Shown one piece after another: positions 1 to 64,000 of a stretch of DNA of 64,000 nucleotides (positions are counted from its first letter, which is position 1; each line of letters opens with the position of its first letter). A program made the translations under genes and the position numbers. The notes under the pieces are model-generated. The model ran no database searches. It had not been told where the DNA came from and worked only from the letters and a program-made list of their open reading frames with translations. The stretch comes from an uncultured Lachnospiraceae bacterium (GTDB lineage Bacteria > Bacillota > Clostridia > Lachnospirales > Lachnospiraceae), in NCBI GenBank assembly GCA_947625015.1, contig CANQMR010000012.1, positions 1 to 64,000 of the forward strand, read 5' to 3'.

Positions 1-21
1 ATAAAGAAAAACTGTATGATT

Positions 22-56
22 GGGAAGAGGTATTTTACTTCTTCCCTTTATTTTGC
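22..56 (+). terminator. Rho-independent terminator of a gene left of the window
   Basis: GGGAAGAGGT and ACTTCTTCCC form a stem with one wobble pair around a short AT loop, followed by TTTATTTTG. The orientation fits a plus-strand gene that ends before base 1. Confidence 0.55.
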
Positions 57-258
57 CAATTAAAATTATACACTAACCTATAATCCGCTTAATCAGTCCA
101 AGATTTTGTCCGCATCCTCATTTGAATCAAAAATCATCCTCCCCACATTTTATCATTTTCCTTATCCCCGCTAATTTTTATGATAAACTTATCCCAAAAT
201 TATATGCTTTCTCTGAATGCTGCTGTTAAAAGCGCAAAATCTGTCAATCAGTATTTTT

Positions 259-367
259 TTATTTCATCTGTTCCTCCCAGAACGCCACCGCCAAAATAGC
301 CGGGCCACAACTGCCAAGATGTGCGCTCATCCTGTCGCCCACCGAACTGCCCCATACAGAATAACAG
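259..367 (-). pseudogene. Remnant of the double-hydrolase lipoprotein gene, copy A
   Basis: Read on the minus strand this matches two separate parts of the intact gene at 8518-10476: the region around its SLWGG and GYFGGG codons (8802-8880) and its last nine codons plus stop (8518-8551), joined by an internal deletion. The 5' side is fused directly to a copy of the promoter and leader of that gene (368-389). The reading frame is broken, so this is a decayed duplicate and not a gene. Seen directly by alignment by eye. Confidence 0.75.
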
Positions 368-379
368 TCTGTATTTGAT

Positions 380-426
380 TATAAAAAAACTCCCCTTTAT
401 GCCAGCTTTTCCAGCATAAAAGGGAG
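380..426 (-). terminator. Terminator of the HD-domain gene
   Basis: CTCCCCTTTATGC pairs with GCATAAAAGGGAG (12 of 13 positions) and on the minus strand is followed by seven T. It lies just downstream of the stop of the HD-domain gene. Confidence 0.8.
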
Positions 427-453
427 AGGATTCAATTTCGTAGAAAGCAAGCC

Positions 454-999
454 TCATGGAGAGAATGTTTTAAGAGCTTCGATTGTCTGAAGAATCAAGT
501 CGTCTAAGGTCCAGCCAAGCATATCTGCGCCGCGCTTTATCACTTCCCGGTCACAGCCCGCGGCAAACCCCTTTGACTTGAATTTCTTTTTCACTGACTT
601 CAATTCCAAATCCTGCACGCTCTTAGACGGCCTCATAAGAACCACGGCCCCGATCAATCCCGTCAGTTCATCTACCGCATACAATACCTTCTCCATCTCA
701 TGCTCTGGTTCTATGTCCACGGTTATTGCGTATCCGTGGCTTGCAGTAGCATGAATTATTCTCTCATCTACGCCCCGCTCACGCATAATTTTCTGGCTCT
801 TAATACAATGCTGCTCGGGAAACTGTTCAAAATCCAGATCATGCAATAATCCTACGATTCCCCAAAAATCTTTTTCATCTCCATACCCAAGTTTTTCGGC
901 AAAATATCGCATCGTCTGTTCAACCGTCTGCGCATGTTTCAAATGAAACTCCTCCTGATTATATTCGGTCAATAAATTCCATGCTTCTTCTCTGTTCAT
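454..999 (-). CDS. HD-domain phosphohydrolase, 181 aa
   Basis: A small single-domain protein of the HD superfamily (metal-dependent phosphohydrolases). The signature is visible as HAQTV near residue 21, the LLHDLDFEQFP motif around residues 52-62, an HATASHG segment near residue 83 and a DEL motif near residue 109, which together give the H...HD...H...D metal ligands. There is no cyclase or REL domain, so the substrate cannot be named; relatives are often annotated as HDIG hydrolases. It has its own promoter (1061-1088) and terminator (380-426) and is therefore monocistronic. Confidence 0.85.
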   Translation of the reverse strand: MNREEAWNLLTEYNQEEFHLKHAQTVEQTMRYFAEKLGYGDEKDFWGIVGLLHDLDFEQFPEQHCIKSQKIMRERGVDERIIHATASHGYAITVDIEPEHEMEKVLYAVDELTGLIGAVVLMRPSKSVQDLELKSVKKKFKSKGFAAGCDREVIKRGADMLGWTLDDLILQTIEALKTFSP

Positions 1000-1060
1000 T
1001 CCCAGTCTCCTTATCTCATTACTAAATCATATAATAATCCACTCACTCTCCATATAACCT

Positions 1061-1088
1061 AGTTTACCACAGGATTATTATGTGTCAA
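1061..1088 (-). promoter_or_regulatory. Promoter of the HD-domain gene
   Basis: TTGACA, 16-bp spacer, TAAACT on the minus strand, about 60 bp upstream of the start codon. Confidence 0.6.
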
Positions 1089-1159
1089 CCATTCATTGGC
1101 AACTTTTTCTTTATTTCCTATCATATGTGGAACTGGTCTAACTGAAAGATCATATCAAA

Positions 1160-1864
1160 TCAATTGTTCAATTTTTTCCTGTCCACACTTATAAGCAGGA
1201 CTGAAATATAATACCCGACATACACGAATAATCCCATAATCGCAACATAATCAAGCAAAAACAATCCCAGCGGCTTCTCAAAATCAAGGAACACAAAATG
1301 ATACCGCAGGAGCATATAATTTCCAAAGTCCCGTTTAACAAAAGCATAAGCTCCATAGACTGCAATCAAAGTAGCTATCGTGCGAAGTGTCCATTTGCAA
1401 ACTTTCGATAATTTTTTTGTGAGTTTCCTTGCCATGCTCATAATCCCGCTCCAATGCAATCCAAGGTGCAATGACAGAAATACAAATCCCCAATAGGCCG
1501 AGAGCATATGAAGTGTCTGCGCCACTGCCTGCCCGCCTCTTATTCCCAAAAATGAAAAAACGGTACGGGACAGCAGGATACCGCTTACCATGGAACCGCA
1601 CATGGCAAGCAACACAAGAACCGCAAGCGTTGTCTGCACAATGCGATAAGGGGTGTATTTCCCCTTAAGTACACTGCCACTCCACTTGCGGTTCAAAATA
1701 TGATGTAAAACAACCAAGGCAAACATTCCGGTGCCGAGCCATTCATGGACAGCTTCCCCAACGGTGGGATTGCTGCCGTACACCAGACTGTACGACATTA
1801 AAAGCAACAGGGTGGCTGTCATGAGAATATCAACTGTAATTTTCAATATTTGCTTCGATTTCAT
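1160..1864 (-). CDS. DUF4405-type membrane protein, 234 aa
   Basis: An integral membrane protein with about five or six hydrophobic segments. Paired histidines in helices (HEWLG and LHHILNRKW in the first third, LHMLSAYWGF and LHLGLHW in the middle) resemble b-type haem ligands, which matches the DUF4405 family of cytochrome-b-like proteins. It is the last gene of the operon that begins with the aldo/keto reductase at 5601; the gap to the preceding gene is about 18 bp. A role in moving electrons from the reductases of this operon to the membrane is inference. Confidence 0.75.
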   Translation of the reverse strand: MKSKQILKITVDILMTATLLLLMSYSLVYGSNPTVGEAVHEWLGTGMFALVVLHHILNRKWSGSVLKGKYTPYRIVQTTLAVLVLLAMCGSMVSGILLSRTVFSFLGIRGGQAVAQTLHMLSAYWGFVFLSLHLGLHWSGIMSMARKLTKKLSKVCKWTLRTIATLIAVYGAYAFVKRDFGNYMLLRYHFVFLDFEKPLGLFLLDYVAIMGLFVYVGYYISVLLISVDRKKLNN

Positions 1865-1882
1865 AATAATTTTTCTACACTT

Positions 1883-2620
1883 TCAATCCAGTTTTCCATA
1901 GACCTCATCCGTCACGGCTTCGCACCACTCGGTATGGCTTTCCTCGCCTGGAACCTCCACCGCAAGGTGCTGGAACCAGCAGTCTTTCGCTGCTCCGTGC
2001 CAGTGCTTTACATTTGCAGGAATATTAACTACATCTCCGGGGTGAAGCTCCTGCGCCTCTTTTCCTTCCTCCTGATACCAGCCGCGACCAGCAACACAGA
2101 GTAACATTTGTCCGCCGCCGCTTTTCGCATGGTGGATGTGCCAGTTGTTACGGCAGCCGGGCTCAAAGGTCACGTTGAACACCGGCACCTGCGCTGTGGA
2201 AACAGGCGCGAGATAGCTCTGCCCGATGAAATACTGCGCAAACGCATCGTTTTTTTCGCCCACAGGGAAGACCGAAAGATCCTTTGCCGGAGTGCCCTCC
2301 TCTTCGCCATAGACTTCCGCAATCAACGGAAAAGCGCTCCATGCTTTCGGCCAGCCGCAGTAAAAAGCAAGCTGAGTAACAATCTCCACAGCCTCCGTCC
2401 TGGTAACACCGTGTTCCTTACCCAAAGCAAGGTGGCTTTTTAGCTGCGGGTAAAGCCCCGCCGAGAACAGTGCCGCTATTGTAACCATACTCCTGTCTCT
2501 GGGCGAAAGTTTATCTTCCCGCGACCATACCTCTCCGAACAATACGTCGTCATTCAGTTCCGCAAATTTGGGCGCAAGACTGCCAAGCATGTCGCGTCCC
2601 GCCGTTTGTTTCTTTGCCAT
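1883..2620 (-). CDS. Carboxymuconolactone decarboxylase/cupin fusion, 245 aa
   Basis: The N-terminal half (about residues 20-105, with LSPRDRSMVTIAAL and the helix around LKSHLALGKEHG) is a carboxymuconolactone decarboxylase/AhpD-like fold. The C-terminal half (about residues 145-225, WHIHHAKSGGGQMLL, GDVVNIPANVKHWHGA) is a cupin barrel with a histidine-rich metal site. The CMD half lacks a CxxC pair, so it is not an AhpD-type peroxidase. The start at 2620 is preferred over an ATG two codons earlier because GGGAGG then sits seven bases upstream. Fused CMD-cupin proteins commonly occur beside aldo/keto reductases and flavodoxins in Firmicutes; the substrate is unknown. Confidence 0.85.
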   Translation of the reverse strand: MAKKQTAGRDMLGSLAPKFAELNDDVLFGEVWSREDKLSPRDRSMVTIAALFSAGLYPQLKSHLALGKEHGVTRTEAVEIVTQLAFYCGWPKAWSAFPLIAEVYGEEEGTPAKDLSVFPVGEKNDAFAQYFIGQSYLAPVSTAQVPVFNVTFEPGCRNNWHIHHAKSGGGQMLLCVAGRGWYQEEGKEAQELHPGDVVNIPANVKHWHGAAKDCWFQHLAVEVPGEESHTEWCEAVTDEVYGKLD

Positions 2621-2632
2621 ATTCATTCCTCC

Positions 2633-3793
2633 CTATCTACACTGGTCAAGGATTTCCAACAGTTCCTCCTTGGTAAATTTCTTGCAACAGCCTCCGGTCA
2701 GCACCGTACTGTCCGCAACCGCTTTATAATCAGTGTCCTCTGCAATTCCCATTTCAGAAAAGGTTCCCGGCAGTCCAACTTCCCTGATAAATGCCACCAG
2801 TGAATCAAGAAAAGCATTCGCAAGTTCCTCTTCCGATTTTCCGTTAGGATCAATACCCCACACATTTACCGCCAGCCTTGCAAACTGGGGCGCTGCTTCC
2901 GGAAGCATATAGCAATACAGCACCGGATGAATGACCGCGAGCCCCTGTCCATGGTTGCAGTCAGTATAAGCGCCGAGCTGATGTTCTAACATATGCGCCT
3001 GAAAATCCGTGACCTTTCCAATCTTTAAGATGCCGTTTTCGCCCATCGCCGCCGCCCAGACAAGTTCACTTCTTGCTTCAATGTCCTGCGGATCCTTTAA
3101 TGTCGCCCGCAGATTGCGGATAATATTTCTCTGACAGGCTTCGTTAATCTCGTCGGAAAGGTTCGTCTCCCGCGGAGAGCCCATATAAGTTTCCATACAA
3201 TGGGACAGCGCATCAAACGCCCCGGAAACAACCTGTTTCATCGGCATCGTCATTGTATAGACCGGATCAAGGATTGCAAAATCATAAAACGCGCCCCACA
3301 ACGGCCCTTTGACTTTCTTTTCCTCATTGGTGATCACCGCGCCGTTATTCATCTCCGCGCCGGTGCCAAACGCAGTCACCACAGCGCCCATCGGAATAAA
3401 CGCAGTTGGGCCGCCATGTTTTTCGATTTCCAGTTCCCACAGATCCTCGTCCGTCTTCGCCTGTGCAGACACGACCTTGCAGCAATCAATGACACTGCCG
3501 CCGCCCACAGCAAGGATAAAATCGATCTTATTCTCACGGGCAAGCCGCGCGCCCTCCTGCACCTTGGCATAGGTAGGATTTGACATGATACCGGAAAATT
3601 CTGTGACATTCTTTCCGGCATCAGTAAGAAGCTCCATCAGTTCATCATAAATGCCGTTCTTTTTAATCGAACCGCCGCCATAGGCAAGCATCACATTTTT
3701 TCCCGCTTTTGCAAGCTCCGCCGGCAAATTCTTCCCGGCTGCTTTTTCTCCAAAATAGACCGTTACGGGATAACGGTAAGTAAATGCATTCAT
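2633..3793 (-). CDS. Iron-containing alcohol dehydrogenase (YqhD/BdhA-like), 386 aa
   Basis: A group III iron-dependent alcohol dehydrogenase that reduces aldehydes to alcohols with NAD(P)H in the cytoplasm. The nucleotide-binding segment AVGGGSVID lies near residues 95-103, and metal ligands are visible in GAFDALSHCME (Asp and His), MLEHQLGAY and DCNHGQGLAV. Length is normal for the BDH/YqhD branch, to which the wording of these motifs points. It follows the two aldo/keto reductases with a 23-bp gap, which suggests a shared carbonyl-reducing or detoxifying role. The actual substrate cannot be read from sequence. Confidence 0.93.
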   Translation of the reverse strand: MNAFTYRYPVTVYFGEKAAGKNLPAELAKAGKNVMLAYGGGSIKKNGIYDELMELLTDAGKNVTEFSGIMSNPTYAKVQEGARLARENKIDFILAVGGGSVIDCCKVVSAQAKTDEDLWELEIEKHGGPTAFIPMGAVVTAFGTGAEMNNGAVITNEEKKVKGPLWGAFYDFAILDPVYTMTMPMKQVVSGAFDALSHCMETYMGSPRETNLSDEINEACQRNIIRNLRATLKDPQDIEARSELVWAAAMGENGILKIGKVTDFQAHMLEHQLGAYTDCNHGQGLAVIHPVLYCYMLPEAAPQFARLAVNVWGIDPNGKSEEELANAFLDSLVAFIREVGLPGTFSEMGIAEDTDYKAVADSTVLTGGCCKKFTKEELLEILDQCR

Positions 3794-3816
3794 CGTTAAA
3801 AATCTCCTTCCTATAT

Positions 3817-4656
3817 TTATCGTCTATGCAGCGCCCGGACAAAGTTCGGATCAAAATGATTGACGATCTCGCTGTGTCCGATGTCAAACGGTGCGATCTC
3901 CTTCATTTCTTCATCGGTAAGACTAAAATTCCAAATATCGAAATTCTGTTCCATACGTTCCTTGTGTGTGGACTTCGGGATCACGACAACGCCCCGCTGT
4001 ACATTCCACCGCAGAGCAACCTGGGCGGCAGATTTCCCATATTTCCTGCCAATCTGTGTCAGAACCGGATCAGTAAAAATTCCATGCTTTCCCTCTGCAA
4101 AGGGTCCCCACGCTTCCGGCTGCACTTCATATTCTTTCATCAGCGACAGCGCATCCGGCTGCTGAAAAAACGGATGCAGTTCTACCTGATTGACCATCGG
4201 AATGACGTCCACCGTCTCACAAAAATCTGCCAGCACATGGGGATAGAAGTTGCAAACGCCGATGGCGCGAACGCGCCCTTCCTTGTATAGTTCTTCGAGC
4301 GCACGCCATGCGCCGTAATAGTCGCCCATGGGCTGATGCAAAAGATAAAGATCTAAGTAATCCAGTCCCAGCTTTTTTAAGGAAATCTCAAATGCCTGCT
4401 TTGCACCCTCATAGCTGGAATCCGATACCCACAGTTTGGTGGTAATAAACAGGTCGTCCCTGCAAGCTCCGCTCTTTTTGAGAGCCGCGCCGACTGCTTC
4501 CTCATTTCCGTAAGATGCCGCTGTGTCAATCAACCGATAGCCCACGCTGATGGCGTCTAATACCGCCTGCTCGCACTCTCCCGGATCGCGCATTTGAAAG
4601 ACGCCGAAACCCTCCATAGGCATTTTGATTCCGTTGTTCAAAATCGTGTATTCCAT
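3817..4656 (-). CDS. Aldo/keto reductase, 279 aa
   Basis: An NADPH-dependent carbonyl reductase with the (beta/alpha)8 fold. The catalytic tetrad can be followed as DTAASYGNEEAVG (Asp and Tyr), TTKLW (Lys) and LLHQP (His). The C-terminal IPKSTHKERMEQNFDIW segment is the usual coenzyme-binding loop. It is paralogous to the next gene upstream, sharing length and domain order but clearly diverged. Start supported by GGGAG eight bases upstream. A TATAAT about 25 bp before the start may give it some independent transcription, but no convincing -35 box is seen. Confidence 0.95.
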   Translation of the reverse strand: MEYTILNNGIKMPMEGFGVFQMRDPGECEQAVLDAISVGYRLIDTAASYGNEEAVGAALKKSGACRDDLFITTKLWVSDSSYEGAKQAFEISLKKLGLDYLDLYLLHQPMGDYYGAWRALEELYKEGRVRAIGVCNFYPHVLADFCETVDVIPMVNQVELHPFFQQPDALSLMKEYEVQPEAWGPFAEGKHGIFTDPVLTQIGRKYGKSAAQVALRWNVQRGVVVIPKSTHKERMEQNFDIWNFSLTDEEMKEIAPFDIGHSEIVNHFDPNFVRALHRR

Positions 4657-4761
4657 AATATTCTCCCTTCTATCGGTTCCATGATTATAGATTGTAACTG
4701 TTCAACCTGCTCCATTCACAAAGTTGCACTTTGGGGCCCTTTGCGGCTGACTGAACTGTTA

Positions 4762-5601
4762 CTACAGATCTGCCTGCAATTCCATTGTCGCATAAGCCGC
4801 GATCATTTCCGGAGTTGCTGTGTAGTACCGCTTGTTTTTGTTCACCTTTGCAATCTGTGCCATATCTTCGTCAGAAAGGACAAAGTCAAAAATATCGAAG
4901 TTGTCGCGGATATGGTCAGGATTCTTGGAGCCGGGAATCACCACATTGCCGCTCTGAATATGCCAGCGAAGGATGATCTGCGCATTGCTCTTTCCGTACT
5001 TTTTCGCAAGTTCCGTAAATACCGGTTCTTCCCGCAGGCTCTTGTCTCCATGTCCCAGCGGATACCAAGCCATCAGACCCATGCCTGTCTCGGCAAGAAT
5101 CTTTTTCAATTCCGTCTGCGGATAGTACGGATGCGCTTCCACCTGAACCACCTGTGGTTTCAGTTCCATCGTACCAATTGCCTCCTTCAAAAGCTCATCA
5201 GGGAAGTTGGAAAGTCCGATAGCTTTGACCTTGCCAGCTTTGACCGCCTTTTCGATGTTTCGGTAGCCCTCGCGCCAGTTGTCGGTAGGCTGATGTAAAA
5301 ACAGCAAATCGATATAGTCCGTACCAAGTCTTTTCAGTGTTTCGTCTACCGCGGTCTCTTTTTCATAGACCGTCGGCCAGAGCTTCGTCACAAGAAAGAT
5401 TTCTTCTCTCGGCACGCCGCTCTTTTTGATGCCTCGTCCCGTTCCGCTCTCGTTCATGTAGCCGTTCGCCGTATCGATCAAACGCACGCCGCTTTTTAAA
5501 GCGCTTTCCACAGACGCTTCCGCCTCGGCAGGGGACATCATAAACACGCCGATTCCCGCCATAGGCATTTTAACTTTGTTGTTCAATGTAATGTATTCCA
5601 T
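4762..5601 (-). CDS. Aldo/keto reductase, first gene of the LysR-type operon, 279 aa
   Basis: Second aldo/keto reductase of the operon. Catalytic residues are visible in DTANGYMNESGTG, LVTKLWPTVYEK and LFLHQPTDNW; the coenzyme loop is IPGSKNPDHIRDNFDIFDF. AGGAGG stands eight bases before the ATG. It is the promoter-proximal gene of a five-gene operon (5601 to 1160) and is preceded by the operator/promoter unit at 5635-5702. The pairing with an iron alcohol dehydrogenase and the matching promoter on the flavodoxin/esterase operon suggest a response to a reactive carbonyl or quinone-like compound; this is inference. Confidence 0.95.
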   Translation of the reverse strand: MEYITLNNKVKMPMAGIGVFMMSPAEAEASVESALKSGVRLIDTANGYMNESGTGRGIKKSGVPREEIFLVTKLWPTVYEKETAVDETLKRLGTDYIDLLFLHQPTDNWREGYRNIEKAVKAGKVKAIGLSNFPDELLKEAIGTMELKPQVVQVEAHPYYPQTELKKILAETGMGLMAWYPLGHGDKSLREEPVFTELAKKYGKSNAQIILRWHIQSGNVVIPGSKNPDHIRDNFDIFDFVLSDEDMAQIAKVNKNKRYYTATPEMIAAYATMELQADL

Positions 5602-5634
5602 AATAAATACCTCCTGTTGTTTGTTTGTGATTCT

Positions 5635-5702
5635 ATTTTAACCCTCCCCGTCTGGCAGCGGAAGTCTCAATTAGTTCAGCAGTTCTTACCACAGGTTAGA
5701 AC
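5635..5702 (-). promoter_or_regulatory. LysR-type operator and promoter of the aldo/keto reductase operon
   Basis: A 21-bp palindrome (half-sites GTTCTTACC and GGTTAGAAC around ACA, 5682-5702) is followed on the minus strand after 41 bp by a -10 box TAAAAT (5635-5640), with no good -35 box. The centre of the palindrome falls near -65, the usual place of a LysR recognition site. The same arrangement recurs at 10497-10564 with identical spacing. Confidence 0.65.
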
Positions 5703-5706
5703 TCAT

Positions 5707-5744
5707 AAAAATACCCGCCCACAAATCAATAGTGCGGACGGGTA
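5707..5744 (-). terminator. Terminator of the esterase/flavodoxin operon
   Basis: TACCCGTCC pairs with GGCGGGTA (one G-U pair) on the minus strand and is followed by TTTTTA. It lies just after the stop of the flavoredoxin-like gene and ahead of the operator at 5682-5702. Confidence 0.65.
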
Positions 5745-5768
5745 CAGGGTACAGAATCCTGAATCTCG

Positions 5769-6320
5769 TTACTTCAGCTTTGCGCCGTCTTTGAAAGCGT
5801 TTCCTACCTTCTCACCCAGGCGGATATAAGCGGCAGCCACAGGATCAAAGATAATCGCATCCAGCTTTTTGTAGTCCACATTGCCGTCCGTCAGAATGCT
5901 CTCATCTGCGCAGACATTGACAATCTCACCGATCACATTGCCGTCTTCGTTAAACTTAACAAGCTTACATTCCAGCGTCAACGGTAGCTCGTTGATAATC
6001 GGCGCATTTACAAATTCACTTTTCACTGTGGTAAATCCTGCTTTTTCCATTTTATCCGGCTCTTTATTAGCGGAAACGATTCCTACATAATCACAGGGTA
6101 CGACAGTTTCCGCAGTGGCGAAACTTACCGTAAATGCTTCCGTCGCTTTGATGTTGTCCGTAGTCTTGTGGGCGCTTAAGCACAGCATGACGGTATTGGC
6201 GCCATACTGCCCGCCCCATGCAGCGTTCATCAGGTTCGGTTTCCCGTTTTCATCATAGGTGCCGATCATCAGCACCGGCTGCGGATAGACCCATGGTTTT
6301 GATCCAAAATTTTTTCTCAC
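5769..6320 (-). CDS. Flavin reductase-like (flavoredoxin) protein, 183 aa
   Basis: An FMN-binding split-barrel protein of the flavin reductase-like/flavoredoxin family, recognised from the N-terminal KPWVYPQPVLMIGTYDENGKPNLM segment, AAWGG, and the middle LSAHKTTDNIKATEAFTVSFA stretch typical of the family. Length is normal. The start is GTG, with AAGGAGGG seven bases upstream. It is the last gene of the operon that begins at 10476. Probable cytoplasmic electron carrier or flavin reductase; partner unknown. Confidence 0.88.
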   Translation of the reverse strand: MRKNFGSKPWVYPQPVLMIGTYDENGKPNLMNAAWGGQYGANTVMLCLSAHKTTDNIKATEAFTVSFATAETVVPCDYVGIVSANKEPDKMEKAGFTTVKSEFVNAPIINELPLTLECKLVKFNEDGNVIGEIVNVCADESILTDGNVDYKKLDAIIFDPVAAAYIRLGEKVGNAFKDGAKLK

Positions 6321-6334
6321 TGTTTTTCCCTCCT

Positions 6335-7087
6335 TTATTTTCCGAACAACCAGCCCATGATATTTTCATCGTAGGCAAACAGTCCTCCGCCTCCATGCTG
6401 GTTGTTCATTCCTCTCTCTCTAAAATAGCTGTCCTCTTTGATGTCCAGCACTAAAATTTCGTTGATTTCCGATTCAGTGAGCCCCTGCCGCTCATACAGA
6501 CCGTATAAGGTATCATAGGCATGTTTGGTCGGTTCGGAGCCATAATATTCATCGTCTTCTCCTACAGCGAGATACACCGGCGTCCGGCTTTCTGCCAGAA
6601 CCTCCAAATCCCCATCCCACTGCGAAGAACAGTGAAGATATGCCGTGAACAGTTCCGGGCGCTTGCCCATCACAAGGGACATGGTTTCTCCGCCGCCGGA
6701 ATAGCCGTTTGCATATACCTTTGTGTGGTCGATGTTGTAGCTTTCAAGGAAATATTCCAACAGAGCTATCGTCTGATCGGCGGAAGTTTCGCCCCAGTCG
6801 GAAAGCTGGGGGGCCACAACAATCATTTCTTCGTTATACTTCTGCGCTTCAAATCCATAACTTTCCGCCTCCAGATTACGCCCTACACCCTGAAAATACA
6901 ACCCTTCATAGCCCGGAAGCGTAAAGAACAGCGCATAGGGGCGGCTGCCGTCGTAGCTATCGGGAATATACACATTATAATGAATATCCCCATCATCCGG
7001 CGAGTGATATATGTTGTCAATCACAAAGCCGCGGTAAGTTTCGGTTCCGGCGTCTATAGAATATTCCGTACCGGAACCATTCATCAT
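6335..7087 (-). CDS. Alpha/beta hydrolase (PHB depolymerase/feruloyl esterase-like), 250 aa
   Basis: A serine esterase of the alpha/beta hydrolase fold. The nucleophile elbow is GYSGGGE (Ser near residue 129), an acid is likely in VGEDDEYYG, and the catalytic His in the C-terminal NNQHGGGG segment. Two starts are possible: a GTG at 7105, which leaves no spacing from its AAAGGA, and an ATG at 7087 whose ATGA overlaps the stop of the preceding flavodoxin gene; the latter looks better and implies translational coupling. Unlike its operon partners it has no signal peptide, which is odd for this family. Confidence 0.82.
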   Translation of the reverse strand: MMNGSGTEYSIDAGTETYRGFVIDNIYHSPDDGDIHYNVYIPDSYDGSRPYALFFTLPGYEGLYFQGVGRNLEAESYGFEAQKYNEEMIVVAPQLSDWGETSADQTIALLEYFLESYNIDHTKVYANGYSGGGETMSLVMGKRPELFTAYLHCSSQWDGDLEVLAESRTPVYLAVGEDDEYYGSEPTKHAYDTLYGLYERQGLTESEINEILVLDIKEDSYFRERGMNNQHGGGGLFAYDENIMGWLFGK

Positions 7088-7791
7088 TCCAAGCCCGATA
7101 CCCACTCCTTTACTTCTTCTTCAGAAGCACTTGACTGGAAACGCTGACCTTCTAGCCAGTCCCCGGTTCCGGCTGCGTCACGCAGCAGCTTTCCGCTCTC
7201 TCCCAATCCGGAAGAGGAAGAAGTGCAGAATGGAATCACTGTCTTGCCTGTAAAATCGTTAGAAGAAATGAAAGTATCAACCGGCCACGCCGCAATGCCC
7301 CACCAGATAGGATAACCGATGAACACCGTATCGTATTCATTCCAGTTGTCGGGAACGGCATTTTCCAATTCTACGGCTCGCAGGGATTCATCATCATGCT
7401 CGCGTGATACGCGGCTGTCCCGATCTGTCCAGTCCAAATCGTCAGCGGTATAAGGTTTTGTCGGCACCAGTTCAAACAGGTCACCGCCTGTGGCATCTGC
7501 GATATATCCGGCAACCGCTTCGGTATTGCCTGTGGCAGAAAAGTACACAACCAGCGTTTTTCCACTGTCCGCCCCGGTTGTTTCATCCGAAGCTTCTGAT
7601 TCGTCGGATGTTTCAGAAGAATCCATATCCGCTGATTCACCGGATGAATCCGCCGACCCGGAACTACTATCCGACAGTATACTTTCTCCGTCGGCGTTTC
7701 CCGAATTGCTGCTCTCCCCATTCTGACCGGAACAGGCCGCAAGGGAAAATACCATAGTCATACATAACAAAATTGCCAAAAATTTCTTCAT
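7084..7791 (-). CDS. Flavodoxin-like lipoprotein, 235 aa
   Basis: Signal peptide followed by a lipobox (FSLAACSGQ), then a Ser/Asp-rich linker of about 60 residues, then a flavodoxin domain. The FMN phosphate loop is YFSATGNTEAVA, with the later IGYPIWWG and PFCTSSSSGLG loops of the Flavodoxin_4 family. A lipid-anchored flavodoxin would work outside the membrane, which is unusual because classical flavodoxins are cytoplasmic. ATG at 7791 is chosen because AAAGGAG is eight bases upstream and the signal peptide then starts MKKF. Neighbour of a second exported flavodoxin. Confidence 0.88.
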   Translation of the reverse strand: MKKFLAILLCMTMVFSLAACSGQNGESSNSGNADGESILSDSSSGSADSSGESADMDSSETSDESEASDETTGADSGKTLVVYFSATGNTEAVAGYIADATGGDLFELVPTKPYTADDLDWTDRDSRVSREHDDESLRAVELENAVPDNWNEYDTVFIGYPIWWGIAAWPVDTFISSNDFTGKTVIPFCTSSSSGLGESGKLLRDAAGTGDWLEGQRFQSSASEEEVKEWVSGLE

Positions 7792-7860
7792 ATCATATGC
7801 TCCTTTCAAACTGTTTCTTAATTATTTTTATTATAATGAAATCGGAAACGATGCGGAAGT

Positions 7861-8487
7861 TTAATATTTTAACGTTCCTATCCAATTATCCACTTTTTTC
7901 TGTGTCGATTCATCATAGAAGTTGCGTCCTTTCAGCCACTTTGTCTTTGAGGAAATAACTGCATTTTGCTTCAAATGTTTTGCGCTGCTCCCAAGACCGC
8001 TGCTCATAGATGTGCAGAAAGGAACTACCGTTTTCTTTTTCAAATCGATGTTTTCCACCAGTGTGTACATAATATGCGGCGCCTCGCCCCACCAGATGGG
8101 ATAGCCAATGTAAACCACATCTGCCTTCTTTACTGCTTTTTTGATTGCTCCCAGATTTTTTATCTCCGGACGCACAGTACTCTTTGCCGGAGAAGCTGCG
8201 CTTTCATGCTCTGTGGTGACGCGGCTGTTTTCATCTCCCCAGTCCAAATCTTCTTCTGTATACGGATCCTTCGCCTTAATCTCAATCAGCTTCCCTTTGG
8301 TGTTTTTCTTGATCTTCTTTGCCACAGATTTCGTCGTTCCCGTATTGCTAAAATACAGCACTACCACATTCTTCTTTTTTGCCTTTGCCTGCGCTGGAAC
8401 GCTGATTGCTCCCACAGCAGCAGCTATCAGAACTGCCGCTATCAAACAGGATAATACACTGCCTCTTTTTAATTTTAATTCTTTCAT
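7861..8487 (-). CDS. Exported flavodoxin-like protein, 208 aa
   Basis: Begins with a basic segment and a hydrophobic stretch ending in PAQAKA, which reads as a cleavable signal peptide, followed by a flavodoxin domain. The FMN loop is YFSNTGTTKSVA, then IGYPIWWGEAPH and PFCTSMSSGLG. It is paralogous to the lipoprotein just downstream but has no lipobox and no acidic linker; its surface is very lysine rich. Two extracytoplasmic flavodoxins in one operon with secreted hydrolases suggest envelope electron transfer; function is inferred. Confidence 0.87.
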   Translation of the reverse strand: MKELKLKRGSVLSCLIAAVLIAAAVGAISVPAQAKAKKKNVVVLYFSNTGTTKSVAKKIKKNTKGKLIEIKAKDPYTEEDLDWGDENSRVTTEHESAASPAKSTVRPEIKNLGAIKKAVKKADVVYIGYPIWWGEAPHIMYTLVENIDLKKKTVVPFCTSMSSGLGSSAKHLKQNAVISSKTKWLKGRNFYDESTQKKVDNWIGTLKY

Positions 8488-8517
8488 TCACTTCACCATT
8501 CCTTTCCTTTTCATTTT

Positions 8518-10476
8518 TTATTTCATCTGCTTCTCCCAGAACGCCACCGCATCTTCCAGCCATCCCTCCGCTACGGTTCCTGTTCCAAGTCCAAATCCAT
8601 GGGACAACCCTTTATATGCATGAAATTCTGTCGGGATGCCAATTTGGGACATAGCATCTGCCCGCTCTTTCATCGTGCGCCAATTTGCAATGCCATCGCT
8701 TGTTCCCACACAGGAATAGGTAGGCGGATCCAATCTGGTATACTCGTTATGCCCGGTATATTGGATAACGCAGGTACCCGGTCTCGGCAAATCCCCGCCG
8801 CCAAAATAGCCGGGACCGTAACTGCCAAGATATGCGCTCATTCTGCCGCCCGCTGAACCGCCCCATAGAGAATAACAGTCCGTATCTATCTGAAGCTGTT
8901 TGGCATGCTCAAAAATAAATTGGATTGCTCTCGCCAAATCCTCACAGGCGGTATCCCATCCGGGACGATAGATCAGGGCAAAGGCATTATATCCTTTTTT
9001 AGCAAGCTCCAGCGCATGCGGAAAACTGTCATGCATGGCCCCCACATAAGCAAAGCCGCCGCCCGCATTACAGACTGCAAACCTCGCGCCGGGCTTTCCT
9101 TTGAAAAAGAACAATCCCGTATCGTTCTTATCCGGATCAGCCGCCTTTTCCTCGTCAGTATAAATATCATAAAAAATTGTCTCGCCTGCTTTCGCATGGC
9201 TTTTCATATAATTTACAATCTCCACCGTCTTGTCCGGATCGATATTGCTATACCACGTCATTCGCAGCTTTCCCAACGTGTCCCCGCTGTAATATCCCTT
9301 ATCCACCGGGAAAATCAGCCGCCCATAATCTTCAAAAACAGGATCGTTTATCACATCGGAAATCTGTGTATCTATTGTAAATGATTCATCTTTCATTGAC
9401 GTCACCCCGGATGAATTATTCTCATGAAAAAACAGCGGAAGTGCATTGTAAAGATACTCCTGCACAGCGTTAAAATCATGGTAGCCGCCGTCCTTCTGAT
9501 AAAATACATAGTGGTCCGGCGTAAAAATATCCCTAGTCAGCATTTCCTCCGCCATATTAATCGACTGACTCTTTACCGCATCCTCTGTGCCGACGGCGTG
9601 ATAGATAAAATATCCGCGCTCCTCAAGGTTTTCATCTTCAACCAGCTGCTCGATAAAATCTACATTTTTTTCAAACTGGAAATCTCCGTAAGTTCCGTAA
9701 TACCAGCAGGAACCGCTCATCGGGAGAAACCAGCGGATGTAATCGTAGTCATAGCAGAACTGAAGCCATGTTGTGACCGAACCGAGAGAGAAACCGCCAA
9801 ACGCCCTGTGGTCGCGGGAGGCTTTCAGGTCTTCCGGTGAAACAGACTGCGCATAAGTGTGAAACTGATCTTCCACCGCAGGCATCAGATGTTCTTCAAA
9901 GTCCTGATGAAACGCCCGAAATTCTTCGATGGAACTGCTAAAATCCGTTTCGCTGTTTTCGTTATAAAATGTAGCGGAAACGATGATGAGCGGCGAAATA
10001 TCGCCGTTTGCAATCAGGTTGTCAAATAGATTCTTCGTCTCTGTAAATTCAAAATATTCTCCGGCATGACCACCCCAGCCATGCATGAGATACAGAATGT
10101 TGTACCTTGTCTCCATATCCCCCTCATCATAGCCATAAGGTGTATATACATAGGCCGTTTTTGTGATGGCCGAACCGCCCCGGATGTAATCCTCCGATTC
10201 ATAGTCAAAGCGGACGACACTGCCCTGTTCATCGGACGCCTTTGTATATTCTGCCGGTACGGCTTCTGTAAAACCTGTCTGGGAAATCTCCATATCGCTC
10301 CCTCCTGATTCTTCACTTGCGGCAGATTCACCGCCGCTTTCCTGTTCGTCTGCGGCTGTAGATAAATCGGAAGATTTGGCAGGATGAGCCTGCGCCCCTG
10401 ATTCCTCTCTGCCGCAGGCACATAGTAAGAGCACAAGGAACAAGACAGCCAGCCCCGTCTCAAAAAATCGTTTCAT
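8518..10476 (-). CDS. Double alpha/beta hydrolase lipoprotein, 652 aa
   Basis: Signal peptide with lipobox (LLLCACGRE), an acidic linker, then two hydrolase domains. The first (about residues 75-350) looks like an esterase D/feruloyl esterase: LYLMHGWGGH, nucleophile GGFSLGSVTTW and a His in GGYHDF. The second (about 370-652) is a BD-FAE or acetyl-xylan-esterase-like domain: nucleophile LWGGSAGGRMSAY and C-terminal His in GLSHGFG. It probably deacylates plant polysaccharides or other esters at the cell surface. The ATG at 10476 is preferred because GAGGTG lies six bases upstream. It heads the operon 10476-5769. Fragments of this gene occur at 259-367 and 12032-12067. Confidence 0.88.
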   Translation of the reverse strand: MKRFFETGLAVLFLVLLLCACGREESGAQAHPAKSSDLSTAADEQESGGESAASEESGGSDMEISQTGFTEAVPAEYTKASDEQGSVVRFDYESEDYIRGGSAITKTAYVYTPYGYDEGDMETRYNILYLMHGWGGHAGEYFEFTETKNLFDNLIANGDISPLIIVSATFYNENSETDFSSSIEEFRAFHQDFEEHLMPAVEDQFHTYAQSVSPEDLKASRDHRAFGGFSLGSVTTWLQFCYDYDYIRWFLPMSGSCWYYGTYGDFQFEKNVDFIEQLVEDENLEERGYFIYHAVGTEDAVKSQSINMAEEMLTRDIFTPDHYVFYQKDGGYHDFNAVQEYLYNALPLFFHENNSSGVTSMKDESFTIDTQISDVINDPVFEDYGRLIFPVDKGYYSGDTLGKLRMTWYSNIDPDKTVEIVNYMKSHAKAGETIFYDIYTDEEKAADPDKNDTGLFFFKGKPGARFAVCNAGGGFAYVGAMHDSFPHALELAKKGYNAFALIYRPGWDTACEDLARAIQFIFEHAKQLQIDTDCYSLWGGSAGGRMSAYLGSYGPGYFGGGDLPRPGTCVIQYTGHNEYTRLDPPTYSCVGTSDGIANWRTMKERADAMSQIGIPTEFHAYKGLSHGFGLGTGTVAEGWLEDAVAFWEKQMK

Positions 10477-10486
10477 TGACATCACC

Positions 10487-10536
10487 TCTGTATTTGATTA
10501 TAAAAAAAACGAGGCTTCCGGAGAAGTCTCATTTCG
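10487..10536. repeat. Direct repeat left of the AbiE module
   Basis: About 47 bp (promoter -10/leader plus terminator hairpin) repeated at 12065-12112 with a few mismatches; the first 22 bp also recur at 368-389. Confidence 0.75.
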
Positions 10537-10564
10537 TTTATCAGTTATAACCAGAGGTTACAAC
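10497..10564 (-). promoter_or_regulatory. LysR-type operator and promoter of the esterase/flavodoxin operon
   Basis: Palindrome with half-sites GTTATAACC and GGTTACAAC around AGA (10544-10564), then 41 bp, then TATAAT (10497-10502) on the minus strand. Both the palindrome and its distance to the -10 box match the unit at 5635-5702, and TGAGACTTC is conserved between them as well. Confidence 0.65.
10502..10530 (-). terminator. Terminator of the AbiE operon
   Basis: GAGACTTC and GAAGCCTC (one G-U pair) around a CTCCG loop, followed by eight T on the minus strand. It is embedded in the promoter of the downstream lipoprotein gene: the -10 TATAAT begins inside the T run. Confidence 0.75.
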
Positions 10565-10583
10565 TTCTAACCTGTGTTTCGAA

Positions 10584-11387
10584 TTATAGACTTTTCAAAA
10601 AATTCAAAATAGTCCCCGTCACAAGACCGATATCATCATCCAACCAGCGTTTATCACTTATGTCCAACCGATTGATATACCTTCTGTCAGAGAACACTAC
10701 GGATATGCGCTTCACTATATCACTCATATTGTTTTCCCTCATATCAGAATCATGGAAAATGTATGTACTGAAACATTGTATCAATAAATCTTTATTCATA
10801 TTACCCGAATGATAATACATATCGTAAACATCCTTGTATCTTGTACTGAATGAGCCAAACTTCAAAAGGGACCGAAGCTTTTCCGAAAACATTTGCTCTT
10901 TGGAATTTATCAAAAGCGAAGCACCCTCATCACTAAAAGCAATGTCAAAGCAATACTCTTCCTGTTCAATATTCAGGTGATTATGCACTCCAAGGTCAAT
11001 CTTACTGTCTATACTGTTTCCATGCCGGTCAGAAATCTTTATAAAAACACGTTTCCCGCTATAATCCTGTTGGCTGAGTTCTTCAATGGTGCCCACTCTC
11101 TTGAATGAAATACCATCCATGCAATTCAGTGTATACACAAACCTGTCTATGGAATCATCTGCAAGCGGATATCGGATAAAATCAATATCCATATCCTGTG
11201 TTGTCCGCCTTATATTCCCGGTCACACTCCTCATGACCACGCCGCCCTTTATAGTCACATTACGACTCAATGTGCTTTTTGAAATTGCTTCAAGAACAAG
11301 ATCCTGACATACCCTCGCCCGTATATCCGCTTCGTTGTCATATCCAAGCCCTCTGACAACTCCTATCATCTCTTGTAAATTATCCAA
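10584..11387 (-). CDS. abiEii: AbiEii-type nucleotidyltransferase toxin, 267 aa
   Basis: Toxin component of a type IV AbiE toxin-antitoxin system, a DNA polymerase beta-like nucleotidyltransferase. Family motifs are visible: KGGVVMRSVTGNIRRTTQDMDIDF (motif I with the acidic residues), SKEQMFSEKLRSLLKFG (the Lys motif) and RYKDVYDMYY (the terminal Asp motif). Start is TTG immediately after the TGA of the antitoxin gene; the ribosome site GGAGGTG lies inside the antitoxin's last codons, so translation is coupled. The region is more AT-rich than its neighbours, as expected of a mobile defence module. Targets in this family are tRNA or other acceptors; not readable here. Confidence 0.88.
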   Translation of the reverse strand: MDNLQEMIGVVRGLGYDNEADIRARVCQDLVLEAISKSTLSRNVTIKGGVVMRSVTGNIRRTTQDMDIDFIRYPLADDSIDRFVYTLNCMDGISFKRVGTIEELSQQDYSGKRVFIKISDRHGNSIDSKIDLGVHNHLNIEQEEYCFDIAFSDEGASLLINSKEQMFSEKLRSLLKFGSFSTRYKDVYDMYYHSGNMNKDLLIQCFSTYIFHDSDMRENNMSDIVKRISVVFSDRRYINRLDISDKRWLDDDIGLVTGTILNFLKSL

Positions 11388-11930
11388 TCAAAACACCTCC
11401 AATTCTAATGTGGCTATGACCATATTGGTCTTTGGTAACAGATAAGCATACTCCTGTACTGCTTGTATATCCATATTATTTATAATCTTTCTGTAAGCAC
11501 TGATTAATTCTTTATAGTAGTCGAAAGGAAACTTAGTTTTACTCCGCACCAGTTCGACTAGCATCCTCTCTTTGCTGTACATTTTTACGGAAACCCCGTC
11601 AACCACAGCATTCTCCCGACCAAGCTCAAGGTAAGCACTATTCTCAAAACTCTGTTTTACCCGCTTATCCTTAATCTTAGATGAATTTTTATCAGTAGTC
11701 AGATAATACTTTGTAGGTATCGTATCCGTAAGACCATGATAGTAAAAAGCACTGTTCATAGAAATAATTCCGTAAGGATACTTAAAGCTGATAACGGCAA
11801 TTTCAGGAACATACTGCTCGTCAGAATATATTCCTGTTTCGATTTTGAACAGTTTGCCTGCCGATATCTGCTTTTTCATTCGGTAATCTGTCTTATGTTT
11901 TTTCAAACATTGTTCGTATGAATAAAGCAC
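11388..11930 (-). CDS. abiEi: AbiEi-type antitoxin, 180 aa
   Basis: Antitoxin partner of the preceding toxin gene. An N-terminal winged-helix-like region (about residues 5-45, ending with the KIETGIYSDEQY turn) is followed by the AISFKYPYGIISMNSAFYYHGLTD segment typical of AbiEi/DUF4095-like antitoxins. It is shorter than the lactococcal AbiEi, lacking much of the C-terminal domain. Start is GTG with a near-perfect AAGGAGGTGA five bases upstream. In this family the antitoxin represses the operon through repeats in the promoter; I see no clear repeat in the 100 bp upstream. Confidence 0.82.
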   Translation of the reverse strand: MLYSYEQCLKKHKTDYRMKKQISAGKLFKIETGIYSDEQYVPEIAVISFKYPYGIISMNSAFYYHGLTDTIPTKYYLTTDKNSSKIKDKRVKQSFENSAYLELGRENAVVDGVSVKMYSKERMLVELVRSKTKFPFDYYKELISAYRKIINNMDIQAVQEYAYLLPKTNMVIATLELEVF

Positions 11931-12031
11931 AAAATCACCTCCTTTTTTTATTATAAATCCGTATTTTTTTATTTTTTACGGATATTTTCTTAAATTATCT
12001 CTCGTTTTTTTCTATCTGTCAAGAAAAGATT

Positions 12032-12067
12032 GCGCCCACCGAACCGTCTCATAGAGAATAACAGTCT
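12032..12067 (-). pseudogene. Remnant of the double-hydrolase lipoprotein gene, copy B
   Basis: A 36-bp piece matching 8842-8880 of the intact gene, fused at the same junction as copy A (259-367) to the promoter/leader sequence of that gene. Too short to code. Confidence 0.65.
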
Positions 12068-12112
12068 GTATTTGATTATAAAAAACGAGACTTCCGGAGA
12101 AGTCTCGATTCG
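12065..12112. repeat. Direct repeat right of the AbiE module
   Basis: Counterpart of 10487-10536; the two copies bracket the AbiE toxin-antitoxin genes. Confidence 0.75.
12080..12107 (-). terminator. Terminator of the LysR gene
   Basis: CGAGACTTC and GAAGTCTCG form a perfect 9-bp stem around a short loop, followed by six T on the minus strand, 17 bp after the LysR stop codon. Confidence 0.85.
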
Positions 12113-12124
12113 CCATGCGTGTTT

Positions 12125-13033
12125 TTATTGCTTAAGAGAAGCCAGCACCTTTTCCAGTGCGGAAAGAAAACGGCTGACCACTTTCGTCGGCTGCGGTGAA
12201 TACAAAATTCCTACCGGCATGACATGATCCCACTCCACCGGTATCACCTTCAGCAAAGGATGCACCATGCTCCAGCTTTTAATCACGACCAGAATATCCT
12301 GATTCTGCTCACACTGATTGAACACGCCCACATCATACAAATCAAAATTTACAAGGTTAATCTGTGGGTGGTGTTCCGTCAAATCGTCCCGCAAATCATC
12401 CATGTGACGGCACCAGCCACGATGAATCATCATCAAATCCTGCCCATACAGGTCTTGCACAGAAAGTTTCTCCTTTCCCGAAAGCGGATGGGAAACCGGC
12501 ACCGCACAACAAAGCGGCTCGTTTTCGATCAACAGGCCGCTGCAATTTCTCTGTTTCATCAAAAGCTCGTCGACAAAACCCGTCACCACATCAATATTCT
12601 TCCCCAGATTTTTCAGGATTTCCCTTGCGTTATCCGACGTGTTTTCAAAAGGGACCAGCTTAAAACTCACATCAGAGCAACGTTCATGAATCTTCGGCCA
12701 CAGATCCATCAGCATCTGCGCCGGCATAATGGGAGAAGTGCCTATGCGGATCACCTGTTCCTGCGTCCGTTCTGCGCTTCTGGCACGAGCAACTGCTTCC
12801 CCGCAGTATTCCGTAATATATTTCGCATCCTGGTAAAGCGACTCGCCAGCCTTGGTCAGCGTAATCCCCCTATGCGTCCGGTCAAAAAGCCGTATTTCCA
12901 GATCACTTTCCAACAGATTAATCTGCTTAATCAGCGCAGTAGAGGTAATGTGCAAATCTTCCGCCGCCTTGTTAAAGCTGCCGGCCTCCGCTACACGAAT
13001 AAAAGATGTAAAATTGATATTATTGATGTTCAT
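12125..13033 (-). CDS. LysR-family transcriptional regulator, 302 aa
   Basis: Winged helix-turn-helix at residues 1-60 (FIRVAEAGSFNKAAEDLHITSTALIKQINLLESDLEIRLFDRTHRGITLT), then a periplasmic-binding-like effector domain from about residue 90. It has its own promoter (13087-13115) and terminator. It is the only local regulator that fits the palindromes at 5682-5702 and 10544-10564, and it is likely to control the two operons to its left; that assignment is inference. The effector cannot be predicted from sequence. Confidence 0.93.
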   Translation of the reverse strand: MNINNINFTSFIRVAEAGSFNKAAEDLHITSTALIKQINLLESDLEIRLFDRTHRGITLTKAGESLYQDAKYITEYCGEAVARARSAERTQEQVIRIGTSPIMPAQMLMDLWPKIHERCSDVSFKLVPFENTSDNAREILKNLGKNIDVVTGFVDELLMKQRNCSGLLIENEPLCCAVPVSHPLSGKEKLSVQDLYGQDLMMIHRGWCRHMDDLRDDLTEHHPQINLVNFDLYDVGVFNQCEQNQDILVVIKSWSMVHPLLKVIPVEWDHVMPVGILYSPQPTKVVSRFLSALEKVLASLKQ

Positions 13034-13086
13034 CGGCAGCCTCCATCTCTTGTCCTTTCGTTTTTTGGTGCTTTTCTTGCAGTAAA

Positions 13087-13115
13087 ATTATAATTGTTTT
13101 TATCGGTGAAATCAA
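13087..13115 (-). promoter_or_regulatory. Promoter of the LysR gene
   Basis: TTGATT, 17-bp spacer, TATAAT on the minus strand, about 55 bp upstream of the start codon. Confidence 0.65.
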
Positions 13116-13116
13116 G

Positions 13117-14022
13117 TTATCCAAAACAAGTCCGGATATAAAGTTCCGCAGCCGTCGCCGCATTGGCGCCGTCCGATACGGCGGTGACTACCTGGCGAAG
13201 CGCCTTTGTCCGGGCGTCTCCCGCCGCATAAAACCCTTCCACCGAAGTCTTTCCCGTTTCCCCGGCTATGATGTAGCCATTTTCATCTAGCTCTACCACA
13301 TCCTTTACCGGTTCAGTCACCGGCACCATGCCCACAGCAATAAATACGCCGTCAACGGAAAGCGTTCTGCCATCCTCCAGCTTTAGGCCGGTAACTTTAT
13401 CTTCGCCCTCAATTTGTCCGGGCTTTGCCTTAAGCACAAATTCCACATTCTCTTTTTGCGAAAGCCTCGCCACAGTCCGGCCCGAACCACGAAATTCCTC
13501 CCGGCGGTGGATGAGATACACTTTGCTGCAAATGTCCGCCAGATAGAGCGCATCGTCCAAAGCCGTATCTCCGCCGCCAATCACAGCCACAGTCCGGTTG
13601 CGGAAAAAGGCCCCGTCACAGGTGGCGCAATAAGACACTCCCCTGCCCGCGAGCTCATTTTCACCGGGAATATTCAGATGCCGGTGAACCGCACCGGCGG
13701 CGTAGATTACTGCCTTAGATGCAATCACCTCTCCACTTTTGAAGGTGGTTTGCCAGCTATCTCCTTCCCTGGAAAACGCCACCGCCTCCCCGTCCTTAAA
13801 TTCTGTCCCAAGAGACTCCGCATGTTCCCGGAATTTCTGGCCCAAATCATAACCGTTGGTTTCCGGCAGTCCCGGATAATTATCCACCTGGCTGCTCTCT
13901 GCCACCTGCCCGGTTCCGCCATATATCTTCTCCGCCACAACGGTTTCCAGATTGGCTCGTCTGGCGTATATAGCCGCCGCCAATCCTGCCGGCCCGCTGC
14001 CTATAATCAGTAAATCAATCAT
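13117..14022 (-). CDS. trxB: Thioredoxin reductase, 301 aa
   Basis: FAD- and NADPH-dependent disulfide reductase. The FAD-binding GSGPAGLAAAIYARRA is at the N-terminus, the redox CATC motif near residue 135, the NADPH site GGGDTALDDA just after it, and the C-terminal YAAGDARTKALRQVVTAVSDG FAD motif is intact. Length matches bacterial TrxB. It lies downstream of ttcA-like and metY genes, and could reduce the thioredoxin encoded at 21042-21359; a separate ferredoxin-linked reductase cannot be excluded for that role. Confidence 0.93.
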   Translation of the reverse strand: MIDLLIIGSGPAGLAAAIYARRANLETVVAEKIYGGTGQVAESSQVDNYPGLPETNGYDLGQKFREHAESLGTEFKDGEAVAFSREGDSWQTTFKSGEVIASKAVIYAAGAVHRHLNIPGENELAGRGVSYCATCDGAFFRNRTVAVIGGGDTALDDALYLADICSKVYLIHRREEFRGSGRTVARLSQKENVEFVLKAKPGQIEGEDKVTGLKLEDGRTLSVDGVFIAVGMVPVTEPVKDVVELDENGYIIAGETGKTSVEGFYAAGDARTKALRQVVTAVSDGANAATAAELYIRTCFG

Positions 14023-14101
14023 ACCCTGCTCCTTCTCTTTTCAATCTGTATATTGGTTCCACGCAGCCAATGTACATTTTATTTTTTTTCGTGCTAAATC
14101 C

Positions 14102-15250
14102 TCAATAATCGTCCAGAAAATGATGCTTCACTCCGTCTTTTTTATAAGCGATTACCGTATTCAGATTCACATTTTCCACACTCCGGAAGATATTTTTCTC
14201 AATCACCGGACTTTGCTGCGCAAGCCTGGCAATCAGCTCCTTAACCTCCGCCCGCTTAGAACCCTTTTCCGTTCCCCCGCAGGAGGCGCAGCTTTCCGTA
14301 AACCGGCACGCGCACTGGATAAAATGCAGATGATTGTAGTCCCGCCAATGCTTAATCTCCTTCTCCCGGACCAGATATAAGGGCCGGATTAATTCCATTC
14401 CCTCAAAATTGGTGCTGTAAAGCTTTGGCATCATTGTCTGAATCTGCCCTCCGTATAGCATACCCATTACAATGGTTTCTATAACATCATCATAATGGTG
14501 TCCTAACGCAATTTTATTACAGCCAAGCTCCCTTGCATGGCTATAGAGATACCCTCTTCTCATTCTGGCGCACAAATAGCAGGGAGAACCGCCGATATCC
14601 TCCTTTGCCACCGTATCAAAAATCTCCGAGGTGAAGGTGGTAATCGGCACATTTAACAGCTTTGCATTGTCAAGGATTGTCTGGTAATTCACCTCGTTAT
14701 AACCGGGATTCATAACCAAAAATTCCACATCAAAGTTCTTCCGTCCATGCCGCTCTAACTCCTGAAACAGCTTTGCCATCAGCATGGAATCCTTGCCGCC
14801 GGAGATACATACGGCAATCCTGTCCCCGTCTTTAATCAGCTCGTATTCATTGACCGCCTTTACAAATGGCCGCCAAATCTCCTTCCGGAACCGCTTCACA
14901 ATGCTGCGCTCCACATCTTTACAGGTGACAGCCGCCTTATCCTCCTGCTGCATCAGCCGTCCCAATTTTAACCGCAGATAAGAATGAAATCCGTTTTCAA
15001 TGCTGTATATCTCATAGCCCTGCTCCGCCAGCTTCTCCGCTAATTCATCGCTTTTCTGTCCGGTATAGCAGAGAAGATAGACCGGCCTGTCCTTTGGCAC
15101 CCGGGAAAGATTTTGTTCAAATTCTTCCCAGAAAATATGAACGGCGCCGGGGTAGGTCTCCTTTTTATAATCCTCACTGCTCCGGATATCTATAATCATT
15201 TTATTCCGGGTATCCTGTTCTAACTCTTCTATGGTCTTGCGCATCGCCAT
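14102..15250 (-). CDS. Rhodanese-TtcA-like fusion, sulfur transfer PP-loop ATPase, 382 aa
   Basis: Residues 1-100 form a rhodanese domain with an active-site loop LLCYTGQKSDE that keeps the sulfur-accepting Cys. The rest is an ATP-pyrophosphatase of the TtcA/TilS type: PP-loop SGGKDSML near residue 148, then CYLCARMRRG and a C-terminal Cys cluster (CACRFTESCASCGG), as expected of an iron-sulfur tRNA thiolase. The fusion would let persulfide sulfur be handed directly to the thiolation site. The ATG at 15250 is chosen over an upstream start because AGGAAGG lies nine bases before it. It follows metY. TtcA itself thiolates cytidine 32 of tRNA; the target here is unproven. Confidence 0.83.
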   Translation of the reverse strand: MAMRKTIEELEQDTRNKMIIDIRSSEDYKKETYPGAVHIFWEEFEQNLSRVPKDRPVYLLCYTGQKSDELAEKLAEQGYEIYSIENGFHSYLRLKLGRLMQQEDKAAVTCKDVERSIVKRFRKEIWRPFVKAVNEYELIKDGDRIAVCISGGKDSMLMAKLFQELERHGRKNFDVEFLVMNPGYNEVNYQTILDNAKLLNVPITTFTSEIFDTVAKEDIGGSPCYLCARMRRGYLYSHARELGCNKIALGHHYDDVIETIVMGMLYGGQIQTMMPKLYSTNFEGMELIRPLYLVREKEIKHWRDYNHLHFIQCACRFTESCASCGGTEKGSKRAEVKELIARLAQQSPVIEKNIFRSVENVNLNTVIAYKKDGVKHHFLDDY

Positions 15251-15356
15251 ATTCTTATTCCTTCCTGAAGCTTTGCCTGAAATTCTGCTCGCAAATTCTC
15301 CTCTCCCCACAGGCAAACCTGCCCGTTTGGCCTGTTCCCATACTATAGCACAAGCA

Positions 15357-15400
15357 GGCTGCCGCTGCGGAGGACCTTCTCATCTTCCGCTGCGGCAGCC
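15357..15400. terminator. Long stem-loop between metY and the rhodanese-TtcA gene
   Basis: Perfect 15-bp inverted repeat (GGCTGCCGCTGCGGA and its complement) with a 14-nt loop. No T run follows on either strand, so it could be an mRNA-stability or attenuator hairpin rather than a terminator. Confidence 0.5.
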
Positions 15401-15437
15401 ATTGTCCTGTAACTATATATTTTACACAATTATGGTA

Positions 15438-16745
15438 TTATTGTACAGCCTTAAATGCTTCTTCCAAATCTTCAATGATATCGTCAATATTTTCCGTACC
15501 GATGGAAAGCCGGATGGTGTTCGGCTTAATTCCCTGATCCAACAGCTCCGCCTCGTTTAACTGGGAATGGGTAGTAGACGCCGGGTGAATCACTAACGAC
15601 TTCACATCCGCTACATTTGCCAGCAGGGAGAACAGTTCCAGGTTATCAATGAAATCCTTCGCCTTCCTGTCGTCTCCCTTAATCTCAAAGGTGAAAATAG
15701 AACCGCCGCCGTTAGGGAAATATTTCTGATACAGGGCCTTCTGCGCTGCATCCTCCGTCACAGCCGGGTGATGTACAGCCTCTACCTGGGGATGGTTATT
15801 TAAGTACTCCACTACCTTCAGCGCATTCTGCACATGGCGCTCCACCCGGAGGGACAATGTCTCTAATCCCTGAAGGAAGAAAAATGCATGGAAGGGAGAG
15901 AGCGTTGCGCCGGTATCCCGCAACAGGATTGCGCGAATCTTTGTCACAAAGGCTGCCGCTCCCACAGCCTTGGTAAAGCTGATGCCATGATAGCTGGGAT
16001 TGGGGTCAACCAAAGAGGCAAACTTGCCGCTGGCCTCCCAGTCAAACTTACCGCTGTCTACAATCACGCCGCCAATGGTGGTGCCATGGCCGCCAATAAA
16101 CTTGGTGGCCGAATGAACCACGATATCCGCGCCATACTCAATCGGTCTGACCAGATAAGGGGTGGCAAAGGTATTATCAATTACCAGCGGTATCTTGTGG
16201 GCATGTGCAATCTTTGCAATCTGCTCAATATCTACCACATCCGAATTTGGATTCCCCAGCGTTTCAATAAACACTGCCTTTGTGTTATCCTGAATCGCCT
16301 TTTCCAGTTCGTCATAGTTAAAGGGGTCTACAAAAGTGGTCGTAATGCCGTACTGGGGCAGGGTGTGCTCTAAGAGATTGTAGGTGCCCCCGTAGATATT
16401 TTTAGCCGCTACAATGTGGTCTCCGTTTTGCGCCAGATTTTCAATCGTGTAGGTGATGGCCGCCGCGCCGGAAGCAACCGCCAAAGCCGCCACGCCTCCC
16501 TCTAAGGCCGCAATTCTCTGCTCAAATACATCCTCTGTCGGATTTGTCAGCCTTCCATATATATTGCCCGCATCCGCCAGACCAAATCTTGCCGCCGCAT
16601 GCTCGCTGTTATGAAATACATAGGAGGACGTCTGGTAGATTGGCACCGCCCTTGCATCTGTCACAGGATCCGGCTTTTCCTGTCCGACATGTAACTGAAG
16701 TGTCTCAAATTTTAAATTTCTTTCTGCTCTTGTCTTCTTACTCAT
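15438..16745 (-). CDS. metY: O-acetylhomoserine sulfhydrylase, 435 aa
   Basis: PLP enzyme of the Cys/Met metabolism family that makes homocysteine from O-acetylhomoserine and sulfide. Visible: YQTSSYVF near the N-terminus, LEGGVAALAVASGAAA, IDNTFATPYLVRP and the PLP-lysine motif SATKFIGGHGTTIGG; the C-terminal IHPASTTHSQLNEAE segment is typical of OAH sulfhydrylases. The start is the third of three ATGs in a row, spaced seven bases from AGAGG. It is preceded by a 170-nt leader that holds a small ORF with tandem Cys codons (16814-16876). A second, shorter paralogue is at 22465-23703. Confidence 0.93.
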   Translation of the reverse strand: MSKKTRAERNLKFETLQLHVGQEKPDPVTDARAVPIYQTSSYVFHNSEHAAARFGLADAGNIYGRLTNPTEDVFEQRIAALEGGVAALAVASGAAAITYTIENLAQNGDHIVAAKNIYGGTYNLLEHTLPQYGITTTFVDPFNYDELEKAIQDNTKAVFIETLGNPNSDVVDIEQIAKIAHAHKIPLVIDNTFATPYLVRPIEYGADIVVHSATKFIGGHGTTIGGVIVDSGKFDWEASGKFASLVDPNPSYHGISFTKAVGAAAFVTKIRAILLRDTGATLSPFHAFFFLQGLETLSLRVERHVQNALKVVEYLNNHPQVEAVHHPAVTEDAAQKALYQKYFPNGGGSIFTFEIKGDDRKAKDFIDNLELFSLLANVADVKSLVIHPASTTHSQLNEAELLDQGIKPNTIRLSIGTENIDDIIEDLEEAFKAVQ

Positions 16746-16813
16746 CATCATACCTCTTTCCGCAGTAATCTGCTTATTCAAATTCATATTTTTCTTTCTC
16801 TTTCTTTCCGTCT

Positions 16814-16876
16814 TTATTTCACACAACACATGGCATGGTATAACGCCACCCTGTTTTCAAATTGTACAAACCGCAT
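16814..16876 (-). CDS. Leader peptide with tandem Cys codons upstream of metY, 20 aa
   Basis: A minus-strand ORF of 20 codons begins at ATG 16876 (or ATG 16882, two codons earlier) with AAAGGA and GGAG at suitable spacing. It begins MRFVQFENRV and ends HAMCCVK before TAA; the two Cys codons are TGT TGT, three codons from the stop. It lies between the metY promoter (16927-16955) and the metY start and ends 68 bp before it. Position and Cys codons suggest a leader peptide whose translation senses cysteinyl-tRNA. No alternative terminator hairpin is visible after it, so any control would be translational or Rho-linked. Expression is not proven. Confidence 0.55.
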   Translation of the reverse strand: MRFVQFENRVALYHAMCCVK

Positions 16877-16926
16877 CTGCATCACTCCGTTTCCTTTAAG
16901 CATATCTGCTTTCTGTTTACAGGATT

Positions 16927-16955
16927 ATCTTACCACCGGTTTTTTTCTCTGTCCA
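16927..16955 (-). promoter_or_regulatory. Promoter of the metY transcript
   Basis: TGGACA, 17-bp spacer, TAAGAT on the minus strand, leaving a leader of about 170 nt before metY. Confidence 0.5.
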
Positions 16956-16971
16956 ACACATAAAACAAATA

Positions 16972-17000
16972 GCTGGCTATAGGATATTCCTATAGCCAGC
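16972..17000. terminator. Perfect palindrome: terminator of the sulfur operon and possible Rrf2 site
   Basis: GCTGGCTATAGGA and its complement around TAT, a 13-bp perfect stem just after the stop of the Rrf2 gene, followed on the minus strand by a weak T-rich tract. It contains TATAGGA and TCCTATA facing each other 18 bp upstream of the metY -35 box, and so may also serve as an operator. Confidence 0.6.
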
Positions 17001-17017
17001 CTGTAGGCGTCCTGTTC

Positions 17018-17440
17018 TCAGATTATATACTGGTTAATCTGCTCCTCCTGCCATTCCAACATATCTTTAAGGGTGATATGGTCCACCACATTGTTAATGG
17101 CCTCCTCTAATTGCGTCCAGATTCTTGCGGTCACAAATTCCCGTTCATTGCTGTTGGCATCGTCATAGACTACCGGAGCAAGGCTGCCCTCAGTCTGCCG
17201 CAAAATCATTCCCACAGTATACTGCTCCGGCGGATTCTTAAGCATATAGCCGCCCTGAGGCCCGCGGATACTCCTGACAAAACCCGCTTTATTCAGCAGA
17301 GATATAATCTGCTCCAGATATTTTTCGGAAATCTGCTGCCGCTTGGCCACATCCCGCAGCCGCACCGGTTCCCCGGTGTTATAGGTTGCCAGGTCTAACA
17401 TCAGCAGCAATGCATATCTTCCTTTTGTTGATATTCTCAT
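17018..17440 (-). CDS. Rrf2-family regulator without cluster cysteines (CymR-like), 140 aa
   Basis: Rrf2 winged-helix regulator starting MRISTKGRYALLLMLDLA, with the recognition region KRQQISEKYLEQIISLL and the wing GPQGGYMLKNP. It has no cysteines in the position used by IscR to hold an iron-sulfur cluster, so it resembles CymR, which in Bacillus senses cysteine supply through CysK. The ATG at 17440 is chosen because an upstream TTG lacks a ribosome site. It is the last gene of the APS reductase transcript, 17 bp after aprB. Likely regulator of the sulfur locus; inferred from context. Confidence 0.9.
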   Translation of the reverse strand: MRISTKGRYALLLMLDLATYNTGEPVRLRDVAKRQQISEKYLEQIISLLNKAGFVRSIRGPQGGYMLKNPPEQYTVGMILRQTEGSLAPVVYDDANSNEREFVTARIWTQLEEAINNVVDHITLKDMLEWQEEQINQYII

Positions 17441-17457
17441 ATACCCACCATTTCCTC

Positions 17458-17769
17458 TCAATATTGATTGGCGTTCCGTCTGTCCACATCAATCACCTTT
17501 TCTTCGCCATTATATTTTTGAATCCTCCAGTGAAGAATTTCTCCCTCGGCAGTCACACTCATGCTGCTTCCATTGCCTCCAATATCTGCGCCAAGAAAAA
17601 ATTCAATGGCTCCTACGGGACATTCCTTTACGCAGGACACACAGCCCCAGCAGTCTCTGGGATACTGCATAACCGCTTTTTTCTTTTCCACTTCAATCAG
17701 GGTTCCCGGACATACCTCGGCGCATCTGCCGCAGCCAATACATTTTTCCCGATTAATCCGTATGCTCAT
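17458..17769 (-). CDS. aprB: Ferredoxin-like beta subunit of APS reductase, 103 aa
   Basis: Small iron-sulfur protein with two [4Fe-4S] motifs, CIGCGRCAEVCPG (residues 11-23) and CWGCVSCVKECPVG (residues 40-53), followed by a tail of about 45 residues. It is shorter than AprB of dissimilatory sulfate reducers, lacking the long C-terminal arm. It would feed electrons to AprA. The start at 17769 overlaps the aprA stop by 17 bp and has GGAGG upstream, so the two subunits are translationally linked. Confidence 0.88.
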   Translation of the reverse strand: MSIRINREKCIGCGRCAEVCPGTLIEVEKKKAVMQYPRDCWGCVSCVKECPVGAIEFFLGADIGGNGSSMSVTAEGEILHWRIQKYNGEEKVIDVDRRNANQY

Positions 17770-19453
17770 ATACTTCCGCCTCCACAATATCTCTGAAAAT
17801 CACCTGAATCTGTCCGTCCTTCAGCCTGGTATTCAGATATTTAAAATATGCCTCATTCCTGTCCGGATAATCCAGATATTCATTAAAAGAATGCCATCTG
17901 GTCTCCCGGCGGTTTCGTAAATGAACAAGCAGAGTTTTACAGACCGTAAGCCGTTCCTTAAGCTCACAGGCAAAGAGCAGCTCATGCATATTAGCGGCTC
18001 CTATATGCGCTGTCATTGCCTCTAAACGCGCTATCTTTTCTGCGGCCAGCTTTAACTGCGCTTCACTGTATTGATAATTCCTTGTTATTCCACCGGCATA
18101 CTCATCCATGATTTTCTGCATTGCTTCTTCCAGCTCCTCCACAGAAAATACCGGATTTTCTTCATTGCGAACGGTCTCATAACCGGCAATTATCCCCGCA
18201 GCCTGCCGGCTTATATGCTCCGGCACAGGCTCATGCGCAGAAGGTCTCCCGCTCAGATTTTTAATGATGTGTAAGGCGGCAATCTCCCCTTCTGCCAGGG
18301 CTCCGGTTACATACTTCTGCGGACAGCCCCCTGCCACATCACCGGCTGCATACAAGCCATGGACGGTTGTTTCCCGGTTCGTGTCCACCCAGTAACCGCT
18401 TGCAGTATGGCCGCCAACAATATAGGGCTCTGTCCCTTCTATCTCCACATCCTCCTGGCTTGGGTATGCACCGCTTTCCACCCATTTTAAGGTCTGGCTG
18501 GGAGCCATATTGAGATACGCTTTTAACAAGTCCTCATCCTGCTCCTTTGTAATGCCGCTGGTCTTTAAATAACAGGGGCCGTTTCCCAGTTGATTTTCCC
18601 GCACTGTTCCATACACCCGCTCACTAGTGGTAAGCCCATACCGGTCTTCATAAATAACGCCGCGGGAATTTATCTGCTTTGCTCCGACTCCCTGGGCAAT
18701 GGTTCCCGTCGGGGCAATGGTATCCTTGCACCGAAGGGCAATAAACCGCATTTCAAAGGAGGTCATCTCCGCCCCTGCGCGAATACCCATGGCATATCCC
18801 CCGCCGGTGTTAAAGGGCGGATACCACATTTTATGTCGGGAAAAACCGGGATTATTCGGCCGGTAAAGTCCGGCGGCTCCGCCGGTTGCCACCAGCACCG
18901 CCTGCGCTTCAATAATATATGCCTTTTCCTCTTTTACGGAAAAGCCTGCCGCGCCATATACATGGTTATCATCCACCAGTAAGTCGGTAATATTGACATT
19001 GTTTTGAACCGTTACCCGCTCTGCCTCCTGCACAGCCTTTGCAAGAATCGGCTTAAAGTTCTCCCCGTTAATCTTGATATTCCGGTCGCCTCTGGCTACA
19101 TAGTCCCCGTTCTCATCCTTTAGAATCACAAGGCCTAAGCGTTCCATGTCCGCTGTCACCGCATTAAAGCGCTTAGCGGCTGACAAGAGCAAATCCTTCC
19201 GGACAATTCCATTGGCATCCCTTGTGGCGTAATCCACATAGTCCTGAGGCTTCTTACCCTTTACAATATAAGCGTTAATGGCATTGACTCCGGCAGCAAG
19301 GCAGCCGCTTCTTATCACATTCGCCTTTTCTGCAATCAGAACTGAAAACCGGGAATTTCTGCTGAGCGTCAGCGCGGCATAGCAGCCCGCCGTCCCTCCG
19401 CCTATAATTAACACATCTGTGTTAATCCTTTCTATCTGTAACCCTTCTTTCAT
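17753..19453 (-). CDS. aprA: Adenylylsulfate reductase alpha subunit (assimilatory type), 566 aa
   Basis: FAD flavoprotein that reduces adenosine 5'-phosphosulfate to sulfite and AMP. The FAD site IIGGGTAGCYAALTL is at the N-terminus, GCLAAGVNAINAY shortly after, and the C-terminal HGLYAAGDVAGGCPQKYVTGALAEGEIAA motif of the fumarate reductase/AprA superfamily is intact. Clostridia often use this AprBA type for assimilation instead of PAPS reductase. The ATG at 19453 is preferred: a promoter with TATAAT at 19494-19499 would place an upstream ATG inside the -10 region. Sits in the sulfur operon with the JAMM protease upstream and aprB overlapping downstream. Confidence 0.92.
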   Translation of the reverse strand: MKEGLQIERINTDVLIIGGGTAGCYAALTLSRNSRFSVLIAEKANVIRSGCLAAGVNAINAYIVKGKKPQDYVDYATRDANGIVRKDLLLSAAKRFNAVTADMERLGLVILKDENGDYVARGDRNIKINGENFKPILAKAVQEAERVTVQNNVNITDLLVDDNHVYGAAGFSVKEEKAYIIEAQAVLVATGGAAGLYRPNNPGFSRHKMWYPPFNTGGGYAMGIRAGAEMTSFEMRFIALRCKDTIAPTGTIAQGVGAKQINSRGVIYEDRYGLTTSERVYGTVRENQLGNGPCYLKTSGITKEQDEDLLKAYLNMAPSQTLKWVESGAYPSQEDVEIEGTEPYIVGGHTASGYWVDTNRETTVHGLYAAGDVAGGCPQKYVTGALAEGEIAALHIIKNLSGRPSAHEPVPEHISRQAAGIIAGYETVRNEENPVFSVEELEEAMQKIMDEYAGGITRNYQYSEAQLKLAAEKIARLEAMTAHIGAANMHELLFACELKERLTVCKTLLVHLRNRRETRWHSFNEYLDYPDRNEAYFKYLNTRLKDGQIQVIFRDIVEAEVYEHTD

Positions 19454-19493
19454 GTTATAGTAATCCCTTTCTGAAAAGTTCATACCGCTGTTC

Positions 19494-19522
19494 ATTATAT
19501 CATCTGTATTCCTATTTGTACA
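19494..19522 (-). promoter_or_regulatory. Internal promoter for aprA with TAGGAATA in the spacer
   Basis: TGTACA, 17-bp spacer, TATAAT on the minus strand. The spacer holds ATAGGAATA, shared with other promoters of the sulfur locus. Confidence 0.6.
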
Positions 19523-19583
19523 GTAGGATAACTGTGAATAACAAGGGCTGCCGTTCTTTACAAACCGCAGCCAACGGTATTTC

Positions 19584-20009
19584 TTACTCCACGATATCTA
19601 TCTCATGCGCTGTCACATTCTTATTCCCGTCAATTCCAAATGCCCTTAATACAGGGTTATCCGGCTGTTGCAGGGAAAGAATCAGATACTCAATGGAAGA
19701 ATCATAAGCAAGCCGCTTATCCTCCTCTGAAGGTCTGGAAGGCGACTCCGGATGGGAATGAAAATTCCCGATTATCGATACGCCGTCTGCCCTTGCATCT
19801 TTAAGGGCTGCCAGCTGCTCCTTCGGATCCATGGAAAAATGCTCGTTACTGGCATCCACATTGGTCAGCAGATACACCTTCGTCACCGTTTTTACTTCGC
19901 CGTCAACCCTTCCCCCAAGCAGCCCGCAGGCCTCATTGGGCAGGCCAGCCCTGCAATGCTTCAGCATCGCTTCATAATCCTGTTTTTTTAAATGTATCAC
20001 AATACTCAT
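19584..20009 (-). CDS. JAMM/MPN+ metalloprotease, candidate sulfur-carrier-trimming protease, 141 aa
   Basis: A zinc peptidase of the JAB1/MPN/Mov34 fold. The full JAMM signature is present: the Glu in NEACGLLGG (near residue 26) and HSHPESPSRPSEED, i.e. HxH, seven residues, Ser, two residues, Asp. Length fits the minimal bacterial form such as Mec+ of mycobacteria and HcyD of Wolinella. It lies 12 bp after the E1-like gene, two genes after a ThiS-like protein whose C-terminal glycines are masked by Ala-Arg; removing such a tail is the known job of these proteases in thiocarboxylate pathways. The substrate assignment is inference from context. Confidence 0.9.
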   Translation of the reverse strand: MSIVIHLKKQDYEAMLKHCRAGLPNEACGLLGGRVDGEVKTVTKVYLLTNVDASNEHFSMDPKEQLAALKDARADGVSIIGNFHSHPESPSRPSEEDKRLAYDSSIEYLILSLQQPDNPVLRAFGIDGNKNVTAHEIDIVE

Positions 20010-20021
20010 GTTCCGCTCCTG

Positions 20022-20828
20022 TCACTGTTTTAAATCACATTCTGCCTGTTCATAATCAATCAGTTTCGTAATCGTCGGGTTGCTTCCGCAGACTGCGCAA
20101 TTACAATCCTTAGGAAGTTTTACCGTACGGAAATTCATTTTCAGGGCGTCATAAGTCATAAGTCTTCCCGTCAACAGTTCCCCTTGACCGATAATATATT
20201 TTACCGCCTCCATAGCCTGTAGGCTTCCGATTACGCCGCCCATAGCCCCGATTACGCCCGCCTGCTTACAGGTAGGAACCGCATCCTTTGGCGGCGGATT
20301 CTTAAATACGCACCTGTAGCAAGGGCCCTCACCCGGCACATAGGTCATAAGCTGTCCCTGAAAACGGATAATTCCTGCATGGGAAAATGGCTTGCCCGCC
20401 ATAACACAAGCGTCATTAATCAAAAACTTTGCCGGAAAATTATCCGTTCCGTCAATAATAAAATCATAATCCGCAATCAGCTCCATAATATTTTCGGAAG
20501 TGACAAAGGTCCGGTATGTATGAACTGTAATATCCGGATTGATCGCCTTCATCGTCTCCGCCGCAGACTTTACCTTTGCTTTTCCAATGTCATCTGTTGT
20601 ATGGATAACCTGCCGCTGCAAATTGGATAAATCCACCTCGTCTGCATCTGCAATACCAATGGTTCCCACTCCCGCCGCTGTAAGATACAGCGCCGCCGGT
20701 GCGCCGAGTCCTCCGGCGCCGATAATTAAAACCTTAGCGTTTAACAATTTTTTCTGTCCCTTTACACCCACCTCTTTTAAAATGATGTGGCGGGAATAGC
20801 GCTCTAACTGTTCGTTGGTGAAAGCCAT
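20022..20828 (-). CDS. moeB: ThiF/MoeB-type E1-like sulfur-carrier adenylyltransferase, 268 aa
   Basis: Activates the C-terminal glycine of a ubiquitin-fold sulfur carrier by adenylation. Visible: ATP-binding IIGAGGLGAPAALYL, the IADADEVDLSNLQRQ segment with catalytic Arg, the DNFPAKFLINDAC region, the zinc-binding pairs CYRC and CAVC, and a Cys in VPTCKQAG equivalent to the catalytic Cys of the family. There is no C-terminal rhodanese domain, unlike MoeZ. Its ATG overlaps the stop of the ThiS-like gene as TAATG, and the glycine codons of the carrier double as its ribosome site. Works with the neighbouring carrier; the symbol reflects family only. Confidence 0.9.
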   Translation of the reverse strand: MAFTNEQLERYSRHIILKEVGVKGQKKLLNAKVLIIGAGGLGAPAALYLTAAGVGTIGIADADEVDLSNLQRQVIHTTDDIGKAKVKSAAETMKAINPDITVHTYRTFVTSENIMELIADYDFIIDGTDNFPAKFLINDACVMAGKPFSHAGIIRFQGQLMTYVPGEGPCYRCVFKNPPPKDAVPTCKQAGVIGAMGGVIGSLQAMEAVKYIIGQGELLTGRLMTYDALKMNFRTVKLPKDCNCAVCGSNPTITKLIDYEQAECDLKQ

Positions 20829-21037
20829 TACCTAGCCCCTCCTCCCATGAAATATAAAAATTCTACGGTATCATTTTCTTTTAAAACGGTATTGGGAAAA
20901 TCCTCCCTCGCCACAAATTCATCATTGATTGTAACCGTTACATACTGTGCGTTTTCAATCTCTTCCTTTTCAATGAGCTCGGGTAATGTGATTCCCTCCG
21001 CATACTCCTTCTTACTGCCTGCTACTGTAACTGTCAT
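20828..21037 (-). CDS. thiS: ThiS-like sulfur carrier with a masked C-terminus (GGG-AR), 69 aa
   Basis: Ubiquitin-fold sulfur carrier of the ThiS/MoaD superfamily (beta-grasp, 69 residues). The C-terminus reads FLYFMGGGAR instead of the usual terminal Gly-Gly, so two residues have to be removed before adenylation and thiocarboxylation. I checked the codons: GGG GCT AGG TAA, so the Ala-Arg tail is real. A JAMM protease and an E1-like enzyme follow in the same operon. This matches the organisation of CysO-Mec+ in mycobacteria and HcyS-HcyD-HcyF in Wolinella. The operon has no thiazole genes, so a role in thiamine synthesis is unlikely; the gene symbol is only a family label. Confidence 0.9.
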   Translation of the reverse strand: MTVTVAGSKKEYAEGITLPELIEKEEIENAQYVTVTINDEFVAREDFPNTVLKENDTVEFLYFMGGGAR

Positions 21038-21041
21038 ATCT

Positions 21042-21359
21042 TCATTCCTTCCCTTCTAATAATTCTATGATTTCCGCTTTGCCGACGGTCCCGGCAAGCC
21101 TTCCCTTTTCTTCCCCCTGATTCACCAACACCAGGGTTGGAGCGGACATTACCTGATACTGCTGCGCCAGCTCCATATCATAATTAACATTTACCTTATA
21201 AAGATAAATTTTATCCTCATATGTCTCCTCAATCTCTCCCAATGTGCCCGCCATCCGCTTACAGGGAATACAGGTATCGGAATAAAAATCCAAGAGCACA
21301 GGTTTATCTGCCTTCAAAACCTTTTCTTCAAAATTGTCCTGATTCACGCGAACCGCCAT
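21042..21359 (-). CDS. Thioredoxin-like protein, CIPC active site, 105 aa
   Basis: Single thioredoxin fold with the redox motif DTCIPCKR near residue 30 in place of WCGPCK, and the cis-proline segment VMSAPTLVLV near residue 72. The changed dipeptide between the cysteines will shift its redox potential. It sits between tusA and the sulfur carrier gene in the sulfur operon, so it could donate electrons to APS reductase or handle persulfides; which one is not clear from sequence. Three bases separate it from the carrier gene. Confidence 0.9.
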   Translation of the reverse strand: MAVRVNQDNFEEKVLKADKPVLLDFYSDTCIPCKRMAGTLGEIEETYEDKIYLYKVNVNYDMELAQQYQVMSAPTLVLVNQGEEKGRLAGTVGKAEIIELLEGKE

Positions 21360-21360
21360 A

Positions 21361-21609
21361 TTACTCCCCCACTTTCTTTACTATCAGCGTATAAGTTCCA
21401 TCTTCATTGGTGTTCAGCTTTAAAATCTGATGTCCTTCTTCCTTAATGCTGCGTGGGACATTCTGCACCGGTTCGCCGTCATTCATGCGGATTGCCAAGA
21501 CCTGCCCCTCGTCTAACTCCTCTAAAGCAACTTTCGCCTTTACAAAGGTGACAGGGCAGACCACATCTGTGATATCCACTGTATCATCAATAACAAAATC
21601 AGCCATCAT
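21361..21609 (-). CDS. tusA: TusA/SirA-like sulfurtransferase, 82 aa
   Basis: Small sulfur-relay protein of the TusA/SirA/YeeD family, two-layer alpha/beta fold. The N-terminal signature VVCPVTFVKAKVALEEL carries the conserved CPxxxxK segment with the active Cys at residue 18. It starts inside the end of the sulfite reductase gene (11-bp overlap). In this operon it probably passes sulfide-derived or persulfide sulfur on to the ThiS-like carrier; direct evidence is absent. Confidence 0.88.
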   Translation of the reverse strand: MMADFVIDDTVDITDVVCPVTFVKAKVALEELDEGQVLAIRMNDGEPVQNVPRSIKEEGHQILKLNTNEDGTYTLIVKKVGE

Positions 21610-22462
21610 ATGCCTCCTTTAAAACTTTATACAATTTATCTTTTCCTACCCTGTCAATGGTAAAGCGGAACCGTTCGCTTGGCTTTGCGTTATCGGCAAA
21701 AAACTGAATAGCCGCATCCGTCACCCGGAATAGCTGTTCCTCCGTCGTAATCAGCGGCAGCATATCCTCTCCTTTATATATGGAATTGCCAAAGGTTCCC
21801 CCAAAAGAAACTATGTATGCACTGTTAGCATCCCAGGCATCTGTCGGGCAGGACTTCACGCATCTGCCACAGAAATTGCATTTATCATAATCCACAACCA
21901 CCTTACCATCTTCAATGGTAATGGCGTTTTCGCGGCAGGCTTTGGCACAGACGCCGCAGTTTATGCAGGCCTCTTCTTTCCATTTCACATCTAAGGCCCC
22001 CTTAATGCCCACATCATTTTCCTCCGCCTTCAAACAGTTATTCTGGCAGCCGGTAACGCCAAACTTAAACTTATGGGGCAGTTCCCGTCCAAAATAACGG
22101 TCATTTAACTTCTGGGCGATATCTGTCGTATCTATATTGCCGCTGGGACAGATTTGACTGCCCTGACAGGCTGTAACCGTCCGAACGCGCGGACCGCAGA
22201 CGCCCGGCTTGCAGCCGCCCTCTGCCAGAGAATCCTTTACCTCCTCAATATCCTTTAACTTGATAAAGGGTATCTCCACGCCCTGTCTGGAGGTGAGGTG
22301 GACATATCCGTCTCCATACCGTTCCGCCACCTCCGCAATCTTTTTCAAATTTTCGGCAGTCAGAGTGCCGCCCACAACCGCTAACCGCAGGGAAAAATTA
22401 TCCTTCTGCTTCTGCCGCATAAACCCGCCTTTTTTCAGGGTTCCATAATCTACCTCAGCCAT
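21599..22462 (-). CDS. Siroheme/4Fe-4S sulfite reductase with ferredoxin domain, 287 aa
   Basis: Short single-polypeptide sulfite reductase. Residues 25-90 are a nitrite/sulfite reductase ferredoxin-like half domain; the siroheme-[4Fe-4S] cysteines are in TACQGSQICPSG and VTGCQNNCLKAEEND (pattern C-x5-C ... C-x3-C); two further [4Fe-4S] motifs, CINCGVCAKACRE and CNFCGRCVKSCPT, form an inserted ferredoxin domain. This resembles AsrC and related small clostridial enzymes, not the large CysI. It reduces sulfite from APS reductase to sulfide. Its siroheme can be made by the hemA-sirC-hemC-cobA/hemD-hemB-hemL cluster at 34.8-41.6 kb. Confidence 0.9.
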   Translation of the reverse strand: MAEVDYGTLKKGGFMRQKQKDNFSLRLAVVGGTLTAENLKKIAEVAERYGDGYVHLTSRQGVEIPFIKLKDIEEVKDSLAEGGCKPGVCGPRVRTVTACQGSQICPSGNIDTTDIAQKLNDRYFGRELPHKFKFGVTGCQNNCLKAEENDVGIKGALDVKWKEEACINCGVCAKACRENAITIEDGKVVVDYDKCNFCGRCVKSCPTDAWDANSAYIVSFGGTFGNSIYKGEDMLPLITTEEQLFRVTDAAIQFFADNAKPSERFRFTIDRVGKDKLYKVLKEAYDG

Positions 22463-22464
22463 AC

Positions 22465-23703
22465 TTACTTCTCTCCTTCTATTGCATTTTTAAAATCCTG
22501 TTTCAAATCCTCTATATCCTCAATCCCCACACTGATACGGATTAAATCCTCATACACTCCGGACTGTATCTGATCCTCTGTGGATAAATGTACCGCAATG
22601 GTTGACGCCGGATGAATCACCAGTGTTTTCGTGTCGCCAATGTTTGACAAAATATACGGCAATTTCAAGGCATTGATAATCCGGAATGCCCTTTCCTTAC
22701 TGCCGGCCCGGAGCGTTACAATCGCTCCGTATTTCCCCTGAAGCTGCCTCTTTGCAAGCTCATGGTACGGACTTTTTTCAAGTCCCGGATAATTGACGGT
22801 CACTCCTGCGTCCAGACTGTCGAGAAAAACAGCCAGTTCCAAAGCATTGGCGCATTGCCGCTCCATCCTGAGTCCCAGTGTCTCCAACCCCAAATTATTT
22901 AAGAACGCATTCTGGGGGGAGAGGCAGGCTCCGGTATTGCGGAACAGGCCGTTGCGCAGCTTCGCAATATATGCCATAGGTCCGAATTTCTTATAAGGCT
23001 TCAAACCGGGATACCGTTCATCATCCCATTTGAACTTCCCACCGTCGGTTAAAATGCCGCTAATGGCATCGCTGCTTCCATTTATGTATTTGGAAGAAGA
23101 ATTTACCACGATATCCGCCCCCAAAAGCAACGGTTTTACCAAATAGGGCGTAGCCACCGTATTATCCACGATAAAGGGCAGGCCGTATCTATGCGCAACT
23201 TCGGCAACCTTTTCTATATCCGTCACATCCAGCTTGGGATTCCCTATGGTCTCGGCAAATATCAGGCGCGTCTTATCGGTAATCAGCGCCTCATAGCTTT
23301 CCGGTACATTTTCCTTCACATATTTAGTCTGAACACCAAAAGCCGCTAAATCCTCAAACAGCTCCACAGTCCCGCCATAAAGTCCCGCTGCCGCCACCAC
23401 TTCATCCCCGGACTGCAAAATGTTCATCAACGCATTAAAAAGCGCCGCCATACCGGAGGCACATGCCACGCTTCCAAGCCCGCCTTCTAATACTGTAATC
23501 CTCTTTTCAAAGGCTTCTACCGTAGGATTGTTGATTCTGGTATAAGAAAATCCCATGGCCTTGTTGGTAAATATATTCTCCAAATCTTCCGCACATTTAT
23601 GACGAAATGCACTGCTCTGGTAGACCGGCACCTGGGTAGCCCCAAATGGATTCTTGTCGTCCACTCCGTGAAGCAGAGCTGTGTTAAAGCCGCAATCAGT
23701 CAT
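22465..23703 (-). CDS. metY: O-acetylhomoserine sulfhydrylase-like PLP enzyme, first gene of the sulfur operon, 412 aa
   Basis: Cys/Met-metabolism PLP enzyme. Visible: YQSSAFRHK, LEGGLGSVACASGMAAL, VDNTVATPYLVKP, the PLP-lysine SSSKYINGSSDAISG and the C-terminal IHPASTIAVHLSTEDQ. It is clearly diverged from the metY at 15438-16745 and, unlike it, is encoded with the ThiS-like carrier, E1 and JAMM protease. In Wolinella a MetY of this kind takes sulfur from the thiocarboxylated carrier to form homocysteine, and the JAMM protease releases the product. That mechanism is proposed here by homology of gene order. Confidence 0.92.
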   Translation of the reverse strand: MTDCGFNTALLHGVDDKNPFGATQVPVYQSSAFRHKCAEDLENIFTNKAMGFSYTRINNPTVEAFEKRITVLEGGLGSVACASGMAALFNALMNILQSGDEVVAAAGLYGGTVELFEDLAAFGVQTKYVKENVPESYEALITDKTRLIFAETIGNPKLDVTDIEKVAEVAHRYGLPFIVDNTVATPYLVKPLLLGADIVVNSSSKYINGSSDAISGILTDGGKFKWDDERYPGLKPYKKFGPMAYIAKLRNGLFRNTGACLSPQNAFLNNLGLETLGLRMERQCANALELAVFLDSLDAGVTVNYPGLEKSPYHELAKRQLQGKYGAIVTLRAGSKERAFRIINALKLPYILSNIGDTKTLVIHPASTIAVHLSTEDQIQSGVYEDLIRISVGIEDIEDLKQDFKNAIEGEK

Positions 23704-23741
23704 TATCTTTGCTCCATTCTTTTCCCCTAAATTTTTCTATA

Positions 23742-23778
23742 ATAATAAACCTATTAACATACTTTGTCAATAGGTTTA
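23742..23778 (-). promoter_or_regulatory. Promoter and operator of the ten-gene sulfur operon
   Basis: TTGACA, 17-bp spacer, TATTAT on the minus strand (23742-23770). A perfect 10-bp inverted repeat (TAAACCTATT and AATAGGTTTA, 23746-23755 and 23769-23778) overlaps the -10, the spacer and the -35 box, as a repressor site would. Confidence 0.75.
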
Positions 23779-23819
23779 TAGTGAAATTATCTCTATTATG
23801 GAAATCTGCCGATATTTCC

Positions 23820-24221
23820 CTATTTCAGTAAATCGGCAAGGGTAATACTTTCAAAATATTCGTCTGTCAGCCGATAAAGCCCCTCCCACATACGGAGCGT
23901 TTTGCACTCTGCCGCCCTCTCGCATCGGTTTGGCGTATTGTCCAGACAGGCCACCGGCGCTAAAGAGCCTTCGATTAACTTTAAAATGCTGCCAATCGTA
24001 TACTCCTCCGGGGACTTTGCCAGCTTATATCCGCCGCCCTTCCCTCTAAGCGCCCGCAAAAAATCATTTTTGCTCAGCACCACAACGATAGACTCCAGGT
24101 ACTTTTCTGAAATATTCTGCCGCTTTGCAATGTCCATCAATGGTATATATTCCTGACTGTCCTGCTCCGCCAGATCCAGCATTACCCGGACCGCATATCT
24201 CCCTCTGGTCGAAATTTTCAT
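23820..24221 (-). CDS. Rrf2-family regulator with IscR-like cysteines, 133 aa
   Basis: Rrf2 winged-helix protein starting MKISTRGRYAVRVMLDLAEQ, recognition region KRQNISEKYLESIVVVL and wing GKGGGYKLAKSP. Unlike the regulator at 17018 it has three cysteines, C-x7-C-x5-C in the segment after GSLAPVAC, the position where IscR binds a [2Fe-2S] cluster (C-x5-C-x5-C there). It may therefore sense iron-sulfur status or redox state. It lies directly upstream of, and in the same direction as, the sulfur operon, but is separated by that operon's promoter. Its own promoter is at 24244-24273. Confidence 0.9.
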   Translation of the reverse strand: MKISTRGRYAVRVMLDLAEQDSQEYIPLMDIAKRQNISEKYLESIVVVLSKNDFLRALRGKGGGYKLAKSPEEYTIGSILKLIEGSLAPVACLDNTPNRCERAAECKTLRMWEGLYRLTDEYFESITLADLLK

Positions 24222-24243
24222 AGAAATACACCTCCGTATTCCT

Positions 24244-24273
24244 ACTTTACCATATGAATAGTATGTTTTTCAA
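24244..24273 (-). promoter_or_regulatory. Promoter of the cysteine-bearing Rrf2 gene
   Basis: TTGAAA, 18-bp spacer, TAAAGT on the minus strand. TAGGAATA follows the -10 box immediately, suggesting autoregulation through the motif shared by the sulfur promoters. Confidence 0.5.
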
Positions 24274-24289
24274 GAGGAATAGCGTTTCT

Positions 24290-25366
24290 TTAAATAGAAT
24301 AATCACTCCAAACACTTTGTTCCACCTCAGAGCAGCTGTCCCGAATCATCAGCTTACCTTCCAGTTCCGTCCGTACTACTCCCTTATGACCGCCCTTAAT
24401 GCGATCCACTAAAATCTGAATGGCAAATTTCCCCATCTCCTCCTTTGGAAGTCTTACGGTTGTCAGCATGGGTTTTGTATACTGTGCCTCCTCAATATCA
24501 TCACTGGCAATAATAGACGGGAAATAAAACCTGTTCTTATATCTGCCCAGACATTTTAACATGCCCACTGCCATGATGTCATTGGCGCAATAGATACCCG
24601 TAGGGCATTTACCGGACTCCAAAAAATGCTGCATAATCTCAAAGCCCTTTGCCTCTGTCTGTTTCGCCTCTATCACATAAGCAGGATTCGGCTCAATTCC
24701 ATGCTTCTCCATAGTTTCCAGATAACCGGCATAGCGTGTCTCGTTCCCGCATTTGCCCACATAACCAATATCCCGATGACCTAACCGAACCAGATAATCC
24801 ACAGCCATGGCGGCAATCTTCTTTCCATCACAAAGCACCTCATCCACCGCATAATTTGTGGAATTGCGGTTTACGGAGACAATACTTTTATAACGGCTGC
24901 TCAGCTTTTTCAATGCTTCCTCATTACATTTTCCAATGATTACAAGTCCGTCATGCTTTTCTTCTGTCTCCGCGTACATATCTTCAATGGTCTTTTCCAA
25001 ATTCACCCCGCGGCATTTGCTGTCGTCAGAAAAGAGCGACATATACCACACCTTTGACAAAATGCATACATGCTTATGAATCTCGCTCTCAATCACATGC
25101 AACAGCTCCGCAAAAAAGGGGTCCGACTGTTCTGCATCCATACGGGTCATAAGTACATTAATATAATATACCCGGTTCTCCTCCGATGTAATCCCTCTCT
25201 TCAGATTCCGGGCCGCCTCATTGGGCGTGTAATTCATCTCGATGGCAGCCTTCCAGATCTTATCCCTAAGTCCCGGAACTGCACATTTATAATTGGGATT
25301 ATTCAATACCCGGGAAACGGTGGCAGGGCTTACTCCCACCGTTTCCGCAATTTTTTTAATCGACAT
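24290..25366 (-). CDS. LacI-family transcriptional regulator, 358 aa
   Basis: N-terminal helix-turn-helix MSIKKIAETVGVSPATVSRVL with the hinge-proximal YTPNEAARNLKRG, followed by a sugar-binding-protein-like effector domain (about residues 65-350, IYCANDIMAVGMLKCL). It begins eight bases after the cysK stop and so is probably cotranscribed with cysK, an uncommon pairing since LacI proteins usually control carbohydrate genes. No carbohydrate genes are next to it. Target unknown. Confidence 0.9.
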   Translation of the reverse strand: MSIKKIAETVGVSPATVSRVLNNPNYKCAVPGLRDKIWKAAIEMNYTPNEAARNLKRGITSEENRVYYINVLMTRMDAEQSDPFFAELLHVIESEIHKHVCILSKVWYMSLFSDDSKCRGVNLEKTIEDMYAETEEKHDGLVIIGKCNEEALKKLSSRYKSIVSVNRNSTNYAVDEVLCDGKKIAAMAVDYLVRLGHRDIGYVGKCGNETRYAGYLETMEKHGIEPNPAYVIEAKQTEAKGFEIMQHFLESGKCPTGIYCANDIMAVGMLKCLGRYKNRFYFPSIIASDDIEEAQYTKPMLTTVRLPKEEMGKFAIQILVDRIKGGHKGVVRTELEGKLMIRDSCSEVEQSVWSDYSI

Positions 25367-25374
25367 GATTAATA

Positions 25375-26310
25375 TTAATTGTTGAACAATGCCGTAGACA
25401 GATATCTGTCACCGGAATCAGGCAGCAATGCCACAATGGTCTTTCCCTTGTTCTCCGGTCTCGCCGCCAGAATTGCCGCCGCCTTCAACGCTGCGCCGGA
25501 AGATATTCCAACTAAAATACCCTCGCTGACTGCAAAAGCCCTGCCCTCTGCAAAGGCGTCGTCATTATCTATGGCAATTACTTCATCATAAATCTTGGTA
25601 TTCAAAACCTCCGGCACAAAACCTGCGCCAATTCCCTGAATCTTATGCGGTCCCGGAGTTCCCTTGGATAATACGGGACTGCTGGCCGGTTCTACCGCCA
25701 CAACCTTTACATCCGGATTCTTGGATTTCAAATATTCTCCCACACCGGTTACGGTTCCGCCGGTACCTACACCGGCAACAAAGATATCCACCTTGCCGTC
25801 TGTCTGCTCCCAGATTTCCGGTCCTGTGGTATTTTTGTGAACCTCCGGATTGGCCGGATTCACAAACTGTCCTAATATAATGGAACCCGGTATGCTCTCT
25901 TTCAGCTCATCTGCTTTGGCAATGGCTCCCTTCATCCCCTTTGCTCCTTCTGTCAAAACCAGCTCTGCGCCATAAGCCTTTAACAGATTTCTCCGCTCAA
26001 CGCTCATGGTATCCGGCAGAGTGAGAATTGCATGATAACCCTTTGCCGCTGCAATGGCGGCAAGACCGATTCCGGTATTCCCTGACGTCGGCTCAATAAT
26101 CGTTGCTCCCGGTTTTAAGAGGCCTTTCTTCTCTGCGTCCTCAATCATGGCCAGAGCAATACGGTCCTTAACGGAACCCGCCGGATTCAGATATTCCAGC
26201 TTTGCCAGAATTGTAACATCTGAAATTCCTGCCTTCTCCACATAACGGTTTAACTTAAGTATAGGAGTTCCTCCTACCAATTCCAATGCGCTTTCCTTAA
26301 TCTCACTCAT
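25375..26310 (-). CDS. cysK: Cysteine synthase A, 311 aa
   Basis: PLP enzyme making cysteine from O-acetylserine and sulfide. Visible: [17 protein letters not shown] with the PLP lysine near residue 46, [11 protein letters not shown] (substrate loop), [14 protein letters not shown] (phosphate loop) and GISSGAA near the C-terminus. Length typical of CysK. It has a consensus promoter (26368-26396) and is followed by the LacI gene. In Bacillus CysK partners CymR as a cysteine sensor; two Rrf2 proteins of that kind are encoded nearby. Confidence 0.96.
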
Positions 26311-26367
26311 GTTGCTACCTCCTTAAAAATATATTTCCTATATGTTTACTATGAATTGTATGGATTA

Positions 26368-26396
26368 ATTATAGTCTCTATGTCTGATACTGTCAA
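26368..26396 (-). promoter_or_regulatory. cysK: Consensus promoter of cysK
   Basis: TTGACA, 17-bp spacer, TATAAT on the minus strand. ATATAGGAAATA lies about 20 bp downstream of the -10 box, in the early transcribed region, and resembles the motif of the other sulfur promoters. Confidence 0.8.
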
Positions 26397-26620
26397 GTAC
26401 TTTTATCATTTTTTAAAATATTTTATGCCGGTATCGCAAAGGAAAATTCATTTCTGCGTTTTTGTGAAATCGTTTACAGCCGCTTTATCTAATCTTTCAT
26501 ACAGACTTCCGCCGGATTTGAACGGGAAATTATGGATTTTACAGACCCATGCCTTACAATCAGACGGCATTATACGGGTAATGACAAGTGATTTTCTGAT
26601 AACGTTTTCAGTAAAACCTG

Positions 26621-26649
26621 TTGAGTCGATAGGAAAAGTAGAATATTAT
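26621..26649 (+). promoter_or_regulatory. Promoter of the sulfate transporter operon
   Basis: TTGAGT, 17-bp spacer with GATAGGAAAAG, TATTAT. Located 109 bp upstream of the transporter's first ATG. The rest of the 26397-26757 interval shows no gene or hairpin that I can support. Confidence 0.6.
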
Positions 26650-26695
26650 GTAGCAAAGCAAAAAGGAGGCGATAGGAAAAGCAGCATATTATCTA
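26627..26695. repeat. 26-bp direct repeat in the sulfate transporter leader
   Basis: CGATAGGAAAAG followed by an AT-rich part ending ATATTAT occurs at 26627-26652 and 26670-26695 (43-bp period, three mismatches). The first copy is the promoter spacer plus -10; the second lies in the transcribed leader. Likely duplicated regulator site. Confidence 0.7.
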
Positions 26696-26757
26696 CAAAC
26701 AACAAAAAACACAACAAGTATTTAGGAGAATCAGGAGAAAAAGGAGGAAAAAAAATC

Positions 26758-27873
26758 ATGAAACATAACTTATTTAAAAGGAAAGCAGTCGTCTTTACGG
26801 CAGCCGCCATTTTAGGAATCGGCGCATTAACCGGCTGCGGAAACCAGGCGGGAGGGGAGGAAACATCTGATTCCATCGAAGTTACTAAAGAATCATCAGA
26901 TGCCATTGAAATTACAAATGTATCCTATGACCCCACAAGAGAATTATATGAAGCATATAATGAAATATTTAAAAAATATTGGAAAGAAAAAACCGGTCAG
27001 GATGTTACGGTAACACAGTCCCATGGGGGCTCCGGCAAACAGGCATTAGAGGTTGCCAACGGTCTGGAGGCAGATGTAGTTACCTTAGCATTGGAAGGTG
27101 ATGTGGACGTTGTGGCAGATGCAGGTTTGATTGAACCGGGATTTACAAGCGAGTTTGACTTAGACAGTTCACCATATACTTCCACCATTGTATTCCTTGT
27201 CAGAAAAGGAAATCCAAAGAACCTGCAGGATTGGGACGATCTGATTCAAGACGGTGTAGGCGTTATCACGCCGAATCCAAAGACTTCCGGTGGCGCCTGC
27301 TGGAATTACCTTGCTGCATGGTACTATTTTGAGCAGCAGGGACAAAGTGAAGATGAAGTTCTTGAAAGCATGAAGAAACTATATTCCAATGTGTTAGTGT
27401 TAGATTCCGGCGCCCGTGGAGCAACCACAACCTTTACCGAAAACGGACAGGGTGATGTGCTTCTTGCCTGGGAAAATGAAGCCTTCCTCTCTTTAAAAGA
27501 GCATCCGGGAGAATATGAAATTGTCATTCCATCCGTATCTATCCTTTGCCAGCCGACTGTCGCTGTAGTGGATGAAGTAGTAGATAACAGAGGAACCAGA
27601 GATGTAGCGGAGGCTTATCTTGAATATCTGTATTCCGATGATGCGCAAAAAGTAGAAGCAGAGAACTTCTACCGTCCGTCCAACGAGACCATTTTGGCAG
27701 AATATGAAACTACCAGCGACAGTAATGTGATTACGGAAATTCCTTCCGATGGGAAATGGATTGTCAGCAATATCAACCTGACCGATATTAATTACTTCGG
27801 CGGTTGGGAAGAGGCAAAAGCAAAACATTTTGCAGACGGCGGATTATTCGACAGCATCTATGAAGAAAAATAA
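26758..27873 (+). CDS. sbp: Sulfate ABC transporter substrate-binding lipoprotein, 371 aa
   Basis: Lipoprotein with signal peptide and lipobox (GALTGCGNQ), then a type II periplasmic-binding fold. The anion-binding signature SHGGSGKQALEV near residue 90 corresponds to SYGGSGKQ of sulfate/thiosulfate-binding proteins; DVVTLALEGDVD and TPNPKTSGGACWNYLAAW are also family hallmarks. The ATG at 26758 is chosen because GGAGG lies ten bases upstream and the signal peptide starts there; the frame is open further upstream but has no coding character. First gene of sbp-cysT-cysW-cysA. Confidence 0.94.
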   Translation: MKHNLFKRKAVVFTAAAILGIGALTGCGNQAGGEETSDSIEVTKESSDAIEITNVSYDPTRELYEAYNEIFKKYWKEKTGQDVTVTQSHGGSGKQALEVANGLEADVVTLALEGDVDVVADAGLIEPGFTSEFDLDSSPYTSTIVFLVRKGNPKNLQDWDDLIQDGVGVITPNPKTSGGACWNYLAAWYYFEQQGQSEDEVLESMKKLYSNVLVLDSGARGATTTFTENGQGDVLLAWENEAFLSLKEHPGEYEIVIPSVSILCQPTVAVVDEVVDNRGTRDVAEAYLEYLYSDDAQKVEAENFYRPSNETILAEYETTSDSNVITEIPSDGKWIVSNINLTDINYFGGWEEAKAKHFADGGLFDSIYEEK

Positions 27874-27939
27874 ACAATATAATATATGTTTTGAGAGTTT
27901 CACAAACGTCAAAATAATAAGAAAGTGAGGAAAAGGATT

Positions 27940-28782
27940 GTGAGCGAGAAAAAAAGAAAGAAAAGGAGAGTTATTCCCGGATTTGGGTTATCATTGGGCG
28001 TCACCATAACTTTGCTTGGGTTTATTGTGGTGATTCCATTATGTTCCCTGGTTGTCTTTTCCGCCCAGCTGTCCTTTTCCGATTTTATAGAAACCGTAAC
28101 AAGGCCCAGGGTATTGTCCAGCTATGCAGTAAGTTTCCAGACAGCATTTATTGCGGCAATTATTGATGCGGTAATGGGGATCATTATCGCCTGGGTGCTG
28201 GTGCGCTATGATTTTCCGGGTAAGAAAATCATGAATGGTATTATTGAATTACCTTTTGCCCTGCCGACAGCAGTTGCGGGCATATCTTTGACGCATCTTA
28301 CCACCACCAACGGATGGGTGGGCAGCTTTTTTGACCAATTCGGCATCAAAATTGCCTATACAAAAATAGGAATTACCGCAGCCCTTGTGTTTATCGGTAT
28401 TCCATTTGTAGTAAGGTCGGTTCAGCCGGTATTGGAGCGAATCGATCTTCAATATGAAGAGGCTGCCAATATATTAGGCGCCAACAGCCGCCAGACATTG
28501 TTCCAGGTTATTCTTCCGGAGATTTTGCCGGCATTAATCGGAGGCTTTACCATGTCCTTTGCAAGAGGACTTGGAGAATATGGAAGCGTTGTTTTCATCG
28601 CAGGTAACACACCATACGAGACAGAGATTGCACCACTTATGATTATGGCTGAATTACAGGAGTATGACTATGCCAGCGCCACATCCATTGCTCTGGTTAT
28701 GCTGCTCGCCGCATTTATCATTCTGTTTGTAAATGCGGTAATTCAAAGCCGGACATCAAAAATTGTAAGCGGTATTGCCTGA
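27940..28782 (+). CDS. cysT: Sulfate ABC transporter permease CysT, 280 aa
   Basis: Integral membrane permease with about six hydrophobic helices and the EAA loop that contacts the ATPase (EEAANILGANSRQTLFQVILPEILPALIGG). The segment ARGLGEYGSVVFIAGN is typical of CysT/CysU. The GTG at 27940 is chosen because AGGAAAAGG precedes it; a GTG five codons upstream is possible. Forms a heterodimer with CysW. Confidence 0.92.
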   Translation: MSEKKRKKRRVIPGFGLSLGVTITLLGFIVVIPLCSLVVFSAQLSFSDFIETVTRPRVLSSYAVSFQTAFIAAIIDAVMGIIIAWVLVRYDFPGKKIMNGIIELPFALPTAVAGISLTHLTTTNGWVGSFFDQFGIKIAYTKIGITAALVFIGIPFVVRSVQPVLERIDLQYEEAANILGANSRQTLFQVILPEILPALIGGFTMSFARGLGEYGSVVFIAGNTPYETEIAPLMIMAELQEYDYASATSIALVMLLAAFIILFVNAVIQSRTSKIVSGIA

Positions 28783-28801
28783 TAACAGAAAGGATTGGTG
28801 A

Positions 28802-29629
28802 TTGAATATGAGTATAAGAAAAAATTCCGGACCGGTTAAATGGATTTTAATCGGAATCAGTACCATATTTCTGGTACTTATGCTGATCCTGCCGTTAATA
28901 TATGTAATGGCTACCGCTTTCGGAGACGGCATACAGGTATTTATTAAAGCCGTAACGGATGAATACGCATTAAAGGCAATCCTTCTTACCATTGAGGTAA
29001 CGATAATTGCCGTACTGATCAATACAATATTCGGTATCTTTGCCGCATGGTGTATTACGCGTTTCCAGTTCATGGGCAAGAAGGTCATTTCTACATTGAT
29101 AGATCTGCCACTGACGGTTTCGCCTATTATTGCGGGGCTTATTTATGTACTGACCTTCGGACGGCAGAGTGCAATCTATCCATATCTCCAGCAGTCAGGC
29201 ATTAAGATCATATTTGCGGTTCCGGGCGTTGTGCTCGCAACAATATTTGTAACATTTCCTTTTATTTCAAGAGAAATTATTCCGTTGCTGACTGCACAGG
29301 GAACAGACGAGGAAGAAGCCGCTGCGTTGATGGGCGCCGGCGGATTTCAAATCTTTTGCGAGATTACTTTCCCCCATATTAAATGGGCCCTGCTCTATGG
29401 CATTGTACTGTGTACTGCAAGAGCCATGGGGGAATTTGGTGCGGTGTCTGTACTTTCAGGGCATCTGAGGGGAAAGACCAACACAATGCCGTTATATATC
29501 GAATTGTTATATCAGGGCTATGATTTTACCGGAGCTTTTGCTGTATCCGCTATTCTTGTAGCAATGGCTGTGGTGATTCTGATTCTTCGGAGTATATTAG
29601 AGGACAAAGGGAAAACGGAAGGGGAATAA
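28802..29629 (+). CDS. cysW: Sulfate ABC transporter permease CysW, 275 aa
   Basis: Second permease, about six hydrophobic helices. EAA loop: EEEAAALMGAGGFQIFCEITFPHIKWALLYG; ARAMGEFGAVSVLSGHLRGKTNTMPLYIE is the CysW hallmark. Start is either TTG at 28802, eight bases after AAAGG, or ATG at 28808. Nineteen bases after cysT and three before cysA. Confidence 0.92.
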   Translation: MNMSIRKNSGPVKWILIGISTIFLVLMLILPLIYVMATAFGDGIQVFIKAVTDEYALKAILLTIEVTIIAVLINTIFGIFAAWCITRFQFMGKKVISTLIDLPLTVSPIIAGLIYVLTFGRQSAIYPYLQQSGIKIIFAVPGVVLATIFVTFPFISREIIPLLTAQGTDEEEAAALMGAGGFQIFCEITFPHIKWALLYGIVLCTARAMGEFGAVSVLSGHLRGKTNTMPLYIELLYQGYDFTGAFAVSAILVAMAVVILILRSILEDKGKTEGE

Positions 29630-29632
29630 ATT

Positions 29633-30715
29633 ATGTCGGAAGAGATTACAAATTATGTGGAATTAAAGGGAATCAATAAGACATTTGATGATTATAAAGC
29701 GTCTGATGATGTGAATTTTAACATTGAAAAGGGAAAATTGATTGCATTGCTAGGCCCAAGCGGAAGCGGAAAAACTACCATTCTCCGTATGATTGCCGGA
29801 TTGGAAACAGCAGATTCCGGCGACATCATCATTAACGGCAAGGTAGTAAACGATGTGCCGGCCAGCAAGCGCGGAATCGGATTTGTATTTCAGAACTATG
29901 CACTGTTCCGCTATAAAACCGTCTACGATAACATTGCCTTTGGGTTAAAAGTAAGCAAATGGGATAAGGCAGACATCAGGCAGCGGGTAGATGAACTGAT
30001 TGAGTTAGTGGGACTAAAAGGATTGGAAAAACGATACCCAAATCAACTTTCCGGAGGACAGCGGCAAAGGGTTGCCTTTGCAAGAGCTCTGGCTCCGAAT
30101 CCGGAACTGTTGCTTTTAGACGAGCCTTTTGCCGCCATCGACGCCAAGGTAAGGCAGGAGCTTCGCAGCTGGCTTCGTGAAATGATTGACAAAGTCGGAA
30201 TCACCAGTATCTTTGTTACCCATGATCAGGATGAAGCCGTAGAGGTAGCTGACGAAATTATTATCACAAACAAAGGAAGAATTGAGCAGATTGGAACGCC
30301 TCAGGAAATTTACAGGGAGCCTAAGACATCATTTGTAGCGGAATTTATGGGGCAGCCCGTCCGGATTGAAAGCATTAATCAATTCAAGGGATTTACACAT
30401 TTAGAAGATTCCCGACATGCCGTAATTCGTCCGGAAAATGTCAGCATTACCAAATTAAACGAGCAATTCAAATATCCTTCTTCCGTTGAGGAAGGCACTG
30501 TGGAACGCCTGCTGTTCCGGGGAAAAGAAGTGGAACTGCTCGTTCGAATACATGATGTTCTCATAAAGGGAATCCGCCGGGTTGAAGATGAACCGGTTAA
30601 GAAACGCGAAAAGGTCAATGTATGTATCTACCGGGCTTATACCTTCCAGGAGGAAGGCGAGATTATACCGGTAGGCAATCAGAACATTGAAACAGAAGAG
30701 TCTGTTGTTATATAA
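29633..30715 (+). CDS. cysA: Sulfate/thiosulfate import ATP-binding protein, 360 aa
   Basis: ABC ATPase that powers sulfate uptake. Walker A GPSGSGKTT near residue 38, signature LSGGQRQRVAFARAL, Walker B LLLDEPFAAID and switch His in VTHDQDEAVEVAD. The region beyond residue 240 is a TOBE-like regulatory domain. It ends in an inverted repeat (30698-30725) shared with the convergent cysN gene. Confidence 0.95.
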   Translation: MSEEITNYVELKGINKTFDDYKASDDVNFNIEKGKLIALLGPSGSGKTTILRMIAGLETADSGDIIINGKVVNDVPASKRGIGFVFQNYALFRYKTVYDNIAFGLKVSKWDKADIRQRVDELIELVGLKGLEKRYPNQLSGGQRQRVAFARALAPNPELLLLDEPFAAIDAKVRQELRSWLREMIDKVGITSIFVTHDQDEAVEVADEIIITNKGRIEQIGTPQEIYREPKTSFVAEFMGQPVRIESINQFKGFTHLEDSRHAVIRPENVSITKLNEQFKYPSSVEEGTVERLLFRGKEVELLVRIHDVLIKGIRRVEDEPVKKREKVNVCIYRAYTFQEEGEIIPVGNQNIETEESVVI

Positions 30716-30725
30716 CAGCAGACTC
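30698..30725. terminator. Bidirectional stem-loop between cysA and cysN
   Basis: GAGTCTGTTGTTA pairs with TAACAGCAGACTC (12 of 13) around TA; it includes the cysA stop codon. No clear T run on either side, so termination strength is uncertain. Confidence 0.5.
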
Positions 30726-30735
30726 CTGCTTAATC

Positions 30736-32427
30736 CTAAATCATCCAGAAATTATCGGTACATACGATCCGCCGATAGGTCTCAAAATGGGACCATTTAT
30801 TGTGGAATTCCAGACGCTTTTCCTTATCCAGATTCCGGTATTCAAAGAGGAAGTTATCCAAATCCGCCGTCCCTTTAATCCGCAGGGCAAATCCTCTTTC
30901 GTCCAGTACCGGAAGCCCCATATACTGATATGCGGAAAGTGGTATGATATCCTGCACCTTCCGGTCACGAATTAAAATTGCCACATTATCGTCAATAGCA
31001 ATAATGTCAAAACAATCCGGATACTTAAAGCTGTCGCCCTCAACGGGAACGCTGTCGCCGACATGATAGGTCTTTCCCTCCGTATTCACCTTAGACAAAA
31101 ACGCATTTTGAAGATTGAAATAAAATTCCTCAAAAATGTAACCGCCGGTATGAAGCTCATCCTTTTCAAAATAAGGCTTTTCCTGATCCGTATCCACACG
31201 CTCCACCACGCCGCAGGCAGAGGTCATATGCGTCACCCGGTCAATCAAAATCAATTCTCCTAAGGTCTTATTCTTCTTAAAGGCATCCACCACCAGCTTT
31301 TCGGAAAATTCCAACCGGCATACAGCCAGCTCATTTTTCGCAATATACTCCGCCTTCAAATGCTCACCGGTATTGACATCAATCTTATAGTCAATGCGCT
31401 TTATGATACCCGGAAGTTTCTTCGTTCCCAGTTTTACCAGATATTCCCTTCCCACAGTAAGTCTGTCGTCGTCCATCCATAACAGCGTCGTGGTAATATT
31501 CCGGGAGATTGCCAGCTGCCCCTCGTCCGTTAAGACACAGCCGCGGCTGACGTCTACCTCCCTGTCTAACTGAAGCGTAACCGCCTGCCCTGCAAAAGCC
31601 GAATCTGCTTCCTTATCTCCAACCAAAATTGCTTTTACCGTAGCCGTTTCATTGCTGGGCAGCGTTGTTATGGTCTGTCCGGTATGTATCTGCCCCGCTT
31701 CAATCTGTCCCTGAAATCCCCTGAACTCATGGTTTGGGCGGCACACTCGCTGTACCGGCATATAAAATATGGAATCATTCTCATTCTCGGTGACATCTAC
31801 AGTTTCCAAATAACTAAGCAGCACAGGACCAGAATACCATGGCATATTAGGAGATTTCCGGGTGACATTATCGCCCTCTGTCGCGCTGACCGGAATAACC
31901 ACCACATCATACAGGCCCAGTTGTTCAGAAAGCTCATGAATATCTTTCTCTATGTCCCGGAAGCGCTGCTCGCTGTAATCCACCAAATCCATCTTATTGA
32001 CTGCAAAGACAAAATGCCGGATACCCATCAGATTACAGATTCTGGAATGACGTCTGGTCTGCACTAACACTCCCTGCTTTGCATCTACCATAACCACTGC
32101 CAGCTGCGCGAAGGAAGCGCCAACCGCCATATTACGGGTATATTCCTCATGCCCCGGCGTGTCCGCCACAATAAAGCTTCTATTATCTGTGGTAAAATAA
32201 CGGTACGCCACATCAATGGTAATTCCCTGCTCCCGTTCCGCCATCAATCCGTCAAGCAGTAAAGAGTAATCGATCTCTCCGCCCCGGGAACCTACCTTAC
32301 TGTCCAAAAGAAGCGCCTCTTTCTGGTCTGCATACAATAATTTGGAATCATACAGAATATGTCCAATCAGAGTAGACTTTCCGTCATCCACACTTCCGCA
32401 GGTTATAAATTTTAATAATCCACTCAT
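30736..32427 (-). CDS. cysN: Sulfate adenylyltransferase GTPase subunit with extra C-terminal domain, 563 aa
   Basis: EF-Tu-like GTPase that drives APS synthesis by CysD. Visible: P-loop GSVDDGKSTL near residue 10, DTPGHEEYTRNMAVGAS, and NKMDLVDY. The first 420 residues align with ordinary CysN; about 130 residues follow that have no P-loop and so are not the APS kinase CysC. The absence of CysC agrees with the use of APS rather than PAPS reductase. The ATG at 32427 lies one base after the cysD stop, with GAGGGG inside cysD as ribosome site. Confidence 0.92.
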   Translation of the reverse strand: MSGLLKFITCGSVDDGKSTLIGHILYDSKLLYADQKEALLLDSKVGSRGGEIDYSLLLDGLMAEREQGITIDVAYRYFTTDNRSFIVADTPGHEEYTRNMAVGASFAQLAVVMVDAKQGVLVQTRRHSRICNLMGIRHFVFAVNKMDLVDYSEQRFRDIEKDIHELSEQLGLYDVVVIPVSATEGDNVTRKSPNMPWYSGPVLLSYLETVDVTENENDSIFYMPVQRVCRPNHEFRGFQGQIEAGQIHTGQTITTLPSNETATVKAILVGDKEADSAFAGQAVTLQLDREVDVSRGCVLTDEGQLAISRNITTTLLWMDDDRLTVGREYLVKLGTKKLPGIIKRIDYKIDVNTGEHLKAEYIAKNELAVCRLEFSEKLVVDAFKKNKTLGELILIDRVTHMTSACGVVERVDTDQEKPYFEKDELHTGGYIFEEFYFNLQNAFLSKVNTEGKTYHVGDSVPVEGDSFKYPDCFDIIAIDDNVAILIRDRKVQDIIPLSAYQYMGLPVLDERGFALRIKGTADLDNFLFEYRNLDKEKRLEFHNKWSHFETYRRIVCTDNFWMI

Positions 32428-32428
32428 C

Positions 32429-33331
32429 TTAGAAATACCCCTCTCTCTTTCTTTTTTCCATGCTGGCCGCTCCGCCGTCCTGGTCAATCACGCGGCTGGT
32501 TCTCTCCGATTCCACAGAACTTAAGGTTTCTTCTATAATCTCATCTAAGGTTGTCGCCGAAGACTCCACGCCGCCGGAAAGCGGATAACAGCCAAGCGTC
32601 CGGAACCGCACCATTTTCATTTCCGGCTTCTCGCCCGGCGCTAAACGCATACGGTCATCATCTACCATGATAATATTCCCATCCCGGTAAACCACCGGTC
32701 TTTCCGCAGCAAAATATAACGGCACAATCGGAATATTCTCTCTTTTTATGTACTGCCAGACGTCCTTTTCCGTCCAGTTGGAAATAGGAAATACGCGTAT
32801 GCTTTCGCCCTTGTTGATTTCCGTATTATAGAGTTTCCACATCTCCGGTCTCTGGTTCTTTGGGTCCCAGGCATGGGATTCGTTGCGGAAGGAAAAAATA
32901 CGCTCCTTCGCCCGGCTTTTCTCCTCGTCTCTGCGTCCCCCGCCAAAGGCGGCGGTAAATCCATATTTGTTCAACGCCTGTTTCAATGCCTGAGTCTTCA
33001 TAATATCGGTATAGGAGGCTCCATGGTCAAAGGGGTTGATTCCCTGCTTTACTCCCTCCTCATTAATATACTCTAACATTTCAATTCCTAATTCCTTTGC
33101 CCTTCTATCCCGAAATTCAATCATTTCCCGGAACTTCCATGTGGTATTCACATGCAGAAACGGGAAAGGCGGTTTTTCCGGATAAAATGCCTTCATCGCC
33201 AAATGCAGCATAACCGAACTGTCTTTTCCAATGGAATACAGCATAACCGGTTTTTCGCACTCTGCCGCAACTTCCCTGATAATATAGATTGCTTCCGCTT
33301 CCAGCTCATCTAAATGTGTTAATCCGCCCAT
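32429..33331 (-). CDS. cysD: Sulfate adenylyltransferase small subunit, 300 aa
   Basis: PP-loop ATP sulfurylase that forms APS from ATP and sulfate. Visible: [18 protein letters not shown] near residue 31, [42 protein letters not shown] and the C-terminal [12 protein letters not shown]. Length matches CysD. Promoter at 33369-33397; cysN follows in the same transcript. Confidence 0.96.
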
Positions 33332-33368
33332 GTCAACCCTCCTGCTTTCCTACTATTTTCAATGGCAC

Positions 33369-33397
33369 ATTATATCACCTATTTTCCTACTTGTAAA
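33369..33397 (-). promoter_or_regulatory. Promoter of cysDN with TAGGAAAA in the spacer
   Basis: TTTACA, 17-bp spacer AGTAGGAAAATAGGTGA, TATAAT on the minus strand. AGTAGGAAAG occurs again in the leader between promoter and cysD. Confidence 0.75.
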
Positions 33398-33467
33398 GTA
33401 TGTTTATAATCATTTGTTATTTTCCGGCCGCTCTTTCCCCATTTATTTCTCCGCTTTTCCATATAGC

Positions 33468-33496
33468 TTGACATACACCATATTTAATGCTAATAA
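33468..33496 (+). promoter_or_regulatory. Promoter of the polysaccharide pyruvyl transferase gene
   Basis: TTGACA, 17-bp spacer, TAATAA, 36 bp upstream of the start codon; no TAGGAA motif. Confidence 0.6.
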
Positions 33497-33532
33497 TATA
33501 ATCGGAAATTTAAAAAACGGAGAGGGGTATTT

Positions 33533-34864
33533 ATGAAAAAAATATTAATTCGTTCGGGGATTTCTCCCCTTCAGAAAATCAATATTGAGACAATTATCAA
33601 CCAGAACCGGATCGGCGGAAACGTGGGCAATTTAATCTATGCTTACGGCCTTTACCGCGCGCTTATGGTATCCGATGATACAGAGTTCATTCCGGACTGC
33701 TATCGGTATCCGCTCAGTCAAATTGACAAATATAACGAAGAATGCGATCGATACATTATTGCCTTTGCCGATATGTTCCGCCCGCAATCCGTTAAAAAAA
33801 TGGAAGAAATGACCACCTTTATCGAAAAGCTGAAAATTCCCTGTATCATTACGGGAGTGGGAATCAGGGCTTCCCTTGACACAGATATTCGGGAAGGTTA
33901 TCCCTTTGACGACACTGTAAAGGCTTTACTCAACGCAGTTTTGGACAAATCCGCACTCATCGGCGTCCGCGGGGAAGTAACCGGGGAATATTTAAAGAGT
34001 CTCGGCTATATCGAAGGTAAACACTATACGGTAATCGGCTGTCCCTCCATGTACGGTTTTGGCAGAACATTAAAACGCAGCGAATTAAAAATACCAGATG
34101 AAAATTCTGTTTTCAGTGTAAATATGTCCGTTATGGCGCCCACGAATACCATTAATTTTCTTACCAAAATTTTAAGGGAATATCCAAAAAGCTATTTTCT
34201 GCCGCAAAGACAGGCCGAACTCTGGACGCTGTACACCGGACTTCCTTATGTCCACAAACGGGACTGCCCCTCTTATCCTACCCATATATCCGATCCCATA
34301 TATCAGGAGGGCCGGGTTAAGTTTTTCCTTCACGCAAAAGCCTGGATGGATTTCTTAAGCGGCATGGAATTTTCTGTAGGCAGCCGTATGCATGGCAATA
34401 TTGCCGCTATTCAGGCCGGCATTCCCTGCCTCTTGATTCCACACGACATGCGGATGAAAGAATTGGTTGACTACCACCAGCTGCCTCATGTCATGGCAAC
34501 CGAGGTGGACGAAAACTGGACTTTGGAACAATTAATTGCACATGCAGACTTTGAGAAAATGTATCTGTGCCATGCTGAAAATTTCGACAGATATATTTCC
34601 TTCCTGGAGCAAAACGAGATTGACCATATTTTTAAGGATTCAAAAAACGGACCGGAAAGTGCGCCTTTAGACAAAGCCGTTGCCCAGATCGGGCTGCCGG
34701 AAGCCGTCCCTTCCGCAATCAACCTAAGTTCGGAGGAACTGGCAATCCGTTGGAACAAAATTATGAAAAATTCGACCAAGGAATGGAAGAAGAAGTACGA
34801 AGACGAAGTATCCGCCTCCCTCACAACAAAGGTCATCAGAAAGTTAAAGCTCAAGTTCAAATAG
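33533..34864 (+). CDS. Polysaccharide pyruvyl transferase family protein, 443 aa
   Basis: Matches the CsaB-like pyruvyl transferase family: GGNVGNLIYAYGLYRAL near the N-terminus, GVRGEVTGEYLKSLG near residue 145, IGCPSMYGFG, and the family hallmark GSRMHGNIAAIQAGIPCLLIPHDMRMKEL near residue 285. Such enzymes transfer pyruvate from PEP to sugars of cell-wall or capsular polymers, but some members are polymerases, so the reaction is uncertain. The C-terminal 60 residues are variable and basic. Stands alone between two minus-strand blocks; its 3' end overlaps hemL by 21 bp, tail to tail. Confidence 0.82.
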   Translation: MKKILIRSGISPLQKINIETIINQNRIGGNVGNLIYAYGLYRALMVSDDTEFIPDCYRYPLSQIDKYNEECDRYIIAFADMFRPQSVKKMEEMTTFIEKLKIPCIITGVGIRASLDTDIREGYPFDDTVKALLNAVLDKSALIGVRGEVTGEYLKSLGYIEGKHYTVIGCPSMYGFGRTLKRSELKIPDENSVFSVNMSVMAPTNTINFLTKILREYPKSYFLPQRQAELWTLYTGLPYVHKRDCPSYPTHISDPIYQEGRVKFFLHAKAWMDFLSGMEFSVGSRMHGNIAAIQAGIPCLLIPHDMRMKELVDYHQLPHVMATEVDENWTLEQLIAHADFEKMYLCHAENFDRYISFLEQNEIDHIFKDSKNGPESAPLDKAVAQIGLPEAVPSAINLSSEELAIRWNKIMKNSTKEWKKKYEDEVSASLTTKVIRKLKLKFK

Positions 34865-36136
34865 GCCTGCCGACTTTTTCAATATTTCACAGGTTCTTTC
34901 CAAATCTTCTTCCGTATGGGCAGCAGACACGAACATGGCTTCATACTGGGAGGGCGCCAGATAGATTCCCTCCTCTAACATGGCATTAAAATACCGGGCG
35001 TATTTTTCTGTGTCGGAGGATGCCGCCGACCGGTAATCCCTTACCGGTTCACCGGTAAAAAATATGCTCATCAGGGAGCCAATCTGATTTACCCGGACGC
35101 TGCTGCCAAAGGACTGACGGACTGTCTCAGCCAGTTGTTGGGTATAGGCCGCTAACCTGTCGTAAAGACCGTTTTCCTTTTCCTCCTGCAATATTTTGAG
35201 GGTTTCCAGACCCGCCGCTGTGGCAACCGGATTGCCGGAAAGGGTGCCCGCCTGATACACGCCGCCTAAAGGCGCGGCTAACTCCATAATCTCTTTTCTG
35301 CCGCCGTAAGCCGCCATGGGCATACCGCCGCCGATAATCTTTCCAAGGGTGGTCAGGTCCGGCGTCACGCCGTAATATTCCTGGGCGCCGCCCGTCCCTA
35401 ATCGAAACCCGGTAATCACCTCGTCAAAAATCAAAAGGGCATGATACTGATCGGTTATCCGCCTAAGCCCCGGCAAAAAGTCCGTTTCCGGCAGCACCAC
35501 TCCCATGTTGGCCGCCACCGGCTCCACAATCACCGCTGCAATCTCCTGCCCCTGGCTCTCAAAAAGCGCCTCCACAGACGACAAATCATTGTACTCCGCC
35601 ACCAGCGTATTTTTTGCATAATCCGCCGGAACACCCAGACTGTCCGGCGTCGACTGGGTTAAAGCGCCGGAGCCCGCTTTTACCAGCAGCCCGTCGGCGT
35701 GTCCATGATAGCACCCCCGAAATTTTATGATTTTATCCCGGCCGGTAAAGCCTCTGGCTATGCGGATAGCGCTCATCACCGCCTCGGTGCCGGAGTTTAC
35801 CAGACGCAGCATTTCCATCGACGGCATCAGCTTTTGCACCAGCTCCGCCAAAAGATACTCCCGCTCTGTAGGCGCGCCGAAGGTAAGGCCTGCTTCGCAC
35901 GCCTTCTGCACTGCAGCAACCACCCTTTCTTTGGCATGTCCCAAAATCGCCGGTCCCCAGGAGCAGACATAATCAATGTATTCCCTGCCGTCCACATCCG
36001 TTATCTTTGAACCTTTTGCCCGCTTGATGAACAGCGGATTTCTGCCCACCGCCTGAAAGGCCCTGACGGGACTGTTGACTCCGCCGGGCATATATTTTTT
36101 AGACTGTTCAAATAAGTAATCTGACTGTTTTCCCAT
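34844..36136 (-). CDS. hemL: Glutamate-1-semialdehyde aminotransferase, 430 aa
   Basis: PLP enzyme converting glutamate-1-semialdehyde to 5-aminolevulinate. Visible: KYMPGGVNSPVRAF, VNSGTEAVMSAIRIARGFTGR, FDEVITGFR and the PLP lysine in TLGKIIGGGMPMAAYGG. Full length. Last gene of the tetrapyrrole operon that begins with hemA. Confidence 0.96.
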   Translation of the reverse strand: MGKQSDYLFEQSKKYMPGGVNSPVRAFQAVGRNPLFIKRAKGSKITDVDGREYIDYVCSWGPAILGHAKERVVAAVQKACEAGLTFGAPTEREYLLAELVQKLMPSMEMLRLVNSGTEAVMSAIRIARGFTGRDKIIKFRGCYHGHADGLLVKAGSGALTQSTPDSLGVPADYAKNTLVAEYNDLSSVEALFESQGQEIAAVIVEPVAANMGVVLPETDFLPGLRRITDQYHALLIFDEVITGFRLGTGGAQEYYGVTPDLTTLGKIIGGGMPMAAYGGRKEIMELAAPLGGVYQAGTLSGNPVATAAGLETLKILQEEKENGLYDRLAAYTQQLAETVRQSFGSSVRVNQIGSLMSIFFTGEPVRDYRSAASSDTEKYARYFNAMLEEGIYLAPSQYEAMFVSAAHTEEDLERTCEILKKSAGLFELEL

Positions 36137-36240
36137 TCTGTTCTCCTTATGTGTTCCCTTTTATATCACACATTTTCGCACACATTTCTCTCTATCCCTG
36201 CGCGCATTCCCTGCACACACTCTCCCTGTACATTCTCCCA

Positions 36241-37209
36241 TTACTCTTCCTGTGAAAGCCAGCCTGCCACATCGAGGGCGTGATAGGTAATGATGATCTT
36301 CGCCCCGGCCCGCTTCATGGCGGTTAAGTTTTCCAGCACAATCCGCCTTTCGTCAATCCAACCGTTTTGCGCAGCCGCCTTGACCATGGAATATTCCCCG
36401 CTGACATTATATACGGCAATGGGATAGTTGGTCGCCAGCGATGCCGCCTTGACCACATCCAGGTAAGCTAACGCCGGTTTTACCATGATGATATCCGCCC
36501 CTTCTGCAATATCATTTTCGCACTCCCTTATGGCTTCCCTGCCGTTGGCCGGGTCCATCTGATAGGTCCGCCGGTCGCCAAAGGCCGGAGTGGAATGCGC
36601 CGCATCCCGGAACGGCGAGTAGTAGCCGGAGGCAAACTTGGCGCTGTAAGCCATAATCAGGGTATTGATAAACCCTGCCTCATCTAAGGCTTTCCGGATA
36701 TATTCCACCCTGCCGTCCATCATGTCTGAGGGGGCAATGACATCCGCCCCTGCCTTCGCCAGACTGACAGACGCCTTTGCCAGCATCTCCAGCGTCTCGT
36801 CATTTAAGATTTCTCCCTCATGCACCAGACCGCAGTGTCCATGGGAGGTGTATTCGCAAAGACACACATCCGCAATTACCAAAAGTTCCGGAAAGGTTTT
36901 TTTGATATGCCGGATTGCCTGCTGGGTAACGCCTTCATCCCGGTAAGCCTCGCTGCCCACTTCATCTTTATGCTTTGGGATTCCAAAGAGCAGGACCGCC
37001 GGAATGCCCGCCGCCCTTACCCGTTCTAACTCCTCGTCAATCTGGTCAATGGACCACTGAAAAATTCCCGGCATGGAGTCCACAGGGTTTTTTATCTGCT
37101 CCCCCTCCGCCACAAAAATCGGATATACCAGTTCTTCTTTCCTCAACGTGGTTTCCCGAACCATATTCCTTATTGTCTCCTTCATCCGCAGCCTACGCAT
37201 ACGAACCAT
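36241..37209 (-). CDS. hemB: Porphobilinogen synthase, 322 aa
   Basis: Condenses two 5-aminolevulinate molecules. The zinc-type cysteine cluster DVCLCEYTSHGHCG and the two Schiff-base lysine regions (AYSAKFASGYYSPFR and MVKPALAYLD) are present. The ATG at 37209 has AGAGGG nine bases upstream. Length typical. Confidence 0.96.
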   Translation of the reverse strand: MVRMRRLRMKETIRNMVRETTLRKEELVYPIFVAEGEQIKNPVDSMPGIFQWSIDQIDEELERVRAAGIPAVLLFGIPKHKDEVGSEAYRDEGVTQQAIRHIKKTFPELLVIADVCLCEYTSHGHCGLVHEGEILNDETLEMLAKASVSLAKAGADVIAPSDMMDGRVEYIRKALDEAGFINTLIMAYSAKFASGYYSPFRDAAHSTPAFGDRRTYQMDPANGREAIRECENDIAEGADIIMVKPALAYLDVVKAASLATNYPIAVYNVSGEYSMVKAAAQNGWIDERRIVLENLTAMKRAGAKIIITYHALDVAGWLSQEE

Positions 37210-37242
37210 ACAATCATCCCTCTTTCTCTGTATTTCTTATCT

Positions 37243-38733
37243 TTAACCGGCAGTGGACTGCTCTAAGTCCTCCCTGACTGCCTGAATCAGTCCTGCGCTG
37301 TCGCTGACTGCCGCCACAAGCTGGGCTTCCCCGTATTCCGCCTTAAGCTGTTTTCTTGTGGCATTGCCGATACAGACTAACTTCGCCCTGTCCGGAACCG
37401 AAAGCCCTTTTTTCCTTAATTCTGCAAAAAATGCAGTTACCCCTGACGCGCTGGCAAAGACCAGATAATCCATCTCTCCTAAATGGTCCGCCTGTTCCCT
37501 CAGGGCTCCCGCCACATCATAAACCGGAATATCACAACAGTCAATCCCTTTTTCCCTTAACGCCTCGTTAAGCTCCGCACTGCCCTTGAGGGCTCTCGGC
37601 AAAAGCACCCGTTCTCCCGTCTGCGCTTTTTTTGCAAACTCCCTTGCAAATACCGGCACCTGATACTGAGATGGCATGAAATCCGCTTTTATGCCATACT
37701 CACGCAGTCTGGCTGCCGTACCGCTTCCAAGGACGGCAAACTGAAGCCCGCCAAGGCAGCGGATATCCATATCCTGCCGCTCCATTTCCTGAAAAAACAG
37801 CTCCACCCCGTTGGGACTGGTAAAAGCTATCCACTGATAAGCGTCAAGCCGCCGCAGTTCCTCGCTAAGCCGGGTTATCTGCTCTGTTTTTTGTATCTGC
37901 ATCTCACAGAGAAGAACCGGACTTACGGATAACTCCTCAAAACCGGCCTTCAGTTTACGCCACAACTGCCTTGTGGCGACAATCCCAACCTTGGGCGGCT
38001 GCGTAGCAAAGCAGCGAAGGTCGTATGCCGCCGTCTCTCCGATGACAATAATGGCAGGACTGATTAAGCCCTCCCGCCTCACCTTCTCTGCAATTTCATA
38101 AAGTTTCCCTCTCGCCGCCCGCTGAAAAGGCGTTGTGCCTTCACAAATCACTGCCGCCGGGGTATCCGGTGACTTGCCTGCCGCCATCAGGCTTTCCGCA
38201 ATTTGTCCAAGATTGGATAACCCCATTAAAAATACAAGGGTTCCCTCTAACGCAGCTAATACCCGGTAATCGTATGCCGGTGGTAAGCCCTCCGCTCCAT
38301 GTCCGGTAAACACATGAAAACTCTGGCTGCCGCCCCGGTGCGTTACTGGGATTCCCGCCCACTCCGGCACCGCCACGCCGGAGGTAACGCCGGGAATGAC
38401 TGCGTAGGGGATATGGTTCTCCCGCAGGGCCGCAATCTCCTCTCCCCCTCTGCCAAATACAAAAGGGTCGCCACCCTTTAACCGGACAACCATATCCTTT
38501 TCCTTTGCGCAGCAAACCAGCAGTTCATTGATTTCCTCCTGCTTTTTGGCGTGCTTTCCCGCGCGCTTCCCCACATAGATTTTCTCACAGTCCGGCTTTA
38601 CATAGGATAACAGCTCCTCCCCTGCCAGCCGGTCATAAATTACGGCGTCGCACTGCTTTAATTTTTCCAGTCCGTCCACCGTAATCAGGCCCGCCGCTCC
38701 CGGTCCTGCCCCTACCAGATATACCATACCCAT
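37243..38733 (-). CDS. cobA-hemD: Uroporphyrinogen-III C-methyltransferase/uroporphyrinogen-III synthase fusion, 496 aa
   Basis: The N-terminal half (residues 1-240) is the SAM-dependent methylase that forms precorrin-2: VYLVGAGPGAAGLIT, VVRLKGGDPFVFGRGGEE and IPYAVIPGVTSGVAVP. The C-terminal half (about 250-490) is HemD: LVFASASGVTAFF and VCIGNATRKQL. The fusion is common in clostridia and channels uroporphyrinogen III to siroheme or corrinoids. ATG at 38733 is chosen (GAGGAAAC upstream); the frame is open for another 80 codons but that part is a 39-bp tandem repeat without coding likelihood. Confidence 0.94.
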   Translation of the reverse strand: MGMVYLVGAGPGAAGLITVDGLEKLKQCDAVIYDRLAGEELLSYVKPDCEKIYVGKRAGKHAKKQEEINELLVCCAKEKDMVVRLKGGDPFVFGRGGEEIAALRENHIPYAVIPGVTSGVAVPEWAGIPVTHRGGSQSFHVFTGHGAEGLPPAYDYRVLAALEGTLVFLMGLSNLGQIAESLMAAGKSPDTPAAVICEGTTPFQRAARGKLYEIAEKVRREGLISPAIIVIGETAAYDLRCFATQPPKVGIVATRQLWRKLKAGFEELSVSPVLLCEMQIQKTEQITRLSEELRRLDAYQWIAFTSPNGVELFFQEMERQDMDIRCLGGLQFAVLGSGTAARLREYGIKADFMPSQYQVPVFAREFAKKAQTGERVLLPRALKGSAELNEALREKGIDCCDIPVYDVAGALREQADHLGEMDYLVFASASGVTAFFAELRKKGLSVPDRAKLVCIGNATRKQLKAEYGEAQLVAAVSDSAGLIQAVREDLEQSTAG

Positions 38734-38748
38734 ATCGTTTCCTCTTTC

Positions 38749-38842
38749 CTGCCGCAGCATACTTTCTTCCCGCTGCAATATACTTTCCTGCCGCAGCATA
38801 CTTTCTTCCCGCTGCAATATACTTTCCTGCCGCAACATGCTT
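38749..38842. repeat. 39-bp tandem repeat between hemC and cobA-hemD
   Basis: Two exact 39-bp units (38749-38787 and 38788-38826) starting CTGCCGCAGCATACTTTC, plus a partial third. Each unit is itself made of two related halves. It fills most of the intergenic space ahead of the ribosome site of cobA-hemD. Confidence 0.85.
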
Positions 38843-38879
38843 TCTGTTCTGATACGCAAATGCAATATATTTCCCAACG

Positions 38880-39761
38880 CTAGAGCAGGTCCTTTATCTG
38901 CTGCGCCAGCTCCAGCCGCTTTTCCACAGGAATTGTGCCCTGTCTTCTGACAAGCCGCCCCTCCTGTTCCCACATCACATAATATGTCATCTGCTCTTTT
39001 TTAACCACAGTTAATATTCCTACAGCCTCATGGCAGCCCGCGTCTAAAGCCCTTAACACGCTGCGTTCCGCCTCTAACTCCATATACGCCTTCTGGTCGC
39101 TGATTGTCCGCGCCATATCCGATACCGGCTCCCCGGCCCTTCCCTCTATGGCTATAATCCCCTGACCGCCGGAGGGGACCATTTCCTCAAAGGAAAAATA
39201 CCGGTAAGACAAGTCCGGTTCGGACAAAAGACCTAACCGCTTTAATCCGGCGGCCGCCAAAACCACGCCGTCACATTCCCCTTTTCTCACCTTGTCAAGC
39301 CGGGTGGACACATTGCCCCGGATAGACTTACACTCCGCCTCCGGATATATCCGGTTAAGCTGCATCTGCCGCCTTAAGCTTCCTGTGCCGACCACCATGC
39401 GTTTCCCCGGCGGCGTACCGTCGTTCCTTGTCACTAACACATCTCTGGCGTCCGCCCTGCCCGTCACTCCGGCGATAACCATTCCCGGCGCAAGCTCTGT
39501 GGGCATATCCTTGGCGCTGTGTACCGCCAGGTCAATGCTTCCCTGCCGCAACGCCTCCTCAAAGGCTGTGACAAACACGCCCTTTCCCCCGAAATCCGCT
39601 AACGGCTTATTGAGCAGCTCGTCTCCCCTAGTGCGCAGTATCACCTTTTCCCATATTATATCCGGAAACTTTTTCTGCATTGCGGCAATGACCTGCTCTG
39701 TCTGAGCCACCGCAAGCAAGCTTCCCCTTGTTCCGATTCTGACAACTTTTTTCTCCTTCAT
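38880..39761 (-). CDS. hemC: Hydroxymethylbilane synthase, 293 aa
   Basis: Polymerises porphobilinogen. Starts MKEKKVVRIGTRGSLLAVAQTEQV; contains HSAKDMPTELAPG, ATSL-like VVGTGSLRRQMQL, and the dipyrromethane-binding Cys in LDAGCHEAVG. ATG at 39761 replaces an upstream TTG. Confidence 0.95.
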   Translation of the reverse strand: MKEKKVVRIGTRGSLLAVAQTEQVIAAMQKKFPDIIWEKVILRTRGDELLNKPLADFGGKGVFVTAFEEALRQGSIDLAVHSAKDMPTELAPGMVIAGVTGRADARDVLVTRNDGTPPGKRMVVGTGSLRRQMQLNRIYPEAECKSIRGNVSTRLDKVRKGECDGVVLAAAGLKRLGLLSEPDLSYRYFSFEEMVPSGGQGIIAIEGRAGEPVSDMARTISDQKAYMELEAERSVLRALDAGCHEAVGILTVVKKEQMTYYVMWEQEGRLVRRQGTIPVEKRLELAQQIKDLL

Positions 39762-39840
39762 CTTATCCACCCGCAAATCCCCGCTATCTTCCTACACCGG
39801 CCGTCTTCCATACTTCCCCGGCATTATCCTGCCGCAGCCC

Positions 39841-40455
39841 TTACTCCAAATAGGGCTCAAGATATGCGCGTACCACATCCTCCGGCAGTTCCCCGTCATG
39901 GCTGTCCGCATAGCGCAGAAGCGTTTCAAAAAGCGCCTTCCTGTCCTTTGCTGACGGAACCCGGTCAAGAATCTCCTCCCGGTACCGAGACAGACCGGTA
40001 ATCATCTTACCATAATATTCCGGTATGTATTCCTTAAGCCTCTTTTTCACATACGCCGCCGCTGCCGGACTGCTGCCGCCTGTGGAGACGGCAACCAGCA
40101 AATCCTCATTTTGAATCAGGGCGGGAAAAATAAAAGAGCACGCCTCCTTATCATCCACCGCGTTTACCGGAATATTTTCTTCATGGCAGAGTCCTGCAAT
40201 GCGCCGGTTTAATTCCGGATTATCCGTAGCCGCCACCACAAAATCCATTCCCTCAATATCCGTATCCGCAAACTGCCGCCGGCAGCAGGTTACGCCTGCA
40301 AGCTCCTGCAATTCCGGACAGATTGTCTCTGCAATAATTAAAATGTCTACGCCGAACCCCGCCAGAACAGACGCCTTTTGAAAGGCAATCCGGCCGCCTC
40401 CGGCCACAAGACATTTTTTATCTTCAATGTCAACCATAAATGGAAAATACGCCAT
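39841..40455 (-). CDS. sirC: Precorrin-2 dehydrogenase/sirohydrochlorin ferrochelatase, 204 aa
   Basis: Met8p/CysG N-terminal-type protein: FPFMVDIEDKKCLVAGGGRIAFQKA (NAD site) and VAVSTGGSSPAAAAYVKKRL. It oxidises precorrin-2 and, in bifunctional members, inserts iron to give siroheme. Overlaps hemA by 26 bp. Its product would serve the sulfite reductase at 21599-22462. Confidence 0.93.
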   Translation of the reverse strand: MAYFPFMVDIEDKKCLVAGGGRIAFQKASVLAGFGVDILIIAETICPELQELAGVTCCRRQFADTDIEGMDFVVAATDNPELNRRIAGLCHEENIPVNAVDDKEACSFIFPALIQNEDLLVAVSTGGSSPAAAAYVKKRLKEYIPEYYGKMITGLSRYREEILDRVPSAKDRKALFETLLRYADSHDGELPEDVVRAYLEPYLE

Positions 40456-41635
40456 CTCGTTCTCCTATATCCCCTGCAAATCCTTCCTGCTCGCAAATCC
40501 GCTCAAAAACCTTAATGAGCTGCTCGCTGTCCAACACTTCCCGCAGATAATAAATCATTTTCTGAAACCAGGGTTCTTCAAAGCGGTCCGCCATTTTCTG
40601 CTGGAAATCCCGCAGGTAAAGTTTTTTCATTATCTCCTCTAAACATTCATTCAAAATCCCTTCTACCTTTTCCATCTCTCCTAGCTTAACCGCATTATTC
40701 TCCACTGACAGCGTCTTAAAATGGTCGATGTCTAAGAGGGTGACGCCCTCGGCATATTTGAGGTCTCTGTCAATATCCCTGGGTACGCCCAAATCCACTA
40801 AAAGACAGGGCTCTCCCTTCGCCGCCTCCACAAACGCCTCTCTGGTCAGCGTATAATGCGGGCTGGCCGTTACGCTGACCACCGCCTTTACCGTTGACAC
40901 AGCGTCATAGCGGTTCTCAAAATCCACCCATTCCGGGCCCCCTTCCTTGACAAAAAACAGCCCTTCCTCATTATGCCGCCTGCGGCTGGTTCCCACAACC
41001 GCTATCCCCTTTGCCAGCAAATCCTTGACGACAATGGAGCCCATTTTTCCGGTGGCCCCGATTACCAGCACTTTTCCGGGCGTATCCGCCTGTCCGTCTC
41101 CGGCGGCCTGCTCCCTTAAATATTTCTCCACCGCATTCGCCGTCAGGGTGCCGATGGAAACCGGCGTATTGGACAGCTTGGTCTCAGACTTAGACAGCTT
41201 CGCACAGTTAAAGGCCCCCTGAAAAATGATATTCATTTCTCCATTGGTCAGTCCGGTTCTGTCCGCATTTAGATACGCCTCTTTTACCTGATGTAAAATC
41301 TCATCCTCTCCTAACACCATGGAATCCAATCCGCATACCACCCGGAACAGATGCCGGACCGCCTGCTTTCCCTGATAGTGCAGACAGTAATTCCTAATCT
41401 CCTCCCCGGAAATCTCCTTCCAGTCCGACAGGGCCTCTTCCATTTCCTCTATAATGCAGGAAGTCCCGGTAAAATAGAACTCGCTCCGGTTACAGGTAGA
41501 TACAATCACGCCGCCGGTAATTTTCCCCTTCTTGACAAGTCCCGCCAGAAATGCAGTCTGCTCCTCCGATGTAAATGCAAAACGCTGCCGTATCTCCAAT
41601 GGTGTTTTCTTATAGCTTACACTGATGCAAAACAT
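40430..41635 (-). CDS. hemA: Glutamyl-tRNA reductase, 401 aa
   Basis: First enzyme of the C5 tetrapyrrole route. N-terminal ISVSYKKTPLEIRQRFAF, catalytic Cys in VSTCNRSEFYF, dinucleotide site VLVIGATGKMGSIVVKDL, and a C-terminal dimerisation helix. Somewhat divergent, as clostridial HemA usually is. Starts 15 bp after the LysR stop. Confidence 0.94.
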   Translation of the reverse strand: MFCISVSYKKTPLEIRQRFAFTSEEQTAFLAGLVKKGKITGGVIVSTCNRSEFYFTGTSCIIEEMEEALSDWKEISGEEIRNYCLHYQGKQAVRHLFRVVCGLDSMVLGEDEILHQVKEAYLNADRTGLTNGEMNIIFQGAFNCAKLSKSETKLSNTPVSIGTLTANAVEKYLREQAAGDGQADTPGKVLVIGATGKMGSIVVKDLLAKGIAVVGTSRRRHNEEGLFFVKEGGPEWVDFENRYDAVSTVKAVVSVTASPHYTLTREAFVEAAKGEPCLLVDLGVPRDIDRDLKYAEGVTLLDIDHFKTLSVENNAVKLGEMEKVEGILNECLEEIMKKLYLRDFQQKMADRFEEPWFQKMIYYLREVLDSEQLIKVFERICEQEGFAGDIGERDGVFSIYG

Positions 41636-41650
41636 ATTTTCTCCCCTACT

Positions 41651-42562
41651 CTAATCTAAAGCTTTATCCTTGTATTTTGCAATCTCCTCCAAATATTTTT
41701 TCCCCAAAGGGCTGATTGCCACGCCCTTTCTGACCAGATAGCCAATCGTCATGATCTCGTCCGAATCCAGCCTTACCGCGCAGTAGTCCTCGCCGTTTAA
41801 TTCCTCGCAGATAATGCCGGAGCATAAGGTATACCCGTTCATGCCCACCATGAGATTCAGCAAAGTAGCCCGGTCGTTGCCTTTGATAATCCGTTTGTAA
41901 TTGTAAGTGCTCAACACCTCCTCCGCAAAATAAAAGGAATTGTTGCCGCCCTGGTCAAAGGACAGGCAGGGATATTCCTCCAATTCCTGCATAGTAATAA
42001 TTTTATGAGAAGCCAGCGGGTGGCTTTTGCTTAAGTACACATAGATATGACAGCTCAACAGCTCGTGGAATTCCAGATTGCTTTCATGGAACATTTTCTC
42101 TAACACCTTGCGGTTAAACTCATTGATATATAAAATCCCTATCTCACTTTTGAAATTCTTCACATCTTCAATCACATCACAGGTCTTTGTCTCCCGGACT
42201 GCGAACTCATACTCATCCATGCCAAACTGCTTTACCATTTCCATAAATGCATTGACCGCAAAGGTATAATGCTGCATGGACACGCTGAATTTCTTCTTTA
42301 CCGTCTCTTTCTTCAGGTATTTTGCCTCCATCAGCCCGTACTGTTCCACCACCTGCCTCGCATAGCCGATAAATTCCTCTCCCGCCGGGGTGAGAAAAAT
42401 TCCCCGGTTGGTCCGGCGAAACACTTCAACGCCAATCTCATCCTCTAATTCCCGGATGGATGCGGACAGGCTGGGCTGGGAAATAAACAGCGTTCTTGCC
42501 GCCTCGCTCATGGAGGCCGCCTGGGCTACGGTAATCGCATATCTAAGCTGTGACAGTGTCAT
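41651..42562 (-). CDS. LysR-family regulator at the head of the tetrapyrrole operon, 303 aa
   Basis: Winged helix at residues 1-60 (MTLSQLRYAITVAQAASMSEAARTLFISQPSLSASIRELE, then LFRRTNRGI-like), effector domain from about 90. The ATG at 42562 is chosen because AAGGAGAG lies six bases before it. Likely cotranscribed with hemA; may control tetrapyrrole or sulfur genes in the manner of CysB-type LysR proteins. No inverted-repeat operator was recognised. Confidence 0.92.
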   Translation of the reverse strand: MTLSQLRYAITVAQAASMSEAARTLFISQPSLSASIRELEDEIGVEVFRRTNRGIFLTPAGEEFIGYARQVVEQYGLMEAKYLKKETVKKKFSVSMQHYTFAVNAFMEMVKQFGMDEYEFAVRETKTCDVIEDVKNFKSEIGILYINEFNRKVLEKMFHESNLEFHELLSCHIYVYLSKSHPLASHKIITMQELEEYPCLSFDQGGNNSFYFAEEVLSTYNYKRIIKGNDRATLLNLMVGMNGYTLCSGIICEELNGEDYCAVRLDSDEIMTIGYLVRKGVAISPLGKKYLEEIAKYKDKALD

Positions 42563-42590
42563 CGTACTCTCTCCTTGTTTTGCTAAAATC

Positions 42591-42697
42591 GTGCTCATAT
42601 TATATCAGTCAACTAAGTTCGCTTTGCTCACTAAGGTGCCTGATATTACTCGCACTAAATTCGTGCTCCGCACTCATTAAGTGCTCATATTATATCA
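42591..42697. repeat. 17-bp direct repeat enclosing a 73-bp insert in the LysR leader
   Basis: GTGCTCATATTATATCA occurs at 42591-42607 and 42681-42697. Between them is a patterned stretch with repeated (A)CTAAnTTCG and TGCTC/TGCTCCGCAC words. The right copy provides the -10 box of the LysR promoter. Confidence 0.7.
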
Positions 42698-42718
42698 CCT
42701 ACAAATGGAGCATGTCCA
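42689..42718 (-). promoter_or_regulatory. Promoter of the LysR/tetrapyrrole operon
   Basis: TGGACA, 18-bp spacer, TATAAT on the minus strand, giving a leader of about 120 nt that contains the repeat block. Confidence 0.6.
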
Positions 42719-42902
42719 GTTATACCTCATTCTCCACACAAGATGTAGTAAACTTATATTTGGGGCGGGCTTGGCGGATAATCCGCAAAAGTGCGGTATA
42801 GTCAAGGATTTTCTACAATATTTGCAGTTAAACATGTCGAAGTATACATAATAACAGAACAGAATTTGTCGAATTTCAATGAAAAGTGCGGCATAATGGT
42901 AC

Positions 42903-42930
42903 TTTATAACGGCACTAAATATGGTATTAT
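42903..42930 (+). promoter_or_regulatory. Promoter of the Spo0E-like gene
   Basis: TTTATA, 16-bp spacer, TATTAT, 32 bp ahead of the start codon. The preceding interval 42720-42900 holds no gene. Confidence 0.45.
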
Positions 42931-42962
42931 CATAATGTAAATTACATAAAGGAGGAAACGAC

Positions 42963-43172
42963 ATGGAAGAACAGGAAGAATATCTGCTGACGCAATTAGA
43001 GGCACAAGGGAAAAAAATAGCAAAATACCGAAAGCAGTTAACCGAATTAACTTATTCCAGTCAGCCAATCAACTGCTCCCTCATGCTTAAAATCTGCAAC
43101 CGGCTAAACCGACATATTGCCGCCTTTGACAGAATCAACCAACAACTGTTGGAATTAGACGCAGTTTGTTAA
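42963..43172 (+). CDS. Small Spo0E-like protein lacking the catalytic motif, 69 aa
   Basis: A 69-residue helical hairpin: an N-terminal Gln/Glu/Lys-rich helix, a short turn, then SLMLKICNRLNRHIAAFDRINQQ. The second part has the spacing of the Spo0E family of aspartyl-phosphate phosphatases, whose SQxLD motif here reads CNRLN, so the active Asp is missing. It could be a degenerate or regulatory relative. Ribosome site AAAGGAGGAAA is strong and the gene stands alone. Family assignment is tentative. Confidence 0.6.
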   Translation: MEEQEEYLLTQLEAQGKKIAKYRKQLTELTYSSQPINCSLMLKICNRLNRHIAAFDRINQQLLELDAVC

Positions 43173-43224
43173 ACCCTTATTTTGTTCTTTACAATTAGAA
43201 AAAATATAATGTACCAAAGAATAC

Positions 43225-43256
43225 AGGGCGTTCTGCTTTTCAGGCAGATACGCCCT
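43225..43256. terminator. Bidirectional terminator between the Spo0E-like and zinc-ribbon genes
   Basis: AGGGCGT-CTGC pairs with GCAG-TACGCCCT (one bulge); followed by CTTTT on the plus strand and weakly T-rich on the minus strand. Confidence 0.6.
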
Positions 43257-43293
43257 ATCGTCTTTTCCGGATTGGTTTTTCGGGCTGTCTGGG

Positions 43294-44535
43294 CTAACCA
43301 TTAATTGCGCAGGTTACTTCCACTACCCTTCCGTCTTTTACGGTAATACCCGCTATCTGGTCTCCAAATTCCTCGCCCTGATGATATGCTGTATACAAAC
43401 CGCCTTCACTATCATAACTATCGTAACGGTAATACCCGGCCGTCTCTAACAGATACCTCGCCTTCCACTCCGGCATTCCCGGATAGATACCGAAGAGGCG
43501 GACTTTGTCTAATTTGACATTTTCATAGGTTATAGCGGTATCCGACATCTGCTCATAGACCTCTACGCCCTGATAGAGGCCAAGCACACCTTCCTCAATT
43601 GTCGGGTCCATTACAACGCCGCACTCATCGACAAGAAATTTCTCGACTTCCTCTATTGGCTGCCAGTTTTGCTCGTCCTTCCAGAATTTCCACACTTCCA
43701 GCCATTTTTCGCCGATATCCATAACGCCCTCTTCCTCTTGTGAGGGGTCTTTAAACACTAAGGCGCGCGCCTCTTCGCAAGCTGTATTTTCCACCAGGTT
43801 CTTAATCGTAATCTTGTATTTTCCCTGTAAATCCTGCTCTGTTATCTCCGGATAACTTTGCAGGCTTATCATGCCAAACAGTCCGGTCCCGTTCCGGTAA
43901 TCCAAATATTCTCCCACTGCAAAAGGCACAATCCGGTTCTCGCTGTAGCGGAAGATCTGTCCGGCATAATCGCCGGACAGGAGCAGTTCCGGCACGCCGT
44001 CCTTTTCCAGGTCAATAAGAGAAAATGTATATCCACTAGATGCGGGCAGTCTCTTCGTCTCGCCGTTTTCTTCCGCATAGGCATTATAATTCATGTCGTA
44101 AAACTGGGTCAGTTCATTCTTCGTCTCCGGATAATCCCTGTCCAAGACGTCTATATCTTCATTGAATACCGCCGCCAGAAAATTACAATAGGCTGCTCCC
44201 CACAGTCCGCCCGCTGCTTCCGGCTGCACCGGGGCAGGCTCCTCCTGTACGGCCGCCTCCGTCGTTGGCGCGGCTGTAGTTTCCTTATCCCCGGAATCCG
44301 CATACCGGTCATCCTTCCGTTCCGGTTTGTCTGACAATACCAGACCCAGCGTTATGCCAATCCCGCCTAACAGGATAACGCATACCACGACAACGACAAT
44401 TACCCAGGACTTCCCCGGATTGCGGGCGGGTCCCGCCTTCTCCGCCGTCAGCGGTCCGGCCTCCACCTTTTTCCCGCATCTGTCACAAAATTTTGCGTCA
44501 TCCGGTATTTCGTTTTTACAATATCGACATATCAT
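43294..44535 (-). CDS. Zinc-ribbon membrane protein of unknown function, 413 aa
   Basis: N-terminal zinc ribbon CRYCKNEIPDDAKFCDRCGKK (two CxxC knuckles, residues 3-19), one transmembrane helix at about 44-66, an acidic Pro/Thr linker, then an extracytoplasmic region of about 300 residues. Part of it (SLIDLEKDGVPELLL) resembles a calcium-binding-like DxDxDG turn seen in VCBS-type repeats. Such proteins are frequent in Lachnospiraceae and unassigned. Monocistronic. Confidence 0.8.
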   Translation of the reverse strand: MICRYCKNEIPDDAKFCDRCGKKVEAGPLTAEKAGPARNPGKSWVIVVVVVCVILLGGIGITLGLVLSDKPERKDDRYADSGDKETTAAPTTEAAVQEEPAPVQPEAAGGLWGAAYCNFLAAVFNEDIDVLDRDYPETKNELTQFYDMNYNAYAEENGETKRLPASSGYTFSLIDLEKDGVPELLLSGDYAGQIFRYSENRIVPFAVGEYLDYRNGTGLFGMISLQSYPEITEQDLQGKYKITIKNLVENTACEEARALVFKDPSQEEEGVMDIGEKWLEVWKFWKDEQNWQPIEEVEKFLVDECGVVMDPTIEEGVLGLYQGVEVYEQMSDTAITYENVKLDKVRLFGIYPGMPEWKARYLLETAGYYRYDSYDSEGGLYTAYHQGEEFGDQIAGITVKDGRVVEVTCAING

Positions 44536-44581
44536 ATCTCCACCTCTTTATTCTTCTCCTGACCTTTGCACGCACAAACAG

Positions 44582-44608
44582 ACCGCCGCCGTCCGAGACG
44601 GCAGCGGT
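44582..44608 (-). terminator. Terminator of surface protein gene 1
   Basis: ACCGCTGCCGTC pairs with GACGGCGGCGGT (one mismatch) just after the stop codon, followed by CTGTTTGTG on the minus strand. Confidence 0.55.
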
Positions 44609-44620
44609 TTTTCTGTTCCT

Positions 44621-46432
44621 TTATCTTTTAACTTTTTTCTTTGTGCTCCATGCGCCGTAGAGATTTCCCTTATAAGCGCGCACCCTCACATAATAGGTCT
44701 TTCCCTTTTTAATCTTCTTCGACTTGTAGCTGACTTTGGTTTTCTTTATCGTAGCCTGCTTTACGCCGCTCTTAAATTTCTTGCTGGTGGAATACTGAAT
44801 CTGATACCCCGTCACATGGCTGGCTTTGTTCCACTTGGCTAAAATCCGTCCGCCCTTTACCTGCACGCTGGTCAGCTTTACCTTAGCCGGTTTAACCGTA
44901 ATGGAAATCTTCACTGACGTGGCCTTATAATTCGACGTCTCACCCGCCGTCACCGTAATCTGCGCCTTACCTACACCGTTCATGGTAACGTATCCGTAGC
45001 TGTTGACGCTGACCACCTTGGTGTTAGAAGAGGAATAAGTCAGGGTTCCGTCTCCCTTTGTCCGCGATACATTTAAATTAAATCCACTTTTAGAAAAAGC
45101 CTTAACAAAAGAAGCCTTATAGCTTAACGTCTGCTCCGGTTTGTCTATTTTAAAATTCTTCTTTATGGTACCCATATAGGCGCCAATGCCGCTGATTGTC
45201 ACTGTTGCCGTTCCGATTTTCGTATTGTCGCTGTAAGTAACCGTATAGTCGACGTCCTTAACCAGCGTATACCCTCCACAGGTAATCGTCACCGGAGGCG
45301 TCTGCTCCTTTCCGGTGTACGGGCAGTCGGCAATCGGCGCAATTATACAATTCTCAAGACTTATCGGCGTTTTTAACAACGGATACGCTGATTCGTTAGG
45401 ACGCATTTCCCACTGGCTCCATTCATTGTGGGCACCCCGGTTTGTATTTAGCAGATTCAAAAATGTCGGCGCCTGCATCTCAGCAGCAGTGTAGGCTTTA
45501 CAATCTCCCTCTCCAGTCCCATTCATGGCTTCAAAATTTCTCGGTGCAGCAGTATCCAGTGTGTAGCAATGGTAGACAATACCATCATTTACGTAGCCTA
45601 CGATACCGCCAATATAATAGCTATTATCATATTGCTGATCTATCGTTCCGTTATTATAACAATTTTCAATGTTTCCCCCACCTGAATCTCCTGCGATTCC
45701 GCCTAAGTATGCATTGCGGCCACTACTAGGTCCGTCACTGATTACTTTACAAGAATTTACGCAATTATAGATATTGGCCCCCTTCACGTTGACTCCCACT
45801 ATTCCACCTACATACTTACCTCCAAGCACCTGCCCATTGCTACCGGTGCCGACATAACAGTTTTGTATAGTTCCGACATTCCTTCCTGCGATTCCGCCTG
45901 TACAATCAGCAGAAGATTTGAACTGTGTATTGATAACTGTACAATTGTTGATTGTTCCGTCGTTCTCTCCAACTAATCCAACATAAGCGCTTTGATATTT
46001 ATATGTAGATTGAAATTCACAGCCTGTAAGCGTTACATTTTTTATTACGCCGCTAGAATAAGAAAAAAGTGCTGCGTCTCCATTCCTTGTCACCTTAATT
46101 CCGGATATGCTATGCCCCTGTCCGTCAAAGGTTCCGGCAAACCCGTTAGCGGGCGTATAATTATTCATCGAAACCCCGTCAAAGGCAATATCCGCTCCAA
46201 GAACCACCAATTGACCGCTATAGCTGTTTCCGTTATTGACTTTGGTCGCAAACTCCAACATCTCCCGGGCATTGGTAATGACCAGATCCGGTCCGTCTCC
46301 CCGTCTGTCAAGTTCCGTCTGCACCGGCTCCGCCTGCTTTGCAGCCGCCTGTCTGGGCGACGCGCCTACCGCCAGCATGACCGCCAGGCCAAAAGCCGCA
46401 CAGAATTTCACAATCTTTCTGTCTTTTTTCAT
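44621..46432 (-). CDS. Secreted GLUG/Ig-like/FN3 surface protein 1, 603 aa
   Basis: Signal peptide (ending near QAAAKQ), then a beta-helix-like region of GLUG repeats (DGTINNCTVINTQF, VGTIQNCYVG, GGIVGYVNDGIVYHCYT and others, about residues 60-330), a linker domain around 360-420, a bacterial Ig-like domain (SSSNTKVVSVNSYGYVTMNGVGKAQITV) and a C-terminal FN3 domain (YQIQYSTSKKFKSG ... YYVRVRAYKGNLYGAWS) with a very basic end. No LPxTG or SLH anchor, so it is probably held by charge or secreted. The start at 46432 has AAAGGA eight bases upstream. Paralogue of the next two genes; own promoter near 46504. Confidence 0.85.
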   Translation of the reverse strand: MKKDRKIVKFCAAFGLAVMLAVGASPRQAAAKQAEPVQTELDRRGDGPDLVITNAREMLEFATKVNNGNSYSGQLVVLGADIAFDGVSMNNYTPANGFAGTFDGQGHSISGIKVTRNGDAALFSYSSGVIKNVTLTGCEFQSTYKYQSAYVGLVGENDGTINNCTVINTQFKSSADCTGGIAGRNVGTIQNCYVGTGSNGQVLGGKYVGGIVGVNVKGANIYNCVNSCKVISDGPSSGRNAYLGGIAGDSGGGNIENCYNNGTIDQQYDNSYYIGGIVGYVNDGIVYHCYTLDTAAPRNFEAMNGTGEGDCKAYTAAEMQAPTFLNLLNTNRGAHNEWSQWEMRPNESAYPLLKTPISLENCIIAPIADCPYTGKEQTPPVTITCGGYTLVKDVDYTVTYSDNTKIGTATVTISGIGAYMGTIKKNFKIDKPEQTLSYKASFVKAFSKSGFNLNVSRTKGDGTLTYSSSNTKVVSVNSYGYVTMNGVGKAQITVTAGETSNYKATSVKISITVKPAKVKLTSVQVKGGRILAKWNKASHVTGYQIQYSTSKKFKSGVKQATIKKTKVSYKSKKIKKGKTYYVRVRAYKGNLYGAWSTKKKVKR

Positions 46433-46503
46433 CTTTTTCATCCTTTCTTCCCAATCATTCATTTTAGCCAGTCTATATGACCATCTACTGATTACAGCGA
46501 CAC

Positions 46504-46548
46504 ATTATAGCATATTTTTTTCCAAAGAAAACAACAATGTAATAATTA
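46504..46548 (-). promoter_or_regulatory. Promoter region of surface protein gene 1
   Basis: TATAAT (46504-46509) with the 13-mer TAATTATTACATT (46536-46548) upstream. The same pair with the same spacing occurs upstream of gene 3 (50592-50656). Confidence 0.55.
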
Positions 46549-46581
46549 GCAAAAAAATTGTAAAAATCAGTAGGATTACAG

Positions 46582-47112
46582 CTTTCTCTATCCCTTTATC
46601 TTCACCTTTTTGCTCCATGCGCCGTAAAGATTTCCCTTATAAGCGCGCACTCTCACATAATAGGTCTTTCCCTTTTTAATCTTCTTTGACTTGTAGCTGA
46701 CTTTGGTTTTCTTCTTTATCTTAGCCTGCTTTACGCCGCTCTTAAATTTCTTGCTGGTGGAATACTGAATCTGGTATCCCTTGACATGGCTGGCCATATT
46801 CCACTTGGCTATAATCCGTCCGCCCTTTACCTGCACGCTGGTCAGTTTTACCTTAGCCGGTTTAACCGTAATGGAAATCTCCACTGACGTGGCCTTATAA
46901 TCTTCCGTCTCAGCCGCCTTTACCGTAATCTGCGCCTTGCCTATATTTTTCATTGTGACATGCCCTTTTTTATCAACCGTCACCACCTTCTTGTTGGAGG
47001 AGGTATAGGTCAGCGCGCCTTTTCCTTTAATCCGCTTCACGTTTAAATCAAATCCGCCTTTGGCAAAAGCCTTGACATACGAAGCGGTGTATTTGAAGGT
47101 CTGCTCCGGCTT
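46582..47112. repeat. Identical 3' block shared by surface protein genes 2 and 3 (copy 1)
   Basis: About 531 bp identical by eye to 48553-49083 (offset 1971 bp), covering the FN3 and Ig-like coding parts and a few bases past the stop codon. Confidence 0.85.
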
Positions 47113-48504
47113 TTCAATAAGGAAATTCCGCTTTACGGTTCCCGTAAAGTTTTCTTTTCCACTAATTTCCACCGTTGCGGTTCCGATTTTCACGTTGTCG
47201 GCATATTTTAGCGTATAGTCAACGTCCTTAACCAGCTTATAACCGTTATAGGTAATCTCCACATCCGGCGTCTGTGCCTTTCCGTTATACACGCACTTGG
47301 CAATCGGTGCAATCACACACTTATCAAGATTTACAGGCATTTTTAACAACGGATACGGGGATTCCGAAGAACGGATTTCCCATAATCTCCAATCACTGTG
47401 GGTTCCCCGGTTTTGATTTAGCTGATCCGCAAAAGCCTGCGACCGCATATATTCAGCAGAATATTTCGAACACTCTAACGGCGTTATGCTTATAGCGCCA
47501 AAATTTTCCCGGGCGGCAGTATCCAGTGTATAACAGCGATAGATATTGCCGCCTTGTACCTCGCCTGCAATGCCGCCGATATGGTCTGCAACATCCGGAC
47601 TATCCAACGTTCCGCTATTATAACAATTTTCAATATTTCCCCCTGTACCTGAAACGCCTGCAATTCCACCCATGCATTTATAGTCAAGAGATATTGGAAC
47701 AATCACATCAAGCACAGAGTCTATCTCACAATTATTTGCGCAATTATAAATATCTCCGAAATTATGTCCCACAATTCCACCCATGTCTCTCCCTTCTGCC
47801 ACGAGTCCATCGTTGACATAACAGTTTCGTATAGTCGCTTTTTGTGCACCCTCACTTCCTTCCTGACCATTCTGCGCCGCTATTCCACCTAATATGTTGA
47901 TACCTTTTATGCATGGATTGTTCACCGCACAATTATTGATTATTCCATTGTTCATCGCAACCACGCCACCAATATTTCTGTCACTTGTAAAATAAACATC
48001 ATCAATTGTGCAGTTGTTAATTGTTCCGTAATTGTATCCCACTAATCCGGCCGCATCTCCGTTACTCACAATCTGGCAACCTTTAACCGTCACATTCTGA
48101 ATCAATCCATTCGATCTGGAAAAAATAGCTGCCATCTGGGTATCTGCCACCCAAATCCCGGATATGCTATGCCCCTGTCCGTCAAAGGTCCCGGAAAACA
48201 CAGAAGCAGGTGTATAATTTTTATATTTCTGGTTGAAGACAATATCCGCTCCAAGAACCACCAGTTTACCCTTGTAATCGTTGCCTTTATTGACCGAATC
48301 CACAAACGCTTTCATTCCATCCGCATTGTTAATGACCAAATCTGCGTCTCCCCGCCTGTCAAGTTCCGTCTGCACCGGCTCCGCCTGCGTTACGTCTGTC
48401 TGTTTTGCGGCTGCCTGACAGGGCGGCACACTCATCGCCAGCATGGCTGCCAGACCGAGCGTTGCACAGAATGTCACAATCCTTCTGTCTCTTTTCTTTT
48501 TCAT
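46588..48504 (-). CDS. Secreted GLUG/Ig-like/FN3 surface protein 2, 638 aa
   Basis: Same architecture as its neighbours: signal peptide (CQAAAKQ), GLUG-type beta-helix repeats (YGTINNCTIDDVYF, NGIINNCAVNNP, MGGIAGVSGTGGNIENCYNSG), Ig-like domain, FN3 domain, basic C-terminus. The N-terminal two thirds differ from protein 3 while the last 180 codons or so are identical at DNA level. It starts 27-55 bp after the stop of gene 3, depending on the start used, with no promoter between, so the two are cotranscribed. ATG at 48504 has AAAGGA nine bases upstream. Confidence 0.85.
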   Translation of the reverse strand: MKKKRDRRIVTFCATLGLAAMLAMSVPPCQAAAKQTDVTQAEPVQTELDRRGDADLVINNADGMKAFVDSVNKGNDYKGKLVVLGADIVFNQKYKNYTPASVFSGTFDGQGHSISGIWVADTQMAAIFSRSNGLIQNVTVKGCQIVSNGDAAGLVGYNYGTINNCTIDDVYFTSDRNIGGVVAMNNGIINNCAVNNPCIKGINILGGIAAQNGQEGSEGAQKATIRNCYVNDGLVAEGRDMGGIVGHNFGDIYNCANNCEIDSVLDVIVPISLDYKCMGGIAGVSGTGGNIENCYNSGTLDSPDVADHIGGIAGEVQGGNIYRCYTLDTAARENFGAISITPLECSKYSAEYMRSQAFADQLNQNRGTHSDWRLWEIRSSESPYPLLKMPVNLDKCVIAPIAKCVYNGKAQTPDVEITYNGYKLVKDVDYTLKYADNVKIGTATVEISGKENFTGTVKRNFLIEKPEQTFKYTASYVKAFAKGGFDLNVKRIKGKGALTYTSSNKKVVTVDKKGHVTMKNIGKAQITVKAAETEDYKATSVEISITVKPAKVKLTSVQVKGGRIIAKWNMASHVKGYQIQYSTSKKFKSGVKQAKIKKKTKVSYKSKKIKKGKTYYVRVRAYKGNLYGAWSKKVKIKG

Positions 48505-48552
48505 CTTCTCCCATCCTTTCTTCCTGTTCATTTTAGCCAGTCTGCGTTACCA

Positions 48553-49083
48553 CTTTCTCTATCCCTTTATCTTCACCTTTTTGCTCCATGCGCCGTAAAG
48601 ATTTCCCTTATAAGCGCGCACTCTCACATAATAGGTCTTTCCCTTTTTAATCTTCTTTGACTTGTAGCTGACTTTGGTTTTCTTCTTTATCTTAGCCTGC
48701 TTTACGCCGCTCTTAAATTTCTTGCTGGTGGAATACTGAATCTGGTATCCCTTGACATGGCTGGCCATATTCCACTTGGCTATAATCCGTCCGCCCTTTA
48801 CCTGCACGCTGGTCAGTTTTACCTTAGCCGGTTTAACCGTAATGGAAATCTCCACTGACGTGGCCTTATAATCTTCCGTCTCAGCCGCCTTTACCGTAAT
48901 CTGCGCCTTGCCTATATTTTTCATTGTGACATGCCCTTTTTTATCAACCGTCACCACCTTCTTGTTGGAGGAGGTATAGGTCAGCGCGCCTTTTCCTTTA
49001 ATCCGCTTCACGTTTAAATCAAATCCGCCTTTGGCAAAAGCCTTGACATACGAAGCGGTGTATTTGAAGGTCTGCTCCGGCTT
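48553..49083. repeat. Identical 3' block shared by surface protein genes 2 and 3 (copy 2)
   Basis: Counterpart of 46582-47112; sequence similarity continues at a lower level to about 49240. Confidence 0.85.
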
Positions 49084-50502
49084 ATCAATAAGGAAATCCC
49101 GCTTTACGGTTCCCGTAAAGCCGCCTTTGCCGCTGATTTCCACCGTTGCGGTTCCCATTTCCACGTTGTTGGCATATTTTAGCGTATAGTCAACATCCTT
49201 AACCAGCTTATAACCGTTATAGGTAATCTCCACATCCGGCGTCTGCGCCTTTCCGGTGTAGGAACAACTTTGAACAGGGGCAATCTCACAATCCGTAAGT
49301 TTTACCGGTATTGCCGTCAACGGATACGGCGACTTGTAAGAACGGATTTCCCAAAAAAGCCAATCGTCCGACGTTCGGTTTGCATTCAGCTGGTCCACAA
49401 AAGCCTGTGACTGCATGTATGCGGCGTCATAGACTTCAATTTCATTCTCTTCGCGCCCTTTTTCCATATTCCCTATTTTTTCCGGAGCAACCGTATTCAG
49501 CGCATAACAGTGAAGGAGTAGGGAAGCCCCATTATCAACGCCCGAGATACTGCCTATATACCTGCTTCTGGCTGCGTCGCTTGTAAGGTCTGGAAGGGTT
49601 ATTTTACCGCTATAATAACAATTTTCAGCCGTTAAAGATCCTGATTTTCCTACAATTCCGCCTGCCATTATATTTTCATCCGCCAGCGGAATAATTTCGC
49701 AGTTGCTTGCACAATTAAAGATCATCGGAGCTTCTGCAGCATATCCGATTAGCCCGCCTATTTCAGCAGAACCTGACACACTTCCACCAATGACATAGGA
49801 GTTTCCTATTTCCGCACTCAGCGCAGCCGGTCTTTTTGGTCTTGGTAATGACAGTGATTCTACATACAATTCCAAGGTAGTATATCCTGCTATTCCGCCC
49901 ACACTGCCTCCGCCTTTTATTTGTGTATTGATCACCTCGCATTTATCGACGATTCCACAATTATCAGAAACCACTCCACCTGCGTTTTCTTTGCTTGTTA
50001 TGGTTGTGTCAACAACTGTACAGTTGCTGATTATTCCTCTATTATAATCAACAAATCCGGCTGTCTTTTGATCGCTTATAAACTGACAGTCTTTAATCGT
50101 CACATTTTGAATCGTGCCATATGTTGAACTAAAAAGCGTTGCTTCTGTCGCGCCTGCCATCTTAATCCCGGATATACTATGGCCCTGTCCGTCAAAGGTC
50201 CCGTAAAAATTGACAATCGGCTTATAATTCTTTGACGTTGTTTCGTCAAAGACAATGTCATTTCCAAGAACCACCCGCTTACCATAATAGTCGTTTTCCT
50301 CCGTAACCGAAGACGCAAACGCAACCATTTCCGCCGCAGTGTTAATGACCAGAGCTGTTTCTCCCCGTCTGTCAAGTTCCGTCTGCACCGGCTCCGCCTG
50401 CTTTGCGGCCGCCCGGCAGGGCGATGCACCCACCGCCAGTATAACTGCCAGTCCCAGAACCGAACACAGCAACGCCGATTTTTGGTTTTTCCCTTTTGTC
50501 AT
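48559..50502 (-). CDS. Secreted GLUG/Ig-like/FN3 surface protein 3, 647 aa
   Basis: First gene of the surface-protein pair 3-2. Signal peptide (CRAAAKQ), GLUG-like repeats (YGTIQNVTIKDCQF, RGIISNCTVVDTTI, CGIVDKCEVINTQI), then Ig-like and FN3 domains and a basic tail (AWSKKVKIKG). A non-repeat insertion ESLSLPRPKRPAALSAE lies in the beta-helix region. ATG at 50502 is preferred over the GTG two codons earlier. No wall-anchor motif. Confidence 0.85.
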   Translation of the reverse strand: MTKGKNQKSALLCSVLGLAVILAVGASPCRAAAKQAEPVQTELDRRGETALVINTAAEMVAFASSVTEENDYYGKRVVLGNDIVFDETTSKNYKPIVNFYGTFDGQGHSISGIKMAGATEATLFSSTYGTIQNVTIKDCQFISDQKTAGFVDYNRGIISNCTVVDTTITSKENAGGVVSDNCGIVDKCEVINTQIKGGGSVGGIAGYTTLELYVESLSLPRPKRPAALSAEIGNSYVIGGSVSGSAEIGGLIGYAAEAPMIFNCASNCEIIPLADENIMAGGIVGKSGSLTAENCYYSGKITLPDLTSDAARSRYIGSISGVDNGASLLLHCYALNTVAPEKIGNMEKGREENEIEVYDAAYMQSQAFVDQLNANRTSDDWLFWEIRSYKSPYPLTAIPVKLTDCEIAPVQSCSYTGKAQTPDVEITYNGYKLVKDVDYTLKYANNVEMGTATVEISGKGGFTGTVKRDFLIDKPEQTFKYTASYVKAFAKGGFDLNVKRIKGKGALTYTSSNKKVVTVDKKGHVTMKNIGKAQITVKAAETEDYKATSVEISITVKPAKVKLTSVQVKGGRIIAKWNMASHVKGYQIQYSTSKKFKSGVKQAKIKKKTKVSYKSKKIKKGKTYYVRVRAYKGNLYGAWSKKVKIKG

Positions 50503-50591
50503 ATCCACCCATCCTCTCTTTATTTAATGTTCACTGCACGCATATACGCAGCTATCCATATAAAGTGCATAACCACCTATTACAGGGACAG

Positions 50592-50656
50592 ATTATATCA
50601 TATATTTTTCCAAAAATAACACCAATGTAATAATTAACAAAATAATGTAATAATTA
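50592..50656 (-). promoter_or_regulatory. Promoter region of surface protein genes 3-2 with duplicated 13-mer
   Basis: TATAAT (50592-50597); TAATTATTACATT at 50624-50636 and again at 50644-50656, 20 bp apart and so on one face of the helix. Suggests a regulator site upstream of a weak -35 region. Confidence 0.6.
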
Positions 50657-50737
50657 GCGTCAGCATGGGAAAATTAATCCTATTTTTTATATCTGTGATA
50701 GAAAATAAAGGAAATATAAAAAAAACTTAAAATTTTA

Positions 50738-50767
50738 TTAGGAAAATTCCCACTTATATGTTATAAT
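50738..50767 (+). promoter_or_regulatory. Promoter of the hydrogenase-like sensor gene
   Basis: TTAGGA, 18-bp spacer, TATAAT, 66 bp before the start codon. Confidence 0.5.
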
Positions 50768-50832
50768 GATATACAATCGCATTAATATATTTACATGACG
50801 GGACTTACAATAATAATTAATGAGGTGAAGGT

Positions 50833-52788
50833 ATGACAAAAGAAAATGAATCATTAGTTTTCACGAACGACAAATGCATCGGCTGTAACAAATGTATCAG
50901 CGTATGTAGCTGCATCGGAGCCTGCGTATCTCATGATGAAGACGGCAAGAACCGCATTGATGTGGACGGCGACAGATGCATTGCCTGCGGCGCCTGCTTT
51001 GATGTATGCGAACATGGCGCCAGAGAGTACCGGGACGATACGGAACGGTTCTTTGAAGACCTGAAGAAGGGAGAAAAGATTTCTCTTTTGGTTGCACCGG
51101 CATTTAAGGCAAATTATCCAAGAGAATATGAATCCGTACTGGGTGGTCTTAAGAAGTTGGGGGTTAACCGGATTATCAGCGTATCGTTTGGCGCTGACAT
51201 TACCACTTGGGGATATCTGAATTATGTGCAGCAGTACAATTTCTTAGGCGGTATTTCCCAGCCCTGTCCTGCGGTAGTCGGTTACATAGAACGCAATCTG
51301 CCGGAGCTTTTGCCGAAGCTGTTCCCGGTTCAAAGTCCGATGATGTGCGCCGCAATCTATGCAAAGAAGGAAATGCACATTCAGGATAAGCTGGCGTTTA
51401 TCAGCCCATGTATTGCCAAGAAGATGGAGATTGAAGATCCCAACAACAAAGGTTATGTATCTTATAATGTAACCTTTAACCACTTAATGCAGTATGTACA
51501 GGAGCACCATGTCAGCGGCGCTTTACAGTCCGATGAGATTGAGTACGGCTTAGGTTCTATCTATCCTATGCCCGGCGGACTTAAGGAGAACGTGTACTGG
51601 TTCTTAGGGGAAAGCGTATTTATGCGCCAGATGGAAGGCGAGAAGCATATGTACCATTATTTAGAGCAGAATAAGAAGGCCCTTGAGAAAGGCACAACAC
51701 CATATCTGTTTGTGGACGCCCTGAACTGCTCTTCCGGCTGTATCTACGGTACCGGCTGTGACCCGGAGAAGGGCAATTCCGACGAGCCGCTCTGCAACCT
51801 GCTGCGGATTCGGGAGGCTTCTAAGAAGAACGACCGCCGAAGCGCATGGTCAAAGAAGCTTTCACCCAAGCAGCGTCTGAAGCAGTTGAATTACCAGTTC
51901 CGTAATCTGAACCTGAATGATTACTTAAGAAAATATACAGACCGCTCTGCGCAGTGCATCGTTAAGCAGCCAACCGAGGCGGAACGCAACGCCATTTTTG
52001 AGAGCATGGAAAAGAGGACGCAGGAAGAACGCTCTATTAACTGTTCCTGCTGTGGTTACGATTCCTGCCGGCAGATGGCGGATGCAATCTTTAACGGCTT
52101 TAACCACAAAGAGAACTGTATCTACTATACCAAGAAGCAGGTAGAGTTAGAGAAGAAGAATGCAGAGAGCTTTGCAGGCCAGTTAGAGGAAGATAAGGAG
52201 ATGATTCAAAAGCAGCAACAGCAGATTATTGATACCGTTCAGATTATCAATGATGAATTCATCACCTTATATCAGTCTGTTGACGAGATGGCCGCCAGCA
52301 ATGAGAGCAATGCCGAGAAGAGCGTGGAGATTTCCCAGAATATTATTGATGTGGCAAACTTCTGCGAGGAGCTGACCGCTTCCATGTCAGAGATTCATTC
52401 CTTCTTAGACGAGCTGTCACAGAATAATGCAGAGGTCGTCAGCATCGCCGCACAGACCAATATGCTTGCTTTAAATGCCAGCATTGAGGCGGCAAGAGCC
52501 GGCGAAAGCGGACGGGGATTTGCCGTTGTGGCAGATGAGATTAACAATCTTGCCGGTGAATCCAGAGAGACAGCCACCCGAAGCAATTTAAGCCAGGAGA
52601 AGATTATGACTTCTATCGGCGTCATCATCGATAACACCAAGAAGCTCCATGATATCATTGATTCGGTTAATGATAAGACACAGAATTTAGCTGCCGCCAC
52701 AGAAGAGATTTCCGCTTCCGTTTCTACAATCCTTAAGACCTCGAATGAGATTAAGGAGAAGTTAAGCGACTTAAGCAACGGCGACTAA
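50833..52788 (+). CDS. FeFe-hydrogenase-like sensor fused to a chemoreceptor signalling domain, 651 aa
   Basis: Domains in order: two [4Fe-4S] ferredoxin motifs ([24 protein letters not shown], residues 16-60); a FeFe-hydrogenase H-cluster domain (about 75-370); a four-Cys Fe-S domain (CSCCGYDSC ... C, about 400-430); a coiled linker; and a methyl-accepting chemotaxis signalling hairpin ([32 protein letters not shown], about 545-580). The H-cluster cysteines are kept in QPCPAV, SPCIAKK and NCSSGC, but the proton-relay Cys before the first ligand is Pro. With no transmembrane helix it should be a soluble redox or hydrogen sensor that signals to CheA rather than a catalytic hydrogenase. Monocistronic. 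Confidence 0.9.
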
Positions 52789-52815
52789 ATCAAAAGCAAA
52801 GATGATTAGCATACA

Positions 52816-52851
52816 AACAGCCCCCGGAATAGGTTCCGGGGGCTGTTTTTG
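52816..52851. terminator. Strong bidirectional terminator
   Basis: ACAGCCCCCGGAA pairs with TTCCGGGGGCTGT around a short loop, with TTTTT on the plus strand and A-rich sequence on the other side. Serves the sensor gene and the convergent SCP2 gene. Confidence 0.9.
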
Positions 52852-52878
52852 AAAAAACATTCTGAAATCAGGATTTCA

Positions 52879-53196
52879 TTACAGCAGGTCTTTAATCTTC
52901 AGGGCCTTATCAATATTACCTTCCACCTTCAGTTTTCCAAAGGTAAACGCCTTAACCGGGTCTAACTCCCCGGCAATAATCTTGAACAGATTCTCCGCAG
53001 AGCAGATAAACAGTGCATCTCTGTCATGATACTCATAAGGTTCAATGGACAGCTTGCCGTCCTTTACCTCTGCATAGAATGCGCCGGAACCCTCTCCGGT
53101 AATGTTGAACTGATAAGCCAGATGCTCCTGCACCTTGCTTACATCTGTGTCCTTGAACATATCCTTAAATTTCTTAAATACCTCTTCGTAAGTCAT
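52879..53196 (-). CDS. SCP2 sterol-carrier-like protein, 105 aa
   Basis: Stand-alone SCP2 domain: FNITGEGSGAFYAEVKDGKLSIEPYEYHDRDALFICSAENLFKIIAGELDPVKAFTFGKLKVEGN is the typical lipid-binding fold with the late KxxGD-like turn. Bacterial members probably bind acyl chains; no enzyme domain attached. Ribosome site AGGAGG upstream; no operon partner. Confidence 0.88.
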   Translation of the reverse strand: MTYEEVFKKFKDMFKDTDVSKVQEHLAYQFNITGEGSGAFYAEVKDGKLSIEPYEYHDRDALFICSAENLFKIIAGELDPVKAFTFGKLKVEGNIDKALKIKDLL

Positions 53197-53330
53197 CTGG
53201 GTTTGTCCTCCTATTCCCTTTTGCTTAAATTAATCAACTCTATCCGTTGTTTCGTCTATTATTGTACCATATCATTTTCCGGAGCGCAAGTGTCAACCCG
53301 CAAAATTAGTATGCCACAATTCCCCTTATT

Positions 53331-54797
53331 CTAAAGATGTTTTTCAATTTCCTGAATAATTGTCTTTAACGCTTTGATTCTCGCATACTTTTTATCGTTG
53401 GATTCCAGCACAAACCATGGAGCATAGGTTGTATTTGTCTTTTGAAGCATCTCATCTACCGCCTCCTCATACAAATCCCATTTTTCCCGGTTCCTCCAGT
53501 CTTCATCCGTAATCTTCCACTGCTTTTCCGGCGTATTCTGACGAAACGTAAAACGCTCTAACTGCACGTCTTTATCAATCTGCACCCAGAATTTAATAAT
53601 CACTGCGCCCCAGTCATAGAGTTCTTTTTCAAACTCATTGATTTCATTATAGGCCCGCTGCCAGTCATTTTCACTGCAAAAGCCCTCTAACCGTTCCACC
53701 ATAACCCTGCCGTACCAGGTCCGGTCAAATATGGCAATATGGCCGTCCTTCGGCAGCCGGTTCCAGAACCGCCACAGATAATGCCTTGCCTTTTCATGGG
53801 GCAGCGGACTGGCAATGGGGTGTACCTCGTAACCCCGCGGGTCCAAAGCCGCTGCAATCCTTTTTATGTTGCCGCCCTTTCCCGCTGCATCCCAGCCCTC
53901 ATAGGTGATGATAACCGGTATCTTCTTGCGGTAAATCTCGTTATGCAGATCCCGCAGCCGTTTCTGGCACGCCTTCAGCTCCTTCTTATACTCCTTGTCA
54001 GAAAGCGCCTTATCCAATACGATATCCGCCAGTTTAGCCTGTTCGTTCAGTGGAAATGTGTTCTGCAAAATCGGCACTGCATGAGGCTCGTTCCCCAGAG
54101 CGGTATCAATTCCCTCAAGAAGAAGCTCCAACATTTGCAGTTCCGCCCATTTCTTGTTCTTAGAATCAATGAGATACCATGGTGCAGAGGGGGAATTGGT
54201 CTCCTCTAAAAATTCATCATACACCTTGAGACACTTGTCATAATTCTTATTCTGCCACAAATCATCACCGCTTACGCGCCATTTGGTGTTCTTATCTTCT
54301 AAGAGTTCGTCAATCCGCTTTTTCTGCTCCTTCTCCCCAATATGGAAAAAGAATTTCATCAGCAGATAGCCGTTGTCCGTAAGCTGCCGCTCAAACCGCT
54401 TGATGCTGGTAATGCGCTGCTCATACTGCTTTTTCTTAAGCTTCCCCTTCAGATAGTCCCCCGTTACCTCGTCCATCCAGCTTCCGTCAAAGAACATAAA
54501 CTGCCCCGCTTCCGGAATCCGCACAAAATGCCGGTACAAAAACGGTTTTCTCTTCTCCTCCTCGGAAATCTCGCTCATCACAGACACCTTGAAAAAGCGG
54601 GGGTCCATATTTTTGATGATTCTGCCTAAGACGCTTCCTTTTCCGGCTGCCCCCCAGCCTTCCAACACGACCATAACCGGCAGCTTTTTGTCCTTGATCG
54701 CAATCTGCTTCGCCGCTAACTTAAGCCTTGCCTCGTCTAAACGCCGATCTAATTCTTCCGCTGACGGCTTCTCTCCTGTTTTCCAATTTTTTAACAT
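53331..54797 (-). CDS. Polyphosphate:AMP phosphotransferase (double PPK2), 488 aa
   Basis: Two PPK2 domains in tandem (about residues 1-235 and 250-488), each with its own Walker A: EGWGAAGKGSVLGRII and EGWDAAGKGGNIKRIA. The two-domain form belongs to class II PPK2, known to phosphorylate AMP with polyphosphate (Pap of Acinetobacter). The second domain has the intact Walker B and lid (FDRTWYGRVMVERLEG), the first has FFDGSWMDEV, so only the second may be catalytic. Monocistronic. Confidence 0.9.
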   Translation of the reverse strand: MLKNWKTGEKPSAEELDRRLDEARLKLAAKQIAIKDKKLPVMVVLEGWGAAGKGSVLGRIIKNMDPRFFKVSVMSEISEEEKRKPFLYRHFVRIPEAGQFMFFDGSWMDEVTGDYLKGKLKKKQYEQRITSIKRFERQLTDNGYLLMKFFFHIGEKEQKKRIDELLEDKNTKWRVSGDDLWQNKNYDKCLKVYDEFLEETNSPSAPWYLIDSKNKKWAELQMLELLLEGIDTALGNEPHAVPILQNTFPLNEQAKLADIVLDKALSDKEYKKELKACQKRLRDLHNEIYRKKIPVIITYEGWDAAGKGGNIKRIAAALDPRGYEVHPIASPLPHEKARHYLWRFWNRLPKDGHIAIFDRTWYGRVMVERLEGFCSENDWQRAYNEINEFEKELYDWGAVIIKFWVQIDKDVQLERFTFRQNTPEKQWKITDEDWRNREKWDLYEEAVDEMLQKTNTTYAPWFVLESNDKKYARIKALKTIIQEIEKHL

Positions 54798-54847
54798 ATG
54801 TACCCTCTCCTTTCGTTTTATATGCCGTTACATAAATCTGAACAAAA

Positions 54848-55834
54848 TCATTCACAGGGAAAATACATTCCCCACTGCGCCCTTATGGCGTCTAACAGTT
54901 TCATCACCCGCAGAGTCTCCGCATGAGGAATCTCCTCACATTCCGTCTGCCCCGCGGCTATAGCCTTCATACAGGATAGCACTTCATATTCATAGCCGTT
55001 AATCTGCTCCGGTACAGGGGGCGCGGCAATCAGCCTGTGGTCCGCATCATACACACGAATTGCTTCACAGTTGTTGATATTGTGCACTTCAATATAGCCC
55101 TTCTCTCCATAGACCACGCCTAAGCGGTCTGTGGGGGACAGCATCGTGCTGTGAAGCACCGCCAGTTTGCCGTCCTCAAAAGTCAGGGTAACGCTATTGG
55201 TCCAATCCACCCCTTCCGGGGAAAATACAGCGTCTGCATCCACTTTAACCACCTTGCTGTGAAATACCATCAGGGCAAAATGAATGGGATATACGCCCAC
55301 ATCCAAAAGCGCCCCTCCGGCAAGCTCCGGCTTTACCAGCCTTTCCTTATGCCGCATGGCATAGCCAAGGTTTGCCATAAGGGAAACCGGCTCTCCAATG
55401 ATTCCGCTGTCGATAAGCTGATTCAGCATTGTCCGGCTGGGCATATACCGGGTCCAGATTGCCTCGGCCAGCAAAAGCCCGCGCTCCTTCGCCATACGCA
55501 TTAATTCCTCAGCTTGGCGGGCATTGACAGTAAATGTCTTTTCCAACAGCACATGCTTTCCATTTTCCAGGCACAGTCTGGCATGTTCATAGTGGTGGGA
55601 ATGGGGCGACGCCACATACACCAGCTCCACCTCTTTGTCCCGCACTAATTCCTCATAAGAGCCATAAGCTTTCTGAAAGCCCCATCGGTCTGCAAACGCC
55701 TTCGCCCTGTCAAGACTGCGGCTGCCCACAGCATAAGGCTGAAGCTCTGCGTTCCTGTCACCCTGTCTTATCCCCTGTACCGCCTGCGCCATACTCTCTG
55801 CAATCTTACCCGGCGCCAGAATCCCAAACTTCAT
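54848..55834 (-). CDS. Gfo/Idh/MocA-family oxidoreductase, 328 aa
   Basis: NAD(P)-dependent dehydrogenase: N-terminal Rossmann domain MKFGILAPGKIAESMAQAV, then VYVASPHSHHYEHARLCLENGKHVLLEKTF with the EK(P/T) motif. The C-terminal alpha/beta domain begins near residue 125. Substrate probably a sugar or dihydrodiol. ATG at 55834, with GGGAGG upstream, overlaps the 3' end of the glycosylase gene by 29 bp, so the two are cotranscribed. Confidence 0.9.
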   Translation of the reverse strand: MKFGILAPGKIAESMAQAVQGIRQGDRNAELQPYAVGSRSLDRAKAFADRWGFQKAYGSYEELVRDKEVELVYVASPHSHHYEHARLCLENGKHVLLEKTFTVNARQAEELMRMAKERGLLLAEAIWTRYMPSRTMLNQLIDSGIIGEPVSLMANLGYAMRHKERLVKPELAGGALLDVGVYPIHFALMVFHSKVVKVDADAVFSPEGVDWTNSVTLTFEDGKLAVLHSTMLSPTDRLGVVYGEKGYIEVHNINNCEAIRVYDADHRLIAAPPVPEQINGYEYEVLSCMKAIAAGQTECEEIPHAETLRVMKLLDAIRAQWGMYFPCE

Positions 55835-56648
55835 CAACCCCGCCTCCCATTAATTCATAAAAGAAAATATACTGCTGCAAAATACCCTCAAAGCCATGAT
55901 AGCGTTTTTTCGGAAACCCTTTACGGTAGTGATTGGAAAGGGCCTGCCGGATATGGGTGTCCACAGGAAATGCCTGTAAATGATGCAGGGCAAATAAGCA
56001 GATACAATCCGCCACCTTCTCTCCCACGCCATATAACTTTAACAGTTCCGCTTTCGCCTCCTCATACGTCATCTGCTGAAGATTCTCAAGCCGTACCTGC
56101 CCCTTCGCTACTGCCGAAGCGGTGCGTACCACATATTTACTCCGATATCCCAGATTACACTCCATCAGGGCGTCCTCCGGAAGTTCTGCAAACGCCTCCG
56201 GTTCAGGAAAAGCATAGTAGACCTCTCCCGTCTCTGATATCCGCCGCTCCCCATATGCCCTGCATATATTCTCTATGCATCTTCTGATTCTTATTATATT
56301 ATTCTGCTGGGAAATCAGAAAAGATACAATCATCTCCCATAAATCCTGCCGCAGAATCCTGATACCCGTTCCAAATTCCGCCGCCCGCTTAAGATAAATG
56401 TCCTTTTCATGAATCTGCGCAATATAATAAGAATAGTTCTCATCTAAACTAAAATATTGTTTCCAAAAAGCCTCGAAGTCTTCCTCGTCACAATAAAAGG
56501 TACACTCATCTCCTCTCTGCTCTGCCAGCAAAAAGCGGCTGCCGGAGAGAATCTGATATGCGCCGTCCTCCCGTACCCTCATGCGGAAACACTGTCCGGA
56601 TTCACAAATCTGAGCCAGACTGAAGTGCTCTAACTGTCTTGTTATCAT
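55806..56648 (-). CDS. ogg: 8-oxoguanine DNA glycosylase, OGG1-like, 280 aa
   Basis: Base-excision repair enzyme of the OGG1 family. N-terminal OGG domain (CESGQCFRMR), then the helix-hairpin-helix LYGVGEKVADCICLFALHH with the catalytic Lys, and the catalytic Asp in FPVDTHIRQAL. Length fits clostridial OGG1. It probably removes 8-oxoguanine left by oxygen exposure. Confidence 0.92.
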   Translation of the reverse strand: MITRQLEHFSLAQICESGQCFRMRVREDGAYQILSGSRFLLAEQRGDECTFYCDEEDFEAFWKQYFSLDENYSYYIAQIHEKDIYLKRAAEFGTGIRILRQDLWEMIVSFLISQQNNIIRIRRCIENICRAYGERRISETGEVYYAFPEPEAFAELPEDALMECNLGYRSKYVVRTASAVAKGQVRLENLQQMTYEEAKAELLKLYGVGEKVADCICLFALHHLQAFPVDTHIRQALSNHYRKGFPKKRYHGFEGILQQYIFFYELMGGGVDEVWDSGAG

Positions 56649-56761
56649 TGGCTGCTCACCTCATATCATTCCACATTTCCTCTTACTCTAAATTATAATA
56701 TATCTTTCCCGCATCGTCCACTAAATTTACCGATAAATGGTTAAAAAAAGAAAGAGAATCC

Positions 56762-56790
56762 TTGTAAAAAATGTACGCACCCTTTATAAT
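56762..56790 (+). promoter_or_regulatory. carB: Promoter of carB
   Basis: TTGTAA, 17-bp spacer, TATAAT, 32 bp ahead of the start codon; the leader is too short for a PyrR attenuator. Confidence 0.75.
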
Positions 56791-56822
56791 GGATTAAGAT
56801 ATTTTAATAGGAGGATTTTTTT

Positions 56823-60044
<3,222 letters not shown>

Positions 60045-60059
60045 TATTACCGGACATAC

Positions 60060-60102
60060 AAAATCCCCGGACTGTGTTCCTGCACATTCCGGGGATTTTT
60101 CT
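60060..60102 (+). terminator. Terminator of carB
   Basis: AAATCCCCGG pairs with CCGGGGATTT; followed by a T run. Stem of about ten pairs, 15 bp after the carB stop. Confidence 0.9.
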
Positions 60103-60197
60103 TTCCTGCAATTATTTTTTACTATTTATGTACTTCATTTCTTTCTCCCCCACAGGCAAAGCATAATCCAACAAAAAGTATGTTAAACTTACCGCTA

Positions 60198-61601
60198 CTA
60201 GATTACCGTCAGAACGCCCAGAGATTTTAATAAAAGGACCACCAACAGTACCGGTGCAATATATTTAATCATTACCACATACAGCTTTTCCCTGTTGAAT
60301 TTCTCTCCGTTTTTCTCTACCTCGTCTATGATTGTCTTCGGCTTTAAAATCCAGCCTGCCAGAATACAGGTGCCAATGGCCACTACCGGCATCAGGCAGT
60401 TGTTGCTGATATAATCCAGAATATCCAAAATCTGCGCCGTCGCTCCGGTGGGAAGGCTTACCTCAAAATACCAGACATTATACCCAAGGCAGACCACAAT
60501 TCCCCCTGCCAGGGCAATCAATCCCTCTAATATGGTCGCCTTTGTCCGGGACATATGAAAATGGTCCATAAAGCTGGAAACCACCGCTTCCATGACGGAA
60601 ACCGCGCTGGTAAGGGCCGCAAATAACACCATGGCAAAGAACAGGCAGCCAATCAGGTTTCCAACCCTCCCCATAGCGTCAAACACCTTGGGCAGCGATA
60701 CAAACATCAGGCCCGGCCCCTGAACGCCCATGCCCTCCCGGCCCATAAAGGTATAGACGCCGGGAATAATCATAACCCCGGCTAAAAATGCTACCGCCGT
60801 ATCAAAAATCTCAATCTGGTTAATGGACTTTACCAGATTGGCGTCATCCCGCACATACGAGCCATAAGCAATCATAATTCCCATGGCCACGCTCAAGCTG
60901 AAAAAAAGCTGTCCCATAGCGTCCAACAAGACCGTAAAGAACTGTTTTACCGTCAGGCCCTTTATATCCGGTATGACATACACCGCAAAGCCCTCTAATC
61001 CGGTTCTTGTCGTGCCGCCGTCGGTATGCTTAATCGTCAGGGCAAAAACGGCAATCCCGATAACCAACAGCAGCAGCAACGGCATAATAATCCGGGAAGA
61101 TTTTTCAATTCCCTTATTGACGCCCTTATATATAATCACCGCTACTGCAATCAGAAACACCGCCATCAGGATAACCGGCTGCCACTGGGAGGTGATGTAA
61201 CCGGTAAAGTATCCGTCCGCCGCCGTACGGCTCCCCTCCCCGGTAAGATACGCGATAAAATATTTGACTACCCAGCCACCGATTACGCAGTAATACGGCA
61301 AAATGATAACCGGCACCAGACAGGCCAGTACCCCTAAAAAGCCCCATTTCTTGCTCAACTGCTTATAGGCTGTCAGCGGACTTTGTTTGGTCTTTCTTCC
61401 TATCGCTACCTCTGTGGTCAGCAGCGTAAATCCAAAGGTTAATGCGAGTATCAGATAAACCAGCAGAAACAGACCGCCGCCATCCTTAGCCGCCAGATAG
61501 GGAAACCGCCAGATGTTGCCTAAACCCACAGCGCTTCCTGCCGCCGCTAACACAAAACCAATGGAACCCGAAAAGGAATTTCTGTTTTTCTCTTTTTTCA
61601 T
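60198..61601 (-). CDS. Sodium-dependent NSS-family transporter, 467 aa
   Basis: Neurotransmitter:sodium symporter family: FSGSIGFVLAAAGSAVGLGNIWRFPYLAAKDGGGLF is the sodium/substrate-binding first helix, and about eleven transmembrane segments follow, as in the prokaryotic MhsT/LeuT-like members. Probably imports a neutral or aromatic amino acid with Na+. Monocistronic; a weak ribosome site only. Confidence 0.94.
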   Translation of the reverse strand: MKKEKNRNSFSGSIGFVLAAAGSAVGLGNIWRFPYLAAKDGGGLFLLVYLILALTFGFTLLTTEVAIGRKTKQSPLTAYKQLSKKWGFLGVLACLVPVIILPYYCVIGGWVVKYFIAYLTGEGSRTAADGYFTGYITSQWQPVILMAVFLIAVAVIIYKGVNKGIEKSSRIIMPLLLLLVIGIAVFALTIKHTDGGTTRTGLEGFAVYVIPDIKGLTVKQFFTVLLDAMGQLFFSLSVAMGIMIAYGSYVRDDANLVKSINQIEIFDTAVAFLAGVMIIPGVYTFMGREGMGVQGPGLMFVSLPKVFDAMGRVGNLIGCLFFAMVLFAALTSAVSVMEAVVSSFMDHFHMSRTKATILEGLIALAGGIVVCLGYNVWYFEVSLPTGATAQILDILDYISNNCLMPVVAIGTCILAGWILKPKTIIDEVEKNGEKFNREKLYVVMIKYIAPVLLVVLLLKSLGVLTVI

Positions 61602-61722
61602 ATTGTCTTTCAGAATGTTACCATTCTCCCCCTTATCCTATTACTTTGTTCCTTAGATTAGCATACCTCCTTCGAAAAAACAACCACTTTCTATTATCTT
61701 TCCGCAAAATACATTATGTCAA

Positions 61723-62196
61723 CTAACGGTTCAGCCACCAGACGCCCAAATTTAGATATGCCGCAAAGGTAACCCAAAGCAGATAAGGGATGATTAAATA
61801 TCCGGCGGCCTTTGAAATATCCGAAAAGCTGCGCCAGGTCAGGTAAACTAACAGCCACAACAGCAGTATCCAGAAAAAAGAAAACAGATACCAGCCAAAG
61901 TCAAAGAAAAATACCGGCCAGAGGAAATTTACCGTAAGCTGGTAGCTGTAAAGCACAATGGCGTCCGCTACTACCTGTTCTTCCGCGCCGGAAGTGAGTA
62001 CAAGATAAGAGGCAATGCCCATCAGTATGTAAAGCACCGTCCACACCACAGGAAACACCCAGCCCGGCGGGGATAAGGGCGGCTGCTTTAACGCGGCAAA
62101 GATTGCCATACCGCCTCTTGTCAGAAATGCAGAGATACCGCCTACAATTAAGGGAACCGCAATACATTTAATCAGGGTGAGCTTGTTAGATTTCAT
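61723..62196 (-). CDS. tspO: TspO/MBR-family protein, 157 aa
   Basis: Five transmembrane helices with the family signature PPLSPPGWVFPVVWTVLYILMGIASYLV and the C-terminal WVTFAAYLNLGVWWLNR. TspO binds porphyrins and other tetrapyrroles; the presence of a tetrapyrrole operon 20 kb away is interesting but no direct link is shown. Strong AGGAGG upstream. Confidence 0.95.
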   Translation of the reverse strand: MKSNKLTLIKCIAVPLIVGGISAFLTRGGMAIFAALKQPPLSPPGWVFPVVWTVLYILMGIASYLVLTSGAEEQVVADAIVLYSYQLTVNFLWPVFFFDFGWYLFSFFWILLLWLLVYLTWRSFSDISKAAGYLIIPYLLWVTFAAYLNLGVWWLNR

Positions 62197-62367
62197 TGTA
62201 TACCTCCTTTTCCCGGCAAACGCTTATCCATCTGCCGCCTCTTCTATAACAATATGCCGTTTGGAGATAACATATAACTGAAAGAACGGAACCTTTCCGA
62301 TAAATATATGGAATAATCTGCTTAAAAATACGGCATAATAAGACCAAAATATTTTGGAGGTATAATC

Positions 62368-62802
62368 ATGGAAAAAGATGATACAGTCCTGTTATTAAAG
62401 GAATGTGATTCCGGCACCAAAATGGCAACGGCATCCATTGATGAAGTGTTAGACCGGATTCAGGATTCCAATATGAAACAGCTTCTAATCGAGAGCAGAG
62501 AACATCACGAAAAATTAGGCAACGACCTTCACTCCCTGTTGATTAAACATGGCAGCGAAGAAAAAGACCCCAATCCTATGGCAAAGGGCATGTCATGGCT
62601 TAAGACAAACATGAAGATGAATATGGACCAAAGCGACGCCACAGTGGCAGAGCTGATTACAGACGGCTGCGATATGGGCGTGAAATCCCTTTATCGGTAT
62701 ATGAACCAGTATCAAGCCGCCGACGGCACTTCAAAGGATATCTGCAAGCGGCTTATTAACATTGAAGAAAAACTGCGGGACGACTTGAGAAAATATTTGT
62801 AA
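62368..62802 (+). CDS. Ferritin-like DUF2383-type protein, 144 aa
   Basis: An all-helical protein predicted as a four-helix bundle: SGTKMATASIDEVLDRI, ESREHHEKLGNDLHSLL and the repeated pattern in its second half. The EHH and DxxxH residues resemble a ferritin-like metal site. Close in style to DUF2383/spore-coat-type proteins in Clostridia. Ribosome site GGAGG seven bases upstream. Function unknown. Confidence 0.7.
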   Translation: MEKDDTVLLLKECDSGTKMATASIDEVLDRIQDSNMKQLLIESREHHEKLGNDLHSLLIKHGSEEKDPNPMAKGMSWLKTNMKMNMDQSDATVAELITDGCDMGVKSLYRYMNQYQAADGTSKDICKRLINIEEKLRDDLRKYL

Positions 62803-62924
62803 GGACATTCTATGGAAGTAACGCTGCGTACAGATACCGCGCTGTGCAGTTGATATGTTGTACAGATGATATGCCATGTAGCTGATAGGTTATACAAATA
62901 ATATAAGACACAAGTAAGTAAACA

Positions 62925-62960
62925 GGCCGCCCCGCACTGTAATTAAGCGCCGGGCGGTCC
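62925..62960 (-). terminator. Terminator of the gene at 62963
   Basis: GGCCGCCCC and CGGGCGGTCC with minor bulges form a GC-rich stem; CTGTTTACTTACTT follows on the minus strand. Confidence 0.6.
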
Positions 62961-62962
62961 CA

Positions 62963-63988
62963 TTACTCTGTCTTTTCCTCATAAGTCTGCTGAAAAATCT
63001 GCCGCTTAATCACATAAATATCAGAAAAATCTTCCGGGCGGATTGCCATATAGTCCCCAGGCCGCCCCAGATAATAATCCGCATTATTTTCCACAGGAAA
63101 AATCTTTGTCCTGCGCTGCAACTCCTTAGCATAGATTCCGGCGTCAGCCTTGGGATAACACAGATTGGCGGATTCATCCAGACTGATATACTCGCCGGTT
63201 GACATAATCTGGGCTTCCGGCAGAAAATCCAACATCTGCTCAAACACATCCAACGCCTCCTCACTGGCGTCATAGGTCCGCTCAAATTTCTCCCGCTTCA
63301 TATCATAGACCTCGCCCCGGCAGCCAATCATAATATAGGTGTCCGGGTCCGCCTTTACTATAACGCCGGACTCATTCTCCAGTGAACGGATACAAATTTC
63401 CTCCTCTTTTTCGGCCAGCTTCATGGTTTCCACAAAGGCCCAGGGGATTTTCTTTTTCACATACTGCTTCATAAACGGAATATCTCCCTCATGCGCCCGT
63501 CCATAGTCCGCAGCTTCAATATATTCACATTCTTCAAAATATCCCGCCGCCTTATTCATCAGATATTCCAAAGTATCCTGTATCTCCAATTCCGACATTT
63601 CCACCTTCAAAATGGCAGAGGAAATCCGTCCGCAGGCCGCCTGGGCATTGCCCTTTACCAGACCGGATTCCGGCATGACAAAATCCAGAAATTCCAAAGC
63701 CCGCAGGCGTCTCGTATCACTGAAAAAACAAATCCTGTCCTCCTCCTGCTCCTTCCAGAACAGCAACAGATAATGACAATCCAGTGTCTTCATATACTCC
63801 GCATAATCAAATATTTTGTCGGCGGAAAAATCTGTCTCTAACATCTGGTTTGAAAGCTCTCTGTAGATTTCCTCCTCAACTCCGGCAATCCACAAGCCTT
63901 CCTTCTCATAATAATATCCCACAGTAAATCCGGGCAGATTGACATTTTCCTGTTTTTCAAATCCATATTGTCTCATGTCTCTTACCAT
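62963..63988 (-). CDS. Unrecognised acidic protein, 341 aa
   Basis: No family recognised. Features seen: acidic, many aromatic residues, no signal peptide or transmembrane helix, and a segment MIGCRGEVYDMKREKFERTY near residue 220. Its C-terminus (YYLGRPGDYMAIRPEDFSDIYVIKRQIFQQTYE) looks like a repeated form of the same beta-rich unit. The start at 63988 has AAGGA very close; an ATG at 63976 is also possible. The gene may have upstream partners beyond the window. Confidence 0.75.
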   Translation of the reverse strand: MVRDMRQYGFEKQENVNLPGFTVGYYYEKEGLWIAGVEEEIYRELSNQMLETDFSADKIFDYAEYMKTLDCHYLLLFWKEQEEDRICFFSDTRRLRALEFLDFVMPESGLVKGNAQAACGRISSAILKVEMSELEIQDTLEYLMNKAAGYFEECEYIEAADYGRAHEGDIPFMKQYVKKKIPWAFVETMKLAEKEEEICIRSLENESGVIVKADPDTYIMIGCRGEVYDMKREKFERTYDASEEALDVFEQMLDFLPEAQIMSTGEYISLDESANLCYPKADAGIYAKELQRRTKIFPVENNADYYLGRPGDYMAIRPEDFSDIYVIKRQIFQQTYEEKTE

Positions 63989-64000
63989 TTTCCTTCTTAT

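Follow-up and report, generated by a model that had tools for sequence, protein, structure and literature searches.

In the stretch of DNA analysed here (the window, 64,000 nt, from an uncultured Lachnospiraceae bacterium), seven genes running from MetY to a JAMM protease, all on the minus strand (nt 23703-19584) and followed downstream by AprA and AprB, encoded a small ThiS-like sulfur carrier with an extended C-terminal tail and a set of partner proteins. The combination of extended tail and gene set was confirmed and is not due to chance, because the same genes were found together in several families of the order and all 128 carriers collected were extended. The operon is likely a Lachnospiraceae version of the Wolinella protein-thiocarboxylate route to homocysteine (for methionine), in which the ubiquitin-like carrier probably hands sulfur to the homocysteine-making enzyme. 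The gene set is known, but little studied; new here are the universality of the cap behind the last glycine, the limits on its first residue, the overlap or abutment of the carrier and E1 genes, usually with GGAGG in the Gly codons, and the short loop of MetY.

A profile scan of the operon proteins gave matches to Pfam families ThiS, ThiF, Prok-JAB, TusA, Thioredoxin, NIR_SIR, and Cys_Met_Meta_PP, all exceeding the cut-offs, while the sulfite reductase and the O-acetylhomoserine sulfhydrylase (MetY) scored under the cut-offs of the NCBIfam models nearest to them (Table 1). The partner list given in the sequence-only reading of this DNA (E1, intact JAMM, MetY, sulfite reductase, TusA, and APS reductase) was thus borne out, the genes lying on the same strand with domains or models matched. 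The JAMM protein possessed an intact HxHx7SxxD motif (HSHPESPSRPSEED) and the upstream Glu (NEACG); this motif was present in 124 of 125 homologues, with L054 as the sole exception. In L054, it was split over two frames. Relatives of the JAMM protein on plasmids were limited to a single distant match. Inspection of the E1 sequence by eye revealed a cysteine in VPTCKQAG and the pairs CYRC/CAVC. The promoter-like site within the palindrome upstream of metY is a candidate regulated promoter of the operon; a search of the whole window against Rfam for riboswitch control returned zero matches at gathering scores.

Table 1. Features of the operon and its surroundings in the window
Feature	Position (nt)	Strand	Evidence
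Terminator-like element, 14 pairs, candidate	17001-16971	-	Hairpin 3' of Rrf2-type regulator 17018..17461
Rrf2-type regulator, final gene ahead of candidate terminator	17018..17461	-	Type assigned by eye
AprB-like ferredoxin subunit	17458..17787	-	Named by eye and by position beside aprA
AprA, adenylyl-sulfate reductase alpha	17753..19495	-	NF005331 903.9 bits (cut-off 557)
JAMM metalloprotease (HcyD-like), intact motif	19584..20009	-	Prok-JAB; nearest solved chain 2kks, 156 bits
E1-like adenylyltransferase (HcyF-like), 268 aa	20022..20828	-	Single ThiF domain; no match to rhodanese
HcyS-like sulfur carrier, 69 aa, end FMGGG-Ala-Arg	20828..21037	-	PF02597 45.9 bits; TIGR01683 63.6 bits (cut-off 37.45)
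Ala-Arg cap codons GCT AGG after terminal Gly	20831..20836	-	Register from alignment with PDB ThiS chains
Gly-Gly-Gly codons GGAGGAGGG, GGAGG inside (Shine-Dalgarno-like), 9 nt before E1 ATG	20837..20845	-	Sequence
Thioredoxin, CIPC motif	21042..21359	-	PF00085 86.7 bits
TusA (SirA) sulfur-transfer protein	21361..21609	-	PF01206 71.8 bits
Sulfite reductase, AsrC-resembling	21599..22462	-	PF01077/PF03460; TIGR02912 158.9 bits, under cut-off 324.1
MetY, short-loop class, probably protein-thiocarboxylate type	22465..23703	-	TIGR01326 448.2 bits, under cut-off 495.1
Promoter-like TTGACA-17-TATTAT (23770-23742) within near-perfect palindrome (23745-23779)	23742..23779	-	Consensus match only
Second Rrf2-type regulator, upstream of metY	23820..24221	-	Type assigned by eye
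METY2, second MetY, long loop, past candidate terminator; presumed ordinary O-acetylhomoserine sulfhydrylase	15438..16829	-	TIGR01326 640.7 bits (cut-off 495.1)
CysK-like cysteine synthase, separate gene	25375..26310	-	Named by eye

The carrier ended in VEFLYFMGGGAR (tail codons GGA GGA GGG GCT AGG TAA). Alignment with PDB chains placed the third Gly opposite the terminal Gly of the ThiS chains 1tyg, 2cu3, and 1f0z, and the extra residues are therefore exactly Ala-Arg. Codons and register thus agree with the Gly-Gly-Gly-Ala-Arg end that had been claimed for this ThiS-like protein.

The search of genomes for GG-plus-tail carriers beside JAMM genes, suggested in the same reading, gave a uniform outcome: 1-10 residues followed GGG in 113 of 113 distinct carriers (the 128 after removal of repeats), and a JAMM gene adjoined 109 of them, the contigs of the remaining four ending nearby. 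JAMM matches were found in 52 genomes, those with weak matches only (G011, G157, and G251) being excluded, and all loci returned came from outside the group of Wolinella. Of 80 loci found via the carrier, 77 had a JAMM gene, whereas the other 3 stretches ended 28, 598, and 827 nt beyond the carrier. The JAMM gene of L070 had no carrier within its 10-kb stretch. Six of six strong matches in 100 genomes from the phylum of a Synergistaceae record were also capped, one being in the genome of L159 that was already among the 113. With L136 (one undetermined base) excluded from the first-residue and Gly-codon counts, the residue after GGG was C, A, Q, S, R, or T in 107 of 112 carriers and acidic in none of the 112. 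Around the 88 carriers with full flanks, E1 was found near 88, TusA near 82, sulfite reductase near 75, MetY near 73, and thioredoxin near 63. Since Cys was the commonest first cap residue (33/112), a self-cleaving Gly-Cys tail, with an acyl shift to a thioester and no need for E1, was considered; it was rejected, as E1 accompanied every one of the 88 carriers and 79 of 112 caps started with a residue other than Cys.

The weaker ThiS-like frames differed: 43 of 45 ended exactly in GG (exceptions L204 and L186), in a set that omits matches above 70 bits or off the contig end and hence L231 (40 regions, mostly short frames, were hand-picked among the matches listed). Another tally of tails scored L178 as bare, although this is a 340-residue frame with a chance GGGG end. 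L231 is ThiS-like, has the tail AND, and adjoins a JAMM gene; short tails also occurred on a few MoaD-like frames. These data show that the cap is universal among the examined carriers of this class, free in length and limited in its first residue, and that it is absent from nearly all examined classical ThiS frames. The two-residue length, taken before as a special feature, is therefore one of a range.

The tail codons were also considered with regard to the start of E1, which overlaps the carrier stop in the locus (TAATG). The E1 start was located for 117 of the 128 carriers, and 101 of these, distinct and N-free, were used for the Gly-codon counts. The carrier gene overlapped or abutted the E1 gene in 94 of 101 (-25 to +3 nt). 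Of these 94, 89 had GGAGG in the Gly codons, and in 71 of the 89 the motif stood 8-10 nt before the E1 ATG. The Gly codon supplying GGAGG tended to move with the cap length. For carriers whose distance to E1 was -1 nt or greater, GGA stood as the second Gly codon in 7 of 44 one-residue tails versus 29 of 33 two-residue tails. Such counts would be expected if the tail were a by-product of tight packing, with the Gly codons serving as the E1 ribosome-binding site and the extra codons only spacing the ATG. This is unlikely, however, as all 7 carriers with a gap of 24-139 nt before E1 kept the cap yet lacked GGAGG in the Gly codons, and bare ThiS genes are closely packed too: the next reading frame lay at -1 to +6 nt in 12 of 15 chosen by eye from the 43, and close packing thus needs no tail. 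Both observations weaken the view that the tail serves only as a spacer for translation. Conceivably, and we propose it tentatively, the terminal codons carry two layers in a single joint reading. At the protein level, an obligatory cap, nearly free in length and sequence, would hold the new carrier off until the JAMM cut (a once-only licence); at the RNA level, the triple-Gly codons would act as the E1 ribosome-binding site, and E1 would therefore be made in step with the carrier.

The MetY encoded in the operon is probably of the protein-thiocarboxylate type. A short loop like that of Wolinella MetY was present in 107 of 107 MetY proteins of carrier loci, with the METY/METY2 labels set by the best-scoring query. 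The long-loop controls were few, comprising a third paralogue, 3 PDB chains, and 4 METY2-type frames, of which two nearly duplicate the others. In an unrooted tree of 28 rows, hand-picked from 115 plus 7KB0, the operon MetY and the other carrier-locus MetY proteins sampled grouped with Wolinella MetY (3RI6), itself a long branch (1.91), apart from six long-loop enzymes with support of 100/98. Tree and loop favour this assignment, but structure and sequence scores do not: Foldseek with the MetY model (mean pLDDT 83.8; below 50 at residues 1-34 and 54-57) returned 8SF6/8SF5, Fub7, and 7KB0 first, with 3RI6 absent among the best 50 matches, and phmmer placed 8SF5, 7KB0, and 4KAM above 3RI6. Besides the ordinary-looking METY2, the genome encodes a third long-loop homologue, and the carrier route to homocysteine may therefore be redundant.

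In the proposed pathway, the carrier is translated with the capped tail GGG-Ala-Arg, as seen in the sequence. JAMM would cut behind the last Gly to expose GGG-COOH, and E1 would adenylate this terminal Gly. Sulfide from sulfite reductase, perhaps via TusA kept reduced by thioredoxin, would then convert the carrier to its thiocarboxylate (carrier-COSH), which the short-loop MetY, a class favoured by tree and loop, may join to O-acetylhomoserine. An S-to-N acyl shift would follow, and a second cut by JAMM would then free homocysteine, so that the carrier could be reused. That JAMM would act both before activation and after sulfur transfer is suggested by analogy with Wolinella HcyD. Of the homocysteine/cysteine product named earlier, the homocysteine part fits the Wolinella-like set and a homoserine acyltransferase family member in the genome, which could supply the MetY acceptor; the cysteine part is neither supported nor contradicted, as TIGR01326, the nearest model for MetY, spans both homocysteine and cysteine synthases and the CysK-like gene is separate.

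A real capped pathway with an acceptor other than O-acetylhomoserine is improbable. In that reading, MetY would rely on free sulfide, and the carrier would supply CysK, a tRNA thiolase (for which the TtcA-like protein encoded nearby is an example), or some other enzyme. In some carrier-E1-JAMM loci, neither MetY nor sulfite reductase was called in the vicinity; L153 instead has a rhodanese-TusA-DsrE fusion (scanned), with similar proteins recognised by eye in L079, L136, and L146, and CysK was nearer to the carrier than MetY in four loci (L041, L047, L052, and L053). However, the frequency of MetY near the carriers and its single group with 3RI6 argue against this. More improbable still is a ubiquitin-like protein modifier with JAMM as its deconjugating enzyme. 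A capped tail is usual in ubiquitin-like precursors, and the best NCBIfam match of the JAMM protein was desampylase NF041370 (87.9 bits, under the cut-off of 130). A ubiquitin-like mode has been proposed for JAB-linked E1 systems (Iyer et al. 2006, PMC1779556), but the sulfite reductase, MetY, and TusA genes counted above argue against it here. That the carrier is simply a thiamine ThiS with some accidental extra residues at its C-terminus is hardly credible, and this reading was rejected: the TIGR01683 (thiS) score is above the cut-off, and this model would therefore call the carrier ThiS, but the carrier is the sole PF02597 (ThiS-family) match in the genome, a profile search of the 98.2%-complete genome gave no match for its partner ThiG, so that the carrier is not for thiamine, and the tail is capped here and extended in all distinct carriers instead of ending in bare Gly-Gly.

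In the sets examined, the extended tail marks JAMM-linked homocysteine-type carriers, although the carrier here scores above the thiS model cut-off and a solved relative is deposited as ThiS. The closest solved relatives by sequence have names without this pathway, namely 2K5P/3CWI for the carrier (deposited as ThiS; 2K5P ends in FMGGGK, then its tag) and 2KKS for JAMM (uncharacterised), presumably from Geobacter metallireducens and Desulfitobacterium hafniense. Most homocysteine-type carriers could be told from thiamine ThiS by a simple rule on the tail, with a reservation for the short-tailed MoaD-like frames. A cap that is universal yet sequence-free poses a testable question, why a sulfur carrier must be born switched off. 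Full-text literature searches yielded no account of capped carriers in clostridia among the matches listed, although some of these searches have little power, since the names 'HcyS' and 'ThiS' also hit abbreviations of homocysteine and the word 'this'. These findings suggest that many Lachnospiraceae make methionine by the carrier route.

Among known systems, CysO-Mec+-CysM of mycobacteria joins a carrier thiocarboxylate to an amino-acid precursor, followed by JAMM release, as proposed here, but CysO ends in bare GG, the partners are CysM and O-phosphoserine instead of MetY, and the E1 is of the MoeZ type with rhodanese. The parallel drawn earlier with CysO-Mec+ therefore stands for the release scheme and not for the tail, and is the weaker one; the tail AR and the operon partner MetY were found here in place of bare Gly-Gly and a cysteine synthase. 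In thioquinolobactin synthesis by Pseudomonas (QbsE/QbsD/QbsC), QbsE likewise has two residues after Gly-Gly that are removed by a JAMM protease; it differs in its siderophore product, an E1 with a rhodanese domain, and no known MetY. In Iyer et al. (2006; PMC1779556), the latter operon is type 4a, and type 4e (section 12, Table 1), in Wolinella, Geobacter, and low-GC Gram-positives, matches the present one in its ThiS/MoaD-like protein, JAB, E1 without rhodanese, SirA/TusA, sulfite reductase, and O-acetylhomoserine sulfhydrylase. SirA/TusA is stated there to be always included, so TusA is not the clostridial addition it was taken for; section 12 leaves the capped tail, reported here, unmentioned. 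The Wolinella HcyS-HcyF-HcyD-MetY work is cited in PMC5764234, PMC6225789, and PMC6271081, and neither KEGG nor MetaCyc contained the route in November 2017, according to Price et al. 2018 (PMC5764234). The operon class is thus already known, and the present operon, with its capped ThiS-like carrier, intact JAMM, E1 without rhodanese, and TusA, is best filed with that pathway. In Wolinella, the chemistry of HcyS, HcyF, HcyD, and MetY has reportedly been established. The parallel with it is the closer one, both systems sharing a capped ThiS-like carrier, E1, JAMM, sulfite reductase, and a short-loop MetY that falls with 3RI6 in the tree, whereas the cap is Ala-Arg here versus Ala in Wolinella HcyS, and here a thioredoxin gene lies in the operon and AprAB downstream.

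Genes from metY to that of an Rrf2-type regulator were called almost without gaps on the minus strand of the window, and the set with E1, JAMM, MetY, sulfite reductase and TusA that had been proposed from the sequence was recovered, its protein families scoring above the Pfam cut-offs. Translation of the ThiS-like carrier gene ended in ...VEFLYFMGGGAR*. In phmmer alignments, the third Gly of the carrier fell on the Gly that ends classical ThiS chains, and the extra residues are therefore exactly Ala-Arg, so that the tail claimed in the sequence-only reading was both read directly and fixed in register.

Features of the sulfur-carrier operon and its flanks
Feature	Position (nt)	Strand	Remarks
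Palindrome, near-perfect, 35 nt	23745-23779		15-nt arms; between metY and a second Rrf2-type gene, upstream of it
Promoter-like site	23770-23742		11/12 consensus positions; just upstream of metY, inside the palindrome
metY	23703-22465	minus	
Sulfite reductase gene		minus	product resembles AsrC; directly after metY in gene order
tusA		minus	after the sulfite reductase gene
CIPC thioredoxin gene		minus	between tusA and the carrier gene
ThiS-like carrier gene	21037-20828	minus	69 aa
E1 gene	20828-20022	minus	
JAMM protease gene	20009-19584	minus	
aprA		minus	after the JAMM gene
aprB-like gene		minus	after aprA; named by eye
Rrf2-type regulator gene		minus	after the aprB-like gene; named by eye
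Terminator-like hairpin			14 pairs; after the Rrf2 gene

The palindrome, whose pattern occurred at one place in the window versus 0.05 expected, is a candidate operator. The promoter-like and terminator-like sites are consensus matches and no proof of a single transcript, because scans of the window gave 19 promoter sites versus 13.7 expected in shuffles and 4 terminator sites versus 7.9 expected.

A JAMM search across 392 genomes of the order gave matches in 52, and 49 stretches were taken from 48 of the 51 other JAMM-positive genomes, three with weak matches being left out. A carrier was found in 48 of these 50 sequences (the window included); in L077, the contig end comes before the expected carrier position. 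Locus L070 (G380 contig 22) possessed a JAMM gene of the same family, with no carrier or E1 called in its 10-kb stretch. Searching genome contigs with the carrier alignment gave at least 573 confirmed stretches, and in the best 80, which were kept, an extended tail was present in 80 and JAMM in 77, the other three stopping 28, 598 and 827 nt beyond the carrier. Pooling of the two overlapping sets yielded 128 carriers (113 distinct), none of them bare, i.e., ending exactly in GG. JAMM (at least 60 bits) lay within 6 kb of 124 of the 128 (109 of the 113 distinct), and the four carriers without it (L055, L096, L098 and L118) were all at contig ends. Tails ran from one to 10 residues beyond GGG: among the 113 distinct carriers, lengths were 1 (52), 2 (44), 3 (2), 4 (5), 5 (2), 6 (6), 8 (1) and 10 (1). 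The commonest of the 39 distinct tail sequences, one with an undetermined residue, were C (23), Q (17), AR (15) and R (9). In an extra set of 100 genomes, taken from the phylum to which the Synergistaceae record of L159 belongs, six strong carrier matches, one being in the genome of L159 itself, had the tails F, K, F, VFAGEGC, RR and C, while 37 of 38 weaker matches had an in-match stop.

The residue following GGG was C in 33, A in 27, Q in 21, S in 13, R in 10 and T in 3 of 112 cases, with five singletons; the Synergistaceae-phylum set contributed one K and one V. No acidic residue occupied this position (0/112), versus 26% acidic in carrier bodies, and Cys, the commonest here, made up 0.000 of carrier bodies, both being crude backgrounds; the P values calculated for these contrasts take no account of relatedness. 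Although the first cap codon was one substitution from a stop in 61 of the 112, none of these carriers was bare.

As a control, a phylum-wide PF02597 search matched 222 of 299 genomes, and 70 loci were used (30 returned and 40 hand-picked among the matches listed). Exact GG endings were observed in 58 of the 70 frames, including L178, a long frame ending so by chance. The 12 not bare comprised L231 (tail AND, adjoining JAMM) and L204, both resembling operon-type carriers; four long frames that terminate differently (L169, L170, L176 and L186); and six frames, MoaD-like (by eye) or longer, with residues after GG (L167, L168, L171, L173, L185 and L194). L204 (nt 4619-4831, G482) encodes a ThiS-like protein with a Cys-rich end, FMGGGCCQPKCC, and its strand also carries a Prok-JAB match at a distance of 6.6 kb. 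With the Synergistaceae-phylum loci added, 43 of 45 distinct frames scoring at most 70 bits with the carrier HMM were bare. The cap is thus a good marker of the JAMM-linked class but is not exclusive to it, because some control frames are also tailed. In the MoaD-like L167, L168, L173, L185 and L194, AGG is followed by one residue (L, R, R, R and C, respectively). Among their genomes, the Prok-JAB match was strong in G410, weak and over the cut-off in G579, and only below the cut-off in G470, G506 and G637; since weak over-cut-off matches also occurred in three (G550, G582 and G654) of nine genomes chosen for their bare tails, Prok-JAB presence has no discriminating power for MoaD-like tails. 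In PDB 2K5P/3CWI, deposited as ThiS, FMGGGK precedes the tag, and this protein thus looks like a capped carrier of the operon's class.

The carrier stop overlapped or abutted the E1 ATG in 110 of 117 placed cases; E1 starts were located through a motif, and a few could be misplaced. Among 101 distinct, N-free carrier-E1 pairs, 94 were coupled (-25 to +3 nt) and 7 gapped (24-139 nt). GGAGG lay inside the three Gly codons in 89/94 coupled versus 0/7 gapped pairs (Fisher 4.6e-8, relatedness ignored). Of the 89, 59 had their 3'-most GGAGG 9 nt before the ATG; for 71 the spacing was 8-10 nt, and for the remaining 18 it ranged from 0 to 12 nt. In coupled pairs at -1 nt or more, GGA was the second Gly codon in 7/44 one-residue versus 29/33 two-residue tails and the first in 38/44 and 29/33, respectively; its share of Gly codons in carrier bodies was 138/318. 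The tail is probably not mere spacing, since it was kept in 7/7 gapped carriers, and bare ThiS genes are closely packed as well, the next frame lying at -1 to +6 nt in 12 of 15 inspected. No description of the tail census or of this Shine-Dalgarno-like overlap was found in the open-licence papers searched.

With METY (the operon's enzyme) and METY2 (the second MetY of the window) labels assigned by best-scoring query, all 107 METY frames, each in a carrier-bearing stretch, had 25-28 residues at a loop that comprised 36-40 in METY2-type frames and in the three PDB enzymes compared, which included neither methionine gamma-lyases nor 2CB1, the second Thermus enzyme. This loop has 26 residues in 3RI6, the Wolinella MetY according to PMC11568248. 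A 28-row tree grouped METY frames with 3RI6, a long branch, apart from six long-loop enzymes (support 100/98). In phmmer, 3RI6 was the fourth match of METY and absent from METY2 matches down to E 1e-90; against a 3RI6-type reading, other MetY proteins ranked first for METY by both Foldseek and phmmer. Downstream of METY2, nt 14102-15316 encode a fusion of rhodanese with a TtcA-like PP-loop protein.

Across the genome that holds the window, 98.2% complete, the operon carrier was the sole PF02597 match, ThiG gave no match, and no other match to the operon JAMM was found at E 0.001, while one further ThiF-family relative of E1 was above cut-off. PF04204 (homoserine acyltransferase family) was found. 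Two more MetY relatives, the ordinary-looking METY2 and a third, were present; thus, the carrier route is not the sole conceivable way to homocysteine.

The chemistry of the route in Wolinella was reportedly described by Krishnamoorthy and Begley in 2011. Their main claim is repeated in PMC6225789 and PMC6271081, and the pathway is named in PMC5764234. Iyer et al. 2006 (PMC1779556) give the operon as type 4e, with occurrences in Wolinella, Geobacter, six abbreviations for low-GC Gram-positives and others, and say that it contains a SirA/TusA protein in every case. For the 88 carriers having 5 kb of sequence to either side, part of this set being JAMM-selected, the genes nearby included JAMM in 88, E1 in 88, TusA in 82, sulfite reductase in 75, MetY in 73, thioredoxin in 63 and AprA in 20. 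In a minority type (L079, L136, L146 and L153), a different protein follows the carrier-E1-JAMM trio, near which no MetY or sulfite reductase was called; it is a rhodanese-TusA-DsrE fusion in L153 (nt 4314-5420), with similar proteins in the other three. The operon class is already known as type 4e, and this listing, together with the chemistry reported for Wolinella, indicates that the window's system belongs to a known kind.
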